A stretch of DNA of 51,106 nt from a virus. Of the stretch, positions 1 to 51,106 are shown piece by piece (positions within the stretch are counted from its first letter, which is position 1; the number at the start of each line of letters is the position of its first letter). The notes under the pieces are model-generated. The model ran no database searches. It worked only from the letters and a program-made list of their open reading frames with translations, and was not told the DNA's origin. Position numbers and translations under genes: made by a program. The DNA lies in IMG/VR virus record IMGVR_UViG_3300027878_000179, positions 1 through 51,106 of that record. One strand, written 5' to 3'.

Positions 1-243
1 GAGCTGTCCCTGGCGAAGGGACGAGCTGACGCGGCGGCGCGGCACACCGGGAACGTCTACATCGTCGAGGTCGATGGGCTTCCGGTGTACATCGCTCCGA
101 ACCCAGGCGGCGGGCTGACGGGGCTGGACAGCCTCGGCACCCAGTACAACGAGATCGACAGCAAGCCTGGTGCTCGGTACCTGCCTCCGACGTCGCGGCC
201 TGGCACCCTGTGGGCGGACAAAGATAGCGTGCGGGATCAGTAG
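1..243 (+). CDS. C-terminal fragment of an unidentified protein
   Basis: The first reading frame is open from base 1 and closes at TAG 241-243, giving 80 residues with no start inside the window, so the 5' part lies upstream. The peptide has hydrophobic strand-like stretches (NVYIVEVDG, PVYIAPNPGGG) followed by a Gly/Pro/Asp-rich tail. I do not recognise a family, and nothing in it looks like a terminase C-terminus. Its stop overlaps the 3' end of the convergent minus-strand gene by seven bases. It is the only plus-strand gene before 3.8 kb, so it may be the last gene of a separate transcription unit. Confidence 0.55.
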   Translation, partial: ELSLAKGRADAAARHTGNVYIVEVDGLPVYIAPNPGGGLTGLDSLGTQYNEIDSKPGARYLPPTSRPGTLWADKDSVRDQ

Positions 244-515
244 CCGCTCGGCTTCGCCATCTTCCGCACGCGCTTGACGATCTCGGTGCACGAGGTGGCG
301 TGCGGCGCGTAGTAGAGGTCGCCGTGCGTCCCCTCGTCGACGAGGACCAAGACCCGGATCTCCCCCGAGGCGCTCAGCGTGAACTTGCCCCGGTGCTTCG
401 CGATGCCGGGCGGGAGCTTCGGGATCTCGCCTGGCGGAATTACGGCGATGACGATGCCGGAGCGCCATTTGCCGTTCTCGGCCAACCACCGAACTCGCGC
501 TCGCGCGTCGATCAT
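237..515 (-). CDS. small beta-rich hypothetical protein (92 aa)
   Basis: This is the last gene of the leftward operon. The start is ATG at 515, whose ATGA overlaps the TGA of the upstream gene (512-515), which points to translational coupling; an open frame continues further upstream but becomes Arg-rich and looks non-coding. The protein begins with MIDARARVRWLAENGKWRSG and alternates short hydrophobic strands (IVIAVIPPGE, IRVLVLVDE) with a Pro-rich loop, which resembles a small SH3-like barrel. The C-terminus is basic (VKRVRKMAKPSGY). No function can be assigned. Confidence 0.7.
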   Translation of the reverse strand: MIDARARVRWLAENGKWRSGIVIAVIPPGEIPKLPPGIAKHRGKFTLSASGEIRVLVLVDEGTHGDLYYAPHATSCTEIVKRVRKMAKPSGY

Positions 516-895
516 CCGTCGGCCTTCGGCGGGCAGCCATGCGCGTGCACGGCGCCGCCTCCAGGAACGTCTTCCGCGATGTCGACGACGTCGATCATCG
601 TCCCGCAGCGCTTGCACAGCTCGACGCCGTCCCCGCACCGTTCCCGCGGCGAGGCGCCACGTAGATCACGAATCGCATCGAAGAGCGCCACGCCCTCGCG
701 GCGGCGAATCATCGGTCCCGAGGCCGACCTGACCCACTCGTTCGCGGCCTGGACGACGCGAAGGATCTCCGGGTGCGCCGTGGCCAAGTCCTGGCGAAAA
801 TGGAGGCATTCGGCGCACCAGCACGTGTCATACGTGTCCGTATTGTGCTCGCGTTCCTTCTTCGAGGCTGCCTCGAAGGCGACGAGGTCGATCAT
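512..895 (-). CDS. Cys-rich hypothetical protein, possible zinc binder (127 aa)
   Basis: The start is ATG 895, overlapping the stop of the upstream gene by four bases. Two paired-cysteine sites are visible: CWCAEC near residues 25-30 and CKRCG near residue 94, with a further Cys/His pair at the C-terminus (HAHGCPP). This spacing suits structural zinc binding. Between them lies a helical stretch (HPEILRVVQAANEWVRSA). Small Cys-rich proteins like this are common in accessory regions of phages of GC-rich hosts. I do not recognise a named family. Its place in a run of ATGA-coupled genes shows it is translated with its neighbours. Confidence 0.7.
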   Translation of the reverse strand: MIDLVAFEAASKKEREHNTDTYDTCWCAECLHFRQDLATAHPEILRVVQAANEWVRSASGPMIRRREGVALFDAIRDLRGASPRERCGDGVELCKRCGTMIDVVDIAEDVPGGGAVHAHGCPPKADG

Positions 896-1188
896 GCTTC
901 CTCGGCGCGCGCGGCTTCTTCTTTCACGTAGGTCGCGACATGATCGCGGAACCACCCCTCGTGGGGGCGAACGGCGAGCGCCGCGGCGCGGGGGTTGATC
1001 TCGGCCGTGTCGTCGCCGAAGGCTTCGGCGACGACACGGCCGGCCACATCGATCGCGGCCAGGGCCGCTTTCAGCTCGCCCACGTTCTGCGCATCGGCGA
1101 GCGGCTTGGCGAGACCCGGCAGTTCGGCGTCGAACTGCGCGAGCGCGATCACGGTCTTCGGCAGCCGGATACAAGGGGGCGTCGTCAT
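892..1188 (-). CDS. hypothetical helical protein (98 aa)
   Basis: The start is ATG 1188, overlapping the previous stop (1185-1188). The sequence is Ala/Leu/Val-rich and mostly helical (PKTVIALAQFDAELPGLAKP, VGELKAALAAIDVAGRVVAE) with an acidic Glu-Ala C-terminus. It has no cysteines apart from one near the N-terminus and no recognised motif. The middle of the gene (1002-1042) is a perfect 20-bp inverted repeat with a one-base centre, encoding roughly GRVVAEAFGDDTA. The coding constraint there has somehow been met together with perfect dyad symmetry. Confidence 0.7.
   Translation of the reverse strand: MTTPPCIRLPKTVIALAQFDAELPGLAKPLADAQNVGELKAALAAIDVAGRVVAEAFGDDTAEINPRAAALAVRPHEGWFRDHVATYVKEEAARAEEA
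1002..1042. repeat. perfect 20-bp inverted repeat inside a CDS
   Basis: The left arm 1002-1021 is the exact reverse complement of the right arm 1023-1042, with the single base G1022 at the centre. It lies wholly inside the 98-aa gene. As RNA or single-stranded DNA it would form a very stable hairpin, and in supercoiled DNA it could extrude as a cruciform. No T-run follows on either strand, so it is not a standard terminator. Confidence 0.9.
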
Positions 1189-2150
1189 GCTGGTTCAGCT
1201 TGCAAAATAGCGCCCACGTCTGGGGCGAGTCGAGCGGGGAGATGCTCGTCGAGCCAGAGCGGCTCGACGAGCGTCGCAGGGGTCCAGAGCACGGGGATCT
1301 CGGCGGCGCGCAGCTTGCGCACCATGTCCCCGGTCCCGGTCGGATCCGAGTTCTCTTTGACCAGGCGCCCGAAGGCGCAGCCCTCTTGCAGATCGGCTCG
1401 CACCGCGGCGAGCATCTCCCCGTTCCGCTTCGGCCCGGCGAAGCGCCCCTCTTCCCCGCCGCTCTTCTCGTAGAGGCTCCAGTCGGCCGGGTAGGCTTTG
1501 CGGCCGAAGCCGTAGAGCTTCGCGACGTCGTCGATCAGCAGGTCAGCGCCGCGGCCGGCGCCGTGCACGATGAACGTGTCGGGCGGGAGCCCGTGGATCA
1601 CCTTCTCGATGGGCTCCCGCGTCGCCCAGTGCCGCGAGCCCGTGCCGAGAACGACGTAGGGCTTCACCTCGCCGAAGAACTCGGCGCCGAGGCGCTGGAG
1701 CACGCCGGCGAGGAGCGTGCGATGGCAGTGCTCGGGATCGGTGCAGTAGCAGAGCAGCACGATCTCGGGACGCGCGAGCAGCTCGTTCCACGCCTCGGGC
1801 TGCGGCCTCACCCCGTGGCGGAGCGCTGCCTCGACGTTGCGCTCCCACCCCGCCGGCGCCGGTCTCCCGCTGGAGACCAGCATTTCCGCGAAGTAGAGCT
1901 GGCGGTACAGCCTCCACACCTCGTCGCGCTTCTTCTTCGCCTCGACCTCGTAGCCGCCGGCGAGCAGCTCTTGAGCGCGCTTCGTCCCCGCCTTGCTCGG
2001 CTGCAAAATCGCCCAAGATGGAGCGAAGGGAGCGCCGGGAGGAGCCTTCCCGGTCTTGCCGATCTGATCCGTGACGAACTTCCGCGTCACGTTCAGCGTG
2101 GGCCGGCGCCCGCGGTAGCTCAGCCGAGCGGTTCGGACGGCGAGGCTCAT
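1185..2150 (-). CDS. DUF488-SLOG (DUF2493-like) fusion protein (321 aa)
   Basis: The start is ATG 2150, which overlaps the upstream TGA as ATGA. Residues about 1-165 look like a phage-type DUF488 domain: an N-terminal TARLSYRGRR strand, FAPSWAIL, and the signature LLCYCTDPEHCHRTLLAGVL followed by LGAEFFGE. Residues about 170-300 look like a SLOG/DUF2493 (YspA-type) Rossmann-like nucleotide-binding domain: VVLGTGSRHW, then IVHGAGRGADLL, YPADW, GPKRNGEML and GTGDMVRKL. SLOG domains bind nucleotide-derived ligands or bases in defence, counter-defence and nucleotide-processing systems. The fusion suggests a nucleotide or DNA-base related role, but the substrate is unknown. A 12-bp perfect hairpin lies near its 3' end (1244-1272). 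Confidence 0.75.
   Translation of the reverse strand: MSLAVRTARLSYRGRRPTLNVTRKFVTDQIGKTGKAPPGAPFAPSWAILQPSKAGTKRAQELLAGGYEVEAKKKRDEVWRLYRQLYFAEMLVSSGRPAPAGWERNVEAALRHGVRPQPEAWNELLARPEIVLLCYCTDPEHCHRTLLAGVLQRLGAEFFGEVKPYVVLGTGSRHWATREPIEKVIHGLPPDTFIVHGAGRGADLLIDDVAKLYGFGRKAYPADWSLYEKSGGEEGRFAGPKRNGEMLAAVRADLQEGCAFGRLVKENSDPTGTGDMVRKLRAAEIPVLWTPATLVEPLWLDEHLPARLAPDVGAILQAEPA
1244..1272. repeat. perfect 12-bp inverted repeat inside a CDS
   Basis: The arms are 1244-1255 and 1261-1272 with loop AGAGC. It lies about 60 nt before the stop of the DUF488-SLOG gene on the minus strand. The stem is GC-rich and has no T-run, so it is not a convincing terminator. Confidence 0.85.
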
Positions 2151-2875
2151 CGAACAGCTCCCAGGTAGGTCTCGTGCCCGCGCAGCGCCGCAAGCGCATC
2201 CTCGTGGTCGGGCCAGCGCGCCGTGACCTCGGCGACGGGAGCCCTGCACAGGCTTCTCATCTCCCCCTCCCGCTCAGAGCAGCCGTACTTCCCGTGCGCG
2301 TTACCGCAGGGTCCGCAGAGCGCGCCGCGAACGATCTCCTGAACGGTCCACTCCGCGCCGCACCCGCGCCCGGCGGCGTCGTCGACGCACCGGTGCGTCG
2401 TGTGCGGCCGCGTCGCCCAGATCCCCTCGTCGACGTGCGCCTTCCAGCAGCTCGTGCAGGCGAGCGCCGCCGGCCGTGGTGCGCCGTAGGTCGAGATGTC
2501 GAGGCAGACGTCGCAGCGTCGCCGCGGCGTCATCCACATGCCGTCCTGGTCCAGCTCGGCCCGCACGGTGTGCGTGCAGTCGAGAACGCAGAAGATGTCG
2601 CCCCCGATGATCACCTCGCCGATGATGCGCCGGCTCGGGGCGATGGCGATCTTCGGGGCGCGCATGGTGACGATGGGCGGAGGGAGCGGCTCGGGAGGAA
2701 GCCCGGCGGCGCGGCGCCGGCGGATCTCGTCGACCGCCTGGCGCGCGGGGCTCCGCCCGGAAAAGGTGCCCACCCTCCCGCCGGCCTGAAGATCGATACC
2801 TTGCCGGCGCTCGCCGGCCGCCTTGCTGATCCTCGCGTCCTTCTCGGCGCGCCGCGCCCGCACCCCGTTCCTCAC
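2147..2875 (-). CDS. Cys-rich hypothetical protein, probable zinc binder (242 aa)
   Basis: The start is GTG at 2875, whose GTGA overlaps the stop of the 55-aa gene upstream. The first 70 residues are basic and Pro-rich (EKDARISKAAGERRQG, GLPPEPLPPPIV). From about residue 90 there are many paired cysteines: FCVLDCTHTVRAE, RRRCDVCLDI, ACTSCWKAHVDEG, HRCVDDAAGRGCGAEW and LCGPCGNAHGKYGC. This pattern suggests two or more zinc ribbons or knuckles. There is no catalytic motif I can name. A nucleic-acid-binding or host-takeover role is possible but unproven. Confidence 0.7.
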   Translation of the reverse strand: MRNGVRARRAEKDARISKAAGERRQGIDLQAGGRVGTFSGRSPARQAVDEIRRRRAAGLPPEPLPPPIVTMRAPKIAIAPSRRIIGEVIIGGDIFCVLDCTHTVRAELDQDGMWMTPRRRCDVCLDISTYGAPRPAALACTSCWKAHVDEGIWATRPHTTHRCVDDAAGRGCGAEWTVQEIVRGALCGPCGNAHGKYGCSEREGEMRSLCRAPVAEVTARWPDHEDALAALRGHETYLGAVR

Positions 2876-3039
2876 GAAGCTCGAAGCGCGGCCAGCTCGG
2901 CGCGCTTCGCCGAGCGGGCGCCGAGGTCACGCACGAGCCGGGCGATCAGCTCTACCCGCTTCAGGTGGGCGAAGCCGATGATCCCGAGCTGCTCTTCGCG
3001 CGCGAGCGTGCGCAGGTCGACGACCTTCTTGCTCTCCAT
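2872..3039 (-). CDS. SAP/Rho_N-like small protein (55 aa)
   Basis: An ATG at 3039 opens a 55-codon frame closed by TGA at 2872-2874, which overlaps the next gene's GTG as GTGA. The peptide starts MESKKVVDLRTLAREEQLGI and continues IGFAHLKRVELIARLV, then a basic/Ala helix. The pattern 'dL+..A+e..l.G...lKr.eLI..l' is that of the SAP or Rho N-terminal helix-extension-helix fold, which binds nucleic acid. It sits directly downstream of the tRNA, so tRNA and mRNA probably share a primary transcript. Confidence 0.6.
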   Translation of the reverse strand: MESKKVVDLRTLAREEQLGIIGFAHLKRVELIARLVRDLGARSAKRAELAALRAS

Positions 3040-3079
3040 CCTGGATTTTCAAGCAATCCACGTGCCGGAAGAGAGAATC

Positions 3080-3156
3080 TGGTGCGCCCGACGGGACTCG
3101 AACCCGTGCCGTCCCGATTTGAAGTCGGGAGCTTCCACCAACTGAGCTACAGGCGC
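3080..3156 (-). tRNA. tRNA with anticodon UCA (UGA-decoding, class I)
   Basis: On the minus strand a full cloverleaf can be drawn: acceptor GCGCCTG/CGGGCGC (one G-U), D arm GCTC...AAGC (C13-A22 mismatch), anticodon stem CCCGA/TCGGG, seven-base loop CTTCAAA, variable loop ACGGC, T arm ACGGG-TTCGAGT-CCCGT, discriminator A and an encoded CCA, 77 nt in all. U33 is present, and bases 34-36 are TCA (plus-strand 3120-3122), so the tRNA should read UGA. The loop CUUCAAA is the same as in E. coli tRNA-Sec. However, the short variable loop and 7-bp acceptor are not those of bacterial tRNA-Sec, so an opal suppressor-type tRNA is more likely. The charged amino acid cannot be read from the sequence. Confidence 0.9.
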
Positions 3157-3488
3157 AGAGCGGGGTCCAGGCGACCGCAGAGCCGATGCCCGCGGACGCC
3201 TGGCTCGAAGGCCGCCGCCGTGAGGGCGCCTTCGAGATCAGGTTCACAGAAAAACGAGACGCAGACTTCGTCGAACACGGCCCTGTCGATCAGATCCTGA
3301 AGCGCGGCCTCATCGGGCACGACGACGAACGCGATCGTGTTCGATGAGGCATACCAGGCCTGCTCTACCTCGGCGTGCTCGGCGGCGAAACGCCGAGCAG
3401 CGTGCATGCCCTGAACAGCTTGCGGCCCGGGCGGCAGGCCCGGGCGGGTGACGATGTAGAGCTTCTCGGGCACGCTGTCCCTATCCAT
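3147..3488 (-). CDS. PTH2-family peptidyl-tRNA hydrolase-like protein (113 aa)
   Basis: The start is ATG 3488. The N-terminal EKLYIVTRPGLPPGPQAVQG followed by MHAARRF matches the first strand and helix of the PTH2 fold. DEAALQDLIDRA and VCVSFFCEPDLEGALTAAAF match its middle and C-terminal core (the short phage-type version usually has EPDL...TA). PTH2 enzymes release tRNA from peptidyl-tRNA. The last codons run into the tRNA gene: the TAG stop is formed by tRNA bases 8-10 (3147-3149), a 10-nt overlap. A tRNA-recycling enzyme directly coupled to a phage tRNA is a sensible functional pair. The catalytic residues cannot be assigned with certainty in this divergent sequence. Confidence 0.7.
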   Translation of the reverse strand: MDRDSVPEKLYIVTRPGLPPGPQAVQGMHAARRFAAEHAEVEQAWYASSNTIAFVVVPDEAALQDLIDRAVFDEVCVSFFCEPDLEGALTAAAFEPGVRGHRLCGRLDPALRL

Positions 3489-3699
3489 TCCTGCGAGCGT
3501 TCAGCTCGCGCAAGACATCTGGAACAGCCCGACTGGCGCACCAGCCGCAGGCCCAACCGAACGGAGTGAGAACCCACGCAGGGCGGCGGGGGTGGTACTC
3601 GCCGCCCTGATCCCCCGGGGGCTCGCGTCTCTTGCGGCGCTTTCGACAGCATGGACAGCGCTGCAAGAGACCGCACCGAAACTGTTCGCGCTGGGGCAC
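3481..3699 (-). CDS. small Cys-rich hypothetical protein (about 72 aa)
   Basis: The frame ends at TAG 3481-3483, overlapping the ATG of the PTH2-like gene by eight bases. The C-terminal part looks coding: CPCC, a basic KRRKRRE stretch, EYHPRRPAWVLTPFGWACGW and a final helix VLRELNARRNG. The two Cys pairs (CPCC and CGWC) suggest one zinc site. I chose GTG 3699 (VPQREQF) because the sequence further upstream becomes Ser/Arg-rich and leads into an intergenic region with dyad repeats. The start is uncertain. This would be the first gene of the leftward operon. Confidence 0.45.
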   Translation of the reverse strand: MPQREQFRCGLLQRCPCCRKRRKRREPPGDQGGEYHPRRPAWVLTPFGWACGWCASRAVPDVLRELNARRNG

Positions 3700-3787
3700 G
3701 CGACTACTCGGCGCCGCCGATGTGCTTGAGCCCCACCGGCCAGCCCTGCGGCTCGGGCACCGGGTTCGGTTGAAGGTCGGGTTGACG

Positions 3788-3838
3788 ATACGGGGCCGTA
3801 TATCTACCATCGACATGTGCAGCAGCAAGCATGTCGAT
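3788..3838. promoter_or_regulatory. dyad-rich intergenic operator candidate
   Basis: Two inverted repeats lie between divergent genes (minus 3699 and plus 3868). One is ATACGG-GG-CCGTAT (3788-3801). The other has 9-bp perfect arms ATCGACATG and CATGTCGAT (3809-3817 and 3830-3838) with a 12-nt spacer, so the half-site centres are 21 bp apart, two helical turns. That is typical of a dimeric or tetrameric repressor operator. A TTGACG lies just upstream (3782-3787), but I could not pair it with a well-spaced -10. Control of the divergent operons is inference. Confidence 0.45.
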
Positions 3839-3867
3839 GATCCGGCTGTGCAAGTGCGAGGCGGACC

Positions 3868-4254
3868 ATGGGAGCAATCGGGCAACGCATTCAGGGGATC
3901 TCTCGGCGCCGGCGGTTGATGAGGAAGGCGCACGGCAATCGGAGCGAGGAGGCGGTTCTCACCGCGCTCCGGCGGTCGACGCGCCCCCGTTGGATCGTCT
4001 CGGCGCGCCCCGGTACCACCCCCGAGGATCGCCGCGGAATCGACGTCGTCGTCGAGACGTTGGACTGCGGCACGCTCTACCTCCAGGTCAAAAGCTCCGA
4101 AGAGGAGGCCGAGAAGCATCGGGCGAAGACCTGGCGCGACCCGATCGGCCTCGTCGTCGTTCTCCCCCACGACGACAGGAACACGATCTACGGCAAGGTG
4201 CTCGGGGCCCTGATCCTCTGCTGCGAAGCCTCCCCTCTTTTCCACGACAAGTAG
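3868..4254 (+). CDS. PD-(D/E)XK nuclease-like hypothetical protein (128 aa)
   Basis: The start is ATG 3868, with an alternative at ATG 3919 (MRKAHGNRSEE). After a basic N-terminus comes a helix with a conserved-looking Glu (GNRSEEAVLTALRR), then RRGIDVVVETLDCGTLYLQV followed by KSS. The order E ... GID ... (L/Y)xQVKSS is that of the PD-(D/E)XK nuclease core, in which D and the QxK strand form the metal site. The rest (GLVVVLPHDDRNTIYGKVLG) gives further strands. The length (128 aa) suits a minimal Holliday-junction resolvase or restriction-like fold. The family assignment is by motif only. The gene is divergent from the leftward operon and shares its dyad-rich upstream region. Confidence 0.55.
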   Translation: MGAIGQRIQGISRRRRLMRKAHGNRSEEAVLTALRRSTRPRWIVSARPGTTPEDRRGIDVVVETLDCGTLYLQVKSSEEEAEKHRAKTWRDPIGLVVVLPHDDRNTIYGKVLGALILCCEASPLFHDK

Positions 4255-4274
4255 CCCGCGCACGAGAGGTGCGC

Positions 4275-4283
4275 TGATACGCT
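4275..4283 (+). promoter_or_regulatory. extended -10 element upstream of 4293 gene
   Basis: TG-A-TACGCT matches the TGnTAnnnT form that recurs upstream of many genes here. The hexamer ends 9 nt before the GTG at 4293. No clear -35 is visible. Confidence 0.4.
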
Positions 4284-4292
4284 GCGCAGCAT

Positions 4293-4652
4293 GTGCCGAG
4301 GCGCGAACGCAAGGTGAGCTGGAACGACTTCAAGCGCGGGTTCTGGAATGGTCTCGGCGCGAGCATGCCGGCGCTGCGCCGCCGCTTCTGCCGGCACCCC
4401 AGCATCTCGATCACGGTCTGCCGCGAGGACATGTCGCTGCGCGCGCACTGCGAAGAGTGCGGCCATTCCTGGGGAGGCCAGTTCTTCCCGACGGTTCAGG
4501 TATGGATGCACACAATCGCGGCAGCCCCAGCGCTGGTGCAGGCGCCGCCCCTGGAGCTTGTGGCCGCGCCGAGCGAAGTCGAAGCCGAAGCAGAAGCAGA
4601 GCGCGTGCGCCTCGACGCGCATGCGTGGTCGGGGGACTCGCGCCCGCAGTAG
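4293..4652 (+). CDS. Cys/His-containing hypothetical protein (119 aa)
   Basis: The start is GTG 4293 (VPRRERKVSWNDFKRG); an ATG two bases upstream is in a closed frame. A possible zinc site is formed by FCRHPS, VCREDM and AHCEECGHSW (residues about 32-62). After residue 75 the sequence is Ala/Glu-rich low complexity. The stop TAG overlaps the left arm of a strong hairpin (4652-4678) by one base. The opposite strand is also open for a long stretch here, but its translation is Arg-rich and featureless. The function is unknown. Confidence 0.55.
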   Translation: MPRRERKVSWNDFKRGFWNGLGASMPALRRRFCRHPSISITVCREDMSLRAHCEECGHSWGGQFFPTVQVWMHTIAAAPALVQAPPLELVAAPSEVEAEAEAERVRLDAHAWSGDSRPQ

Positions 4653-4678
4653 CGCCGCGGCCCGCTCAGCCGCGGCGC
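4652..4678 (+). terminator. GC hairpin after the 4293 gene
   Basis: Ten-bp perfect arms GCGCCGCGGC (4652-4661) and GCCGCGGCGC (4669-4678) with a 7-nt loop sit directly at the stop codon. No T-run follows. The position between convergent units supports a termination role, possibly on both strands. Confidence 0.5.
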
Positions 4679-4766
4679 CAGCCGAACGTGTAGTCGAGGA
4701 CCGCGTTGCAGAGGTTGACGTCGCGCCCGGCCTCGGCTCGCCGCGTAACCCGCGGTGACAGCGCGG

Positions 4767-5177
4767 CTAGAGCCGCCGGCGCGGCGGGCGGCCCACAGCG
4801 GGCTCTCGGGCCGTCGGAGGCTGGCGGTCGTCGCGCGCGAAGGGGGTTGCCGGCCCGAGCTTCGGCGCGTCGCGCGCCTGGAAGTCCAGGGGGCTTTCCG
4901 TCGGCATGATCGCGTCGACGAGCATCCGCGTGTTGACGTCGATGCCTCGCGCCGTACGACCGACGGCGCGCTCGACGAGGCTCGGGATATCGGAGACCAG
5001 CGGGAATCGCAGGGTCAAAAAGTTGATCACGGCCCGCCGGATGTCGGCGATGTGGCCAGATTCGCGGGCGTCTTCGATGACGACGCCCGCGAATCTGGCC
5101 AGCGCGACGGCGAGCCCCTTGCTCAGCTCAGCCGACAAGGTCTTCTGCTCGGGGGTCAACGGTTTAGTGGGCATCAT
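4767..5177 (-). CDS. hypothetical protein (136 aa)
   Basis: The start is ATG 5177 (MMPTKPLTPEQ; a second ATG follows directly). The first 100 residues are helical (ELSKGLAVALARFAGVVIED, IADIRRAVINFLTLRF, LVERAVGRTARG), and the C-terminal 35 residues are Pro/Arg-rich and probably disordered. No family is recognised. The gene starts 2 nt after the stop of the collagen-like gene, so the two form one unit. A perfect 20-bp inverted repeat (5053-5101) is embedded in the region encoding about ARFAGVVIEDARESGHIA. Downstream on the same strand, 4666-4747 is open in another frame and ends in VNLCNAVLDYTFGWRRG, which looks coding but has no start. Confidence 0.7.
   Translation of the reverse strand: MMPTKPLTPEQKTLSAELSKGLAVALARFAGVVIEDARESGHIADIRRAVINFLTLRFPLVSDIPSLVERAVGRTARGIDVNTRMLVDAIMPTESPLDFQARDAPKLGPATPFARDDRQPPTAREPAVGRPPRRRL
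5053..5101. repeat. perfect 20-bp inverted repeat inside a CDS
   Basis: Arm 5053-5072 is the exact reverse complement of arm 5082-5101, with the 9-nt loop TTCGATGAC. It lies inside the 136-aa gene, about 75 nt after its start. It has no terminator T-run. Confidence 0.9.
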
Positions 5178-5178
5178 T

Positions 5179-5922
5179 TCAGGGGACGATGAGGCAGATT
5201 GCGTGGGCGGTGATCATGCTGGGGCCGATCCCGGTGTTCGTCGCGGTGCAGTGCCAAACCATCGGCGCTGCAAGAATGCCAAAGTTCTCGGCACGTTGCG
5301 TCGTGAGCTGGGTCTTCGTGTTCGCGACGTCGCAGCTTCCAGAGAGCAGAATATCGTTCGCGTCCAGGCACGACGCGAACGCGTCGTTGGTAGAAGACAC
5401 AGCCACGTTTACCGGGACGTCGACAGGATAGACCTGCGACCTTGAGATGCCGGCGCCGGGGGCTCCAGGCGTTCCCGGCGTTCCCGGCGTTCCCGGCGTT
5501 CCCGGCGCTCCGGTGAGCCCCTGCGGGCCCTGCGGCCCGGCGACGCCCGGCGCTCCCTTCGGCCCAGTCAGGCCGAGGTCGCCCTTCGGGCCGGCGGCAC
5601 CGGCCAGGCCCTGAGCACCCTCGACACCCTGCGGGCCGATGAGCCCCTGCGGGCCGGCCGCGCCGACGGGGCCGATGTCGCCCTTCGGACCCTCGGAACC
5701 CTGCGGCCCAGCTTGACCCGCGACGCCTTGCGGCCCGGCGGGGCCCTGGTCGCCCTTCGGCCCAGCAACGCCGGCGGGGCCCTGCGCGCCGGCGGCGCCG
5801 ATGGCCGAACCCGCATCCTGCGTCGGCGGGTTCGGGTCGACCCCGGCGTCCGTCTCGCCCCCGCAGGCCGAAACGAACATCGCCACCATCGCCACCCCAG
5901 CCAGGTTCCACATCGTCTTCAT
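5179..5922 (-). CDS. collagen-like repeat lipoprotein (247 aa)
   Basis: The start is ATG 5922. Residues 1-20 form a signal peptide with a lipobox ending MFVSAC, so the mature protein should be a lipid-anchored envelope protein. After a short linker (DAGVDPNPPTQDAG), residues about 45-155 are Gly-X-Y repeats (GPAGPQGVAGQ, GPKGDIGPVG, (GTP)4-GAPGAG), the sequence form of a collagen triple helix. A C-terminal domain of about 90 residues follows (VYPVDVPVNVAVSSTNDAFA), with three Cys after it and a hydrophobic end (AHAICLIVP). Collagen-like stalks are known in phage fibres, but the lipobox argues for display on the host cell. The (GTP)4 part is encoded by an exact 9-bp repeat (5470-5505) that could change length in frame. 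Confidence 0.8.
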   Translation of the reverse strand: MKTMWNLAGVAMVAMFVSACGGETDAGVDPNPPTQDAGSAIGAAGAQGPAGVAGPKGDQGPAGPQGVAGQAGPQGSEGPKGDIGPVGAAGPQGLIGPQGVEGAQGLAGAAGPKGDLGLTGPKGAPGVAGPQGPQGLTGAPGTPGTPGTPGTPGAPGAGISRSQVYPVDVPVNVAVSSTNDAFASCLDANDILLSGSCDVANTKTQLTTQRAENFGILAAPMVWHCTATNTGIGPSMITAHAICLIVP

Positions 5923-5963
5923 GGCACAATGTACTTACACGTTGCGTGGGATGCCAGATGGTG

Positions 5964-6704
5964 TCAGTCGATGATGTCGGCCTCGCGCAATTTGGCCCAG
6001 TGTGCCGTCCAGTATGCCGTCGACGTAACCTTCGATGCGTAGGCGTCGAGAGGATCGTTCTCGATCGGGACGTGGATCAGCAGCGGCAGGGACGTCAGAT
6101 TGTGTTTCCACTGCCGGAGGTCGAGCAGGTACATCCCGGAATTGGTCTGCCGAGAGAAGACGTAGATCGACAGCGGATCCGGAAGGCGCATCCCCTTCGC
6201 CGGCCCGAACGTGGTCACGATCTTGGTGGGCATGCGCGTGAACTTCGAGAGCGCGAACCCGTGCTCGCTCGCCCAGGCGATCGCGAACTGCAAGGCGGCG
6301 TCGCCGAGGTGTCGCTGCTCCTGGAGGCTGGCGGCGACGCGCGCTTCCGTGCGCGCCTGGTCCAGCGGTGCGGCGGCCGCCGGCGGCTTCGGCTTCGGCG
6401 TGGCCGCGAGGTACGTCTCGATGGCTTTCCCTACCGTGGGGGGCTCGATCATCTGCGGGGCGGTCATCTCGTCGAAGCTGTCGCCCGTGCTCTGGGGGAT
6501 GACGTAGTGGGGGGCGTCGACCGCGTCAGGGCCGACGAAAACGTCGATCCCTTCCTCTTCCGAGCGCATGGCGCGATCCATGTAGGTCTCGTCGTACGTG
6601 TACGCGAGCCCGGTGCTCTCCACGCGCGCGGTGTCGCCGTGGGAGATTTCGGCGCTCGGGATCGCCGCCAGCGCGGCGTCGTCGGGAACGGTTCGGTCGG
6701 TCAT
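5964..6704 (-). CDS. hypothetical protein (246 aa)
   Basis: The start is ATG 6704, overlapping the upstream stop as ATGA. The N-terminal 120 residues are acidic and low in structure (TVPDDAALAAIPSAEISHGD, EEEGIDVFVGPDAVDAPH), with an Ala/Pro linker (ATPKPKPPAAAAP). The C-terminal half looks folded (LQFAIAWASEHGFALSKF, PTKIVTTFGPAKG, LSIYVFSRQTNSGMYLLDLR) and is rich in aromatics. No family is recognised. It is the last gene of the minus-strand set coming from 8.4 kb, and 42 nt separate it from the collagen-like gene. Confidence 0.7.
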   Translation of the reverse strand: MTDRTVPDDAALAAIPSAEISHGDTARVESTGLAYTYDETYMDRAMRSEEEGIDVFVGPDAVDAPHYVIPQSTGDSFDEMTAPQMIEPPTVGKAIETYLAATPKPKPPAAAAPLDQARTEARVAASLQEQRHLGDAALQFAIAWASEHGFALSKFTRMPTKIVTTFGPAKGMRLPDPLSIYVFSRQTNSGMYLLDLRQWKHNLTSLPLLIHVPIENDPLDAYASKVTSTAYWTAHWAKLREADIID

Positions 6705-7591
6705 GACTTTCCTTCGCCCGTGGGGGGCTCGCTGTTGAGCGCGAGGCGGCCATCGCCATACACGATGATCTCTGCCCCGTCGTGAAACTGCACCACGTGC
6801 TCGGGCCCGCAGTGGATCTGCGCAACCCCAGCTCCCGAGGGACGGCTCAGGGTGAGCCCGTTCGGGCAGGACCCCGAGAGCAGCCGCTTGCACTCGCCGC
6901 AGCGGAGCACGTCCCCCGTCGTGATGGGCTTGCCGTCGCGCTTGCTGACGTGCTGCACGAGCAGCTCGGCGACGACCTCTCGGGCTTCCCCCAGCCACAG
7001 CTCGTGGAAGGTGACGCGCTCGCGCGCGGCGAGAACGGTGTTTGCGATGCGCCATCCACCGATCTCGCCCTCGGCGGTGAAGGCGCAGCAGAAGACGACG
7101 CCATCCACCTCGATGTCGATGTGCTTCCCTTTCGCTTCAGGGTCCGCCTCCAGGATGCGCCCGTCGGCGATCACGGGGCGATCGGGGACGCCGTAGCCGA
7201 GCGGGCACATCGGCCGTGGCGCGGCGGCGTCGGGGACGAAGCCATCGATCGCCCGGTGCAGCGACACGAAGCGCCGCGCCTGCCCCGCGAGAAGCCACCC
7301 TCGCTCGGTGAGCTGGAACGAGGACTCGACGAACGTGACGCACCCCGCGTCGGCGAGGTCGGCGAGGCAGTCGTGATCGTCGTGCTCGGGGAGTAGCGTC
7401 CCGTCCGCGAGCTTGGTCCCGTATTTCGTGTGCCAGCCGAGCTGGCACTGCATGGCCGTCGCGCGGGAGCGGTTCGTCTTCGGGTTCGTTCGCCACCTGT
7501 CGGGCGGCACCGCCGCCGCGTTGACCAGGCTTCCTTCGAGGATGAGCAGCACCTGCCAGTGCTGAGGTCCAAAACTGGAGAGGGGATTCAC
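6701..7591 (-). CDS. hypothetical protein with winged-helix-like N-terminus and Cys pair (296 aa)
   Basis: The start is ATG 7591. Residues 1-110 read like a winged-helix unit of a restriction or transcription type: FGPQHWQVLLILEGSLVNA, a conserved-looking NPKTNRSRATAMQ, and DAGCVTFVESSFQLTERGW followed by LLAGQARRF. The middle part has strands (IDIEVDGVVFCCAFTAEGEI) and a Cys site CGECKRLLSGSC near residue 240. The combination suggests nucleic-acid binding, without proof. It is coupled by ATGA overlaps to genes on both sides (6701-6704, 7588-7591). Confidence 0.7.
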   Translation of the reverse strand: MNPLSSFGPQHWQVLLILEGSLVNAAAVPPDRWRTNPKTNRSRATAMQCQLGWHTKYGTKLADGTLLPEHDDHDCLADLADAGCVTFVESSFQLTERGWLLAGQARRFVSLHRAIDGFVPDAAAPRPMCPLGYGVPDRPVIADGRILEADPEAKGKHIDIEVDGVVFCCAFTAEGEIGGWRIANTVLAARERVTFHELWLGEAREVVAELLVQHVSKRDGKPITTGDVLRCGECKRLLSGSCPNGLTLSRPSGAGVAQIHCGPEHVVQFHDGAEIIVYGDGRLALNSEPPTGEGKS

Positions 7592-7878
7592 GCCTTTTCC
7601 TTGATCCGCAGCAGGTAGCGCGCCATCGAGCGAAGACCGCTGGGAGGCAGCCTGACGTCGACGAGGCCTCTGGCTTCGAGGGCGGCGACCTGGCGGCGCA
7701 CATCCGCGACCGAGACGGCAGCATCATCGATCCAGATACTGCCGTCGCCGGCGGCCTTCTCGCGTACAGCCGCGAGAAGGCCGGAGATCGATATCGAGTC
7801 CGTGGGGCTCAGCGACTCGTGCACCAGGACCCGCAGTCGCTCGGTGGTGATGACGACCCGCGGCTCTCTGATCGCCAT
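7588..7878 (-). CDS. small hypothetical protein, winged-helix-like (96 aa)
   Basis: The start is ATG 7878. The sequence MAIREPRVVITTERLRVLV is followed by ISISGLLAAVREKAAGD, a strand pair (IWIDDAAVS) and VADVRRQVAALEARGLVDVR, then RYLLRIKEKA. The DVRRQVAALEARGLVDVRLP segment resembles the recognition helix and wing of a winged helix-turn-helix. It overlaps the neighbour upstream by one base (TGATG) and the one downstream by four. A perfect 13-bp hairpin (7752-7783) lies in the part encoding LLAAVREKAAGD. Confidence 0.65.
   Translation of the reverse strand: MAIREPRVVITTERLRVLVHESLSPTDSISISGLLAAVREKAAGDGSIWIDDAAVSVADVRRQVAALEARGLVDVRLPPSGLRSMARYLLRIKEKA
7752..7783. repeat. perfect 13-bp inverted repeat inside a CDS
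   Basis: Arms 7752-7764 and 7771-7783 are exact reverse complements with a 6-nt loop (TACAGC), inside the 96-aa gene. Confidence 0.85.
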
Positions 7879-8375
7879 CAGTTGAGCTTGCTGGTGGGCG
7901 GCGACCCAGGGCGAGTCGAGACGATGCCGCCGGAATCGACCCACGCCATGACGAGCAGAAGAGAGCTGCCCGGGTGCGCGGCGAACGTCGCCTTTACCTC
8001 GGCGGCAAACCGGTCGACGTCGTCGGGGGTCTGGATCTTTTTCTCGACGCGCACCGCCTTGATCGCGGTGACGTTGGCGAGCATCTCGTGAACGTGCCCC
8101 AGCGCCTCGCGCTCTTTCGAGCGTAGCTCGCGCACGGCGTACACGTCGCCGATGCCGAAGATCTGCGCCAGCTCGGCGACGCACATGTCCCCGACCTTCT
8201 TCTGATCTCCCGAGGCGATGGAGAGACCGACCACCACGATCGGTATATCCTCGGCGATCGAGCCGCGAGCGATCGCGATCCGGCGCGCGTCTTCCATTTC
8301 CATGGTGTCGGCCTCGACCTCACAGGTCATGATGTGGGGCGTCTCGGGGGCAAAAACGCCCCATTTGATCGGCAT
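7878..8375 (-). CDS. hypothetical protein (165 aa)
   Basis: The start is ATG 8375 (MPIKWGVFAPETPHIMTCEV). The sequence alternates hydrophobic strands and helices (IPIVVVGLSIASGDQ, VAELAQIFGIGDVYAVRELR, SSLLLVMAWVDSGGIV), the rhythm of a small alpha/beta fold. I do not recognise it. Its stop overlaps the start of the downstream gene (TGATG at 7876-7880). A gap of 20 nt separates it from the upstream zinc-ribbon gene, so all five genes from 8623 to 5964 probably form one operon. Confidence 0.7.
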   Translation of the reverse strand: MPIKWGVFAPETPHIMTCEVEADTMEMEDARRIAIARGSIAEDIPIVVVGLSIASGDQKKVGDMCVAELAQIFGIGDVYAVRELRSKEREALGHVHEMLANVTAIKAVRVEKKIQTPDDVDRFAAEVKATFAAHPGSSLLLVMAWVDSGGIVSTRPGSPPTSKLN

Positions 8376-8395
8376 GGTTCCTCGGTTCAGAGCGC

Positions 8396-8623
8396 TCAGC
8401 TCTTCGGCATGTTGGGGATGGTGACCGACGTGCAGATGACCTTCGTCCCCTGCACGTCGTCGACGCGGGACAGATGCGTGCAAGCGTCGCACCGGACCAC
8501 GTCCCCCGCGCGCGGGGGAGCGGAGGCCGGCTTCGAGCGCATGATCTCGCTCATCACGACGATGGTGAGACCACAGTGTGCGCAGGTGAGCTTGAAGTGT
8601 GCGTCGCCAGGGGGAGTGCTCAT
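8396..8623 (-). CDS. zinc-ribbon-like small protein (75 aa)
   Basis: The start is ATG 8623. Two CxxC pairs, LTCAHCGLTI and VRCDACTHLS, are spaced about 30 residues apart, typical of a four-Cys zinc ribbon. It is the first gene of the leftward set. Its ATG lies 6 nt after a TATACA hexamer, and a dyad (8635-8651) overlaps the promoter, so this small protein may head a regulated operon with a leaderless mRNA. An 18-bp perfect palindrome (8502-8519) is embedded in the gene. Confidence 0.7.
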   Translation of the reverse strand: MSTPPGDAHFKLTCAHCGLTIVVMSEIMRSKPASAPPRAGDVVRCDACTHLSRVDDVQGTKVICTSVTIPNMPKS

Positions 8624-8629
8624 CGGACG

Positions 8630-8660
8630 TGTATACTATGCAACGCATAGTCGCGATCAA
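8630..8660 (-). promoter_or_regulatory. promoter with overlapping 17-bp dyad
   Basis: Read on the minus strand, TTGATC (8660-8655) and TATACA (8635-8630) are 19 bp apart, and the ATG is 6 nt after the -10. Between them lies the dyad ACTATGC-AAC-GCATAGT (plus-strand 8635-8651). A repressor bound there would block RNA polymerase. Confidence 0.5.
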
Positions 8661-8725
8661 GCTGAAGGCGAGCCCGGTGCGCCATGCCCCGTGCCGTAAT
8701 GCTCGCGCCCCGCGCGCGTAGCGGA

Positions 8726-8731
8726 TATTCT
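8726..8731 (+). promoter_or_regulatory. -10-like TATTCT, 7 nt before ATG 8739
   Basis: GGATATTCT precedes the start by 7 nt, the same layout as the other TAnnnT-start pairs in the window. The preceding bases are GG rather than TG. Confidence 0.35.
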
Positions 8732-8738
8732 CCGCGCC

Positions 8739-8987
8739 ATGGCCCGCGGCTACGTGATGATCTACGAAATGAAGCTGGTCGATGCGGTGGTCGCTGGCCA
8801 CCACGTCAAGGTCGAGAGGCCCTCGAAGATCGCGCAGATTCCGATCGAGTTCGGCTCGGTCGACGAGGGGCGTGAGCGCGCCCGCGAGGTCGCGAAGCAG
8901 CGCACGGGGCGCGCGCCGCGGTCTCTCTCCTGCCTGGCCAACGACAACTTCTCGGTGACCGTCCCCCTGTTGCTGAGCGGAGACTGA
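8739..8987 (+). CDS. small hypothetical protein (82 aa)
   Basis: ATG 8739 opens a frame whose product has strand-like segments (YVMIYEMKLVDAVVAGHHVK, AQIPIEF) and a basic helix (RERAREVAKQRTGRAP). It is the first gene of the long plus-strand structural block and ends 3 nt before the next start. No family is recognised. The C-terminal NDNFSVTVPLLLSG suggests a small beta domain. It may be a minor head-region protein, by position only. Confidence 0.6.
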   Translation: MARGYVMIYEMKLVDAVVAGHHVKVERPSKIAQIPIEFGSVDEGRERAREVAKQRTGRAPRSLSCLANDNFSVTVPLLLSGD

Positions 8988-8990
8988 GTC

Positions 8991-9332
8991 ATGCGCGGGT
9001 CATTTTCCCAGTTCGTTCTCAAGACCAACCCCACCACCCAGGCTCAGATGGTCGGCCAGGGGGATGCGAAACCGACCGGTGATCTCGACCAAAAGAGGGT
9101 GCAGATCGTGTGCTCTGGCGCCTCACCTGGCCCGGCGTGGAACGGCACGATGGTGCTGGAGGGAACCATCGACGGGACGACATGGGAGACGGTGACTGGC
9201 GGCGGAGCAATCACCACCACCTCGGTCATCAATGTGCCGCTCTGGTACGCGAAGATGCGCGTCAACATCACCGTGTACACCGCCGGCTCAGCCGCTGGCG
9301 GCGTCGGCGGGATCGACCTCCTCGCGAACTGA
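8991..9332 (+). CDS. hypothetical beta-rich virion-type protein (113 aa)
   Basis: The start is ATG 8991. The sequence is typical of small phage structural proteins: GDAKPTGDLDQKRVQIVCSG, WNGTMVLEGTIDGTTWETVT, and many Thr/Val strands, ending GGVGGIDLLAN. The pattern 'nGtmvLEGTiDGttWetv' recurs in short phage proteins encoded near portals and neck genes. It has no enzymatic motif. Only 3 nt separate its stop from the portal gene, so it is likely co-expressed with it. Confidence 0.6.
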   Translation: MRGSFSQFVLKTNPTTQAQMVGQGDAKPTGDLDQKRVQIVCSGASPGPAWNGTMVLEGTIDGTTWETVTGGGAITTTSVINVPLWYAKMRVNITVYTAGSAAGGVGGIDLLAN

Positions 9333-9335
9333 CCC

Positions 9336-11465
9336 ATGAACGATCTCGGCCTCGACGAAAAGGCGAAAGACCTCGTCTTTGGCAACGCGACGATCATCAA
9401 GGCCCGCGTCTACGGTCCCGAAGGCGCAGCGCCGCCGAACGTCACCTCGCTGCCCGAAGAGGGGCAAGGGGCCTTCACCGCCGCGGGGGCGATCGTCCCC
9501 CCTTACGATCCCGGCACCCTCTGCCTGATCGCCGAGAACTCGCAGCCGTTGCGCCCGAACGTCGATGCCTACTCGACGAACATCGAGTCGTTCGGGTACA
9601 GGCTGGAGCCCGTCGTCAACCTGACCTCCGTCGAGGCGGATCAGCAGATCGAGGATCAGATCCTCCTCGAACGGATGTACGACAACCCGCACGCGGCCGA
9701 GATCGAGGTCACGCCCGAAGAGGTGCAAGAGCGGCGGGTGCTCATCCAGCGCGAGGCGCGGATCGAGCGGCTCCAGGTCGAGATCTTCTTCAAGCATTGC
9801 GTGACCGACGGCGGCTCGTTTATCGAGCTGCGGGAGAAGACCCGGCAGGATCTGGAGATCACCGGCAACGGCTACTGGGAGGTGATCCGGAACGGGCTCG
9901 GGCAGATCACGCAGCTCGGCTACGTGCCGTCGCTGACCTGCCGGCTGCTGCGCGCGGACAAGAACTACATCCGCGTCCCCACGAAGCAGAAGATCAGCGC
10001 GCTCTCCTACCGAGAGGTCGACGTTCAGCGAAAATTCAGGCGTTTCGTGCAGGTTCTGTACGGCGTCGAGAAGTGCTTCTTCAAGGAATTTGGCGACCCG
10101 CGCGTCGTCAGCGCCGGCACCGGCAAGCCGTACGAAACGTATGAGGCGTTCCGATACGCCGAGGGCCCGAGCGCCCTTGAGGCGACCGAGCTGATCCACT
10201 TCAGGATCTTCTCGCCGCGCTCGGCGTACGGGATCCCGCGCTGGATCGGCGCGCTGCTCGCGGTGCTCGGGTCGCGCGCGAGCGAAGAGGTCAACTACCT
10301 CTACTTCGACAATAAGGGCGTGCCCCCTCTGGCGATCACCGTGAGCGGTGGCGTTCTCGCCAAGGATGCGGTCGACCGCGTGCAGAAGTACGTCGACACG
10401 CAGATCAAGGGCCGCGAGAACTTCCACAGCATCCTGCTTTTGGAGGCCGAGGCCACCGGGACCGGGACGAGCGGCAAGGTCAAGATCGAGCTGAAGCCGC
10501 TCACCGACGCGCAGCAAAAAGACGCGCTGTTTCAGGAGTATTTCTCGAACGCGATCGAGTCGGTCGGCTGCGCGTTCCGGAACCCGCGCATCTTGCGCGG
10601 GCAGATGACCGACTTCAACAAAGCGACCGCTGAGGCTGCGCTGCAATACGCCGAGATGCAGGTGTTTCAGCCCGAGCGCGCGCGCTTCGACCACCTGATC
10701 AACACGCGGCTCTTCGCGGCGATGGAGGTGAAGCACTGGACCTTCACCTCCAACAGCCCGATCGCGCGCGACCCGGCGGTGCTCACCGAGATGCTCTCGA
10801 AGCTGCTCTCGGCCGACGTGTTGACGATCAACGAAGCGCGCGAACTCGCGAACGACATCTTCAATAAGCAGTACGCGATGCTCCCGCACTTCTGGGCTCG
10901 ACAGCCGATGAAGCTGACCATCGCCGGGCTCACGAGCGGCAAGCCCGACTTCACGCAGCCCGATCCCCCGCCCCCGGATCCGAACGCCGCGCCGGTGGAT
11001 GCGGGTGCCGAAGACACGGCCGCGCTCGGCGCCGCGCCCGAGATGCCTGCGCTGCCGGAAGCCTCCGACGAGGCCTCCGACGAGGCTGTCGGCCCCGCGG
11101 TCACGCCCGAAGGGGCCGCCTTGCCGGAGTCGCCGGAAGTCGAGCCGACAGAGGCGGCTGCCGACCCGATCATCGGCGAACTCGAGGAGGCTTCGGCGCG
11201 CGTGGACCAGGCCCTCGCCACCCTGCGGTCCGTGCTGGTCACCAACCCGGATCCCGAGGTGCATCAGCAGCTCGACCTGCTCTTCAGCGATCTGCGGCAG
11301 AGCATTCTGGAGGGGATGGCGACTCGGCAGGCGCCCCCTGCTCTGCCCGAGCTGGGGTACCTCACCGCCGTTGCCAAGGTCGAGGAGCCCGGCGAGAACG
11401 GGGTTCTCCGGATCTATCTCCCGCCCGAGATCATGGCGAGCCTCGTGGAGCCCGAGGTCGAGTGA
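9336..11465 (+). CDS. phage portal protein (709 aa)
   Basis: The start is ATG 9336. The body (residues about 60-520) matches PBSX/XkdE-type portal proteins: FGYRLEPVVNLTS, the DLEITGNGYWEVIRN core strand, IHFRIFSPRSAYGIPRWIGA, YFDNKGVPPLAITVSGGVL, ENFHSILLLEAEATG and FRNPRILRGQMTDFNKATAE. The portal forms the dodecameric ring at the capsid vertex through which DNA enters and leaves. From about residue 540 a Pro/Ala/Glu-rich tail (PDPPPPDPNAAPVDAGAEDT) leads to a final helical segment (VDQALATLRSVLV); this extension makes it longer than usual. A terminase gene would normally lie upstream but is not in the window. Confidence 0.92.
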   Translation: MNDLGLDEKAKDLVFGNATIIKARVYGPEGAAPPNVTSLPEEGQGAFTAAGAIVPPYDPGTLCLIAENSQPLRPNVDAYSTNIESFGYRLEPVVNLTSVEADQQIEDQILLERMYDNPHAAEIEVTPEEVQERRVLIQREARIERLQVEIFFKHCVTDGGSFIELREKTRQDLEITGNGYWEVIRNGLGQITQLGYVPSLTCRLLRADKNYIRVPTKQKISALSYREVDVQRKFRRFVQVLYGVEKCFFKEFGDPRVVSAGTGKPYETYEAFRYAEGPSALEATELIHFRIFSPRSAYGIPRWIGALLAVLGSRASEEVNYLYFDNKGVPPLAITVSGGVLAKDAVDRVQKYVDTQIKGRENFHSILLLEAEATGTGTSGKVKIELKPLTDAQQKDALFQEYFSNAIESVGCAFRNPRILRGQMTDFNKATAEAALQYAEMQVFQPERARFDHLINTRLFAAMEVKHWTFTSNSPIARDPAVLTEMLSKLLSADVLTINEARELANDIFNKQYAMLPHFWARQPMKLTIAGLTSGKPDFTQPDPPPPDPNAAPVDAGAEDTAALGAAPEMPALPEASDEASDEAVGPAVTPEGAALPESPEVEPTEAAADPIIGELEEASARVDQALATLRSVLVTNPDPEVHQQLDLLFSDLRQSILEGMATRQAPPALPELGYLTAVAKVEEPGENGVLRIYLPPEIMASLVEPEVE

Positions 11466-11740
11466 AGCTGGTCTACATCGTCGACCGAACCTGCCACCGG
11501 AAGCTCGTCCCTGGCCAGGTGAAACGCCTTCTCCAGACCGGAGGACTGGTCGGCTACTGGGTCGCGTGTCCGGCGTGCACCAGGATTCGGCAGTACCCCG
11601 ATTCCGACGTGGGGTTCATCGAGACACCTGCTTCGCCGGGGGGACCTCGAACGATCCTTGGGACGAGGTCACCGCTGCGCTGCGAGGCGTGTGGGGTGCT
11701 GGTCCAAATCGGCGACGGCGAGATCTGCGCCGTCTCGTGA
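11462..11740 (+). CDS. zinc-ribbon-like protein (92 aa)
   Basis: The start is GTG 11462, with GTGA overlapping the portal stop. Two CxxC pairs, VACPACTRIRQYP and LRCEACGVLVQI, are about 40 residues apart, forming a likely four-Cys zinc ribbon. The N-terminus (KLVYIVDRTCHRKLVPGQVK) is basic. Small zinc-ribbon proteins are often found beside portal genes without a known role. Its TGA stop (11738-11740) is also the TG-A of an extended -10 element for the next gene. Confidence 0.65.
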   Translation: MKLVYIVDRTCHRKLVPGQVKRLLQTGGLVGYWVACPACTRIRQYPDSDVGFIETPASPGGPRTILGTRSPLRCEACGVLVQIGDGEICAVS

Positions 11741-11746
11741 TACCGT
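11738..11746 (+). promoter_or_regulatory. extended -10 element before the protease fusion gene
   Basis: TG-A-TACCGT; the run TGATACCGTCGCCT is repeated exactly before the scaffold-like gene at 15593. Here the start codon (GTG 11803) is 56 nt downstream with a GGAG box, so this copy would give a leadered mRNA. Confidence 0.4.
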
Positions 11747-11802
11747 CGCCTTGACAGGCCCTGGCGGAGAATCCGTACAGCGCCCGCTCGACGGAGACGA
11801 CG

Positions 11803-14800
11803 GTGCCCCAAAGTGTTCAGGCGGCGAAGCCGGGTGGCTGGTCCCACGACTACATCACCGCGCTGCCTGACAGCGCGTTCTTGCATGTTGACGGGGGGAA
11901 ACGGCAGTTTCCCGTCAAAGACGAGGATGGCGTCGCCTCCGTGTCACAGCTCCTCGCGGCGCTGGTGAGCTTGCACCTCTCCCCTCTTCCACAGAAAGCC
12001 GATCTGCGGCGCAAGGCGTTGGGGATGCTCAGCGCGGCGCGGAAGGGCGGTAGCGAGCTGGCCAAGGGGGATGTGCCCGTGGTGCCGACCGTGAAGCACT
12101 GCGGCGATCCAGCGGCACACATTGGCGCATGTCCGACCGACGTCGGCAAGGGCGCCGAGACCACGAACCGAGAGCAGGCCACCATGAACGAGGCGGGAAC
12201 GAGCGGGATCGCGAAGGGAGACATGGGCGGCGGGGGCGGCGCCGGCGGGCAGCCCACCACGGGCGACCTCAGCGTCGGCGACCTCGGCAAATTCGGGGGG
12301 CTGAAGGGGCCGGAGCAGCCGGGGGCGCGCCGCAGTCACAGCGCTCTCGATGAAGTCCCGTTGGCGACGCAGCCCGGGCTCGTGACGGCGACGAAGCGGC
12401 TCAAGCACCTGGCCAAGTCCAAGGGCAAGCGCATCGCGAAGGCCTCGCCGCTCGACGAGGTCCCGGGCCTGGAGCCGAAGGCGATGCTGGCGAAGGCGGC
12501 GCCGGCGCCGAGCGCCGCCGGGGTGCTCCGGCTGAAGGCGCTCGCCAAGGCGGGTACGGCCGAATACACCCGGAAGGCGGCGACCGAGGAGCACACGATC
12601 GTCCTGACGACGGACGTCGACGGACTGCTCTGCGTGACCAAGGTGCTGAAGCTGTTGCAGCGCCTCGGGCAGATTGGCGCCAGCCGAGAACTCTTCGTCG
12701 AGGCCGACGTGCCCGGCGGCGTCTCGTCGATCTGTGGCTTCGACGGTGACGGCTCCTCGAAGCTCGTCGCCGTCACGATCGACGGCGTCGCCGTCACGGC
12801 GTCGCCGGACGACTACGTCGAGAAGCGGGGCCCGAAGAAGGGCGCCAAGTTCCGCCGCCGCGGCGTGAAGAAGGCGCTCTTCCGCAAGCAGCCGATCGAG
12901 GTGCAGGCGGTGCAGCTCGTCGCCCCGCAGGACGTCGTGACCATGGATGGCACGATGCACGGCGACACCGACGACTGGCTGATCGAGGGGGTCGCCGGCG
13001 AGAAGTACATCTGCGACGCCGCCATCTTTCAGCAGACGTACGAGCCCGCCGACGACGCCGCGCAGGCGCTCTGGGAGCAGGCCTACGGACAGAACCCGGT
13101 CGGCGGCCCGTCGGTGCTCGCGCCGAGCGCCCCGGTGCCGATGGCGCCCCCCGAGATGCCGCTCGCCGGCGGCGCCCCGATCAGCCGCGCCTGGCGCATC
13201 GCCAAGGCGCTCTCCGCGGCGATCGAGTACGGCGGGCCCCGGCGCACGCTCGATGCGGAGCCCGCGCTCCTGACGCACCCGTCGCTGACGCTGCCGCTGA
13301 CCGAGACGTACACCCCGAAGGACACCGGCGGCTGGCAGGGGGCGATCTCGCCGGCCGACGAGTCCTGGATCGGCTTCGTCGACGAAGATGGAGCCGGGCT
13401 TCTCTGGACCGAGCGCGAGCCCGGGTACGGAACCGAGCTGCGCGGCGGTGGCATTCTCGGGACGCCCGTCGCGTTCGAGCGCCCCGATCTCGCGATGGTT
13501 CCGGAAGACCCGAGCCGGCTCAACGGTCAGGGCACCAGCCCACTCGACGAGGCCTCGCGGACGCTCACGTCCGCCGCGTGCGCAGCCTCTTCTGCCGCGG
13601 CGCAGGTCCACGCGGAAACGGCGATCCCCGACGCGCGGTGGTTCGCGGCACAGCAGGCCGCGGTCGATGCTCACCGCGCCGCGCAGGCGAGCTACGCCAA
13701 CCAGGCCGAGGCGCTGCACACGTCGGGGCAGCCGGATCAGGCCGCCCGCCACGCCGGCGCGGCCGCCTACCATCAGCAGCAGGCCGACGCGCACGAGGCC
13801 ACCGCTGTCGCGCCGCCGCTGCCGTCGATCGCTCTCCTGGAGCCGGCGACGAAGGCCGGCTCCGGCGCGCGCGTGCACCTCGCCGTCGAGACGATCCCGA
13901 CGCCGATGAAGAAGGATGCCGCGGCCACCGCCGTGACGAACGCCGGCCCGCAGAACCAGGAAGGCGACGGCTTCAAGCGCGTCTCTTACCAGGGCATCCC
14001 GGTTGTGCTCGACCGCCCCAAGGGCTTCGTCATGACGGGGAAGAACGACGAGACCGGCGAGGACTGGTCGCGCACGTACACGTGCGACTACGGCTTCATC
14101 CCCGGCACGCAAGGCGGCGACGGCGATGGGCTCGACGTGTTCTACGGCGACACGCCCGATGCGAACGACGCCTACTGGATCCGGCAGATCAAGGCGGACG
14201 GGTCTTTCGACGAATTCAAGATCCTCTTCGGCTTCAAGGATGCCGCGACGGCGAAGGCCGTGTACCTCGCGCACGTGCCGGCGAAGTTCCTCGACTCGAT
14301 GTCGATCGTGCCGGTCGACATGGTCAAGGCGATCCTCGGGATCGACCCCGCGAATGGGATCGCGAAGGCCTTCATCAGCAGCATGAAGGCCGAGTCGGTG
14401 AGCCCGATCGGCGTCGCGTCGGTCAAGGCCTGGATCGCGCGGCGAGCGATCGACCAGACGGAGCCGGTCGGCGCCGCTCTCGTGAAGTCGCTGAACAAGA
14501 TCGCGAAGGCGCTCGAACCGAGCGACGGCATCTCGTCGATGATCGCGCGCGCGTACACCTCGTTCCTCTGCGACGCGTGGGACGGGGCCGGTGTGCTCGC
14601 GCACGAGCCCGTGGATTACGCGAACGCGACGAAGGTGATCGCCGCAAACGCGCAGGCGATGGCGCACATCCTGACGACGGTGTTCAACGTCGCCACGGTC
14701 AACGCGCCGAAGCGCACGATGACGCCGGAGGACTGGATGCAGCTCTTCGTCGAGAGCGTGCCGGCGCCCGTGCCCGCAGCGCCGAAGCGTCCCGAGCCCG

Positions 14801-15489
14801 AGCAGGCGCTCGGGCTCGGGAACCGCGTCCCTGAAGCGGATCACGCGCCGGATGGTCGACTGCGCGCGCTCGACGCGCCGATCGATCTATCGCCGACCTC
14901 GAAGTCGATCACGATTCAGGGGCACGATCTCGACGTCGGTAAGGCGGCGCAGATCGCCAAGTTCGTACACGGCTGCACCGGCCGTCCCTCGGCGCTGTTC
15001 GTCGACGGCATGCGCCTCGACTTCACGCCGATCGATGCTCAGCCTACGATCGCGCCACCGGCGGCACCGTCGCAGGTGCAGCGCATGCCCGCCAAGCTCA
15101 CGCCGCACATCATCGAAGTTCGGAAGGACAACTCGCCCGGCGAGCTTCGTTACGTGCTCGGAATCGTGCTGGAGCCCGACACGGTCGACGCGCAGGGCGA
15201 CACCTACGACGCGGAGTCCATTCGCAAAACGGCGTGGCTCTACATGGAGCATTTCCGCAACATCGGCCTGCAACACAAGGCTCTCGTGAACGGCATGGTG
15301 GTGCTCGTCGAGAGCTTCATCGCCCCGTGCAGCATGAACCTGAACGGCACCGTGATCCGCCAGGGGACGTGGCTGATGGGGCTGCACATCGTCGACGATG
15401 GGCTCTGGGAACAGGTCCAAGCCGGGCAGCTCACCGGCCTTTCTATCGCTGGTTTTGCAGAGCGTATTCCGCTATCGATGGCTGCTTAA
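11803..15489 (+). CDS. multidomain XkdF-type prohead protease fused to InPase domain (1228 aa)
   Basis: The start is GTG 11803, 9 nt after a GGAG box. The segments in order are: residues about 10-75, DUF6582-like (ALPDSAFLHVDGGKRQFPVK, LRRKALGMLSAA); about 262-332, a repeat-like domain (EEHTIVLTTDVDGLLCVTK); about 360-415, a PGDYG-like domain (KQPIEVQAVQLV, DDWLIEGVAGEKYICDAAIF); about 500-566, a WQGAI/LLWTEREP module shared with the 24242 gene; about 725-850, a phage InPase-like domain (GIPVVLDRPKG, YGFIPGTQGGDGDGLDVFYG, FDEFKILFGF); and about 1100-1228, an XkdF-type protease (LGIVLEPDTVDAQGDTYDAE, LQHKALVN, VESFIAPC, GTWLMGLHI, LTGLSIAGFAE). XkdF proteases process the prohead. InPase domains occur in phage polyvalent proteins thought to enter the host with the DNA. 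At 1228 residues this is many times longer than a stand-alone XkdF protein. Maturation cleavage may release the pieces. Confidence 0.85.
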   Translation: MPQSVQAAKPGGWSHDYITALPDSAFLHVDGGKRQFPVKDEDGVASVSQLLAALVSLHLSPLPQKADLRRKALGMLSAARKGGSELAKGDVPVVPTVKHCGDPAAHIGACPTDVGKGAETTNREQATMNEAGTSGIAKGDMGGGGGAGGQPTTGDLSVGDLGKFGGLKGPEQPGARRSHSALDEVPLATQPGLVTATKRLKHLAKSKGKRIAKASPLDEVPGLEPKAMLAKAAPAPSAAGVLRLKALAKAGTAEYTRKAATEEHTIVLTTDVDGLLCVTKVLKLLQRLGQIGASRELFVEADVPGGVSSICGFDGDGSSKLVAVTIDGVAVTASPDDYVEKRGPKKGAKFRRRGVKKALFRKQPIEVQAVQLVAPQDVVTMDGTMHGDTDDWLIEGVAGEKYICDAAIFQQTYEPADDAAQALWEQAYGQNPVGGPSVLAPSAPVPMAPPEMPLAGGAPISRAWRIAKALSAAIEYGGPRRTLDAEPALLTHPSLTLPLTETYTPKDTGGWQGAISPADESWIGFVDEDGAGLLWTEREPGYGTELRGGGILGTPVAFERPDLAMVPEDPSRLNGQGTSPLDEASRTLTSAACAASSAAAQVHAETAIPDARWFAAQQAAVDAHRAAQASYANQAEALHTSGQPDQAARHAGAAAYHQQQADAHEATAVAPPLPSIALLEPATKAGSGARVHLAVETIPTPMKKDAAATAVTNAGPQNQEGDGFKRVSYQGIPVVLDRPKGFVMTGKNDETGEDWSRTYTCDYGFIPGTQGGDGDGLDVFYGDTPDANDAYWIRQIKADGSFDEFKILFGFKDAATAKAVYLAHVPAKFLDSMSIVPVDMVKAILGIDPANGIAKAFISSMKAESVSPIGVASVKAWIARRAIDQTEPVGAALVKSLNKIAKALEPSDGISSMIARAYTSFLCDAWDGAGVLAHEPVDYANATKVIAANAQAMAHILTTVFNVATVNAPKRTMTPEDWMQLFVESVPAPVPAAPKRPEPEQALGLGNRVPEADHAPDGRLRALDAPIDLSPTSKSITIQGHDLDVGKAAQIAKFVHGCTGRPSALFVDGMRLDFTPIDAQPTIAPPAAPSQVQRMPAKLTPHIIEVRKDNSPGELRYVLGIVLEPDTVDAQGDTYDAESIRKTAWLYMEHFRNIGLQHKALVNGMVVLVESFIAPCSMNLNGTVIRQGTWLMGLHIVDDGLWEQVQAGQLTGLSIAGFAERIPLSMAA
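14790..14821. repeat. perfect 14-bp inverted repeat inside a CDS
   Basis: Arms 14790-14803 and 14808-14821 are exact reverse complements with loop AGGC. They lie in the linker of the 1228-aa gene that encodes about RPEPEQALGLGN. Confidence 0.85.
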
Positions 15490-15512
15490 TCCAGCCAAAT
15501 TCAAGAGGTAAT

Positions 15513-15530
15513 AGGGTCACGTGTGACCCT
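15513..15530. terminator. hairpin after the protease gene
   Basis: AGGGTCAC-GT-GTGACCCT forms an 8-bp stem 24 nt after the protease stop and before the next promoter. No T-run follows directly. It may be a weak terminator or an mRNA 3'-end protector. Confidence 0.4.
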
Positions 15531-15562
15531 CAACCGAAGAGGGCTCACCGCGTGGCACTCTT

Positions 15563-15601
15563 CGGCACATCTTGACCCACGTGTTTTTTCCCTGATACCG
15601 T
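15563..15601 (+). promoter_or_regulatory. late-type promoter with TTGACC -35
   Basis: CGGCACATCTTGACCCAC (15563-15580) contains TTGACC at 15572-15577. Eighteen bp later is TACCGT (15596-15601), preceded by TG as an extended -10. The GTG start at 15611 is 9 nt after the -10. The -35 block recurs with one change before the 26205 gene. Confidence 0.6.
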
Positions 15602-15610
15602 CGCCTCCAA

Positions 15611-17146
15611 GTGAACGACATCACGCGGATCGGCAAAGCAGCGAGAGCGGCAGCGAGATTGACGAACCTGCGCACGCAGGAAGTCAGCCTCGTCGACCAC
15701 GCGGCCAACATGCGCCGGTGGGTTATCCAGAAGAACGGACCCGCCCCCGTCGCGAAGATCGACTTCGCCGACTGTATCGAAGAAGGCAACGACCCCGACG
15801 ACTGCGAAGCTGTCGCCGATTCCGCAGGAGAGATCATGCCGCACGTGAAGAAGGAAGCTGGGGATCCGCAGTCGTACGGTGTCCTCGCGGATGCCAGTGG
15901 CGCTGTCCCCCCCGCTCCTCCCGCGCAAGAGGGAGAGATTCAAGATCTCGGCGCTTCCGCGGACACCAGCGGTGCCGTGGCTCAGCCCGCGCAGGCCGAT
16001 GGGCAGGAGCTGCCGCAGCTCAAGGCCGAAGGCGACCCGCCTCCCGCCGATGGTGCGCCGAACGCCAACGCTCCGGCGGCGGCGGCGGAGGGCGAAGACA
16101 CTCTTCAGCTCCCCAAGATCACGATGCCTGCCGAGATGCAGGACGGGATTCTGAACGGCCTCGCTCTGCTGCTCGAAGCGCAGACCGCGATGGCCGAGAT
16201 GGTCCAGTCGGCGACGATCGACGACGCGGCCCCGATGCCCCCCGAGCTGAGCCAGGCCTTCCTCGACGTCGACAACGTCATGGATGGGATGATGACGCAG
16301 TACGGGATGAAGGATCCCGAGGATCCCACTCAGCAGGCCGCGGCCCCTCCCTTCAAGTCGCCCGAAGACGAAGCGAAGGATAAGGCCGAGTCCGAGAAGA
16401 CCGAGAAGGGCGCGACGATCGATGCCCCCTCGTCGGCCGAGCAGCCGGCTCCCACCGATCCCAAGACGGACGATGTCACGGCCGTCTTGATGGGTCTGGC
16501 CAAGGCCTGCGCCAGCACCACCGACGCCATGGCCTCGACGGTCAAGATGCTCGCCAAGGGCATGACCTCTGGCGACGGCGCCGTCGCCAAGGCCGGTCGG
16601 AAGATGGCCAGTGGGCGTCTCTCGATGCTTCAGCAGGCCTACAAAATCTTGTCCGGCCTGCTCCAGGAGCTGGTCGCGGAGAACGGCGGCGACGAGGAAG
16701 CTCCCGTCGCGCCCGCGCCCGCCGGAATGCCCGCGCCCGGCGGCAAGGCTGCTCCCGCGGCCATCCCTCCGGCGCCCGCCGGCGCACCGGTCGCGCCCCC
16801 GAAGGCGCCTGTCGCCGCGGCCCCCGCCGCGCCGCCCGCGCCCGCGGCGCCCCCGAAGCGGCCCGCGCCCCCCGCGGTGCCCGCGGCGAAGGCCAGCTCT
16901 GTCGCGAAGTCCATGGAGTCGCTGCGCAACTTCGTGAAGCCCGTCGCCAAGACCGCGCGCGAGGTGGAGCTGGAGGCGAAGGTCAACAACCTGTCGTCGC
17001 AGCTCAAGTCGGTCGCCAAGGAGCGCGGTGGGCAGCCGCGCGCCGGGTCGGTCGACGACATCCCGACGCCTCCCGTCCCGGTGAAGAAGTCGGTCCTGTG
17101 GCCCGACGACTTGAGCAAGTCCGCCGCGGAACGCACCGCGAAGTAA
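15611..17146 (+). CDS. scaffold-like / XkdF-N-like head assembly protein (511 aa)
   Basis: The start is GTG 15611, probably leaderless. The N-terminus LRTQEVSLVDHAANMRRWVI followed by QKNG is the short motif seen at the start of many phage protease or scaffold proteins. The rest is acidic and low complexity (DDCEAVADSAGE, AEGDPPPADGAPNANAPA), with helical parts (MQDGILNGLALLLEAQTAMA, LMGLAKACASTTDAMA) and a long Pro/Ala linker (APAGMPAPGGKAAP). A coiled-coil-like C-terminus follows (REVELEAKVNNLSSQLKSVA). It lies between the protease and the major capsid protein, where scaffolds are encoded. A scaffold role is inferred from composition and position. Confidence 0.65.
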   Translation: MNDITRIGKAARAAARLTNLRTQEVSLVDHAANMRRWVIQKNGPAPVAKIDFADCIEEGNDPDDCEAVADSAGEIMPHVKKEAGDPQSYGVLADASGAVPPAPPAQEGEIQDLGASADTSGAVAQPAQADGQELPQLKAEGDPPPADGAPNANAPAAAAEGEDTLQLPKITMPAEMQDGILNGLALLLEAQTAMAEMVQSATIDDAAPMPPELSQAFLDVDNVMDGMMTQYGMKDPEDPTQQAAAPPFKSPEDEAKDKAESEKTEKGATIDAPSSAEQPAPTDPKTDDVTAVLMGLAKACASTTDAMASTVKMLAKGMTSGDGAVAKAGRKMASGRLSMLQQAYKILSGLLQELVAENGGDEEAPVAPAPAGMPAPGGKAAPAAIPPAPAGAPVAPPKAPVAAAPAAPPAPAAPPKRPAPPAVPAAKASSVAKSMESLRNFVKPVAKTAREVELEAKVNNLSSQLKSVAKERGGQPRAGSVDDIPTPPVPVKKSVLWPDDLSKSAAERTAK

Positions 17147-17190
17147 CCGATCACACGTCGTCACAGACGTCAGGAAGAGAAGAGTAATCC

Positions 17191-18138
17191 GTGGCGAACA
17201 ACATGACCTACATGACCTTCATCGAGAAGGCGGATCTGAGCATCCATAACCTTACGAACGAGGGCGGTTTGCTCGTCCCCGAGCAGGCCCGGGAGTTCAT
17301 CGAGATCGCGATCGTGGAGAGCGTGTTGCTCAGCATGATCACGGTCAAGTCGATGAGCGGCCCGACCTTCGAGCTGTCGAAGATGGGCTTCACGGGGCGC
17401 GTGCTCCGTGGTGCGACCGAGAGCCAGGCCCTCGGCGTGGCGGACCGCTCGAAGCCCGAGCTGGGCAAGGTGCTGCTCCAGACCGTGGAGTTCATCGCCG
17501 AAGCCAGGATCCCCTACGGGGCGGTCGAGGACAACGTCGCTCAGGGCACGTTCGTCGACTACGCAACCAAGCTCCTCGCGCAGGCCGTGGCCCGCGACAT
17601 GGAAGACGTCGCCGTCAACGGCGACCTGACCTCGTCGGACGTCCTCTACAAAAAGATGGACGGATTCCTCAAGCAGATCACGACCCGCGTAATCAACGCC
17701 GGTGGCGTGAAGCTGACCAAGAGCGTGTTCGACACCATCGTGAAGACGATGCCCTCGCAGTTCTTCCGCGGCGCGAAGAACATGGCGATTTTCACCTCGA
17801 AGAACGCCGCGATCGACTACGGCTCTTCGGTCGCGAACCGCCAGACGCCCCTCGGCGACAACGCGCTCGTGAAGATGTCCTCCGGCGAGTACATGGGCAT
17901 CCCCGTCGTGGCGGTGCCGCTCTTCCCCGAGCAGCTCGGCGTAAACTTGAACGCGACCAACGTGGTCATGGGCGACCCGAAGAACATGGTCGTCGGGATC
18001 CAGCGAGAGATCCGGATCGAGACCGACAAGGATATCTCGGCGCGCGAGTACATCATCGTGGCCACGCTGCGTTTCGACGCGAAGTGGGCCCACGAGCCGG
18101 CCGTGGTCAAGGCCACCGGCGTTCTCGCGGCGGCGTAG
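17191..18138 (+). CDS. major capsid protein, HK97 fold (315 aa)
   Basis: The start is GTG 17191 with GGAAGAGAAG upstream. The sequence has the shape of XkdG/HK97-type capsid proteins: N-arm MTFIEKADLSIHNLTNEGG, the spine-helix region LLVPEQAREFIEIAIVESVL, P-domain strands (GFTGRVLRG, VEFIAEARIPYGAVEDNVAQ), KLLAQAVARDMEDVAVNGD, and the C-terminal FTSKNAAIDYGSSVANRQTP and EYMGIPVVAVPLFPE. It ends in REYIIVATLRFDAKWAHEPA. There is no long N-terminal delta domain, which fits the separate scaffold-like gene upstream. A hairpin 20 nt after the stop may stabilise this highly expressed mRNA. Confidence 0.88.
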   Translation: MANNMTYMTFIEKADLSIHNLTNEGGLLVPEQAREFIEIAIVESVLLSMITVKSMSGPTFELSKMGFTGRVLRGATESQALGVADRSKPELGKVLLQTVEFIAEARIPYGAVEDNVAQGTFVDYATKLLAQAVARDMEDVAVNGDLTSSDVLYKKMDGFLKQITTRVINAGGVKLTKSVFDTIVKTMPSQFFRGAKNMAIFTSKNAAIDYGSSVANRQTPLGDNALVKMSSGEYMGIPVVAVPLFPEQLGVNLNATNVVMGDPKNMVVGIQREIRIETDKDISAREYIIVATLRFDAKWAHEPAVVKATGVLAAA

Positions 18139-18158
18139 TCCCGTCCCGGGGGGGACCA

Positions 18159-18183
18159 GGGGCGCTCGCTCGCAGAGCGCCCC
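18159..18183 (+). terminator. hairpin after the major capsid gene
   Basis: Nine-bp perfect arms GGGGCGCTC and GAGCGCCCC (18159-18167, 18175-18183) with a 7-nt loop, then TTCGAG. It is the only clear structure in the 102-nt gap after the capsid gene. It may be partial termination or 3'-end protection. Confidence 0.55.
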
Positions 18184-18240
18184 TTCGAGCCAGAACCATC
18201 TTTTCAGCCTGGCATCCAGGCGCTTCTCGGGAGAACGGTC

Positions 18241-18561
18241 ATGTCGATTTCGCTGCTCACTCTCATCTCCGGCGCCGGCGGGAAGGCCTCTGCTCCGGCG
18301 TTCGCCGACCGTGTCAGCTTCGCCGGCGAAGCCTCGTACCTGGCCGGCGGAACGACCGGTCTCGCGGCCCGGCTGCATGCGCAGACCGGCGACTCGCGCG
18401 CGATCGTCGGTATCGTCTCCGGCGACTGCGGCGTGTACATCGCGCAGTACAACCCGGCCACGGACCTGTTGAAGGTGCGGAAGATCGTCGACGGCACCGA
18501 GCCGGCCGATGCCACGGACCTGTCGGCCACCACGTTCAACCTCGTGGTCCTGTCGGGCTAA
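18241..18561 (+). CDS. probable head decoration protein (106 aa)
   Basis: The start is ATG 18241, with GGGAGAA upstream. The small Gly/Ala/Val-rich beta protein (AGEASYLAGGTTGLAARLHA, GDSRAIVGIVSGDCGVYIAQ, ATTFNLVVLSG) follows the major capsid gene directly, the usual place of capsid decoration or stabilising proteins. No specific family is recognised; the role is inferred from size, composition and position. Confidence 0.6.
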   Translation: MSISLLTLISGAGGKASAPAFADRVSFAGEASYLAGGTTGLAARLHAQTGDSRAIVGIVSGDCGVYIAQYNPATDLLKVRKIVDGTEPADATDLSATTFNLVVLSG

Positions 18562-18604
18562 TCGGCGCCGTCGCGCCCAGACCAGATCACACGGAGGCAC
18601 TTCG

Positions 18605-19717
18605 ATGGCAAGGCACGGTATCCCGATCAACTTTGGTGAGGCAGGCGCGTTCTTCGCGCCGGGCGACGGTGCGGGGAAGCCGTGCCTCCCGGATATTCTC
18701 ATCAGCTTGCTGGCTCGGTTCGCGCCGCCGCAGGCGACGACCACGGCGCTCGGGTTGCTCGACACGGACAACCGGTCCGACAGTCAGCTCGCCCTCGTCA
18801 CCTTCGACGACTCGCTCTGGGTCTACGACGAGCTGAGCACGGCTGTCGCAGGCGTGAACGTCGTCGTCCCGAATCCGGCCCCCACGGCTGGTCGCTGGCT
18901 CCGGCTCGTCTCGGGCACGGGCACGAGCACCGTGCTCGGGAGCCCCGCGGCGACGACCGCCGCGCTCACCGCGATCGCTTCGGCGAACCGCGGCGACGGC
19001 GAGTTCGTCGGCGTGACGAGCGACAACTCGCTCTGGCAGTTCAGCGCGGCCAGCTCTGCGGCGGCGGTGACCGGTCTCGTGCTCGTGCCTGACGTCGGCA
19101 CCGGGCGCTGGTTCCGCGTCGACGCCGCGGATGTCGCGATCACCGCGAACATCGCCACGACCACGGCGCTGAAGGGCATCGCCGCGGCGGTTCGCTACGA
19201 GGGGCAGCTCGCGCTCGTGCAGGCAGACGGCAGCCTCTGGCGGTTCGTCAGCGCGTCGACGTCGGCGGATACGACCGAGAGCCTCGTGCTCGTGCCGACC
19301 GCCGGCTCGGGGCGCTGGCACCGCGTCGACAAGCACGTCGATCTGAAGCTCGTGCTCGACCGCACCGCGGCCGACGGCGCCACGCTCTTCACCGTTCCCG
19401 TCGGCTTTCGCCTGCGCCCGACGGTCCCCTTCTGGGAGATCTCGACGCTGTTCACCACGGCCAACGCTGGCGTCGCGGGGCTCTCGACGAGCAACGCGGC
19501 CGGCAGCACCAAGGGCGACCTCCTCGGCGGCGCTGGCCTCGACGCCGCCGCCTCTCTCACCGCGGGTCTCATCGGCGGAACGGCCGGCACCAAGATCGCG
19601 ACCGTGACTCCGGGCCTGGTCCTGGTCGCCGGCGACACGATCCGCTGGGACAAGACCAACGCCTTCACCGCGGGGGCCGGCTTCGCGCACGTTCCCGTCA
19701 ACCTCGAAGCGCTGTAG
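18605..19717 (+). CDS. virion protein with three internal repeats, probable head decoration/fibre (370 aa)
   Basis: The start is ATG 18605, 9 nt after GGAGG. After about 43 residues come three tandem repeats of about 60-70 residues (near 44-102, 112-172 and 181-241). Each has TTTAL..IA, a short acidic turn, a DxSLWxF strand pair and a closing GRWxRVD (AGRWLRLV, GTGRWFRVDA, GSGRWHRVDK). The C-terminal 130 residues form a different beta domain (LFTVPVGFRLRPTVPFWEIS, AGLSTSNAAGSTKGDLLGGA, DTIRWDKTNAF). Three copies fused in one chain suggest a pseudo-trimeric blade on the capsid surface, which is inference. Confidence 0.7.
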   Translation: MARHGIPINFGEAGAFFAPGDGAGKPCLPDILISLLARFAPPQATTTALGLLDTDNRSDSQLALVTFDDSLWVYDELSTAVAGVNVVVPNPAPTAGRWLRLVSGTGTSTVLGSPAATTAALTAIASANRGDGEFVGVTSDNSLWQFSAASSAAAVTGLVLVPDVGTGRWFRVDAADVAITANIATTTALKGIAAAVRYEGQLALVQADGSLWRFVSASTSADTTESLVLVPTAGSGRWHRVDKHVDLKLVLDRTAADGATLFTVPVGFRLRPTVPFWEISTLFTTANAGVAGLSTSNAAGSTKGDLLGGAGLDAAASLTAGLIGGTAGTKIATVTPGLVLVAGDTIRWDKTNAFTAGAGFAHVPVNLEAL

Positions 19718-19757
19718 CACGCGGGCCCACCCCCCGAGCCCTGATTCAGGAGACCAA

Positions 19758-20117
19758 ATGGCCAACTCTATCGTTCGTATCAAGCCCTTGAACAAGCGGG
19801 ATGTCCACGTAATGTGCATCACGTCCAGCGCGTTCACGTTCACGAGGGCCCGTGGCTGGTACAAGGTGACCGAAGACGTCGCCACCGCCTGCGAGAAGGA
19901 GCGCATGAACGACATGGACCCGACCTCGCCGTACGTGTTCGACGTCTCGACGCCGGATGATGCAAATGAGGTCATGCGCGGCGAGACGCGGTCGGCGGTC
20001 GGCACCGCCGACTCGCCGAATGAGCTGGCCGCGGCGTCGACCGCCGCGACCACGGTCCTGAACGCGCCGGCCGAAGAAAAGGGCCAGGCTCGGGTCGGCA
20101 AGCGGCGCGATAGCTGA
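19758..20117 (+). CDS. hypothetical protein in head-neck cluster (119 aa)
   Basis: The start is ATG 19758 with AGGAGA upstream. The N-terminal half is folded (IVRIKPLNKRDVHVMCITSS, FTRARGWYKVTEDVATACEK), while the rest is Ala/Thr-rich and probably disordered, ending in a basic tail (KGQARVGKRRDS). No family is recognised. It overlaps the next gene by one base (TGATG). Confidence 0.6.
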   Translation: MANSIVRIKPLNKRDVHVMCITSSAFTFTRARGWYKVTEDVATACEKERMNDMDPTSPYVFDVSTPDDANEVMRGETRSAVGTADSPNELAAASTAATTVLNAPAEEKGQARVGKRRDS

Positions 20118-20560
20118 TGACCAGCGAGCTTCGTGAGCTTGCAGCTCAGATGCTCGCTGAGGCTGCCGAGGTGCGGCGAGAGCGTGCCCCTCGTAAAGGG
20201 GCACGTCTCGCCGCACCTCGCATCGCCGACGGGCTCAGCGCCCTGACGCAAGAAGAGCTGGCCCGCCTCATCTCCGATGGGCACATCGCCAGCGAAGTCT
20301 CGGAAGCGCTTCGCGCGCTCGACTCAGCTCCCACCGAACTACAGCCCGCCCTGATCCGGGTGACGCTCCGGCTCAACGAAGCGATCGCCCGCAGGGTGCA
20401 CGCGCTCGGCCGAACCTGGGAGCTGACTTCCGCCGAGGCGCGGGGGCGCGCGTGCGCGCTGACCACCTCGGCCTCGTCGCTGACCGCCATCGCCGACAAG
20501 CTCGCGAGCGATTCTCTGATCGCTGCTTCGAGCCCGGCGCCTTCCCCCTCGCCGACGTAG
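20117..20560 (+). CDS. hypothetical helical protein (147 aa)
   Basis: The start is ATG 20117, overlapping the previous stop. The protein is predicted nearly all helical (LRELAAQMLAEAAEVRRERA, LTQEELARLISDGHIASEVS, LIRVTLRLNEAIARRVHALG). A heptad-like spacing of Leu/Ala hints at a coiled coil. The opposite strand is also open here, but the plus frame follows the operon and has the better protein character. Codons 17-35 are made of a near-perfect 24-bp inverted repeat. Confidence 0.6.
   Translation: MTSELRELAAQMLAEAAEVRRERAPRKGARLAAPRIADGLSALTQEELARLISDGHIASEVSEALRALDSAPTELQPALIRVTLRLNEAIARRVHALGRTWELTSAEARGRACALTTSASSLTAIADKLASDSLIAASSPAPSPSPT
20167..20220. repeat. 24-bp inverted repeat with one bulged base inside a CDS
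   Basis: Left arm 20167-20191 and right arm 20197-20220 pair throughout except for one extra G in the left arm; the loop is CGTAA. This is the longest hairpin in the window. It begins 50 nt after the start codon of the 147-aa gene. Confidence 0.9.
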
Positions 20561-20568
20561 AGGCTTCG

Positions 20569-20838
20569 ATGTCCGAGAAGTTCGACCACTATCAGCAGAC
20601 CAACCTCGACGCGAACTCGGGCTACAGCCCGTCGGCGCCTCGCTGGCTCGGGATCCTGACGGTGGCGCCGGCGAACGCCACCTCGCTCACCGGCATCGGG
20701 CTGATGACGCTCTACCCGCCGTTGCTCGGCAAAGCGATCGAGAACCTGACGCCCACGCGCGTGCTCCTCGTCGCCTCCAGCTACCGCTCCGTCATCCTGA
20801 TGGTCTCGCCCGAGCGCAGGGTGAAGGTGCTATCTTGA
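20569..20838 (+). CDS. small hypothetical protein (89 aa)
   Basis: The start is ATG 20569, 8 nt after the previous stop. The peptide MSEKFDHYQQTNLDANSGYS is followed by WLGILTVAPANATSLTGIGL and two strands (RVLLVASSYRSVILMVS). It belongs to the short genes typical of head-tail connectors. No family is recognised. Its 3' end contains the -10 element for the next gene. Confidence 0.6.
   Translation: MSEKFDHYQQTNLDANSGYSPSAPRWLGILTVAPANATSLTGIGLMTLYPPLLGKAIENLTPTRVLLVASSYRSVILMVSPERRVKVLS
20828..20836 (+). promoter_or_regulatory. extended -10 element before 20843 gene
   Basis: TG-C-TATCTT lies within the end of the previous gene and is 6 nt from the GTG start at 20843. No Shine-Dalgarno sequence separates them. 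Confidence 0.45.
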
Positions 20839-20842
20839 GCGC

Positions 20843-21223
20843 GTGCCGACCTTCGCGCTCACCCAAGACGATCTCGATCCGTCGCTGGTCGTTGCGATGC
20901 GAAACGCCGACGGCAAGGCCTACGTCCCCCAAGCCGGGAGCACCGCCACCTTCAAGATGGTCCACCGAGGCACGGGCCTGATCATCACCGGCGCCGCCTC
21001 GATCGGCGGCGCGAACGGCGACCAGCTCACCTACGACTGGCAGGCTGGCCAGACGGCCAAGGTTGGCGAGTACGACGCGCAGTTCAAGGTCTTGGCGCCC
21101 GGAGGGCACACGATCAGCTTCCCCACGGCCGTCGGGCACTGCGCCTCGGGGCCGGGCTGCCTCGGGCCCGTTGTCGGCGGCGGCTCGCTCGCGCTTATCG
21201 TGCAAATCGTCCCGTCGCTGTAG
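20843..21223 (+). CDS. Ig-like/BppU-N-like structural protein (126 aa)
   Basis: The start is GTG 20843. The domain alternates strands (FALTQDDLDPSLVVAMRNAD, TATFKMVHRGTGLIITGAAS, DQLTYDWQAGQTAKVGEYDA, QFKVLAPGGHTISFPTA), the layout of the small beta-sandwich found at the N-terminus of phage baseplate upper proteins and in small neck proteins. The pattern 'a.G..a.F.m.....g..i......... l.Y.w..g.ta..G.Y.a.F.v..p.g...tfP' is characteristic. Its position suggests a head-tail joining role. The exact function is unknown. Confidence 0.6.
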   Translation: MPTFALTQDDLDPSLVVAMRNADGKAYVPQAGSTATFKMVHRGTGLIITGAASIGGANGDQLTYDWQAGQTAKVGEYDAQFKVLAPGGHTISFPTAVGHCASGPGCLGPVVGGGSLALIVQIVPSL

Positions 21224-21232
21224 GAGATCAGG

Positions 21233-22336
21233 ATGCGCATCATCGGTCTGGGCAAGTCGAGCACCCGGCAGATCCCGGTGTTCGACCTCTTCACCATCAC
21301 AAATGGGCTGATGGTCGATCCCGACTACGTGCAGTTCCAGATCTTCGACCTGACGACCGAGGACAAAAAAGTCACCCCGGTCCAGGTCTACCCGACGACG
21401 CCGGGCAACGCGTCGACCCTCGACCTGAACCCGGTCGAGCAGGGGGGCCATCGGCTCGGGCTCGCGCACTTCGTGGCGCTCTGGAGCGTGCCCTCGAACG
21501 AGCCGGTCGGCTTGCACGAGATCGTCTGGTTCTACGCGATCGCCGGCGGGATGGAGGTCGAGGTCCACATCGAGTTCGACGTGGTGAAGGCGCTGGGCGC
21601 TGGCATCTACGACGTCTACGCCCTGGTCTCCGACCTGCGGGCCGAAGACGTGTCGTCCTGCCTGGCGCGGGACATCGACGTCGGTCACCGGCTGATTCTC
21701 GCGAAAAAGCTCATCGACGCCATCACGCTGCGGTCGTTCATCCCGACGTACAAGTCGATCACCCTCGACGGGGTGGGCACGTCCTGCCTCTTCCTGGACG
21801 AGGCGATCATCGCCGTCGCGCAGCTCGTGCAAGACGGCGATGACGTCGACATGTCCGTCGTGAAGGTCGCGAACAGGCACATTACGCAGGGCCTGCTCGC
21901 TCCAGACGACCGCAACAACCCCACCATCGAGTTCGCGGAGTCGCTGCGCTCGCGCCGGCACGTGGGCGTGATCGGCATCGGACCATCCCTGCGCGCGCGC
22001 GGCCTGTTCAGGGCGGGGACGCAGAGCGTCAACATCAAAGGGATCTTCGGCTACACCGATCCGGACCCGGGGTACGCGGTCGGCGTGACGCCCTACATGA
22101 TCCGGTTCGCGGCGCAGCTCATCGTGATGAGCCAGTTGCCCAAGCTCGGCGACCTCGACGAGCGATTCAGTCGCCTGAACCACTGGAGGTTCACCGGGGA
22201 GACGACCAGGGACCAGAGCTACAGCCTCGGCGCCGGCCGCCCCGTGTCGACGCTCGACGGCCCGTCGACGGGCGATCCCGAGATCGATGGGATCCTGAAG
22301 AGCTTCCTCGCCCCGATGCGGATCCGCACCGTGTGA
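21233..22336 (+). CDS. hypothetical head-tail region structural protein (367 aa)
   Basis: The start is ATG 21233, with AGGAGA 5 nt upstream. The first 120 residues form a beta-sandwich (IPVFDLFTITNGLMVDPDYV, QFQIFDLTTE, RLGLAHFVALWSVPSNEPVG, EVEVHIEFDVV). The remainder is mixed alpha/beta (LARDIDVGHRLILAKKLIDA, GTSCLFLDEAIIAVAQLVQD). Such two-domain proteins occur between capsid and tail genes in myoviruses. I do not recognise the family. Confidence 0.6.
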   Translation: MRIIGLGKSSTRQIPVFDLFTITNGLMVDPDYVQFQIFDLTTEDKKVTPVQVYPTTPGNASTLDLNPVEQGGHRLGLAHFVALWSVPSNEPVGLHEIVWFYAIAGGMEVEVHIEFDVVKALGAGIYDVYALVSDLRAEDVSSCLARDIDVGHRLILAKKLIDAITLRSFIPTYKSITLDGVGTSCLFLDEAIIAVAQLVQDGDDVDMSVVKVANRHITQGLLAPDDRNNPTIEFAESLRSRRHVGVIGIGPSLRARGLFRAGTQSVNIKGIFGYTDPDPGYAVGVTPYMIRFAAQLIVMSQLPKLGDLDERFSRLNHWRFTGETTRDQSYSLGAGRPVSTLDGPSTGDPEIDGILKSFLAPMRIRTV

Positions 22337-22407
22337 CACTGGTGGCGCGAAGCGTGTGAGGATTCCGCTCATGAACCCGACGCACCGCTCGACGTACCGC
22401 TTCCCTC

Positions 22408-22770
22408 GTGACTACGGCGCCATTGGAACAATGGCCGCGGGATCCCCGCGCCGGCTTCCCTGCGCAGCGGGGCCTATGCCTCGCCGCGGCGCCGCTGGTG
22501 ATCGAGCTGGCGATCCGCATCGCGACCGACTGGCAGGAGCGCGACGGCGACTTCGCCCCCTGCGACGAGGCGGCATCTCCGGTCGACGTCGAGGCGCGTG
22601 GCGAGGCCAACGTGAAGATGAAGCTGCCCGCTGAAGGGGCTCTTCAGACACGCGCCGATCACACCTGCGGAGCGCACGCGCCGATCACGCTCGGCGTCGA
22701 GCGCACGCGAGAGGCCTACCGGCGCCACCATCTCCCGGTCTTGCGGCGGGGCCGCCAGGCCGCGCACTGA
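22408..22770 (+). CDS. hypothetical protein (120 aa)
   Basis: The best start is GTG 22408. The frame gives MTTAPLEQWPRDPRAGF and a good helix (APLVIELAIRIATDWQERDG), then an acidic loop and a basic C-terminus. A second frame starting at ATG 22371 gives a plausible first 17 residues (MNPTHRSTYRFPRDYGA) and then degenerates, so a frameshift between the two cannot be excluded. There is no recognised motif; two cysteines are present but not paired. Confidence 0.5.
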   Translation: MTTAPLEQWPRDPRAGFPAQRGLCLAAAPLVIELAIRIATDWQERDGDFAPCDEAASPVDVEARGEANVKMKLPAEGALQTRADHTCGAHAPITLGVERTREAYRRHHLPVLRRGRQAAH

Positions 22771-22772
22771 TC

Positions 22773-22781
22773 TGGTAGGCT
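22773..22781 (+). promoter_or_regulatory. extended -10 element before 22789 gene
   Basis: TG-G-TAGGCT, then 7 nt, then ATG 22789. Confidence 0.45.
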
Positions 22782-22788
22782 CCGCCGC

Positions 22789-23091
22789 ATGGCACATGCT
22801 GACGACCCGCGGGTCACGACCACCGATGGCCCTGCTGACCCCGGCGCGCAGGGCCCCGCGCCCGGCCCCGTGAACCCCCTCACGGGGCAGCACGCCTCGT
22901 ACTGGATCCTCACCCCCGAAGAGCCCGGGTCGACGACCAGGATGGCGAAGTCGATCGCCGAGACCTACGCGCGCGAGCCGAAGTTCTACGGCGCGACGTT
23001 CTGCGTCGCCTGCCAGGTGCACGCGCCCGTCGGGGAATTCACCTGGCTCGACGACGCGGGCACTCCGACCGAAGCGCTCGTCGGGAGCTGA
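22789..23091 (+). CDS. small hypothetical protein (100 aa)
   Basis: The start is ATG 22789, probably leaderless. After a Pro/Gly-rich N-terminus (DGPADPGAQGPAPGPVNPLT) a compact domain follows: ASYWILTPEEPGSTTRMAKS, AETYAREPKFYGATFCVACQ and APVGEFTWLDDAGT. A CVAC pair is present, but only one. No family is recognised. A 9-bp hairpin (22865-22888) lies in the linker. Confidence 0.6.
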   Translation: MAHADDPRVTTTDGPADPGAQGPAPGPVNPLTGQHASYWILTPEEPGSTTRMAKSIAETYAREPKFYGATFCVACQVHAPVGEFTWLDDAGTPTEALVGS

Positions 23092-23097
23092 GCGCGC

Positions 23098-23583
23098 ATG
23101 ACCCGCGGGCGGCTGATTCGCTGGTTCATCGCCGAGATCGCGCAGCTCGACACGGCGGCCACCGCTGCCGCCGGCGGCTACGACGAAGTCTTCCGCACGA
23201 TGAACGTCACGATGCAGGACGGCGTGCGCAACAACGGGCGCAAAGAGAAGCTGATCCGGCTGCGGTGCCAGGTTGAGCCAGCGGATAACGAGCGCCAGCA
23301 TCAGGCGCCGCACGGCGATATCCCGGTCCGGAAGATGGATCTGGTCTTTCTGATCCCAGACCTGGAGCAGCTCGGGCTCGTGGACCCGACGACCGGCGAC
23401 CCCCTGCTTCGGAAAAACGACCGCCTCGTCGCGCTCTACACGAAGACATGCAAGCTGGTGCAGGCCTTCGGGGATCCTCCGGGGATGTACGCGCAGCACG
23501 TTGACGCGCGCGCCTACGGCCTCGGTAGCATGCGAAACCTCGTCGTCGTCACCTTTCAGGATAGGCCGCAGGGGCAGCGGTAA
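23098..23583 (+). CDS. probable head-tail connector / neck protein (161 aa)
   Basis: The start is ATG 23098. The sequence begins with a helix (GRLIRWFIAEIAQLDTAATA) and continues with strands separated by charged loops (EKLIRLRCQVEPADNERQHQ, IPVRKMDLVFLIPDLEQLG, RNLVVVTFQD). Its size, and its stop overlapping the next gene's ATG by one base, fit the small joining proteins that precede gp10-like proteins. The assignment is by context only. Confidence 0.55.
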   Translation: MTRGRLIRWFIAEIAQLDTAATAAAGGYDEVFRTMNVTMQDGVRNNGRKEKLIRLRCQVEPADNERQHQAPHGDIPVRKMDLVFLIPDLEQLGLVDPTTGDPLLRKNDRLVALYTKTCKLVQAFGDPPGMYAQHVDARAYGLGSMRNLVVVTFQDRPQGQR

Positions 23584-24158
23584 TGGGTATCGAGTTCATC
23601 GGCTGGGACGAGGCCGCCAAGATCCTCAAGGCGCTCCCGGATGCCTCGAAAGAGGCGATGGACCAAGCGATGAAAGAAGAGGCCGAGTTCATGCAGGCTC
23701 GCCTCGTCGCCAAGCTGGAGGCGGGGGTATCGCCGTCGCGCTCGGCGCTGAGCGTCGCGCTCGGCAACACCGGCCCCCCGCTCGCGGGGCTCGCGCCCTA
23801 CGTGATCGTGAAGAAGGTCGGCGACGCGTACATCGTCGGCATCGAGCCCAAGGGCGGCAGTTCGGGCTACTCGATGGCCGACATCGCCGCGGCGAACGAG
23901 GAGGGGCGCTCCTATACGACGCAGATGTCCGACAAGCAGCGGCGCTGGTTCTTCGCCAAGCTGCGTGATGCGGGCCTGTCGAAGCCGCGGATCCGTGGGA
24001 AGCAGCCGCCCTCCTCGGCCGGTACCGTCTTTCACGTGACGATCCCCAAGCGGGCCTGGCTCCAGCCGACCGTCGACAAGTACGCAGAGCCGGCCGCGGT
24101 CTCAACGCGCGTGACGGCGACCGTTGCCGAGGTGCTCCGCAAGAAGTTCGGGTGGTGA
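23583..24158 (+). CDS. HK97-gp10-like neck/tail completion protein (191 aa)
   Basis: The start is ATG 23583, overlapping the stop TAA. The pattern is that of HK97 gp10-like proteins: EFIGWDEAAKILKALPDASK, long N-terminal helices (EAMDQAMKEEAEFMQARLVA), a strand pair (YVIVKKVGDAYIVGIEPKGG), YSMADIAAANEEGR, and a C-terminal FHVTIPKRAWLQPTVDKYA. These proteins join the head connector to the tail terminator. RAW followed by a terminal helix (VTATVAEVLRKKFGW) is characteristic of the family's end. Confidence 0.65.
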   Translation: MGIEFIGWDEAAKILKALPDASKEAMDQAMKEEAEFMQARLVAKLEAGVSPSRSALSVALGNTGPPLAGLAPYVIVKKVGDAYIVGIEPKGGSSGYSMADIAAANEEGRSYTTQMSDKQRRWFFAKLRDAGLSKPRIRGKQPPSSAGTVFHVTIPKRAWLQPTVDKYAEPAAVSTRVTATVAEVLRKKFGW

Positions 24159-24241
24159 CGCCGCGCTCGGATATACGGAAGCGTATTGCGTGGACGGTGG
24201 CCGCCGAGTAGCCTTCGCCCTCTTCTCCAAGGAGGTCCCCG

Positions 24242-25135
24242 ATGAGCAAACGATTGCATGGTCCTGTCACGCTTCAGAAGATCAACCCCCCGGCGCTGAC
24301 CGGCGACGGGCTGAAAGAGCCTCTTCCGGGGCTCGTCGAGCGCTACGGCGACATGGACGGCACCAACGCCGCCGAGACCATGTTTAAGGTCTACTGGCAC
24401 GGCGAGCGGCACTACTTCGACTGCGCCGGCGGGCAGTGCATCGAGAGCCCCCACGGTACGATGGCCGGGTACAAGATCTCCGACGCCGACCTGGAGCGAA
24501 TCCGCTTCGACGGGAAGGGCGAGTCGAAGCACACCGAGACCAAGGCCAGCGACGGCGCCAAGCTGCTCGGCGTGACGATGGCGGACCCCGGCTTCCCCTC
24601 CTCGTGGAGGGAGGAGCAGCGGGGCCAGGGCGCCCGCTCGCTCGCTCGCTCGGCCACCCCCGGGCCGCCCCTCGTATTTCGGGGTGAGCACCCCGCGCTC
24701 TCGGTGCCGCTGACCCACAAGCTCGATCACGACCCCGGCTGGCAGGGGGCGATCGAACCCATCGATCAGTCCTGGATCGCCTTCATCGCCGACAACGGCG
24801 ATGGGCTCCTCTGGACCGAGCGCGAGCCGAGAGGCGGCGCGCCAGTCGGTGTGCCGTTCACGTTCAAGCGCCCCGACCTCGCGAAGTCGGATCCCCGCGC
24901 AGCCGCGGACGCCATCGGGGTGAAGGAAGTCGGCGGCAGCCTCGGCCTCGGCCTCGGGCTGAAGGTCGACGGCAAGGAGCTGGAGCCGATCCGGAAGTCG
25001 AACGCCCGTCGCGTGGTCGAGAGCTACACGGCGCCCGCGGACGAGACGCACGGCGGCGTGAAGATCCTGGCCGGCACGCATGTCGTCATGGTGATGAACG
25101 ACGAGCGCCCGCTCCCGCTGATGCAAGCTCGATAG
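24242..25135 (+). CDS. hypothetical protein sharing a module with the protease fusion (297 aa)
   Basis: The start is ATG 24242, 5 nt after a strong AAGGAGGT. The N-terminal 110 residues (HGPVTLQKINPPALTGDGLK, FKVYWHGERHYFDCAGGQCI, KISDADLERIRF) form an unknown domain. Residues about 140-220 (ALSVPLTHKLDHDPGWQGAI, SWIAFIADNGDGLLWTEREP, FTFKRPDLAK) closely match residues 500-566 of the 1228-aa protease fusion, down to identical DNA stretches of 18 and 20 nt. The C-terminus (THGGVKILAGTHVVMVMNDE) adds strands. A virion or injected-protein role is possible. Confidence 0.65.
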   Translation: MSKRLHGPVTLQKINPPALTGDGLKEPLPGLVERYGDMDGTNAAETMFKVYWHGERHYFDCAGGQCIESPHGTMAGYKISDADLERIRFDGKGESKHTETKASDGAKLLGVTMADPGFPSSWREEQRGQGARSLARSATPGPPLVFRGEHPALSVPLTHKLDHDPGWQGAIEPIDQSWIAFIADNGDGLLWTEREPRGGAPVGVPFTFKRPDLAKSDPRAAADAIGVKEVGGSLGLGLGLKVDGKELEPIRKSNARRVVESYTAPADETHGGVKILAGTHVVMVMNDERPLPLMQAR

Positions 25136-25153
25136 CCCCCGCCGGCGGGGGCT
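25134..25153. terminator. 20-bp perfect palindrome at the stop codon
   Basis: AGCCCCCGCC followed directly by GGCGGGGGCT overlaps the TAG stop of the 24242 gene. The next promoter element starts at its last base. It may act as a terminator or processing hairpin. Confidence 0.5.
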
Positions 25154-25161
25154 GATAGGCT
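25153..25161 (+). promoter_or_regulatory. extended -10 element before 25168 gene
   Basis: TG-A-TAGGCT, 6 nt before ATG 25168. The 17-nt run GATAGGCTCGGCGCATG is identical to that at 43728-43744. Confidence 0.5.
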
Positions 25162-25167
25162 CGGCGC

Positions 25168-26139
25168 ATGGCGGTTCCCACGCTCATCAGCATCACCCCT
25201 GACGAGGGTCACACGGGCGGCGATACGCTCGTCGAGATCATCGGCACCGGGTTCCAGCTCCCGCCGCCGCCTCCCCCTTACGGCATGACGACGGCCCCTC
25301 CGCCGACGGTGCAGGTGCTCTTCGGCGCCGAGCCGGCGACGGACATCGGGGTCACCGAAGACTGGCAGATCTTCTGCCGTTCCCCGATCAACGACCCTGG
25401 CTCGGTCTCGATCACCGTGCAGAACATCGACCCGAGCGGGGCGGTGATCGCCGGCGAGTCGGTGACGGGGCTCGCGTACCTCTTCAGTCGCCCGGACTTC
25501 ACCAAGAAGGGCGAGCTGGCGCGGGTGCTCGGGCTCTTCATGTTGGACCTGCGCCGGCAGCTCACCGACAACGTCGACTGGGCCGTGCACACCGACTTCG
25601 ACGCGACGCTCGGCGACCTCAACATCGCCTACCAGGGCAAGCTCCCCGCGCTGGTGCTGGCGGACCTGGAGCTACCCGAGCGCGAGCCGCAGCTCTCGGC
25701 CGAGACGTACACCGTGCAGCTCGACGCATCGACGTTCATCGAGCGGCGCGCGCCGGTGGTCGTCGATGCAGTCTTCGCGCTCACGGGCATGTCCGACAAC
25801 CCGATCGAGCTGTTCAACCTGCTCGAAGCGACGAAGATCTACTTCCAGAAGAACATCTCCCTGAAGGTCTGGCGAGACCCGATCGATCGCACCCACGGCG
25901 TCGTCGAATACGCGGTGCGCGCATCGATCGGGTCGAGCACCAAGGTGACGCGGCAGACCGACAACTCCAACATGACGAGCTTCAGCGGGACGGTGTTCAT
26001 CGAGAACATTCGGCTGGAGGACATGCCCGGGATGACGACGAAGGCGGTCCCGGGTGTGCCGGCGTGGATGCCCCACGAGGGGACGCTGCGCTACGGCTGG
26101 ACGGCGGAGACGATCGTGATTCAAAAATGCCCAGCCTGA
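25168..26139 (+). CDS. IPT/TIG-domain tail terminator-region protein (323 aa)
   Basis: The start is ATG 25168. Residues 1-110 form an IPT/TIG-like Ig fold: PTLISITPDEGHTGGDTLVE, IIGTGFQLPPPPPPYG, VQVLFGAEPATDIGV, SVSITVQNIDPSGAVI. The remainder (from about 115) is a tail-region domain (RPDFTKKGELARVLGLFMLD, LRRQLTDNVDWAVHTDFDAT, RAPVVVDAVFALTGMSDNP, GTVFIENIRLEDMPGM) of the kind encoded just before the sheath, probably a tail terminator or completion protein. The IPT/TIG part may decorate the neck. The second half is assigned by position. Confidence 0.6.
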   Translation: MAVPTLISITPDEGHTGGDTLVEIIGTGFQLPPPPPPYGMTTAPPPTVQVLFGAEPATDIGVTEDWQIFCRSPINDPGSVSITVQNIDPSGAVIAGESVTGLAYLFSRPDFTKKGELARVLGLFMLDLRRQLTDNVDWAVHTDFDATLGDLNIAYQGKLPALVLADLELPEREPQLSAETYTVQLDASTFIERRAPVVVDAVFALTGMSDNPIELFNLLEATKIYFQKNISLKVWRDPIDRTHGVVEYAVRASIGSSTKVTRQTDNSNMTSFSGTVFIENIRLEDMPGMTTKAVPGVPAWMPHEGTLRYGWTAETIVIQKCPA

Positions 26140-26161
26140 GCCACGTTTGGGCGGCCGACCT

Positions 26162-26198
26162 CGGCACGTCTTGACCCACACCGGCACTCCTATATCGT
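26162..26198 (+). promoter_or_regulatory. late-type promoter with TTGACC -35
   Basis: CGGCACGTCTTGACCCAC (26162-26179) is nearly identical to the block at 15563. TTGACC (26171-26176) and TATCGT (26193-26198) are 16 bp apart; the GTG start is 6 nt after the -10. It stands directly before the sheath-tube genes. Confidence 0.6.
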
Positions 26199-26204
26199 GG
26201 CGGC

Positions 26205-26648
26205 GTGGAAGAACAAGCTACGGTCACCATCACGAATCTCGTTCGGCGGCCGCAGACCATCGAGCTCGCTCATGACATCGTGTGCCAACCTGGCGCGTGT
26301 CTGTGCTCCGAGCAGCTCGTCGGCGCGCGCGATCACGATGCCTATAGCGGTATCCGAACCGTTCGCGGCGGCATGAAGCGCGTCTCGCGCTCGCTGCACC
26401 TTCTCGCCAAGGGATCCAACCCGAACGACGTCACCGTCGCCGGCTTGCCCCTCTCGGTTCTGAAGCTGGAGCAGGTGCAGCGCATGAAGCGGCAGGGCGA
26501 GATCTCCGCGGTCGAGGTGGCCGCCGTTGCGCCGCCGCCGGCGCCCGAAGCAGAACCGCCGCCGGCGCCCGCGTCGCCCCCGGACTCGCCGTCCACGGTC
26601 ATCGCGCCGATCTCGCACAGCAAGCCCGTCTCGGCGGTGAAGGAGTAA
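26205..26648 (+). CDS. hypothetical protein upstream of the sheath (147 aa)
   Basis: The start is GTG 26205, probably leaderless. The N-terminal 70 residues form a small beta domain (QATVTITNLVRRPQTIELAH, RTVRGGMKRVSRSLHLLAKG). The region VTVAGLPLSVLKLEQVQRMK follows, and the last 60 residues are a Pro/Ala-rich, probably flexible tail. A comparable small protein precedes the sheath gene in several myoviruses. No function is assigned. Confidence 0.55.
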   Translation: MEEQATVTITNLVRRPQTIELAHDIVCQPGACLCSEQLVGARDHDAYSGIRTVRGGMKRVSRSLHLLAKGSNPNDVTVAGLPLSVLKLEQVQRMKRQGEISAVEVAAVAPPPAPEAEPPPAPASPPDSPSTVIAPISHSKPVSAVKE

Positions 26649-26651
26649 TCG

Positions 26652-28907
26652 ATGGCCACCGGCCTCTCGTCCGAAGTCACTTTCGATGAAGAAACGCCTG
26701 TCGTCAGGCAGATCAGCACCAACGCGAACCTCGCGCTCGGGATCGTCGGAATTTCTGAGCGCGGCGATTTTGGTGTGCCGATCCAGGCCACCAGCTTCGA
26801 CGAGTTCAAGAAGAAGTGCGGCTCGTACACCGTCAATTCGATCGACTGCACCGCTGCGGTCCAGGGCTACTTCGACAACGGCGGGAACCTGCTCTATTTC
26901 GCGCGGGCTCTCCACTGTACGGACGCCACCGATCCGACCACCAAGACGTCGAACTACGCGACGATCAACCTGATGACGACGTCGGCCGCGCCGACGTCGG
27001 GTGTCGCGACCAGCGGTGTCGGGCCATGGGCCCTCGCGCATGGCCAGACGGTGGTGCTCAAGGTCAATGCGCTCGGCAACCAGACCGGGACGATCTCGGC
27101 GACGGCTGCGTCGCGGCAGAGCGGAGCCGCCGGCTCGGGGTTCGTGCTCGCCGATCTCCAGACGCTGCTCATCAATGTCGACGGGGTCGCACTCCCCCTA
27201 AAGACGTTTCACACGGCCGAGTTCTCGAACATCCTCCTCGCTACCGCGCAGGAGGTGGTGAATTCGCTGAACGCGTTCTTCGCCTCGAACACCGCCGGCT
27301 GCGTCGCCACCGTAACGGCCTCTGACCACGTGACGATCACGAGCAACCGGAAGGGGTTGGGCTCGGGGGTCAACATCGTCAGCGGCACGGCCAACGCCGG
27401 GCTCGGCTTCACCACCGGCAACCAGGCCGGAGGCGGCAACGTGTCCAACGTCGCCGTTGTGACCGTGACCGAGGTCATCGCCATCTTCGCCGCCCTCCCG
27501 CTCTCGGGCGCGACGGCGACCAACGTTGGAGGGGCGCTCCGGTTCACCTCGTCGACGACCGGCGGAACGAGCATCGTGCAGCTCATCTCGTCGTCGACGG
27601 CGCTGATCGGCTTCGACTTCGCGCAGCACACCGGGCTCGCAGGAACGCCGGTCGTCAGCGTCCTGGTCGACGCGAAGAGCGACGGCGTGTTCGGCAATGC
27701 GCTTCAGGTGCAGGTGCTCGCGCCCACCGACGGCGCTGCGGACAGGATAAACCTCTACGTCTGGTCGAACGGCGTGGTGAAAGAGCGCTTCTTCAACGTG
27801 AGCTTCACGATGACCGACTCGCGCTACATCGAGTCGGTCATCAACGACTCCGACATCGGAAGCGACCTGATCAAGGTGACCGACCAGGCCCCCGCGGTCC
27901 CGGCGCCCGGGAACCTGCCCGCCATCGGCCTGTCGGCGAACCTCGCCGGCGGCGACGATGGTCTCTCCGGGCTCGTCGACAACGACTTCATCGGTGGCAC
28001 GTCGACGGGCGGCGATGTGGGCTTCCGCGTCCTCGACGCGGTCGACATCGACGTGATGATCGTTCCTGGCAAGGCGACGAGCGCCATCCACAACGCGATG
28101 GTCACGTACGCCGAGATCACGCGCGCCGGGCTCTGCTTCTGCATCCTCGACCCCCCGGCGGCGACCAGCGCCGCAGGGATGATCACGTACGTCAAGCAGA
28201 CGGCGAGCCTCTACCAGCTCACCGAGATGGCCGCGATGTACTGGCCGCGGATCAAGGTGCTGAATCCGAGCCAGGCCATCTACGGCAGCGGGAAGATGCT
28301 TGTCGTCCCGCCGAGCGGGATGCTCGCGGGGCTCTACGCGCGCGTCGACAGCGCGAAGATCGGTGGGGCGTTCGACCACCCGGCGGGCACCGACCTGAAG
28401 TACCTGCCGAAGAACGTGCTCGGGCTGGAGAGCGACGAGGTGAAGAAGAAGCCGATGCGCGATCTCATCTTCCCCTCGCTGATCAACCCGATCTCGAAGG
28501 AAGACGGCCCCTACTTCGTCGACGGCGCGCGCACGCTGCGCGACAGCGGCAACTGGCCCACGATCGGTCAGCGCCGCGGGATCATCTTCGTCGAGAAGCG
28601 CCTGATCCCCGGGTTGGCCTTCATCAGGCACCGGAACATCCAGCCGAAGCTGCTCGGATCGGGGACGCGAACGGTCCTCGGCTTCCTCGGGTCGCTCGCG
28701 TCGAGCGAAGCCTTCGCCTCGAAGGATCCGAAGAAGGCCTTCTTCGTGGACTTCGGCCCGGCTCTGAACACCGCCGCGACGGCAAAGCGTCGTACGGTCT
28801 ACGCGCGCCTCGGAATCGCCGCTGCCGAGCCGGCGGAGTTCGTCTGCCTGCTGATCTCGCCGGACACGCGTGCACTCGACGAAGAGCTGGCCGCGCTCAC
28901 GGCATAA
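26652..28907 (+). CDS. contractile tail sheath protein (751 aa)
   Basis: The start is ATG 26652, 4 nt after the previous stop. The N-terminus (TNANLALGIVGISERGDFGV, QATSFDEFKKKCGSY, AVQGYFDNGGNLLYFARALH) and the C-terminus (DGARTLRDSGNWPTIGQRRG, IIFVEKRLIPGLAFIRHRN, SPDTRALDEELAALTA) are those of tail sheath proteins, whose C-terminal part holds the contraction-mesh core. Residues about 116-333 are an insertion of one or two related beta modules (FVLADLQTLLINVDGVALPL, TFHTAEF, TSNRKGLGSGVNIVSGTANA) not needed in the minimal sheath. The same module occurs in the fibre gene at 38856. Contraction drives the tube through the envelope. Confidence 0.9.
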   Translation: MATGLSSEVTFDEETPVVRQISTNANLALGIVGISERGDFGVPIQATSFDEFKKKCGSYTVNSIDCTAAVQGYFDNGGNLLYFARALHCTDATDPTTKTSNYATINLMTTSAAPTSGVATSGVGPWALAHGQTVVLKVNALGNQTGTISATAASRQSGAAGSGFVLADLQTLLINVDGVALPLKTFHTAEFSNILLATAQEVVNSLNAFFASNTAGCVATVTASDHVTITSNRKGLGSGVNIVSGTANAGLGFTTGNQAGGGNVSNVAVVTVTEVIAIFAALPLSGATATNVGGALRFTSSTTGGTSIVQLISSSTALIGFDFAQHTGLAGTPVVSVLVDAKSDGVFGNALQVQVLAPTDGAADRINLYVWSNGVVKERFFNVSFTMTDSRYIESVINDSDIGSDLIKVTDQAPAVPAPGNLPAIGLSANLAGGDDGLSGLVDNDFIGGTSTGGDVGFRVLDAVDIDVMIVPGKATSAIHNAMVTYAEITRAGLCFCILDPPAATSAAGMITYVKQTASLYQLTEMAAMYWPRIKVLNPSQAIYGSGKMLVVPPSGMLAGLYARVDSAKIGGAFDHPAGTDLKYLPKNVLGLESDEVKKKPMRDLIFPSLINPISKEDGPYFVDGARTLRDSGNWPTIGQRRGIIFVEKRLIPGLAFIRHRNIQPKLLGSGTRTVLGFLGSLASSEAFASKDPKKAFFVDFGPALNTAATAKRRTVYARLGIAAAEPAEFVCLLISPDTRALDEELAALTA

Positions 28908-28919
28908 GGGAGCACGACC

Positions 28920-29393
28920 ATGGCTGTTCTCGGAAAACTGCGAAGCTACCACAAGAAATTCAACTTCTCGATCGAGATCGATGGCCTCGATATCGCGTGG
29001 TTCGAGAGCATGTCCGAGCTTTCGGCCGAGGTCGGCGTCGTCGAGCAGCACGAGGGCGGCAGCCTCGTCGTGGCCTCGCAGGAGCCCGGCAAGGTCAAAT
29101 ACTCGCCCGTCACCCTGAAGGCCGGCGTGACGGACAACAACGACCTGTACGACTGGTGGGTGCAGGTGATCGACGGCGCCGGCAACGGCGGTACCGGCAC
29201 CGGCGAGGTCAATAGCGAGTACAAAAAGAACATCGCGATCGTGCAGAAGGACCGCGATGGGTCAGAGCTGAAGCGCTGGAACCTCTTCGAGGCCTGGCCG
29301 AACAAGTTCTCCGCCGGCGACTGGGATGCCAAGGCGGAAGACAACGTGATGGAAGAGGTCACGTTGACCTACAAGCGCTTCGAGAAGGGCTGA
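28920..29393 (+). CDS. tail tube protein, gp19-like (157 aa)
   Basis: The start is ATG 28920, with AAGGGAG upstream. It matches the T4 gp19-like tube family: FNFSIEIDGLDIAWFESMSE, LSAEVGVVEQHEGGS, KVKYSPVTLKAGVTDNNDLY and DWWVQVIDGAGNGG, then KNIAIVQKDRDGSELKRWNL and FEAWPNKFSAGDWDAKAEDN, ending in EEVTLTYKRFE. The protein stacks as hexameric rings inside the sheath. The sheath, tube and chaperone order is standard. Confidence 0.92.
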   Translation: MAVLGKLRSYHKKFNFSIEIDGLDIAWFESMSELSAEVGVVEQHEGGSLVVASQEPGKVKYSPVTLKAGVTDNNDLYDWWVQVIDGAGNGGTGTGEVNSEYKKNIAIVQKDRDGSELKRWNLFEAWPNKFSAGDWDAKAEDNVMEEVTLTYKRFEKG

Positions 29394-29442
29394 TCCTTCT
29401 CTGGCCGGCGCCGTTCCACGAGCGCCGTAAAGGGAGACCGAC

Positions 29443-30333
29443 ATGCAAGATACAGCGCCGAGCGGCCTGACCGCCAACGTCAGAAAAATCAAGGGCCACG
29501 TACTCGCCTCCCTCGCCGCCGAGGCCGACGCCGACACGTCGGCCGATGGCGGCATTTCCACCATCGTCGGTGGGTGCTGGGAGAGTACGGTCGAGGCCGG
29601 CCCCTACGCGTTCGTCACGCCCGGCGAGGGGATTCCGGACTGGAGCCGCGTTCTCAAGGGCGACCTGATGTTCTGGCTGCTGCGCCTGCGCGCGCTCAGC
29701 GTGCGCACGCCCGACAGCAATCCGGGGCCGTGGGGGCAGGGCGACGCCTACTGCTTCCCGGTCAAGTGCCAGAACTGCCCGAAGCAGTACGACTGGGAGG
29801 TCAACCTCTCCTCCCTGCCGATCAAGCACCTCCCCGAGGAGTCCGCGCAGCGGATCCGCTCGGGCGACGGCCGCTTCAAGGTGACGGTCGGCGGCCGCGC
29901 CTACGTCTACGAGCTGCAAATGCCGAAGCACGACGAGCCGATGCGGCGCGCGCGCAAGCAGCAGAAGCGGGTCGCGTCGACGATCATCGACGTGCTCACC
30001 TCGCAGACGGTCTCGATCGAAGGCGTGAAGCCCTCGATCATCGACCGGTACAACCACATGGCCGACCTGGAGTTCGAGGACATCCAGGCTCTGCAAGAGG
30101 CCTACGAGGCCTCCGACTGCGGCGTCGAGACCTCGCTCGATACGAAGTGCCCGGGCTGCCGGTGGGTGCAGGAGGTCGAGCTTCCTCTGGGAAAAGGTTT
30201 CTTTGCTCCTCGTCGCCGGTCGAAGGAACCGATCGAGGAGACGGATTCCCCCTCACCGAGCACGGTTACTTCCTTCGTCACCTCTTCTGGGGAGTCGGCA
30301 CCGAGTGGTGGCACAAGCTCGTCCGCCACCTGA
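29443..30333 (+). CDS. tail assembly chaperone, 0-frame product (296 aa)
   Basis: The start is ATG 29443, with AAAGGGAGA upstream. It lies between the tube and the tape measure, the site of the gpG/gpGT-type chaperone pair. The protein is larger than usual. It has an N-terminal low-complexity part, a possible metal site (VKCQNCPKQYDWEVNLSSLP ... TKCPGCRWVQEVELPLG) and a helical middle (FEDIQALQEAYEAS). After the slippery heptamer (30189-30195) the 0 frame becomes Ser/Thr/Pro-rich and stops at 30333. The chaperone function of binding the tape measure is inferred from gene order and the frameshift signal. Confidence 0.75.
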   Translation: MQDTAPSGLTANVRKIKGHVLASLAAEADADTSADGGISTIVGGCWESTVEAGPYAFVTPGEGIPDWSRVLKGDLMFWLLRLRALSVRTPDSNPGPWGQGDAYCFPVKCQNCPKQYDWEVNLSSLPIKHLPEESAQRIRSGDGRFKVTVGGRAYVYELQMPKHDEPMRRARKQQKRVASTIIDVLTSQTVSIEGVKPSIIDRYNHMADLEFEDIQALQEAYEASDCGVETSLDTKCPGCRWVQEVELPLGKGFFAPRRRSKEPIEETDSPSPSTVTSFVTSSGESAPSGGTSSSAT

Positions 30334-30491
30334 CCTACAAGCAGCACGGCGGCAGCGGCCTGAACTGGTCCCGCGCCGACGTGCTGGACGCCGACGCTGA
30401 CGAACTGATCTGGCATGCCCTCGACCTCGACGCGCAGCGCGCACGCGAGGCCGCTGAGGTCGAGAAAAGGCAGAAGACGCCGAGCCGATGA
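29443..30491 (+). CDS. tail assembly chaperone, -1 frameshift product (about 349 aa)
   Basis: A -1 shift on GGGAAAA (codons GGA AAA) joins residue 251 of the 0 frame to a 98-residue extension read from 30195 to 30491. The extension looks properly folded and charged, unlike the 0-frame tail: PLTEHGYFLRHLFWGVGTEW, WHKLVRHLTYKQHGGSGLNW, DELIWHALDLDAQRAREAAE. In lambda and many other phages the longer product (GT) binds the tape measure while the shorter one coats it. The extension ends at TGA 30489-30491, overlapping the next ATG. Confidence 0.75.
30189..30195 (+). other. -1 ribosomal frameshift site GGGAAAA
   Basis: The heptamer reads G GGA AAA in the 0 frame, an exact X XXY YYZ signal. Lambda uses the closely related GGGAAAG. 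The upstream frame is the chaperone, and the -1 frame stays open for 98 more codons. Confidence 0.8.
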
Positions 30492-30922
30492 GCCGCACCA
30501 CGCACCACCGTTCCCATGACCTCTCCGCCGGCCGCGCCCGGGGCACCAGGCGCCCCGGCGCGCAGCCACTGGCTCTGCGCGCGCGGTCCGCCGCGGGGCG
30601 CGTGGTGAGCCATCGGCGCGCGCGCGGCCCGGCCCCTCGCGCCTTCACCGCCGCCGAGCTGGAGAAGGCCGCGCAGCTCTACGCCACCGGAGCCTCGTCG
30701 AATAAGAACGCGCGCGACGACTTCTTCCTGACCTGGACGCCGGATAGCGCGTGGGTGCTCGGGCTCCTCTTCGGCGACGGCCACGTGAAACCGCGCGGCA
30801 CCGCCGTGAAGCTACGTGTCTCTTCGACACGTAGCTTTGCCGCTCTAGTCTACGCCGACTCGGCGAGGATTCGCTGTTACCGCAAATATAGAGCCGCGGC
30901 TCCCCCGCTGGGAGGTGTGTAA
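30488..30922 (+). pseudogene. degenerate LAGLIDADG homing endonuclease fragment (144-aa ORF)
   Basis: ATG 30488 overlaps the chaperone extension stop (ATGA). The first 50 residues are Arg/Ala-rich and look non-functional. Then comes FTAAELEKAAQLYATGASSN and DDFFLTWTPDSAWVLGLLFG, continuing DGHVKPRGTAVKLRVSS. The 'W(T/S)P..AWVLGLLFGDGHV' segment is the first LAGLIDADG helix with its catalytic acid and the following strand. The normal protein would carry another 100-250 residues and a second motif; here the sequence ends soon after, at a perfect 12-bp hairpin and an SD-like GGGAGGTG for the tape measure. It is probably a remnant of an intruding endonuclease gene. Confidence 0.55.
30809..30837. 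repeat. perfect 12-bp inverted repeat at the end of the LAGLIDADG fragment
   Basis: AAGCTACGTGTC and GACACGTAGCTT (30809-30820, 30826-30837) flank loop TCTTC and are followed by TGCC. It lies at the point where the endonuclease similarity stops. It could be a deletion scar or a weak terminator before the tape measure gene. Confidence 0.85.
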
Positions 30923-30957
30923 TCGCACTCAACGGCGCGATCGGTATCGGGCTCGTC

Positions 30958-33711
30958 ATGACCGCCAAGGATCTCGCCACGGGCGTGATGGGCAAGGTCG
31001 AGGACAAGTTCAAAAAGATCTACGAGCAGGGGTCGCTCGCCGGCAAGGCGATGGACGGCGCGTTCGCCGCGTTCAAGGCCGGCACCGCGATCATGGGCGC
31101 CGGGATCGGGATCCTGGCCGCGACGGCGGCCGCGGCCGACGCCTACGGCGCGATGGACGATGCCCTCGACAAGGTGGCGCTCCACACGCGGCTCACCGCC
31201 GACGGCATGGAGGTGCTGGAGGACGCCGCCTACCGCGCCGGCCTCTCCACGAAGTTCAAGCCCGAGGAGGCCGTCGACGGCTTGGAGGTGCTGGCGAAGA
31301 AGTTCAACGACGCCGGCGCCGCCGCGGCGAACATCACGCCGGTCCTCAACCTCGCGGCGATCTCGATGGGTGACCTCGGCGTCGCGCAGGCGGCGAAGCT
31401 CGCGACCGACACGATCACGCAGTTCAACCTGACCGCCGCGGACACGAGCGACGTCGTCGACACGTTCGCGAAGGCGCAGCAGGTCACCTCGCTGAGCACG
31501 AAGGATTTCGGCGGCGCCTTCAAACGCGCCTCGGTCACGGCGTCGCAGTTCAATCAGACGCTCGACGACACCCTGATCGGCGTGGGGTTGTTCAAGAGCC
31601 GAGGCATGGAGGGCGGCGAGGCCGCCATGCAGTACAGCCAGTCGCTCCAGAATCTGGCCACCGACACGAAGGCTCAAGCAGAACTTCAGAGCAAGCACGT
31701 CGAAGTCTTCGACAAAACGACGAAGAAGATGCGCGGGCTGACTGACATCCTCGGCGATGTCGTCAAGGCCACGAAGGATATGACGGAGCAGGATAGGACT
31801 GCCTTCGTGAGAAAGGCCCTCGGCACGAAGGGCATGGCCACGTACGACGCCGCGGCCAAGGCGACCTTCAAAACGATGGTCGACGGGAAAGAGGTCACGC
31901 TCCAGGGCGCCGAAGCGATCGCCGAGATGACGAAGCAGATGGGTGACGCGAAGAACGCCGCCCAAGATCTCACCGACGCAATGCTCGACGACATCGGCGG
32001 TCAGCAGGAGATGATCGGCAGCGCGCTCTCGACGATCAAGACGATGGTCGGCAAGCAGTTCGCGATCGCGCTGGAGCCCGCCGCGCGCGCGGTGGTCGGC
32101 ATCATCCGCAAGATCGGTACCGTCATCCTCGAAATGCCCGAGCCGCTGAAGCAGGGCATCGCCAAGTTCGTGATCTTCGCCGGCGTCCTGACGACGGCCG
32201 CCGGCGCTCTGCTCGCTGGATCCGCGGGCATCGCGATCCTGATCCTCGGCCTGAAGATGATCGGCGCGACGATGCTGTCCGTGCTCATCCCCATGCTCGG
32301 GTTCGTCGCGATGATCGGGCTGGCCATCGCCGGGATTGCCGCCCTCCGCTACGCCGTGATGCACAACCTCGGCGGCATCGGCGACTTCATCCACAAGGTG
32401 ATCGACCGGGTGGTGCTCACGTGGAAGGCGCTCGTCCAGCTCTTCACCCAGGGCGGCTTCTCGGGTGCGGTGCGCGAGGCGATGGGCGACAAGGCCAACG
32501 CGCCCATTCGCGAATTCGCGATCACGGTGTTCCTCTGGTTCAACCGGATCAAGAACTTCTTCAAGGGCCTGGCCGGCGGGTTCGAGGTCGCCATGCAGGC
32601 GGCCCGTCCCGCGTTCGCGGCGTTCGTCGGCGCGCTGGAGCACCTCGGCCGCATCTTCGGCATCGTGCAGGACGGCCCCGACGTGGCGAAGGGGAAGTTC
32701 ATCGCGTGGGGCAAGGCCGGCGAGCGGGTCGGCGTGGCGCTCGGCGCCGTGATGGAGACCATCGTCACCGTGATGACGGCGGTGCTCGACATCGCCTCTG
32801 GCGTGGCGTCCGGCTTCTCGTCGATGAGCCCGATCACCAGCACGCTCGGCTCGTCGCTCGGGGTCCTGTTCGATGCCTTCGGCGAGATCGTCGACGCCAT
32901 CATGGGCACAGACGGTGCCGTCGGGAACAACCGCAGCGGCTGGGAGACCCTCGGCCTCGTCATCGGGAAAGTCGTGGGCGCCATCGTGGGCGCCGTGTCG
33001 GTGCTGGTCACCGTGGTCGCCGAGGTCGCGGCGATCGTGGCCGGGGTGATCGGAGCCGTGCGCGCCAACATCAAAATGGCCATCGGGATCATCACGGGCC
33101 TGATCGATGTCGTCGTGGCGCTTCTGCACGGCGACTGGGCCGGCGCGTGGGAGAGCGCGAAGGGCATCGTCTTCAAGACCGTCGAGGGAATCCTCGACAT
33201 CGTCGGGAGCCTGATCCAGGGCGTCGCCTCGGCCGTCGACAAGCTGGGCAAGCTCTTCGGGAAAGACCTCGGGTTCGCGAACAAGGTCGGCGAGATCCGG
33301 AGCCAGCTCGTCGGCGCAGCGCGCGATGCTCTCGCGACGCAGCAGCAGAAGGACGACGCAGCCAAAGACAAGGCGGCCTCCGACAAAAAAGAGAACCTCG
33401 TCGGCGACGGGTCGCGGGCGCGGCCGTTCATCGGTGTCCCGAACCCCCCCGCCTTCGGGCCCCCGGCCGCCGCCGGAACGGCGCCTGGTGTGGCCGCGAC
33501 GGCGTCGGCCGCAGCGCCCGCAGCCGGGGACGCTGGCGCCGCCGCGGCCGCCGCGACCGGCGCCGCGGTCGCCGCCGCGCTCCGGTCCGCGCCCCCGGCG
33601 GTCGTCTCTGCGAAGCTCGTGTGCGACGGCGAGGTGATGGCCAAGGTCGTCACCAAGTACCAGCGCGCCGCGGCCTCCAGTGATGGTACTCCTACGGCGA
33701 TCGACGAATAG
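30958..33711 (+). CDS. tail tape measure protein (917 aa from ATG)
   Basis: ATG 30958 is the first canonical start. The same frame extends upstream to ATC 30922 (IALNGAIGIGLV), which is 6 nt after a strong GGAGG and completes a typical tape-measure N-terminus. Residues 1-320 match the TP901 core: MTAKDLATGVMGKVEDKFKK, YGAMDDALDKVALHTRLTAD, LEDAAYRAGLSTKF, AISMGDLGVAQAAKLATDTI. Residues about 370-470 have long hydrophobic helices (FVIFAGVLTTAAGALLAGSA, GIAILILGLKMIGATMLSVL). The C-terminus is Ala/Pro-rich with a final folded segment (VSAKLVCDGEVMAKVVTKYQ). By the usual 0.15 nm per residue it implies a tail of roughly 130-140 nm. Confidence 0.9.
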   Translation: MTAKDLATGVMGKVEDKFKKIYEQGSLAGKAMDGAFAAFKAGTAIMGAGIGILAATAAAADAYGAMDDALDKVALHTRLTADGMEVLEDAAYRAGLSTKFKPEEAVDGLEVLAKKFNDAGAAAANITPVLNLAAISMGDLGVAQAAKLATDTITQFNLTAADTSDVVDTFAKAQQVTSLSTKDFGGAFKRASVTASQFNQTLDDTLIGVGLFKSRGMEGGEAAMQYSQSLQNLATDTKAQAELQSKHVEVFDKTTKKMRGLTDILGDVVKATKDMTEQDRTAFVRKALGTKGMATYDAAAKATFKTMVDGKEVTLQGAEAIAEMTKQMGDAKNAAQDLTDAMLDDIGGQQEMIGSALSTIKTMVGKQFAIALEPAARAVVGIIRKIGTVILEMPEPLKQGIAKFVIFAGVLTTAAGALLAGSAGIAILILGLKMIGATMLSVLIPMLGFVAMIGLAIAGIAALRYAVMHNLGGIGDFIHKVIDRVVLTWKALVQLFTQGGFSGAVREAMGDKANAPIREFAITVFLWFNRIKNFFKGLAGGFEVAMQAARPAFAAFVGALEHLGRIFGIVQDGPDVAKGKFIAWGKAGERVGVALGAVMETIVTVMTAVLDIASGVASGFSSMSPITSTLGSSLGVLFDAFGEIVDAIMGTDGAVGNNRSGWETLGLVIGKVVGAIVGAVSVLVTVVAEVAAIVAGVIGAVRANIKMAIGIITGLIDVVVALLHGDWAGAWESAKGIVFKTVEGILDIVGSLIQGVASAVDKLGKLFGKDLGFANKVGEIRSQLVGAARDALATQQQKDDAAKDKAASDKKENLVGDGSRARPFIGVPNPPAFGPPAAAGTAPGVAATASAAAPAAGDAGAAAAAATGAAVAAALRSAPPAVVSAKLVCDGEVMAKVVTKYQRAAASSDGTPTAIDE

Positions 33712-33713
33712 CC

Positions 33714-34238
33714 ATGACGCTCGAAGCCATGATCCCGGACCGCATGTCGGTCGAGAACCTCACGACGGGGACCGGCGTCTTTGCGCAGTTCAACCCCGAC
33801 GAGGTCGATGAAAAGATCGGCGTCTCGTACAACCGCCTGGCGGTGCAGGGGCTGTCGCACCAGCCGATGCAGTACCAGTACACCGAGAACATGAAGATCT
33901 CGCTCACCCTCGGGTTCGAGGCGCTGTCGAAAGATGGCGGCGGGAGGACGTTCGACACGCGAAAATTCATGCTGTCGTTGCTCTACGCCGGCCGGAACGC
34001 GCAAGACATCATCGGCGGAGAGCCTCCAAGGGTGCTCTTCATCTGGCCCCAGCTCTACTCGATCAAGGTGCGAATCACCTCGTACAGCAACAGCATGAAG
34101 CGCTTCGCGCTGAACGGGCGCCCGACCTCGTTCTCGCTGAAGCTGGATCTGGAGTGGGTGCTCGATTCGAGGATGACCTCCGAGGACATATACGAGCACG
34201 GTACGCAGTTCAGCGGATCCGCCGCGCGAGGGGGTTAA
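33714..34238 (+). CDS. contractile-injection-type tube/baseplate initiator protein (174 aa)
   Basis: The start is ATG 33714, 2 nt after the tape measure stop. The sequence GVFAQFNPDEVDEKIGVSYN and LAVQGLSHQPMQYQYTENMK, followed by ISLTLGFEA, is that of the CIS_tube family: a beta sandwich starting with an 'xFNPxE' turn that links tube and hub and often carries a LysM domain. Here the LysM-like part is encoded by the next gene. The central PRVLFIWPQLYSIKVRITSY segment gives the core strands. Confidence 0.75.
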   Translation: MTLEAMIPDRMSVENLTTGTGVFAQFNPDEVDEKIGVSYNRLAVQGLSHQPMQYQYTENMKISLTLGFEALSKDGGGRTFDTRKFMLSLLYAGRNAQDIIGGEPPRVLFIWPQLYSIKVRITSYSNSMKRFALNGRPTSFSLKLDLEWVLDSRMTSEDIYEHGTQFSGSAARGG

Positions 34239-34239
34239 C

Positions 34240-34602
34240 GTGCCGCCGAATCGCTATTCCAGACACAGGTTCACCACGTCGGCGGCTGACCCGCTCGATG
34301 GTAACCTCGCGCTGTCGGAGCGCGAGGCGTTTACCTATCGAGAGCTGTCGGACAACCGGGTGCACCCCATCGTCGACGGCGACACGCTGCACAAGCTCGC
34401 CGGGCTCTACTTCGCCGGCCTTCCGCGCCCGTCGGGGCTCTGGTGGATCATTGCCGATTTTCAGCCGATTCCGATCTACGACCCGACGATCCCGCTGTCC
34501 ACGCTGGCTGACAAAAACCTGATCATCCCCTCGGTGCGCACGGTGCAGGAGCTGATTCTCACGGATCGGCGCGCCGGCGAAGACTCGCGCGTGATCGTAT
34601 GA
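34240..34602 (+). CDS. LysM-like baseplate protein (120 aa)
   Basis: The start is GTG 34240, 1 nt after the previous stop. The part VHPIVDGDTLHKLAGLYFAG and LWWIIADFQP is LysM-like (a DGDTLxxLAxxY start and a W..IA.FN-type second helix), followed by the closing LIIPS. Such LysM modules in contractile phages (gp53 or gpX type) hold hub and wedge together. It ends by ATGA overlap with the hub gene. Confidence 0.7.
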   Translation: MPPNRYSRHRFTTSAADPLDGNLALSEREAFTYRELSDNRVHPIVDGDTLHKLAGLYFAGLPRPSGLWWIIADFQPIPIYDPTIPLSTLADKNLIIPSVRTVQELILTDRRAGEDSRVIV

Positions 34603-35828
34603 GCGCACGAACCGGCGCAGAGGTCTTCCTGTCCGTCACCCTGGCTGGGGCGCAGGAGCCCGAGCGCCTCGACCTGTCGACGCGGTTCCTTGGGATCTCG
34701 TACGACGACGACGAGAAGAAGCCCGACAAGCTGATGCTCAGGGTCGACAACTTCGACCTCACCGAGTTCGAGCAGGACACCTGGCGCAAAGGCAACGTCA
34801 TTCACGTGTCGTGGGGATACCACGGCGAGATGTCGCCCGAGCGCGAGTGCGTCATTCAGACCGTCAAGGGCAGCACCGAGCTGTCGATCGAGGCCAACGG
34901 CAAAGAAGCCGTGATGAATCGGAAGAAGAAGGGTCGAACCTTTCTCAACACGACTCGATCCGGCGCCGTCAAGAAGATCCTCAAGGAGTACAATATCACG
35001 TTCGCCGAGGCGAACATCGACGACACCGAGGTCGTATTCGAGCAGATTTCGCAGGCTGCGGTCACCTGCTACGAGTTCATTCGCGACCTCGCTCGGCGTG
35101 AGCGATTCGAGTTCTTCATCGACTTCGATGGTGGTCACTTCCACAAGCGCAGGACCGGTCAAAAGCCGCAGAGAGAGTTCGTCTACTACATCGATCCGAA
35201 CCAGGGCGACATCATCACCTGGAACATCGACAACGACATCTCCGCGGGCAAACCTGGCGCCGTAAATCTCCAGGGGCGCGACCCGGACACGAAGGAAGAC
35301 GTCGACGCGAAGGCCGACAATACCACCGTTACGCGCGATGGCCCGGGCGCGGTTCTCGAATCGATCGGGGAAGACGACGGCGCCGCGCACGACGTCGCGC
35401 TCGTCGCGAGCGAGCACGTCGCCCCCACGACCGAGGCGCAGCCGGCAGCCGAGCGCAAGGCCGCCGGCCTCTACACGCAGAGCCAGCTCGCGGCGGTGAA
35501 GCTCACGATGACGTGCTGGGGAGACCCGAACGTACTCGCCAAAAGCATCATCTCGATCGGCGGGCTCGGGCCGCTGTTCTCGGGGAATTACTACGTCAAC
35601 TCGGTCAAGCACGACGTCGGTAGCGGCTACACGATGGTGATCAAGTGCTCCCGCGACGGCCACGGAAAATCGGGTGGCATGGCCGGGGACACGAAAACCA
35701 AGGCGAAGCTGAACGACGCCGACCCGCCGGCGAACGCCGATGGGTTGACGCCGGTCGAGAAGGTCGACGAGGAAGACGGGACCGCGACGCAGACCTTCCA
35801 GGACACGCGGGGCCGAGGGACGCAGTAG
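34599..35828 (+). CDS. baseplate hub protein, gpD/gp27-like (409 aa)
   Basis: The start is ATG 34599 (ATGA overlap). It matches the phage late control D family (hub, T4 gp27-like): LSTRFLGISYDDDEKKPDKL, MLRVDNFDLTEFEQDTWRKG, VIHVSWGYHGEM, SGAVKKILKEYNITF, FIRDLARRERFEFFIDFDGG, HFHKRRTGQKPQREFVYYID and SIISIGGLGPLFSGNYYVNS. The C-terminal VKHDVGSGYTMVIKCSRDG is typical. The trimeric hub adapts the six-fold tube to the three-fold spike. The last 60 residues are a charged, probably flexible tail. Confidence 0.85.
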   Translation: MSARTGAEVFLSVTLAGAQEPERLDLSTRFLGISYDDDEKKPDKLMLRVDNFDLTEFEQDTWRKGNVIHVSWGYHGEMSPERECVIQTVKGSTELSIEANGKEAVMNRKKKGRTFLNTTRSGAVKKILKEYNITFAEANIDDTEVVFEQISQAAVTCYEFIRDLARRERFEFFIDFDGGHFHKRRTGQKPQREFVYYIDPNQGDIITWNIDNDISAGKPGAVNLQGRDPDTKEDVDAKADNTTVTRDGPGAVLESIGEDDGAAHDVALVASEHVAPTTEAQPAAERKAAGLYTQSQLAAVKLTMTCWGDPNVLAKSIISIGGLGPLFSGNYYVNSVKHDVGSGYTMVIKCSRDGHGKSGGMAGDTKTKAKLNDADPPANADGLTPVEKVDEEDGTATQTFQDTRGRGTQ

Positions 35829-35851
35829 GCGCGCCTGCGCGTGCGCCGTTC

Positions 35852-35860
35852 TGGTAACCT
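35852..35860 (+). promoter_or_regulatory. extended -10 element before 35867 ORF
   Basis: TG-G-TAACCT, 6 nt before GTG 35867. Confidence 0.4.
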
Positions 35861-35866
35861 GGAACG

Positions 35867-35971
35867 GTGAACCGGCTCCAGGTGATCGTGGCGAAGGCCC
35901 GGGCGCGCGCGTACGAGATCCGCAATGCCTCGCCGAGCTACCAGCGCGCGGCGAAGAGGCTCGGGCTGTGA
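35867..35971 (+). CDS. 34-aa basic small protein
   Basis: GTG 35867 to TGA 35969-35971 encodes VNRLQVIVAKARARAYEIRN and ASPSYQRAAKRLGL. It fills the gap between hub and spike genes and has the same start layout (extended -10, 6 nt, GTG) as longer genes. The peptide is a basic amphipathic helix; nothing else can be said. It may be a real small gene or a chance frame. Confidence 0.4.
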   Translation: MNRLQVIVAKARARAYEIRNASPSYQRAAKRLGL

Positions 35972-36011
35972 AGCACCCACCGATCGAGCGTGCGCTCTCG
36001 CGTCGATCTCG

Positions 36012-36017
36012 GTAGCC
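36012..36017 (+). promoter_or_regulatory. -10-like TAGCCT before the spike gene
   Basis: CGGTAGCCT lies 12 nt before ATG 36030. It lacks the TG of the extended form. Confidence 0.25.
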
Positions 36018-36029
36018 TGGCGCGACCCG

Positions 36030-36611
36030 ATGCAACCCATCATTTGCCTGGTCACCGGGGAGCTGCGCTACCCGTACGCCTACCCCGCCGTCGTGATCGA
36101 TCGGGAAGACCCGAAGGGGCGGCATCGCGTCCGCGCCGCGATCCGAGGCTTCTTGCCGGAGGGCACCCAGTGGGCCTACCCGCTCACCGCCGGCGGCGGG
36201 AGCCCGCAGCGCGGCGGGCATGTCGTGCCCGATGTCGGCGCCGACGTCGTGATCTGGTTCCTCGGCGGGGACATCGAGCGCCCTGTCTACCAGTGCTTCA
36301 ACTGGTCCGAGCGCAAGGGGGAGAGCGAGCTGCCGACGTCGATGCGTGACGCCGGCACGGATGCCCACCTCGTCCAGGCGATGGAGATCGGGCGCTACCT
36401 GCTCACGATCGACGAGCGCCCGGGCTCCCCTGGTCTGAGCATCGTTGACAAGCTCACGGGGGACAGCCTCGCCTTCGACGCGAAGACGCTCAGCGTGCAG
36501 CTCAAGGCGACGACGATTCTGAACCTGATCGCCGACGGCATCGTCAACATCGAAGGGTCGCAGGTGCAGATCAACGGGCGTCTCGTGACGCCGACCGGAA
36601 AGGGAATCTGA
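36030..36611 (+). CDS. baseplate spike protein, gpV/gp5 OB-fold (193 aa)
   Basis: The start is ATG 36030. An OB-fold of the gpV/gp5 N-terminal type is seen: YPAVVIDREDPKGRHRVRAA, IRGFLPEGTQWAYPLTAGGG, GGHVVPDVGADVVIWFLGGD and IERPVYQCFNWS. The C-terminal half has short regular strands (LSIVDKLTGDSLAFDAKTLS, VQLKATTILNLIADGIVNIE, GSQVQINGRLVTPTGKGI) that fit the triple beta-helix spike. No lysozyme domain is present. The spike caps the tube and pierces the outer membrane. Confidence 0.8.
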   Translation: MQPIICLVTGELRYPYAYPAVVIDREDPKGRHRVRAAIRGFLPEGTQWAYPLTAGGGSPQRGGHVVPDVGADVVIWFLGGDIERPVYQCFNWSERKGESELPTSMRDAGTDAHLVQAMEIGRYLLTIDERPGSPGLSIVDKLTGDSLAFDAKTLSVQLKATTILNLIADGIVNIEGSQVQINGRLVTPTGKGI

Positions 36612-37393
36612 TGGGCGTGGACTTCTTCCCAGTTATCGTCCCCGGGGTCGCCGAACTCTGCATCGAGATGCAGACGTCCCCCGGCGAGCTGTGCATCACC
36701 TTCCCGGGTGGGGGGCAGTTGTGCGCGCAGGCGGGCTTCGAGATGGGAGACCTCTCGGGGATCGCGCAGTCGCTCATGGCGCCGCTGAACGCCGTGCTGA
36801 TGCCGCTGATCCCGATCTTTACGGTGTTCGAGGTGATCAAGCTGCTCTTCGACGCGATCAAGGCGGTACCCGCGCTGATCGGGCCACCCCCCGACCCGAG
36901 TAAGCTGCTGAAGATCATCCCCGAGATCGGCAAGGTCGTCGACAAGATCGTCTCGATGCTGCCGATGATGAGCGTGCCGCTGCTCGTGCGCGGGATCATC
37001 GACGTCTTGATCACCGCGCTGCTCGGGATCAAGATCGACCTGAAGGCGATGATCTCGGCCCTCGGGCGCGTCGCCGCGGCTCAGGCGAAGGCCGAGAACC
37101 TCGGCAACGTCGAGTTCTCGGCGGCGCTGGAGTGCGCGTCGGGGAACCTGGACATCCAGTTCGCGAACAAAAACGCCTCGCTCGCGCCGCTGAATCGGCT
37201 GCTCGGGGTGATAAACTTCTTCATGGACCTCGCGCAGCTCGGGTGCATCCCGGCCGTGCCGAGCTTCGACCACCTCGGCGACGGGGCCCTGAAGATCCTC
37301 GACAATGTGATCGCCCTTCTCCAGAAGATCCGCGACGCCATCAGCATCCCCGGGGCTGGGATCGGTGCCATGTCGGCGTCGCCCTGCGAGTAG
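36611..37393 (+). CDS. hydrophobic baseplate-region protein (260 aa)
   Basis: The start is ATG 36611, overlapping the spike stop by one base. The N-terminus is beta (FFPVIVPGVAELCIEMQTSP, GELCITFPGGGQLCAQAGF). The centre has long hydrophobic helices (SLMAPLNAVLMPLIPIFTVF, EVIKLLFDAIKAVPALIG, MSVPLLVRGIIDVLITALLG), which could be buried or membrane-inserting. It has six cysteines, one of them in the C-terminal SASPCE. I do not recognise the family. Its place between spike and fibres suggests a spike- or hub-associated structural role. Confidence 0.6.
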   Translation: MGVDFFPVIVPGVAELCIEMQTSPGELCITFPGGGQLCAQAGFEMGDLSGIAQSLMAPLNAVLMPLIPIFTVFEVIKLLFDAIKAVPALIGPPPDPSKLLKIIPEIGKVVDKIVSMLPMMSVPLLVRGIIDVLITALLGIKIDLKAMISALGRVAAAQAKAENLGNVEFSAALECASGNLDIQFANKNASLAPLNRLLGVINFFMDLAQLGCIPAVPSFDHLGDGALKILDNVIALLQKIRDAISIPGAGIGAMSASPCE

Positions 37394-37414
37394 GCGCACA
37401 GCGCTCGCCGAAGC

Positions 37415-37443
37415 GGCCCCGGGACTGATACAGTCCCGGGGCC
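37415..37443. repeat. 13-bp hairpin abutting a start codon, with -10 at its centre
   Basis: GGCCCCGGGACTG (37415-37427), loop ATA, CAGTCCCGGGGCC (37431-37443), directly followed by ATG 37444. The element TG-A-TACAGT (37426-37434) spans the loop. It could be a terminator for the upstream unit, a promoter for the next, or a structure controlling translation. Confidence 0.7.
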
Positions 37444-38847
37444 ATGTCGACCATCACGAAGACCAACATCATCCTCGACGCGACCTCGGCGAACAACTCG
37501 TTCTCGGCGGTCTGGTGGCTGTCGAGGTGCATGAAGAAGGCGGGATGGTCCGTCCTGGCTTCGAGCGATGGCACGACGAAGGATACGAGCGGGGTCGCCG
37601 CGAGCGACAAGTGGGGAGGGAACGCCGATCCGCTGCTCGACACCTACCCGACCGCGTTCGATGCGAAGGCCCCTTGGCTCGTGCTCGACGGGCCGCGGAC
37701 GGTGAAGGTCAGCATCACCGCGGTGCCGACCGGAACCTTCCTCCGCGGTGAGGGGGTCACGCAGGCCACGTCGGGGGCGACGGGCGAGCTGCTCGGGTAC
37801 GTCATCAACGCGGCTGGTAACTCGGGCTGGGCCATCATCATGCCGCGCACGGGCACGTTCAACGGAACGAACGTGATCACCGGCGACACGTCGGCCGCGA
37901 CGCTCACGGCGACCGCCGTCGCTTTCTTCGCGCGGCAGGTCGTCTTCTGGAAGAGCATCTCGAACGTGACGGACGGCTCGGTCTACTACATCTGCGCCGA
38001 CGTCGCGGCCGAGACCGCTCAGCTCTTCTCGACGTTGGCCGCGAACGCCAACTGCACCGCGACGATTGCTCCCGCGGGCTCGCCGACCGCGGGTAACCAG
38101 TTTCCGGTGCTGGCGATTTGCTGCCGAGGAACGAGCGCCGTTGCAGCAGGAGCTGCCGCTTCCCACCAGAACCTGTTCTGGACTTCGGCTAATCTTTTTG
38201 GTCGCGCCCAGATCGCCGCGGTAAACGCCGTTCCAGCTACGGGCGTATCGGCAGACGGTACGTTCTGGGTGGCGATCTCGAACACGTCAGCTGCAAATAC
38301 GTTCATATCGTGGTCATTTCACCGTCTGGATGATAGTGAGCCGGGGGACGTCGAGCCGTTTGCGTGGTATTTCCCTAGTGGCGAGGGGGTTTCTGGGTCG
38401 ACGAATCGTACCCAAGCAACATCCTCGAACGGAAACAACACCACTTGGAATAACATGTCCGGCGGGCTGATGAGCTGGCGTGGGTACTGCGCGCGCGGAA
38501 CCGGTGGAGCAAAGGACGCTTTCGTCGCGCTTCAGGCTGCTGTCCCGAACGCTACTGGATCTAGCACGGCGGTGGCCGTGTCGAACGCGTCGGACACGAT
38601 GCGCCTCGCCAATCACCCCGACGCCGTAGCACCCGTCACGCAAGAGCCTCTCTTCATCTTTTCAGACAAAACCGCGTTCAAGATCCGCAAGGGAGCCACG
38701 CGGTGGATGGTCGTCTATCCCATCGGAACTGGCCTCGACACGTTCGACTCGAAGCAGTGGATCGTCATCTTGACGCAGTCGTCGACGTCGAACCCTGCGA
38801 TCGCCCTCGGCCCGTACGATGGCGCAACGACCCCTCTCCCGACGTGA
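37444..38847 (+). CDS. virion structural protein, fibre-like (467 aa)
   Basis: The start is ATG 37444, directly after the hairpin. It is a Ser/Thr/Ala/Gly-rich beta protein: IILDATSANNSFSAVWWLSR, WLVLDGPRTVKVSITAVPTG, QATSGATGELLGYVINAAGN, SGWAIIMPRTGTFNGTNVIT. The GTFNGTNVIT and STAVAVSNA-type segments and the frequent W residues are common in phage adsorption proteins. No receptor-binding family can be named. It is followed 8 nt later by the Ig-repeat fibre. Confidence 0.65.
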   Translation: MSTITKTNIILDATSANNSFSAVWWLSRCMKKAGWSVLASSDGTTKDTSGVAASDKWGGNADPLLDTYPTAFDAKAPWLVLDGPRTVKVSITAVPTGTFLRGEGVTQATSGATGELLGYVINAAGNSGWAIIMPRTGTFNGTNVITGDTSAATLTATAVAFFARQVVFWKSISNVTDGSVYYICADVAAETAQLFSTLAANANCTATIAPAGSPTAGNQFPVLAICCRGTSAVAAGAAASHQNLFWTSANLFGRAQIAAVNAVPATGVSADGTFWVAISNTSAANTFISWSFHRLDDSEPGDVEPFAWYFPSGEGVSGSTNRTQATSSNGNNTTWNNMSGGLMSWRGYCARGTGGAKDAFVALQAAVPNATGSSTAVAVSNASDTMRLANHPDAVAPVTQEPLFIFSDKTAFKIRKGATRWMVVYPIGTGLDTFDSKQWIVILTQSSTSNPAIALGPYDGATTPLPT

Positions 38848-38855
38848 GGTGAGAG

Positions 38856-40733
38856 ATGGCATCCGCTAATCAAGGTCTGAGCTACTCGGTTGCGCGCCGT
38901 GACTCCCACGGCGCGTCGCGACTTCTGCCCGCCTACAGCAGCACGCCTGTAGGCGGCGCGGGCCGCTACGTGTCTCGCACGAGCATCACCCTGGAGAGCG
39001 AGCGCGGTATCTCGTTCTCGCTCTGGCGCGTCCGGGTGCCCTATCCCGCTTCCGACAGGACGTTGCCGGTCGTCGGGAACCTCGTGCCGTCGGTGCTTGC
39101 GCCGATCACGCGGGTCACGCCGGTACAATTTGACGTGACCGACAACTCTGGATTTGTGAGCATCGTTGTGCTCGCAGAGCCGCTAAATGGACCGCGCGCC
39201 GAGGTCGTCTTCGACGGCACGGTGTTCTTGGCACCGTTCTTGGCCTCGTCGACGCGTACGAGCATCACCAACGGGTATCGCTTCGTTCTCAACCGCGACG
39301 GCGGGTGGAACGCCGTGGTTATCTACTTCAAGGTCGTCGCGATTGACACGTTCGGCAATCAGTCGACACTGACGACCATCAACCACGCCTTCATTGATCC
39401 AGACCTGTCGGCGCCAAACGTTCATGCTTTTTCGCCGGCGCAGGGTGGGTCGGTGGATACGCTGTTGAACGTCGACTTCTCCGTCGACGACGTCGGCACG
39501 TCGCAGCTCTCGTCGGTGGTCGTGTCGGCGGCGATGCCGAATGGCAGCATCGAAGTGATTCACGATAATTCAACGTTCGGGGCCAACTACGCGGCGCTGT
39601 CCTCGCGGTCCGACAACGGCTCGGGGTGGGACTTCTCGATTCGGCGGTTGGCCAGCGGCGCGGGGTGGCCCGCGCCAGGTTTCACGATCGCGATCGTGGC
39701 CGTCGACCTGAACGGGATCGCGTCGACGACGCTGTATCCCGTCAACGTCATCAACATCGCCCCTGTCGTCGGCACCTTTTCCCCGGCGAACGCTGGCTCG
39801 CTGGCGAAGGCGGGCAGCGCGAGCTTCCACGTGACCGACGACGGCACCCTCGCGAAGATCCTGGTGTACGTCACGCACATCTCGGGGCTCGTCGAGCTGA
39901 TCCACAACGGCACGAGCTTTCTCTCCCCGTACTCGGCGAGTTCGACCAGGAGTTCGATCACCGGCGGCTACGCCTACACGGTCACCCGAACCGGGGGATG
40001 GGCCGCGCAGGGCATCTCGCTGACCATCTTCGCGTCGGACACCGGAGGGCTTCAGACCACGGCGACCTACGCGCTCACCGTGACCGATGGCCCGGCGATC
40101 GGCGTGGCACCGCCGACCATCGGCGGCTTCTCACCGCCCGAGGGCACGCTCATCGATCGGACCGACGCGATCTCGTTCGACGTGCTGGACGACTCTGGTT
40201 CGCTGCAAGACGTTCTCGTGTGGGTGACGTACCCCGACGGGACGACCGAGATCGTGCACGACGGCACCGCCTTCGCGAGCAACTTCCTGGCCCTCTCTTT
40301 GCGCACCCCGAAGGGCAGCCCGGCGCTGGTCGAGACGGGGATCGCCTCGCCGTTCGCGCTCGCCGATCTCCAGACGTTGACGCTGCTCATCGACGGCGCG
40401 GCGCAGACGGTCACCTTCCACACGGCCGACTTCGTGACGATCGCGGCGGCGGCGGCGGCGGCGGTCGCGGACGCGATCCTCGGGGCGCTCGTCGGGGCGC
40501 TCGCCTACGCGAGCGAGAGCGGCACGAAGGTGTCGCTCGCCAGCGTGACGCTCGGCATCCTCTCGACGGTGCAGGTGACCGGGGGCACGGCGGCGGCGGC
40601 GCTCGGGTTCCCCTCGGCCAAGGTCATCGGTAGCGCCGGCTGGCGCTACCGGGTCCGGCATGTCGGAGGGTGGCCGGCGACGCCAACGCTTTCGGTTCGC
40701 GCCTTCGATGCGAACGGGAACGAGGGATCCTGA
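38856..40733 (+). CDS. Ig-like repeat fibre protein (625 aa)
   Basis: The start is ATG 38856 with GGTGAGAG upstream. After a 70-residue N-terminus there are four Ig-like repeats of about 100-130 residues. Each shows FSPA.G..., V.FDV.DD, E(V/L)IH(D/N)GT.F...Y.A.S.R and GGW.A or GGWNA (QFDVTDNSGFVSIVV, NVDFSVDDVGTSQ, SFHVTDDGTLAKILVYV, SFDVLDDSGSLQDVLVWV). In the fourth repeat the part after ALSLRTPKG is interrupted by a foreign module (FALADLQTLTLLIDGAAQTV ... ALGFPSAKVIG) related to the sheath insertion. Ig modules of this kind are thought to bind cell-surface glycans. Two perfect hairpins lie near the 5' end (38893-38915, 38929-38956). Confidence 0.75.
   Translation: MASANQGLSYSVARRDSHGASRLLPAYSSTPVGGAGRYVSRTSITLESERGISFSLWRVRVPYPASDRTLPVVGNLVPSVLAPITRVTPVQFDVTDNSGFVSIVVLAEPLNGPRAEVVFDGTVFLAPFLASSTRTSITNGYRFVLNRDGGWNAVVIYFKVVAIDTFGNQSTLTTINHAFIDPDLSAPNVHAFSPAQGGSVDTLLNVDFSVDDVGTSQLSSVVVSAAMPNGSIEVIHDNSTFGANYAALSSRSDNGSGWDFSIRRLASGAGWPAPGFTIAIVAVDLNGIASTTLYPVNVINIAPVVGTFSPANAGSLAKAGSASFHVTDDGTLAKILVYVTHISGLVELIHNGTSFLSPYSASSTRSSITGGYAYTVTRTGGWAAQGISLTIFASDTGGLQTTATYALTVTDGPAIGVAPPTIGGFSPPEGTLIDRTDAISFDVLDDSGSLQDVLVWVTYPDGTTEIVHDGTAFASNFLALSLRTPKGSPALVETGIASPFALADLQTLTLLIDGAAQTVTFHTADFVTIAAAAAAAVADAILGALVGALAYASESGTKVSLASVTLGILSTVQVTGGTAAAALGFPSAKVIGSAGWRYRVRHVGGWPATPTLSVRAFDANGNEGS
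38893..38956. repeat. two adjacent hairpins near the start of the Ig fibre gene
   Basis: The first has 9-bp perfect arms 38893-38901 and 38907-38915 with loop ACTCC. The second has 10-bp perfect arms 38929-38938 and 38947-38956 with loop CAGCACGC. Both lie inside the coding sequence, 40-100 nt after the ATG. Confidence 0.75.
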
Positions 40734-41221
40734 TGCCGACCTGGCCCCTGAATCCAGACCCTGCGGCGGAGACGACGACCGACACCGGGCTCGTCGCGCT
40801 CGGGCAGCCGAGCTTCTTTGGCTTCGGTCTGCTCACGCCGTTCAGACGGGACCTGAAGAGCGACTTCGCGACCGGCGAGATCGTCGAGCTGGTCAAGTCC
40901 AACATCCGGCAGGTGCTCGGCACCCACGCGCGCAACGTGAACGGCGGTGGCGAGATCCCGTGGCGGACCGACTTCGGATCCTGGCTGCACATGATCCGGC
41001 ACCGCGACCTCACCTACGCGACGCAAGAGGTGGCGCGGGTGTACGTCAGCGATGCTTTGGCGGCCTGGGAGCCCCGCGCGCGCGTGGCGAACAACGGGGT
41101 GCGCTTGACCTTGCTCAAGCGCACCCTTCACATCGCCGTAAAGTTTCATGTCGTTGTGCGAAGTACCGTGATCGCGCGCGACCAGGATGTGACGTTGCCC
41201 CTGCTTTCGCTGGGCGGTTGA
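40733..41221 (+). CDS. baseplate wedge protein, gp25/gpW-like (162 aa)
   Basis: The start is ATG 40733 (TGATG overlap). The protein shows the gp25 lysozyme-like wedge pattern: FFGFGLLTPFRRDLKSDFAT, LVKSNIRQVLGTHARN, GGEIPWRTDFGSWLHMIRHR, VSDALAAWEPRARVANNGVR. The GE.PWR.dFG and a..v..aL..WEPR motifs are diagnostic. It initiates sheath assembly together with the J-type wedge encoded next. A perfect 12-bp hairpin is embedded near its 3' end (41097-41126). Confidence 0.88.
   Translation: MPTWPLNPDPAAETTTDTGLVALGQPSFFGFGLLTPFRRDLKSDFATGEIVELVKSNIRQVLGTHARNVNGGGEIPWRTDFGSWLHMIRHRDLTYATQEVARVYVSDALAAWEPRARVANNGVRLTLLKRTLHIAVKFHVVVRSTVIARDQDVTLPLLSLGG
41097..41126. repeat. perfect 12-bp inverted repeat inside a CDS
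   Basis: GGGTGCGCTTGA (41097-41108) and TCAAGCGCACCC (41115-41126) with loop CCTTGC, inside the gp25-like gene. Confidence 0.85.
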
Positions 41222-41228
41222 GGGATCC

Positions 41229-42791
41229 ATGTCGATCTTGCAGCGAGACAACGACTTCACGAACAAGGATTTCGACTCCTTGTCCGCGCGCTTCCAGAAC
41301 GCGCTCGCGAGCGCGTTCCCGGACTGGAGCGAGAAGTCGCGGGCGAACTTCGGCAACATCCTCGCTGAGCAACCGTCGCACATTGGCGACGTGGTGCTCT
41401 ATTACGTCGACCGGGCTGCGCGCGAGAGCCGCATCGGCACCGCGCAGCTCCGCCGGAGCATTCTCGGGATCTGCAAGCTCATCGGCTTCAGCCCTGCCGG
41501 CGCCGCCGCGGCGTCTGTTCTCGTCGTCTTCACCCTGGCGCTCTCGCTCCAGGGAACGCTGACCCTGCCGCGCGGAACGCACGTGAAGACGGCGCAGGTG
41601 ACCGAGCCTGTTCGGTTCCAGCTCCTCGAAGATCTCGTTTTTCTTCCCGGCGAGACCGTCAAGACGGCGCTCGTCGAGCACTCGGATTTTGCGACCGATT
41701 CCTTCTCTTCGACCGGCCTCAGCGGGCAGCGCTTCTCGCTGAAGAGTACGCCGTACCTCGACGAATCGGCGGTCATCGTCGCGGCGAACGGGACGTACAC
41801 GATCGTCAGCAACTTCCTGAAGTCGTCGATCACCAACCCGAACCAGGGGCGCGATTGCGTCGTCGTGGTCGACCAGGCCGACCGCGCCACGCTGCGCTTC
41901 GGCAACGGCATCAACGGCGCGATCCCCGTGGGAACCGTGACGATCGTCTACAAGGTCGGCGGCGGGGTGAAGGGGCGCCTCGAACCGAACACGCTGACGA
42001 AACTCGACGCCGGCCCGTTCAAAGACACGCTCGGCAACGGCGCGACGATCACCGTCAACAACCCGTTGAAGACCGAGGGGGCCGCCGATCGGCTTTCTGT
42101 CGAGCAGATCCGGCTCCTCGCGCCGGAGTCGATCCGCGTCATCGAGCGCGCGACGGCGCGCGAGGACTACGAGATCGTCGCGCGCTCGGTCGCGGGCGTC
42201 GCGCGCTCATTGCACCTGACGCGCAACGAAGACGTCGCGATCGACGAGAACGCCGGGATCACCTTCATCGTGCCGGCCGGCGGAGGGATCCCCACCCAGG
42301 CGCTGCTCGATCTGGTGCTTTCCCGCTTCCAACCGGTCGCCGGCTACCCGAAGCCCACGCATCCCAAGTCGAACACCTACAAGCTCGCGGTGCAGCGGCC
42401 GAGGTACCTCTCCGTGGACGTGGCGGTGAAGATCTTCAAGCGCACGGGGGTGACGGGGGCGGTGGCGAAGGCGAACATCCTCGCCGCGCTCGCGCGCTTC
42501 TTCGCGATCAGCGTCGACAAGGATGGGAACCCGTACGTCAACGGCACACCGAACCCGCTCATCGACTTCGGGTGGGCGCTGAAAGACGTCGACGGGAACC
42601 CGAGCGACACGCTGGCCTACAGCGACGTGATGGAGAGCGTTCGCGACGCTGTCGGGGTCCGCAAGCTGTCGGCGTTCGCGAGCGACTGCACGCTGAACCT
42701 GGCGCACGCCGACGTGCAGATCGGCCACTTCGAGTTCCCCATCCTTGGTGAGGTCACCATCGTCGACGGGGACACCGGGGCCACGCTGTGA
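41229..42791 (+). CDS. baseplate J protein, gp6/gp47-like (520 aa)
   Basis: The start is ATG 41229, with GAGGGA upstream. It matches the Baseplate_J family: NDFTNKDFDSLSARFQNALA, NILAEQPSHIGDVVLYYVDR, AARESRIGTAQLRRSILGIC, LRFGNGINGAIPVGTVTIVY, KTEGAADRLSVEQIRLLAPE, and the RATAREDYEIVARSVAGVAR motif. The C-terminal RYLSVDVAVKIFKRTGVTGA and the helical end complete the fold. It forms the wedge iris of the baseplate and transmits the contraction signal. Confidence 0.9.
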   Translation: MSILQRDNDFTNKDFDSLSARFQNALASAFPDWSEKSRANFGNILAEQPSHIGDVVLYYVDRAARESRIGTAQLRRSILGICKLIGFSPAGAAAASVLVVFTLALSLQGTLTLPRGTHVKTAQVTEPVRFQLLEDLVFLPGETVKTALVEHSDFATDSFSSTGLSGQRFSLKSTPYLDESAVIVAANGTYTIVSNFLKSSITNPNQGRDCVVVVDQADRATLRFGNGINGAIPVGTVTIVYKVGGGVKGRLEPNTLTKLDAGPFKDTLGNGATITVNNPLKTEGAADRLSVEQIRLLAPESIRVIERATAREDYEIVARSVAGVARSLHLTRNEDVAIDENAGITFIVPAGGGIPTQALLDLVLSRFQPVAGYPKPTHPKSNTYKLAVQRPRYLSVDVAVKIFKRTGVTGAVAKANILAALARFFAISVDKDGNPYVNGTPNPLIDFGWALKDVDGNPSDTLAYSDVMESVRDAVGVRKLSAFASDCTLNLAHADVQIGHFEFPILGEVTIVDGDTGATL

Positions 42792-43684
42792 GCGGCCCGG
42801 GCGTCCCGCTGAATCTTGGCTTCGAGCTGGCTGGCGCAAATCCGGGTGAAGCCGCTGGCTGGACGGTGATCGTCGTCTCGACAGCACAGGAGGTCGCCAA
42901 CTACAACGGCGGCGCCGGCGCCCCGCTCTCCGCGGAGGCCTTCGACTCCGGCTGGAGCAACGACGCCTATCTGCGGGTATTCGATCCCCTGATCGATCTG
43001 ACCAGCGCCGACTACTCCGCCGCGCTGGTCATGCCGGCGGCCAAGGCCGAGACGTTCGACATCGGCTGGGACTCGAACGAGATCTACATGTTCCAGCTCG
43101 GGACGAGCACCGCGGCCAGCTACGGGACCGCGCTGGAGGACTTCGAGGACTTCGATCAGGAATGGGACTCGAACGAGAGCTACATCACGTCGTTCGTCGG
43201 CGTCGGCACGGATCTCGTCGCGGCCGTGTACGGGGCGGGGACCGTGGACAGCTTCGACACGGGCTGGGGGAACACCGTTTACCAGACCACGTTGACCGTC
43301 GGCGTCGACGCCGTCTTGGCAGTGTACGACGGCTCCTTTGCCCCGCAGGACTTCGAGGACTTCGATCAGGTGCTCGCCGACGTCACCATCCTCGCCACCA
43401 ACGCGTCCACCGACGAGTTCAAGCAGTCGCCCTCGGGAACGCTGACCACCGACGTGTCGGTGCGCTTCGTGAACAAGGTGGGAGGCAAGATCCCCGGCGG
43501 GATCAACGGGAAGCTCACCTACTGGATCGGCGACATCGACGGGACGCTCTTCGTCGTCGCGCTCTCTCCATGGTCGCTCGGCGGCACGCAGATCAACCTG
43601 ATGGCTGACGCGGACGACGGCACCTTCGCGACCGCCGACCCGGCGCGGTACTGGGGCAGCGACTTCATCGCGAAATCGTTCTGA
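42788..43684 (+). CDS. tail fibre/baseplate protein with aromatic-acidic repeats (298 aa)
   Basis: The start is GTG 42788, overlapping the J stop (GTGA). The N-terminus is beta (GVPLNLGFELAGANPGEAAG, WTVIVVSTAQEVANY). Residues about 48-200 contain irregular repeats FDSGWSNDAY, FDIGWDSNEIYM, FEDFDQEWDSNESYITSF, FDTGWGNTVYQ and FEDFDQ, two of them encoded by an identical stretch of more than 20 nt (near 43138 and 43348). Such short W/D-rich repeats occur in phage fibres of actinobacterial and myxobacterial phages. The C-terminal part is a jelly-roll-like domain (GGKIPGGINGKLTYWIGDID). The receptor is unknown. Confidence 0.65.
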   Translation: MSGPGVPLNLGFELAGANPGEAAGWTVIVVSTAQEVANYNGGAGAPLSAEAFDSGWSNDAYLRVFDPLIDLTSADYSAALVMPAAKAETFDIGWDSNEIYMFQLGTSTAASYGTALEDFEDFDQEWDSNESYITSFVGVGTDLVAAVYGAGTVDSFDTGWGNTVYQTTLTVGVDAVLAVYDGSFAPQDFEDFDQVLADVTILATNASTDEFKQSPSGTLTTDVSVRFVNKVGGKIPGGINGKLTYWIGDIDGTLFVVALSPWSLGGTQINLMADADDGTFATADPARYWGSDFIAKSF

Positions 43685-44058
43685 GGTTGCGTGCCACACT
43701 CGACGCCCATCCCCGCGTGATTTTGGGATAGGCTCGGCGCATGCGTCGGCTCTCGGTAGGTGCGATTCAGCAGCATGCGCAAAATCGTGTTCGTGCCGAC
43801 CTCGTACAGCCGCGCGAGGACCACCCCCGTCTCGTTCGAGTCACGAATCTCATCGACCTGCTCCCGCGTGAGCTTTGCGCGGCCACCCCGATAGGGGTCG
43901 GGCTGAATGAGCCAGGTATCGAGTGCGTGTCGAATGTTGCCGCTCGGCTCCGTTCGTCGAACGAAGACCTCGCCGGTCATCATGTCGACCCGCAAACACC
44001 CCCCATCGATCGCAGCAAGCACGTCGGCTCGCCCAGCCGTCAGCTTCAGCCGTCCCAT
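43519..44058 (-). CDS. HTH protein of homing-endonuclease-associated type, inserted in reverse (179-aa ORF)
   Basis: The start is ATG 44058, preceded on the minus strand by TG-A-TATTTT. The first 107 residues are protein-like: LTAGRADVLAAIDGGCLRVD, MMTGEVFVRRTEPSGN, and the HTH KLTREQVDEIRDSNETGVVL ... ARLYEVGTNTILRMLLNRTY, the layout of DNA-binding parts of HNH homing proteins. No HNH catalytic motif is seen. After RTYREPTHA the frame runs through the intergenic DNA and 166 nt antisense to the upstream fibre gene, so the native stop seems lost. The gene interrupts a row of plus-strand genes, as expected of a mobile intruder. Confidence 0.55.
   Translation of the reverse strand: MGRLKLTAGRADVLAAIDGGCLRVDMMTGEVFVRRTEPSGNIRHALDTWLIQPDPYRGGRAKLTREQVDEIRDSNETGVVLARLYEVGTNTILRMLLNRTYREPTHAPSLSQNHAGMGVECGTQPQNDFAMKSLPQYRAGSAVAKVPSSASAIRLICVPPSDHGESATTKSVPSMSPIQ
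43729..43734 (+). promoter_or_regulatory. orphaned -10-type element
   Basis: GATAGGCTCGGCGCATG (43728-43744) is identical to the promoter-start unit at 25155-25171, but the frame opened by its ATG is only the antisense of the HTH gene. It may have belonged to the fibre gene that now starts near 44099. Confidence 0.4.
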
Positions 44059-44067
44059 GTGTTGGAC

Positions 44068-44076
44068 AAAATATCA
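44068..44076 (-). promoter_or_regulatory. extended -10 for the reverse-strand HTH gene
   Basis: On the minus strand TG-A-TATTTT is followed after 9 nt by ATG 44058. The 40-nt region is AT-rich compared with its surroundings. Confidence 0.45.
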
Positions 44077-44098
44077 CGGGCGGAATGGTTGGATAATA

Positions 44099-44806
44099 GT
44101 GGCAAGCGGCAACTGGACACTGCTCAACAACTCCCTCTCGCAGGCGACGATCGACTACGGCGTCTCGGCGGGGTTCACCCCACCGAACGGCGGCGGCCCC
44201 TTCGTGTTCGGCTTCAACAGCCTGCTCACGTCCGCGGGGTGCGTCGGGTTCTACACGAACCAGAACAACTACGCGCCCACCCCGGCGCTGAAGGGCGGGT
44301 CGATCTCCTCGGCGATGAAGCGCGGGATCTCGGCCGGTACGATCGACTTCGCCCCGATGATCTTTGCTGGCCTTCAGGGCAACGACGTATCGAGCAGCGG
44401 CTACCTGCTCGGGCTGGGTGACGGCGCCGATCAGAACCACATCGTGCTCCGGAAAGGCTCCCCCATCACGAGCCTGCCGGACGTGGCGCCTGGAACGCAG
44501 GGAGTGCTCGCGCGCAGCTCCGCGGTGTACGCGGCCGACACCTGGCTGCACCTGCGCCTGGACATGATCGTCAACGCCAACGGCGAGACGATCATGAAGT
44601 GCTTCCAAAGCGACCTCGTCGCGCACACCGTGCTCAGCCCGGTATGGACGGCGATCCCCGGGATGCCCGACTTCTACGACGACCCGATCGGCGTGAACAG
44701 CGGCAGTCAGCCCTACACGACGAGCTACTTCGGGTGGGCGTTCTTCTCGAAGAACGTGAACCGCCGGGGCTACTTCAAGCAGTACAAAACGGCGCGGCAG
44801 ACGTGA
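44099..44806 (+). CDS. fibre-type beta-sandwich protein, possibly 5'-truncated (235 aa)
   Basis: The first plausible start is GTG 44099 (VASGNWTLLNNSLSQATIDY). The frame is also open from ATG 44057, but those codons (TGT, ACA, AAA, TAT, ATA) are unlike the GC-rich usage of the gene. The protein resembles a lectin/LamG-like jelly roll: PFVFGFNSLLTSAGCVGFYT, YLLGLGDGADQNHIVLRKGS, WLHLRLDMIVNANGETIMKC, TTSYFGWAFFSKNVNRRGYF. No Shine-Dalgarno sequence is visible. The reverse-strand insertion may have removed its original promoter and first codons. Confidence 0.6.
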   Translation: MASGNWTLLNNSLSQATIDYGVSAGFTPPNGGGPFVFGFNSLLTSAGCVGFYTNQNNYAPTPALKGGSISSAMKRGISAGTIDFAPMIFAGLQGNDVSSSGYLLGLGDGADQNHIVLRKGSPITSLPDVAPGTQGVLARSSAVYAADTWLHLRLDMIVNANGETIMKCFQSDLVAHTVLSPVWTAIPGMPDFYDDPIGVNSGSQPYTTSYFGWAFFSKNVNRRGYFKQYKTARQT

Positions 44807-46152
44807 AACCGATGGCACTCCTCAGCAAGTCCGCGGTGCACAAGGCCAGGGCCTGGCTGGAGCGTCGTCAGCTTCGCTCGGTGGCGAAAGCCGAGGGCGA
44901 GTTCGACGAGTCGTCGCACCCGCGCTCCGACGATGGGAAGTTCGGCTCGGGCGGCGGCGGCGACAAGGCCCCCAAGGAAGCGCCGGCGCCGGCCCCCGCG
45001 GCGCCCAAGAAAGCACCCGCGCCGGCGGCGCCGAAAGAGCCCAAGAGCCCCGCGGCGCCCAAGGAACCCAAGGGCGAGAAGGCCCCGGAGGCGCCCCCGG
45101 TACCCGAGATGAGCCAGCACGCTGCGGCCGCCGCGGAGAAGACGGCCGTCGCGACCGAGGCCTCCGCGAACGCGAAGAACCTGAGCCGAGAGGCGAACGC
45201 CAACGCGGGGCCGCCGACGCCAACGTCGATGGGGGAGCACGAGCAGGCGCAGGCGGCGAACGCCGTCGCCGCCCAAGATCACCTCGCCGCCGCTCATGCC
45301 GACGCCGACGCCGCGAAGACCGCGGCGGCTGCCTTCCACGCGGCCACCGCCGCGGCGCAGGCGGCGACCTCCACGGCCCAGAGCGAGACGGACAAGGCCA
45401 CCGCCGCGGCCGAAGCCGGGCAGCCCGATGTCGCGGCCACGCATACGGCCACCGCTGCCACGAAGACCGAAGAGGCCAAGGCGCAATCCGAGGCGGCGGC
45501 GGGGCACGCGGCCGCCTACACCGTCCACACCGAAGCTCTCGCTACCCATTCCGCCGCGGCGACGGAGCACGCCGCGGCGGCGACGGCGCACGATGCCGTG
45601 ACGGCCGACGCGATCCGGCAGGTCGTCGAGAACAACGGCCTGAAGCAGAGCTACGGCGAGAAGATCGAGATCTACCGGAACACGATGGCCACGTACCGAT
45701 CCACGCAGGCGAAGGAAGCGGATCTCGCCTGCACGAAGACCGGGAGTCGGTCGGATCACGCCGTGGCCATGGCGGCGCATACGCGCGCCGCGCTCGCGGC
45801 GAAGCTGGCCGGAAATCCGAGGGAGATGGAGAAGCACCAGGCGATCGCCTGGGAGCATCGCCACGCCGTGGAGCGCATCGACCGAGGCGGCACGCCGCGC
45901 CCGTACAAAATGCCCACCAGCGAGACCGGCAAGCCCGTCTCCGAGAAGCCGGCGGACGAGAGCGGGAAGAAGGAACCGAAGGGCGAAAAAAAGCCGAAGG
46001 GCGACAAGGAACCGAAGGGCGAAAAAAAGCCGAAGGGCGACAAGGAACCGAAGGGCGACACGGGCCCCAGCGAGACGCTCGACGTGCTCGGGATCGGCGA
46101 GATCTTCGGCGGTACGCTCAAGGATCTCTGGCACCAAATGCTCGGGGGTTGA
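44803..46152 (+). CDS. Ala-rich helical virion protein with HPR.DDGKF motif (449 aa)
   Basis: The start is GTG 44803 (GTGA overlap with the previous stop); ATG 44812 is an alternative. Near residue 30 is EFDESSHPRSDDGKFGSGGG, a short motif common in phage proteins that are head- or virion-associated. A Lys/Pro/Ala linker (APKKAPAPAAPKEPKSPAAP) follows, then about 170 residues of Ala/His/Thr-rich helix (AAAAFHAATAAAQAATSTAQ), likely a long coiled coil. Another helical part (HAVAMAAHTRAALAAKLAGN) comes next, and a Lys/Gly/Pro tandem repeat before a hydrophobic end (IFGGTLKDLWHQMLGG). It may be a stalk or an injected protein. Confidence 0.6.
   Translation: MKPMALLSKSAVHKARAWLERRQLRSVAKAEGEFDESSHPRSDDGKFGSGGGGDKAPKEAPAPAPAAPKKAPAPAAPKEPKSPAAPKEPKGEKAPEAPPVPEMSQHAAAAAEKTAVATEASANAKNLSREANANAGPPTPTSMGEHEQAQAANAVAAQDHLAAAHADADAAKTAAAAFHAATAAAQAATSTAQSETDKATAAAEAGQPDVAATHTATAATKTEEAKAQSEAAAGHAAAYTVHTEALATHSAAATEHAAAATAHDAVTADAIRQVVENNGLKQSYGEKIEIYRNTMATYRSTQAKEADLACTKTGSRSDHAVAMAAHTRAALAAKLAGNPREMEKHQAIAWEHRHAVERIDRGGTPRPYKMPTSETGKPVSEKPADESGKKEPKGEKKPKGDKEPKGEKKPKGDKEPKGDTGPSETLDVLGIGEIFGGTLKDLWHQMLGG
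45970..46058 (+). repeat. 36-nt tandem repeat, 2.5 copies
   Basis: Units 45970-46005 and 46006-46041 are identical, followed by a partial third copy. Each encodes KEPKGEKKPKGD and contains an A7 run. The unit is a multiple of three, so copy changes keep the frame, but the A7 run is prone to slippage. Confidence 0.85.
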
Positions 46153-46160
46153 GGTAAGCG

Positions 46161-47963
46161 ATGGCGAGCCTCTCCCCGTGGAAAGCGGCCTTCGGCGCCG
46201 AGCAGGGGCGCATTCAGCCCCTCGGGTGGTCCGCACCCGAGGGCAGCTACGTCTTCGTGCTCGGTAGCGATCTCCCGGATCGGACGGCCTGGTTCGCGGT
46301 CGGCGACCGCATCACGGCGCAGCAGAGCTGCACCGTGCCGGTGCTCGCTACGCTGCTCCGCGCTCGCCTCAGGATCCGCGGCGCGAGCGCGATGCCAGCC
46401 GGCGTCGAGTGGGTCGTCAGCCTGCTGATCGACGGCGTCACGCTCTGGTCGCAGCCGCTGACCATCGGGAAGCAACGGGATCGCGCCGACGTCGGCGTCA
46501 ACGTCGCCCACCTCGCCGGCGGCGATCACGTCTTCGCGTTCCGCTTGGAGCTGAGCTTCCTCGGGGGCCCGGGCGCGCCCTTTTACGATGTCGAGCTGCC
46601 AGCGGTCTACGTCGACGCGCTTCTCTTCGACGAGGACACGACGCGGCCGGCGCTGCTGAATCGCGACCCGGAGCCCGCCGACACTGGCGTCTTGGTCGAC
46701 GCGAAGATCCGCCTCGACCTCACCGACATCGGCGCCACCGGTGTCGACCTGACCGCGACGACGATCACCGTCGACGGGGTCAACGCCTTCGTCAACGGCG
46801 TCTTTCAGCCGGGGTTCACCGGCCCTTCGTCGAGCCTGTTCGCTCCACAGGCCGACACCCGCCGGATCGTGCTCGATCCGGTTCTCCCGCTCAAGCACAC
46901 GTCGACGGTGCAGATCGGCGTCGTGTCGGCCGTGATCGGCGGCAGCGCGACGCTGAACACCAGCTACAGCTTCCAGACCGAAGACCTGACCGCGCCGGCG
47001 CTCCTGACGGCGACGGGAACGGCGCAGCGGAAGATCCGGCTCGTGTTCAGCGAGGCTGTTCTCCGGGGCGACGGTACAGCGCCCGGCGACGCGCTCAACC
47101 CGGCGAACTACGTGATCACGATCATCCCCCCGGCGACCGGGTTTCAGATCGCGGTGACGCTCGTCGTGGTCTCGGTGCTCCCGGTCACGGGGGCCGAGGT
47201 CGACCTGATCACCGATATCGAGCAGACGCCTGGCGCCAGCTACTCGGTGACCGTCAACGACGTCGAGGACACCAACGGCAACGCCGCGTGGACCCCGACC
47301 AACGTCGCTCCGTTCAGCGGGTTTCAGCCCTACGTCCCGCCGGATCGAGACCGCGAGATCCTCTGGACGCTCCCGAACATGAACCTGGAGGAGGATGAGA
47401 CGGAGGATCTTGCGAAGTTCGTCGCCTGCTGCGAGGAGCTGTTCAACCTGATCCTGGTCGACATCGACGCGTTCCCCGACATCGTCGATCCGGACACGGC
47501 GCCCGAGCGCTACGTCGACCTGATGCTGCGGGATCTCGGGAACCCCTTCGCCACCTTCTCGGCGTCCCTGAGCCTGATCGATAAGCAGCAACTCGCGCAG
47601 CTCCTCGTTCCGATCTACCGGAGCAAGGGAGTCGACCCTGGTATCGTCGACGCGATCCGGCTGCTCCTCGGCATCGAGGTGACGATCACGATCCCGGCGA
47701 TCTCGATGCCCGGGCTCGGGCAGTGGACGCTCGGCGGAACCTGGGTGCTTGGGTCGAGCGACATCGGCACGCGCTTGACCTTCCACGTCAACGTCCCGCG
47801 CGTGCTCACCGATCTGGAGCGGGTGAAGATGAACGCCCTCATCGCGTACATGAAGCGCGAGGCCACCCACCATCGGATCATCGAACCGGCCGCGCCTCCC
47901 CCCGTCCCGGCGCACATGGTTCTCGGCCTCAGCCAGCTCGGCAAAAACTGGACGATGCACTAA
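46161..47963 (+). CDS. tail protein I-like baseplate protein with Ig-like domains (600 aa)
   Basis: The start is ATG 46161 with GAGGTAAG upstream. The first 155 residues are a beta domain (GWSAPEGSYVFVLGSDLPDR, GVEWVVSLLIDGVTLWSQPL). Residues about 165-390 hold two Ig-like (SbsA/Big-type) repeats (RPALLNRDPEPADTGVLVDA, APALLTATGTAQRKIRLVFS, YVITIIPPATGFQIAVTLVV). From about 400 the P2 gpI-like domain follows: MNLEEDETEDLAKFVACCEE, IVDPDTAPERYVDLMLRDLG and QLLVPIYRSKGVDPGIVDAI, then RLLLGIEVTI. gpI connects wedge and fibres; the Ig parts are an unusual addition. Confidence 0.75.
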   Translation: MASLSPWKAAFGAEQGRIQPLGWSAPEGSYVFVLGSDLPDRTAWFAVGDRITAQQSCTVPVLATLLRARLRIRGASAMPAGVEWVVSLLIDGVTLWSQPLTIGKQRDRADVGVNVAHLAGGDHVFAFRLELSFLGGPGAPFYDVELPAVYVDALLFDEDTTRPALLNRDPEPADTGVLVDAKIRLDLTDIGATGVDLTATTITVDGVNAFVNGVFQPGFTGPSSSLFAPQADTRRIVLDPVLPLKHTSTVQIGVVSAVIGGSATLNTSYSFQTEDLTAPALLTATGTAQRKIRLVFSEAVLRGDGTAPGDALNPANYVITIIPPATGFQIAVTLVVVSVLPVTGAEVDLITDIEQTPGASYSVTVNDVEDTNGNAAWTPTNVAPFSGFQPYVPPDRDREILWTLPNMNLEEDETEDLAKFVACCEELFNLILVDIDAFPDIVDPDTAPERYVDLMLRDLGNPFATFSASLSLIDKQQLAQLLVPIYRSKGVDPGIVDAIRLLLGIEVTITIPAISMPGLGQWTLGGTWVLGSSDIGTRLTFHVNVPRVLTDLERVKMNALIAYMKREATHHRIIEPAAPPPVPAHMVLGLSQLGKNWTMH

Positions 47964-47991
47964 CCGATCGCGGGCGCGCCCGCGATCGGTT
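47962..47991. terminator. 30-bp perfect palindrome at the tail protein I stop
   Basis: AACCGATCGCGGGCG is followed directly by its exact reverse complement (47962-47991). It overlaps the TAA stop and ends in the first base of a TACGCT element. A bidirectional terminator or a protein-binding site is possible; no T-run follows. Confidence 0.6.
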
Positions 47992-47996
47992 ACGCT
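47991..47996 (+). promoter_or_regulatory. -10-like TACGCT after the palindrome
   Basis: GGTTACGCT lies about 70 nt before ATG 48070, which has its own GGAGAGG box. An ATG at 48008 opens only a short Arg-rich frame. Confidence 0.3.
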
Positions 47997-48069
47997 CGCG
48001 GCACACCATGGCACGCGCGGCACAGCTTTGCGCTGACCGTGCCCCACGGGTGACGGAGAGGCGACGAGC

Positions 48070-49941
48070 ATGTCTGGCCGACGCGATTATTTCTACCTGC
48101 AACAGGTCACCGACGGCGAACTCGACTCGGGTTTCAATGAGCTGGAGAAGGCCGATCGGGCGATGATCCTCGCGCTCGGGATGGTCGGCATCACGACGAA
48201 CCTGGACGTGGTGCAGCACGGCGCGGGGGACAGTACCGTCGACATCAGCGGGCTCGGGAAGGGCCACGACAAACTGGGCCAGTTCCTGAACGTGCCCAGC
48301 AACCAGAACGTCGATCTCTCCGTCGACTCGAATGGCCAAACCACGGCGATCTCGGCGTTCGGCCTGCACAGGATCGTCAGCGTTTTCCTGAAGTTCAACC
48401 GGACCCTCTCGGATCCGCGGGTCGACGGCAACTCGGACACCGTCTACTTCGTGCGCGACGAGTCGTTCACCTTCCTCGTCATCCAGGGGGCGGAGTCTGC
48501 CGGGATCCTCACGCCTCCCGCGCTTCAGACCGACGCGCTCTTGCTGGCCGACATCACGCGCGACTTCGGTGTCGCCGCGATCCTGAACAACCACATCAGC
48601 TACGCGCGGCGCGAAGACGCCTTCGGGATCTCGAACACGCCGAGGTCCATCCGGGCCGGCACGGCATCTGGGGCGATGACCCAGATGCTCCAGTTCTACT
48701 CGAACCACGTCAACGGGGTCGCCGACCAGCACCCGGCCGGGTCTTTGACCTACCTGGGAAGCGGGCCGTGGGCAAACGCCTCGACGATCGCCGCCGGCAC
48801 CGTCGAAGCGACGTTCGACACGATGGTCGCGACGCTCGCCAGTTCGTCGTCGGGGAACAGCGGGGCGCACCTGCTCGGCAGCGATGCCATCGTCGGGACG
48901 GCCAATACGCTCGCCGCCGCAAGCATCTTCACGCAACTGGGCCGCTTGAAGCTGGCATCGAATCACGAGTACGGCGGGGGCGGCACGTGGGCGGATGGCA
49001 CCACCAATCCGGCCGCCTCCTCCGAGGCGCAGCTCGACAAGATCATCTCCGACCTCGCCCCGACGACGGGCGGGGCGAGCGGGGCCCATCGCCTCGGATC
49101 CGCGCAGATAGCCGGCGGCAGCACCTACCTGGCCGCGGGGACGCTGTCCTCCCAGATTACCTCGCTGAAGTCGGCGGCGAACCTCGACCAGCCGGCGCGC
49201 ACGACCTGGCTCGGCGGGCGCACCAACCCGGCGACGCGAGTCGACCTGGCGATCGACAAGATCATCACCGATCTCGGCGCGTCGGACGCGTCCGACGACG
49301 GCGCCGAGCGCATCGGATTCGCACCGTCGGGCAATATCGCGGCGACTGACGTCGCCGCGGCGATTCGCTTTCTCGACGCCGAGAAGGGAGGGCTTGCGAT
49401 CTCGAACACGTGGGCGCTCCAGCAGACCTTCAGCGGCGGCATCACCGCGAACGGTAGCGCGGTGGTCAACAACACCTTGGCCGTCTCGGGAGTGTCGACG
49501 TTCAGCGGTAGCGCGGTGGTCAACAACACCTTGACCGTCTCGGGAGTGTCGACGTTCAACGGAGCGAACGCCGTCAACAACTCGACCACATACGCGGGGT
49601 CGACCGCCTGGCAGGCGATGCGCGGGCTCGACCGCCGCAGCTCGGGGGCAAGCACGTCGATCTCGATCGCCGCCGACTACGTCATCGTGGGAAGCCCGAC
49701 GCTCCCGACGACTGTCGACGTGACTCGCCCGTCCGCGGCGACGGCGATCGGGACGATGATCACGGTCTACGCGATCGAGGAGACCGTCTCGAACTACGTC
49801 TTCCAGGACAACGGGACGACGATGGCGACCATGCCCCCCGGACCGCGCTCACCGAAGCAGTGGATCATGTTTGTTTGGTCGGGAACGGCCTGGATGGTCG
49901 GTCCGGCGTCGAGCACGATCACGATCGCCGCGGGCTACTGA
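48070..49941 (+). CDS. tail fibre protein (623 aa)
   Basis: The start is ATG 48070, 10 nt after GGAGAGG. The N-terminal domain (YFYLQQVTDGELDSGFNELE, MVGITTNLDVVQHGAGDSTV, DISGLGKGHDKLGQFLNVPS, FNRTLSDPRVDGNSDTVYFV) is that of fibre or baseplate-attachment proteins. The middle contains three repeats of about 65 residues with GAHLLGSDAI / GAHRLGSAQI / GAERIGFAPS motifs, each preceded by a helix (LDKIISDLAP, IDKIITDLGA). Near residue 465 are two 18-residue repeats GSAVVNNTLxVSGVSTF encoded by a 54-nt tandem duplication (49453-49560). The C-terminus (YVIVGSPTLPTTVDVTRPSA ... WIMFVWSGTAWMVGP) is a likely trimeric tip. Confidence 0.75.
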   Translation: MSGRRDYFYLQQVTDGELDSGFNELEKADRAMILALGMVGITTNLDVVQHGAGDSTVDISGLGKGHDKLGQFLNVPSNQNVDLSVDSNGQTTAISAFGLHRIVSVFLKFNRTLSDPRVDGNSDTVYFVRDESFTFLVIQGAESAGILTPPALQTDALLLADITRDFGVAAILNNHISYARREDAFGISNTPRSIRAGTASGAMTQMLQFYSNHVNGVADQHPAGSLTYLGSGPWANASTIAAGTVEATFDTMVATLASSSSGNSGAHLLGSDAIVGTANTLAAASIFTQLGRLKLASNHEYGGGGTWADGTTNPAASSEAQLDKIISDLAPTTGGASGAHRLGSAQIAGGSTYLAAGTLSSQITSLKSAANLDQPARTTWLGGRTNPATRVDLAIDKIITDLGASDASDDGAERIGFAPSGNIAATDVAAAIRFLDAEKGGLAISNTWALQQTFSGGITANGSAVVNNTLAVSGVSTFSGSAVVNNTLTVSGVSTFNGANAVNNSTTYAGSTAWQAMRGLDRRSSGASTSISIAADYVIVGSPTLPTTVDVTRPSAATAIGTMITVYAIEETVSNYVFQDNGTTMATMPPGPRSPKQWIMFVWSGTAWMVGPASSTITIAAGY

Positions 49942-50262
49942 TCAGCGCGAGCACACGCCCTTCAGGCACACGCCGTTCCCCTTGACGTCGCAACAGTAGT
50001 TCCCGTCGAACACGGGGGACCAGTCGCATACTCCCGCCCGGCAAGAAGGCGCCGTGCAGGGGTCTGCCGGGGTCGGGCAATCGGACCAGTCGCGGCACAT
50101 CGGGGCGCTGTCGAGGATCTTCGCGCCCGCGTCGTACTCGGGCACCCCGACGGGGATGCTGCCGCCCCCGCCGCACGCGGCCTCGTTCGAGGTCTCGGCG
50201 ATCAGCGTGCAGCCGCACGCGGTCAAAAGGGCGATGAGGGTCAAGATCGGGAATGTCTTCAT
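49942..50262 (-). CDS. Cys-rich lipoprotein (106 aa)
   Basis: The start is ATG 50262. The signal peptide MKTFPILTLIALLTACGCTL ends in a lipobox (LTAC), followed by a linker with CGGGG and then a Cys-dense domain (CRDWSDCPTPADPCTAPSCR, AGVCDWSPVFDGNYCCDVKG, NGVCLKGVCSR). Twelve or so Cys in 70 residues imply several disulfides, so it is an exported, envelope-anchored protein. Similar 'C..C..P..C....C..G.C' lipoproteins are frequent in Myxococcota. It is convergent with the fibre gene (stops adjoin at 49941/49942). A superinfection-exclusion or surface role is possible but unproven. Confidence 0.7.
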   Translation of the reverse strand: MKTFPILTLIALLTACGCTLIAETSNEAACGGGGSIPVGVPEYDAGAKILDSAPMCRDWSDCPTPADPCTAPSCRAGVCDWSPVFDGNYCCDVKGNGVCLKGVCSR

Positions 50263-50443
50263 GTCGGGCTCCTGTCTAGGTCTTTGGCGGAAAGTACCCC
50301 CGAACCAGAGGTGCCCCGCTACTTTCGATCGCTTCCCCCCGGCACTACGCGCGGCTCGTCGTCGAGCAGGGGTCCAATTCGACTGCCTTGGCGCCCCCTG
50401 CTGTGCTGGTCACCTACACGCTGACCAACATCGACGACGGGTA
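50263..50443 (+). other. intergenic DNA with a possible plus-strand coding remnant
   Basis: The frame ending at TAA 50445-50447 reads HYARLVVEQGSNSTALAPPA and VLVTYTLTNIDDGY, which looks like the end of a beta-rich structural protein, but it has no start codon and runs back into Ser/Pro/Arg-rich sequence. It could be a 3' remnant of a displaced gene. The promoter of the 106-aa lipoprotein should also lie here, but I see no convincing box. Confidence 0.3.
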
Positions 50444-51106
50444 TTAATTCGACGACGGCGTCACGGTCAGCGTCGTCCCGCAGACCCACCCGTTCTTGGC
50501 CTGGCCGCCGCCCCACTCCTGCGCGAAGATGATGTAGTAGTACGAATCACCGACGACCTCGTTCAGCGGCATGACGATGTCGTGCGGCTGGCTGAAGGCG
50601 GCCGCCTTCTCGGCGCCCGGGTTGTAGACCGAGTAGGGGATCGCGTAGGGATCCCACGCGATCCCACCGATCTTGGTCTCGACCCCGTTGCGGCCGACCT
50701 TGCGAAATTCGAGGTACGGCAGCAGCTCGTCGTCGAGCGACGTATGCACGGCCGGCGCGATCCGGACCGTGATCGACGTCAGCGTCGATCCCATCGGCGC
50801 GAGGATCGGCTGCGTCGCGCCGCTGCCCGCCGGCACGATGCCTCCGGTGACGCCGGTCGGCACGTACTTCATGCTCCCGTCGTTCAGGGTGAACGGCGTG
50901 TTCAGATAGGGCACCTGGCTGGCGCACCGCAGCGTCAGGGGCCCGGTGCTGATCAGCCCGGAGCCATCTCTGATCTCGGTGGACCCGGCGGTATCGGGGT
51001 CTTCGATCTGGATCTCGTCCTCGCGAGTCACAGAAGAGAGGCACCCGAGCGTGGCGACGGCGAGCGACAGCGTCAGGCAATAAAACGGCAAAGCGATACG
51101 GTTCAT
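50444..51106 (-). CDS. lipoprotein with beta-rich domain (220 aa)
   Basis: The start is ATG 51106, at the window edge, so an upstream start cannot be excluded. The signal peptide (NRIALPFYCLTLSLAVATLG) ends in the lipobox ATLGC. The mature part is Ser/Gly/Thr-rich with strands (LTLRCASQVPYLNTPFTLND, GSMKYVPTGVTGGIVPAGSG, GSTLTSITVRIAPAVHTSLD, LLPYLEFRKVGRNGVETKIG, DSYYYIIFAQEWGGGQ). This resembles a secreted beta-sandwich. It is a separate cistron from the 106-aa lipoprotein (181 nt apart). The function is unknown; it may be host-derived. Confidence 0.65.
   Translation of the reverse strand: MNRIALPFYCLTLSLAVATLGCLSSVTREDEIQIEDPDTAGSTEIRDGSGLISTGPLTLRCASQVPYLNTPFTLNDGSMKYVPTGVTGGIVPAGSGATQPILAPMGSTLTSITVRIAPAVHTSLDDELLPYLEFRKVGRNGVETKIGGIAWDPYAIPYSVYNPGAEKAAAFSQPHDIVMPLNEVVGDSYYYIIFAQEWGGGQAKNGWVCGTTLTVTPSSN

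Follow-up and report, generated by a model that had tools for sequence, protein, structure and literature searches.

Locus and genome context

The window, by which we mean the whole stretch of DNA analyzed here, is a complete IMG/VR record of 51,106 bp, a linear fragment with 67% GC. A myovirus gene set (portal, head protease, major capsid protein, sheath, tape measure and baseplate) is encoded on the plus strand, and the left end of the window is occupied by small genes, mostly in a minus-strand run. The features at the locus under study are as follows.

3147..3488, minus strand: PTH2-type peptidyl-tRNA hydrolase-like gene that runs from an ATG to a TAG, codes for 113 aa and immediately precedes the tRNA in the same orientation (PHROG 1866, E 1.6e-12)
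3147..3156, minus strand: overlap of the two genes, the stop TAG of pth2 being tRNA nt 8-10 (from sequence geometry)
3080..3156, minus strand: class I tRNA gene with anticodon UCA (ARAGORN; Rfam RF00005, 63.9 bits), encoded CCA, A73 and G1-C72
3120..3122, minus strand: anticodon UCA, tRNA nt 35-37, in the loop CUUCAAA (ARAGORN)
2872..3039, minus strand: 55-aa gene with weak Rho_N-like similarity (Pfam, below cut-off), the first gene downstream of the tRNA and the first of a series of minus-strand genes that extends to 237

The near-identical contig G001 begins at window position 16339, outside the tRNA region. Among the other close relatives, G002 is a fragment without a tRNA, G353 has Cys, Asn and Thr tRNAs, and G357 and others have none. 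A search with a tightened tRNA pattern in about 85,000 bacterial genomes returned only three matching places, none of them an obvious source. Lipoprotein-like genes occur inside the window, and the overlapping contig G001 encodes, just past the right end of the window, a copper-monooxygenase-like lipoprotein whose matches fall below the Pfam cut-offs; together, these genes tentatively suggest a myxobacterial host. The protein encoded at 5179-5922 contains a collagen-type Gly-X-Y repeat, looks secreted or lipoprotein-like and may be a tail fibre or surface protein.

Structure and identity of the tRNA

ARAGORN and Rfam agreed on 3080-3156 of the minus strand as the single tRNA of the whole window. 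The acceptor stem has 7 bp, the anticodon stem 5 bp (6 counting U26-A44) and the T stem 5 bp, while the 7-nt anticodon loop carries U33 and A37, giving the canonical cloverleaf of an opal suppressor-type tRNA with a variable loop of 4-5 nt. Its blemishes are minor: position 21 is a G, and the D stem, in which C13 and A22 are unpaired, has 3 bp. The original prediction had described a well-formed cloverleaf with U33, A37, an encoded CCA and anticodon UCA on an ordinary class I body with a short variable loop, and both programs bore this out; ARAGORN kept the UCA anticodon, and no alternative anticodon register of this tRNA yielded a paired stem. When 183 phage tRNAs were scored in a single search, the RF00005 value of this one was in about the highest fifth, so the gene is not a degenerate remnant. 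Judged from its fold and anticodon, it should be an intact UGA-decoding (opal suppressor-type) tRNA.

The same anticodon loop could be read as that of a selenocysteine tRNA, or of the Trp(UCA) tRNA of a recoded genome. The loop CUUCAAA is, we presume, identical to that of Escherichia coli selC, and ARAGORN prints 'SeC' for UCA here, as it does for other class I tRNAs. This reading is nonetheless scarcely credible. Bacterial tRNA-Sec was rejected on three characters, the variable loop being 4-5 nt and not a long arm, the acceptor stem 7 bp and not 8 bp, and the discriminator A73 and not G73; furthermore, the Rfam tRNA-Sec model (RF01852) gave no match to 3080-3156, which only RF00005 matched. 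The identity elements for tryptophan are G73 and/or A1-U72. The window tRNA has A73 and G1-C72, unlike the Trp-type UCA tRNAs of TGA-recoded phages, and the phage genes contain no in-frame TGA.

The discriminator base was compared across 18 viral contigs that have a class I CUUCAAA tRNA and enough genes. The Trp type (G73 or A1-U72) was present in 1/7 contigs that use TGA as a stop, most of which have A73 and no A1-U72, versus 9/11 contigs in which TGA is a sense codon or almost absent (Fisher p 0.013), a contrast noticed post hoc, on contigs that are not fully independent and with two thresholds chosen by us. The UCA tRNAs of TGA-stop phages seem to be of an A73 type, and those of recoded or TGA-poor phages of a Trp-like type.

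Use of TGA in the phage genome

The 44 confident genes of the window end in TGA 29 times, in TAA 8 times and in TAG 7 times, and several of the TGA codons lie in ATGA overlaps, in agreement with the earlier statement that most genes stop at TGA, often in such overlaps, and that the genome is not wholly recoded. Gene models scored 81 per kb with TGA as a stop versus 34 with TGA as sense, and a search of the phage genes for in-frame TGA was negative. The TGA share is 66% in this phage, compared with 63% and 58% in relatives where no UCA tRNA was detected, and the distance to the next in-frame stop is equal after TGA and after the other stops (p 0.83). The gene-model scores, the TGA share and the stop distances rule out TGA recoding in the window. 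No clear skew was seen in the +4 base after TGA, neither backup stops nor TGA avoidance was found in the window, and the release factor search that had been proposed detected no PF00472 domain there. Since UGA is not avoided in the phage, strong suppression is disfavoured. A role as an attachment site, with the tRNA retained for integration, was also rejected, as there is no integrase among the annotated window genes and a long arm would be expected in a host selC.

The original prediction had suggested that the tRNA drives conditional readthrough of the phage's own late genes, an explanation that we now consider very unlikely. The UCA anticodon itself and the arrangement of the portal gene and its two upstream genes, which share one frame with TGA between them (8985-9335), speak for it. 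However, no TGA precedes a coding extension except for separate downstream genes with their own ATG, and such in-frame neighbours are at least equally common after the other stops (3/29 after TGA vs 4/15 after TAA/TAG). The equal stop distances given above also count against it, and the stops of four genes coincide in position with stops in a relative. Among the structural genes, a coding tail follows the TGA only in the tail-assembly chaperone gene at 29443-30333, just upstream of the tape measure gene; the tail is in the -1 frame and ends at 30491, and a TTCCCCCT run near 30245-30252 precedes this second part. The pair at 29443-30491 is therefore a probable programmed -1 frameshift of the ordinary kind rather than a readthrough product. 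Candidates for readthrough shared with relatives were discarded, since most of the spanning matches looked like mirror-frame artefacts of GC-rich DNA and the single one of them that seemed genuine, at 30331, turned out to be the -1 frameshifting.

The PTH2-like gene overlapping the tRNA

The open reading frame at 3147-3488 was missed by the gene caller and is absent from the original prediction. Its protein has 44% identity to gp79 of ScoobyDoobyDoo, annotated as 'peptidyl tRNA hydrolase' (E 4e-12), and matches Pfam PTH2 (PF01981) with E 0.0065 and 17.1 bits, below the curated cut-off of 23. Five relatives with 39-45% identity to the window protein score 26.7-39.1 bits and are above that cut-off, and the Q, H, D and T columns are conserved across seven PTH2 relatives including the window protein. 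PTH2 enzymes usually carry a lysine in a G-K motif, a position that is P or L here. Because of the score below the Pfam cut-off and the replacement of this lysine, catalysis by the window PTH2 is uncertain.

As the TAG of pth2 lies inside the tRNA, 5' tRNA processing would strip the stop codon from the pth2 message. An RNase P cut would truncate the message before its stop, and any one transcript may be used for either the tRNA or the PTH2 protein.

Stop-anticodon tRNAs beside PTH2 genes in other phages

In 6/6 close PTH2 relatives examined, the next ARAGORN tRNA downstream was a stop-anticodon tRNA on the same strand, at about 35-250 nt.

Cane17 and Alice, same strand: CUA tRNA about 250 nt past pth
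ScoobyDoobyDoo, same strand: CUA tRNA about 180 nt past pth
Myrna and Phabba, same strand: CUA tRNA about 130 nt past pth, with quite different tRNA bodies
LR745208 (485-kb uncultured phage), same strand: UUA tRNA about 35 nt past the pth stop

The depositors of Alice label its CUA tRNA as a suppressor (cta). For Myrna, Phabba and LR745208, the tRNA next to pth reaches only about 30 bits, and the depositors of Myrna and Phabba name the tRNAs Ser and Arg and place a further tRNA, omitted by ARAGORN, between pth and CUA; the shared loop TTCTAAA supports the CUA reading in these two phages. In the CUA tRNAs of two cluster C1 mycobacteriophages (L278 and L287), a 31-39 mismatch leaves a 4-bp anticodon stem, a feature that has been linked to stop reading (PMC13092985).

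In Cane17, pth and the CUA tRNA are located at 93.7-94.4 kb, and the Ser-Leu-Leu-Leu tRNA block at 27.6 kb lacks the pair; in ScoobyDoobyDoo, the pair is located at 29.4-30.0 kb and follows the Ser-Leu-Leu-Leu tRNA block. Since the pair occupies different sites in the two phages and is absent beside the block of Cane17, pth and the CUA tRNA seem to have moved together. With TAG ending 20/80 genes in Cane17 and TAA ending 10/49 genes in LR745208, both phages retain the codon read by the tRNA as a stop. The codon read by the partner tRNA is the stop codon of 0/7 pth genes, which is weak evidence.

The association has boundaries. The 642-kb phage LR756502 carries a weaker seventh homologue that has no tRNA close to it, and more distant PHROG 1866 members in contigs G361 and G368 are not immediate neighbours of stop tRNAs. 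A PTH2 gene immediately upstream of a stop-anticodon tRNA on the same strand was found in the window and six relatives, a pairing spotted post hoc in a few lineages, namely cluster C (two genera), LR745208 and the window phage. A search of the freely accessible literature found no paper remarking on it. Stop-anticodon tRNAs adjoin this PTH2 clade in three phage lineages, one each with UCA, CUA and UUA, and the codon is still a stop in each lineage tested.

Stop-decoding tRNAs in non-recoded phages

The original prediction regarded a UCA tRNA as surprising in a phage with normal TGA use. The tRNA and the TGA use are both real, but the combination is not unique. At least about 27 UCA tRNAs were found by ARAGORN among 120 IMG/VR stretches, and several TGA-stop contigs of 41-57% GC (G366/L007, G361/L129, G364/L073 and G365/L082) carry UCA tRNAs that pass the Rfam threshold. 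The tRNA of G366 has 72.8 bits, the top score among the tRNAs of that contig; G361 has two, of 64.2 and 62.5 bits; the tRNA of G364 (L073, 4365-4436, 61.2 bits) is the only one found by Rfam in a 48-kb contig of 41% GC with TGA stops in 8/33 genes; and that of G365 has 49.1 bits. A UCA candidate at L116 was discarded as a false tRNA. Among published phages, the cultured Agrobacterium phage Atu_ph07 has a UCA tRNA together with 267 UGA stops (PMC6102473), and the Xanthomonas phage XacN1 has CUA tRNAs without targets (PMC5852040). Among table 4 phages, Sup-TCA is present in 11/73 (PMC11210395).

Several neighbouring observations were made in these data. In the 342-kb contig G361, a phage tmRNA gene lies just upstream of the two UCA tRNAs (L129, 7930-9049), and an RF-1 (release factor) domain protein is encoded in a 188-aa open frame at 286878, so that several stop-codon or stalled-ribosome genes are present in one phage. 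A tmRNA and a UCA tRNA also occur together in phage contig G369 (L067, 341-828 and 6926-7001). Class I UCA tRNAs were seen in tandem with a tRNA-Gly in a Syntrophomonadaceae MAG (L130, 876-1033) and in a ninefold tRNA array in an Acidobacteria MAG (L131, 95-1113), each of which may be a mobile element or phage.

Drift, or the emergence of a suppressor ahead of any recoding, could account for the tRNA differently: a phage tRNA-Lys or tRNA-Arg would have mutated to UCA and would do little, with the adjacency to PTH2 arising by chance. With the anticodon masked, the body is nearest to tRNA-Lys(UUU), sharing 61 identical positions with a Pseudarthrobacter megaplasmid gene, followed by tRNA-Arg(UCU/UCG) and then some tRNA-Met(CAU), and the single change U36A converts UCU to UCA. 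Emergence of a suppressor tRNA by a single anticodon mutation without recoding has been described (Yutin et al., PMC7886860), and suppressor tRNAs that appear to be inactive have been reported and suggested to weaken the host (PMC12386605). However, the window tRNA is well formed with an encoded CCA, the same PTH2 clade occurs repeatedly with stop-anticodon tRNAs of all three anticodons, and in G366 the UCA tRNA outscores the other tRNAs of its contig. We consider drift unlikely. It is decidedly improbable that the tRNA serves mainly as a decoy, or as a nuclease-resistant tRNA, against host anticodon nucleases and decodes only secondarily. The tRNAs of cluster C1 mycobacteriophages have been proposed to evade tRNA-targeting toxins, and the cta anticodon was mentioned with respect to RelE (PMC10264068), but evasion leaves unexplained why only stop anticodons adjoin PTH2.

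Proposed model

The recurrence of the tRNA with PTH2 suggests a small phage module acting at the end of protein synthesis. We propose, at an even chance, that it is a previously unreported module in which a hydrolase of the PTH2 clade and an adjacent stop-decoding tRNA, with any of the three stop anticodons, interfere with or buffer host termination while the standard code is kept. For the window phage, our tentative reading, to which we give slightly less than an even chance, is that the UGA-decoding tRNA works with the upstream PTH2, the tRNA competing with the release factor mainly against host termination and PTH2 recycling peptidyl-tRNA. The linkage comes from computation; charging, suppression and benefit are our inference.

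In this model, the UCA tRNA would be expressed during infection and charged by a host synthetase. C35 is a main arginine identity base and A73 suits arginine; as both are kept, arginine would be the first guess for the amino acid, and lysine would be possible given that the body is nearest to tRNA-Lys. E. coli ArgRS prefers A at position 20, which is U here. The charged tRNA would compete with RF2 at UGA, and some products would be lengthened or stalled, above all those of the host, because host translation is the larger target. A possible action on host UGA codons, the second idea of the original prediction, is the favoured direction. Peptidyl-tRNA might drop off at such events and be hydrolysed by PTH2, which would keep the tRNA pool free. 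As a conjecture, the phage would gain from weaker production of host or defence proteins, or from more tolerance to termination stress.

Stop-decoding tRNAs in non-recoded phages have been noted repeatedly and left unexplained, and a conserved partner gene offers a concrete handle on them. The pair is present in well-studied mycobacteriophages that grow on M. smegmatis, so its role is testable by deletion. If the model is true, stop tRNAs would be tools acting on termination, and not merely steps towards recoding.

Comparison with known systems

The closest counterparts are the cluster C mycobacteriophages (Alice, Cane17, ScoobyDoobyDoo, Myrna and Phabba), which likewise have a PTH2-type gene followed by a stop-anticodon tRNA on the same strand, with TAG kept as a stop in Cane17. 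Their tRNAs, however, read UAG, sit in a tRNA array and are separated from the hydrolase gene by a gap of about 130-250 nt, whereas the two genes of the window overlap and the tRNA would read UGA. The window phage resembles Atu_ph07 in having a UCA tRNA, in using UGA as an abundant stop and in encoding a peptidyl-tRNA hydrolase-like protein, peptidyl-tRNA hydrolases being encoded in the Atu_ph07 genome (PMC6102473); it differs in that Atu_ph07 has many tRNAs, belongs to a different phage group and has no annotated hydrolase neighbour at its UCA-tRNA-like sites. XacN1 also has stop tRNAs without detectable readthrough targets, but no hydrolase is annotated beside its CUA suppressor tRNAs, its hydrolase being elsewhere in the genome. 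With the Sup-TCA tRNAs of table 4 phages the window tRNA shares the UCA anticodon (PMC11210395; PMC7886860; PMC12386605), whereas TGA encodes an amino acid, mostly Trp, in those genomes, and the tRNAs in the recoded contigs examined here mostly have G73 or A1-U72.

Follow-up and report, generated by a model that had tools for sequence, protein, structure and literature searches.

Phage polyvalent proteins have been described by Iyer et al. 2017 (PMC5512222), who proposed, with a portal fusion cited, that phages package and inject InPase domains, and who regarded assemblin-like peptidases as always C-terminal and as probably processing the polyvalent proteins during assembly. The protein studied here, designated P0001, resembles those proteins in being multidomain and in having a C-terminal protease, and InPase is among the domains listed there, also in a form fused to the portal. 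An InPase homologous to that of P0001 is borne by a head protein in the portal fusions Pa193 gp19 (PDB 9b41) and BcepF1.124; the carrier there is the portal rather than a protease, with no self-cleaving partner in the chain, and for the portal segment 529-765 of Pa193, holding the InPase, the mature virion shows no density (PMC11042391). Head-packaged anti-restriction proteins—the T4 proteins Ip1-3, injected with the DNA (PMC12373910), and the P1 Dar proteins, with proteolytic processing presumed for DarA (PMC9024508)—are likewise comparable to the cargo proposed for P0001, but are separate chains with their own targeting and are not fused to a protease.

Concerning the protease itself, the closest relatives are the XkdF/PBSX-type maturation proteases (Pfam Peptidase_S78_2), with which P0001 shares the domain, the catalytic H and S, and the portal, scaffold and capsid gene neighbours. 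The short XkdF forms differ from P0001 in leaving little room for, or showing no sign of, an enzyme passenger, as exemplified by the 225-aa form at locus L018 (protease at about 117-216) and the 350-aa form of Lactococcus phage 50901 (protease near residues 44-152).

An earlier note on this DNA suggested that the protease is packaged in the head, cuts itself free and delivers effector domains with the genome; this is in line with the proposals of Iyer et al. 2017 and is thus not new in kind. The main text of that paper does not name XkdF, and in the part available neither Tad3, Acb1, ligase and UDG passengers on XkdF, nor an InPase behind the protease, nor a cleavage motif was found. A literature search covering few subscription papers likewise returned no XkdF carriers of Tad3, Acb1, ligase or UDG and no such motif. 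What is new here is the XkdF-linked cargo set together with a candidate cleavage motif.

The polyprotein and its gene neighbourhood

In the window, i.e. the whole analysed stretch of IMGVR_UViG_3300027878_000179 with its 51,106 bases, tail genes come after a cluster of head genes (Table 1). Since tail sheath, tape measure and baseplate families are among its matches, the phage is probably contractile-tailed. The gene of P0001 is located after the portal gene and a CxxC ORF and before the scaffold-position ORF and the gene of the major capsid protein. With at least two functionally distinct domains in one chain, encoded within a virion gene cluster, P0001 has the architecture of a phage polyvalent protein. 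None of the known-phage proteins spans 80% of its chain, and PADLOC gave no match for P0001 or three relatives. A whole-protein pattern search of viral contigs found no relative, whereas alignment searches with the protease and the InPase did.

Table 1 Features of the window, with residue numbers referring to P0001
Feature	Coordinates	Strand	Remark
Portal protein gene, PBSX/HK97 type	9336..11465	+	upstream of P0001
92-aa CxxC protein	11462-11740		between portal gene and P0001
P0001, protease-cargo polyprotein	11803..15489	+	GTG start, 1228 aa
N-terminal LPDSxFL module, residues about 13-80	11839..12042	+	resembles L028 N-terminus
Candidate self-cleavage sites after K205, K213, K231, K249, K357, K468, K855, K895, K902, K1047	12415..14943	+	motif inferred
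PGDYG-like stretch, residues 351-413	12853..13041	+	phrog_419 E 3e-11
Recurring module, residues 492-564	13276..13494	+	also in ORF 24242-25135 and L034
Predicted helical hairpin, residues about 610-669	13630..13809	+	pLDDT 84-97
InPase PF18823, residues 725-840	13975..14322	+	Pfam E 3.9e-25
Tad3-related domain, divergent, residues 862-969	14386..14709	+	profile of L027/L238/L212
XkdF (Peptidase_S78_2) maturation protease, residues 1113-1222	15139..15468	+	Pfam E 4.3e-27
Scaffold-position ORF, 511 aa	15611..17146	+	downstream of P0001
Major capsid protein	17191..18138	+	phrog_1623 E 6e-82
Second gene with the 492-564 module	24242..25135	+	E 2e-20

Both the C-terminal XkdF-type protease and the InPase domain had been named in the earlier note, and both were confirmed by profile searches and by the structure prediction it had proposed as a check. 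The protease domain scores 95 bits with Peptidase_S78_2 (cut-off 24), far beyond chance, and its catalytic residues are intact, H1158, E1170 and S1214 being invariant across 53 sequences of XkdF relatives, with H1158 and S1214 as the catalytic H and S. The top PDB match of its predicted structure (pLDDT 77) is T4 gp21, the prohead protease of T4 (Z 7.0 over 103 aa), followed by an unrelated chain (Z 4.2) and HCMV assemblin (Z 3.7); with these moderate Z values and this pLDDT, the predicted fold is assemblin-like. The InPase scores 88.7 bits (cut-off 26.8), again far beyond chance; according to the alignments, the acidic metal-binding residues D773, D775, D778 and D803/E804 are present, plus K806, and the predicted model (pLDDT >90) matches soluble pyrophosphatases with Z about 6.9 over 107 aa. 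Judged from family names, this domain may act on a nucleotide-like or pyrophosphate substrate.

The stretch reaching beyond the InPase (query residues 683-977) is 42% identical to locus L027, one of three relatives in which Pfam recognizes Tad3 ('Type I Thoeris inhibitor', PF25185), with E 2.5e-8 for the L027 segment, 5.8e-10 for L238 and 1.4e-8 for L212. A profile of these three, the window being excluded, was run against all 278 window ORFs and matched the tabulated segment of P0001 at E 8.6e-10; the Tad3 profile gives 32.9 bits on P0001, compared with 13.1 bits for the best of 2000 shuffled segments. The segment appears to be related to Tad3, and it is called divergent because Pfam's own Tad3 model fails to reach P0001 (no match at E<=1 in a direct scan); the GHSGMSA stretch of the Tad3 relatives is absent from it.

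The remaining modules are less readily named. The earlier note had proposed a DUF6582-like N-terminus, which was not supported, since at E<=1 Pfam gave DUF6582 (PF20223) neither for P0001 nor for its residues 1-110 by themselves; a search of the phage collection with the first 116 aa returned nothing at E<=0.01, and the LPDSxFL-type likeness to a relative's N-terminus amounts to 48% over 31 aa. Its PGDYG-like module is weakly supported: the Pfam match (PF14083, E 0.0075, 17 bits) is below the cut-off of 27, whereas phrog_419 covers the same stretch (Table 1), and residues 347-470 are 45% identical to L027. The recurring module, the N-terminal stretch and residues 250-346, scanned separately, gave no named Pfam family. 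In the second gene the recurring module is followed by a stretch weakly like part of the protease (VVESYTAPAD...GT, 20 bits). Structural matches of the helical hairpin to ferritin-like proteins were set aside, the arrangement being a common one. It should be noted that the Tad3-related domain, the recurring module and the hairpin had been overlooked in the earlier note.

Recurrence of the fusions among relatives

The InPase alignment search returned at least 80 viral loci, the nine nearest being 45-62% identical. Six of these nine have XkdF in the same ORF (L027, L028, L030, L031, L033, L035); of the other three, L034 has a Mu-type protease, L032 has the InPase and a downstream protease as separate ORFs close together, and in L029 neither was seen. 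Protease-only searches added the InPase-protease ORFs L109, L141, L202, L232, L233 and L240. The InPase is positioned ahead of XkdF within one ORF in L027, L028, L030, L031, L033, L109, L141, L202 and L232, and behind it in L035, L233 and L240. It is fused to the Mu-type protease in L034, precedes a protein annotated as the protease ClpP in Tenacibaculum phage Larrie, and is found within the portal C-terminus in Pa193. Because it is fused with XkdF on both sides, with Mu-type and ClpP proteases and with the portal, the InPase has repeatedly been joined to the head-maturation machinery.

The passengers are not restricted to the InPase. Among the matches listed for 53 non-redundant XkdF ORFs—the window included, each having 150 aa or more in front of its protease core—Pfam recognized Dam (D12 DNA adenine methyltransferase) in 16, InPase in 12, ATP-dependent DNA ligase in seven, UDG and Tad3 in two each and Acb1 in one, these counts coming from pattern-limited scans (best 80 each) and not representing population frequencies. 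Sixteen XkdF ORFs contain the DPPY motif that Dam enzymes typically have, and the copy of the anti-CBASS protein Acb1 in L015 (E 2.8e-33) keeps two HVT motifs. One Dam-XkdF fusion belongs to a prophage of Corallococcus carmarthensis (L132). The open frames ahead of the protease reach 1939 aa, contain conserved domains and come from diverse phages and prophages. The linkage of protease and InPase claimed by the earlier note thus holds as a real fusion recurring across many phages; at the sequence level, the XkdF fusion is real, recurrent and functional-looking.

A candidate cleavage motif

The linkers of P0001 are rich in IAKA/LAKA. In 47 non-redundant scaffold-position ORFs, V/I/L are strongly preferred two residues before lysines (V, 182 vs 79) and A is likewise preferred one residue after them (241 vs 165), and the lysines of 19 non-redundant passenger regions have the same residue preference around them. 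The motif [VIL]xK[AS] was counted 140 times in scaffolds against 43.8 expected (3.2x) and 55 times in passengers, i.e. the fused N-terminal parts, against 19.6 expected (2.8x), compared with 1.3x for the mirror motif, 1.56x for portals and 1.49x for other window proteins; in scaffolds, the mirror motif and the R and E versions are near expectation. The scaffold-position ORF of the window has seven sites (3.5 expected), and the N-terminus of its major capsid protein, FIEK|ADLS, matches the motif at K13 (nt 17227-17229). Nearly all related capsid proteins have LxKAD near the N-terminus, with h-x-K in 64/66, and h-x-K is found just ahead of the protease core in 89/93. In the isolated phages DLP5, VH2_2019 and Psxphi15, the motif fits in the capsid protein or the scaffold.

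Based on these patterns, we infer that XkdF proteases cut after the lysine of [VIL]xK|[AS]. As a candidate, the motif connects the fused part with the capsid proteins and scaffolds that the protease presumably cuts. HK97 also cleaves after a lysine (K103). Published N-terminal residues of an XkdF-processed capsid protein were sought: for KPP23 sequencing is reported, the residues not being printed, and HP32 of phiH1 was sequenced in 1994 (Stolt et al.), as cited in PMC6210493; in gpE of phiCh1 the LxK-type site reads ITEK|NALTVDD.

It should be pointed out that the motif fails to mark linkers cleanly, since the share of lysines that lie in its sites is not significantly lower within Pfam domains than elsewhere (family-wide, 30/467 inside vs 87/997 outside, p 0.15). 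The idea that the sites shun folded domains was therefore rejected family-wide, the result for P0001 with a wider motif being suggestive only (p 0.09). The lysine preceding the protease could be structural; in P0001 its neighbour on the C-terminal side is D, not A (VRK-D).

Proposed delivery of the passengers and its alternatives

We lean towards the reading that the head-maturation protease also serves to carry a polyvalent protein that the phage delivers, its passengers being released at the motif and injected. The polyprotein, made late, would enter the procapsid as the maturation protease, taking the N-terminal domains along. There the protease would cut at [VIL]xK|[AS] in the capsid-protein N-terminus, in the scaffold and in its own linkers, freeing both itself and the passengers. 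The InPase, the Tad3-related domain and like pieces would remain in the head, accompany the DNA into the next host and, in the first moments of infection, counter nucleotide-signal immunity, the Tad3-related domain presumably acting against Thoeris-type signalling, as the family names suggest. In relatives, the same protease bears Dam methyltransferase, DNA ligase, UDG or Acb1. Viewed as proteins that act early, the passengers form a sensible set, with Dam, ligase and UDG for protection or repair of DNA, and Acb1, Tad3 and perhaps InPase as blockers of nucleotide-signal immunity. Recurrent fusion and a candidate motif are what packaging, release and delivery would predict. Precedents are the injected T4 proteins Ip1-3 (PMC12373910) and the ejection proteins of SPN3US, which are cleaved by the prohead protease (PMC10052503).

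Against this stands the fate of propeptides cut by prohead proteases, which usually leave the head (PMC10052503), so that the passengers could be degraded or expelled. It is conceivable, although unlikely, that the N-terminal part is just an assembly module, a targeting or scaffold-like propeptide destroyed or expelled and never delivered, with enzyme-like domains kept for binding and not for catalysis. The departure of propeptides would fit this, as would motif sites spread through passengers as through scaffolds, but the passengers comprise numerous enzymes that are unrelated to one another and have retained active-site motifs, and in L018, L019 and L158 the protease core is preceded by no more than about 110-140 aa, so that no particular passenger is required for assembly.

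It is decidedly unlikely that the passengers work late in the producing cell, methylating progeny DNA or clearing pyrophosphate, with the fusion serving dosage or expression and nothing being delivered. Restriction would be evaded well enough if Dam methylated the progeny DNA prior to its packaging, and the gene lies within the late head-gene cluster; yet Acb1 and Tad3 are blockers of immune signalling, a function most useful early, and the same InPase family is fused to portals, which are virion components (PMC5512222). A neutral origin, by which the portal-protease stretch is a hot spot of cargo genes giving read-through fusions without selection, seems highly improbable: that stretch is indeed variable, with separate genes in relatives such as L032 and a ParB-like gene between portal and protease in DLP5, but long open frames holding conserved domains are met again and again in phages and prophages of diverse kinds, and the InPase, found both ahead of and behind the protease, is joined to three protease types.

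Beyond the carrier reading for P0001, there is perhaps an even chance that XkdF proteases in general form a modular delivery platform, by which exchanged Tad3, Acb1, InPase, Dam, DNA ligase and UDG would be brought into the procapsid, released at the motif and passed to the next host. If true, this would be a route for immune blockers into the cell ahead of any phage gene expression. It would also offer a rule for spotting further ones in sequences, namely to inspect the domains preceding a head-maturation protease, and the candidate motif renders the processing of a large, little-studied protease family directly testable.

As for the host, the bacterial matches are mostly Myxococcota prophages, which hints at the host group of the window phage.

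A second copy of the polyprotein module

The module at residues 492-564 of the 1228-aa polyprotein shares 53% identity over 73 aa with its copy in the second module gene (see the table), and downstream of this copy stands VVESYTAPADETHGGVKILAGTHVVMV, which resembles a piece of the XkdF protease. The gene may be a degenerate copy of the one for the polyprotein, lying distant from the head cluster. A tRNA-SeC (anticodon tca) is also predicted by ARAGORN in the window, at 3080-3156 (-).

Genes and partners of the protease

The ParB-like nuclease gene of DLP5 occupies the slot of the passengers (enzyme domains fused to the protease) in relatives, and the small CxxC protein is encoded 5' of the protease in the related loci L012, L027, L028 and L033, too. 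One XkdF ORF of alignment A4 also has a match at E 2.7e-41 to the N-terminal domain of biotin carboxylase, which is an unusual companion for this protease.

Features of the window and of related loci
Feature	Source	Position	Strand	Remark
Small CxxC (zinc-ribbon-like) protein	window	11462-11740	+	between portal and protease
Second module gene	window	24242-25135	+	repeat of 492-564 module
Chain, 1272 aa	L034	5776-9594		InPase + 492-564 module + DUF6582 + Mu-type protease
ParB-like nuclease gene	L243, Stenotrophomonas phage DLP5	1491-2831		between portal and XkdF protease
L242 protein	Lactococcus phage 50901 (KX456208)	3372-4424		annotated 'DNA methyltransferase', as is phrog_1530

Annotation of the Lactococcus phage protein

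The L242 protein appears to be an XkdF protease with a scaffold-like part, rich in lysine and alanine, behind it; this part has 12 sites of the candidate cleavage motif [VIL]xK|[AS] (1.3 expected). Its annotation, and that of phrog_1530, is probably wrong.
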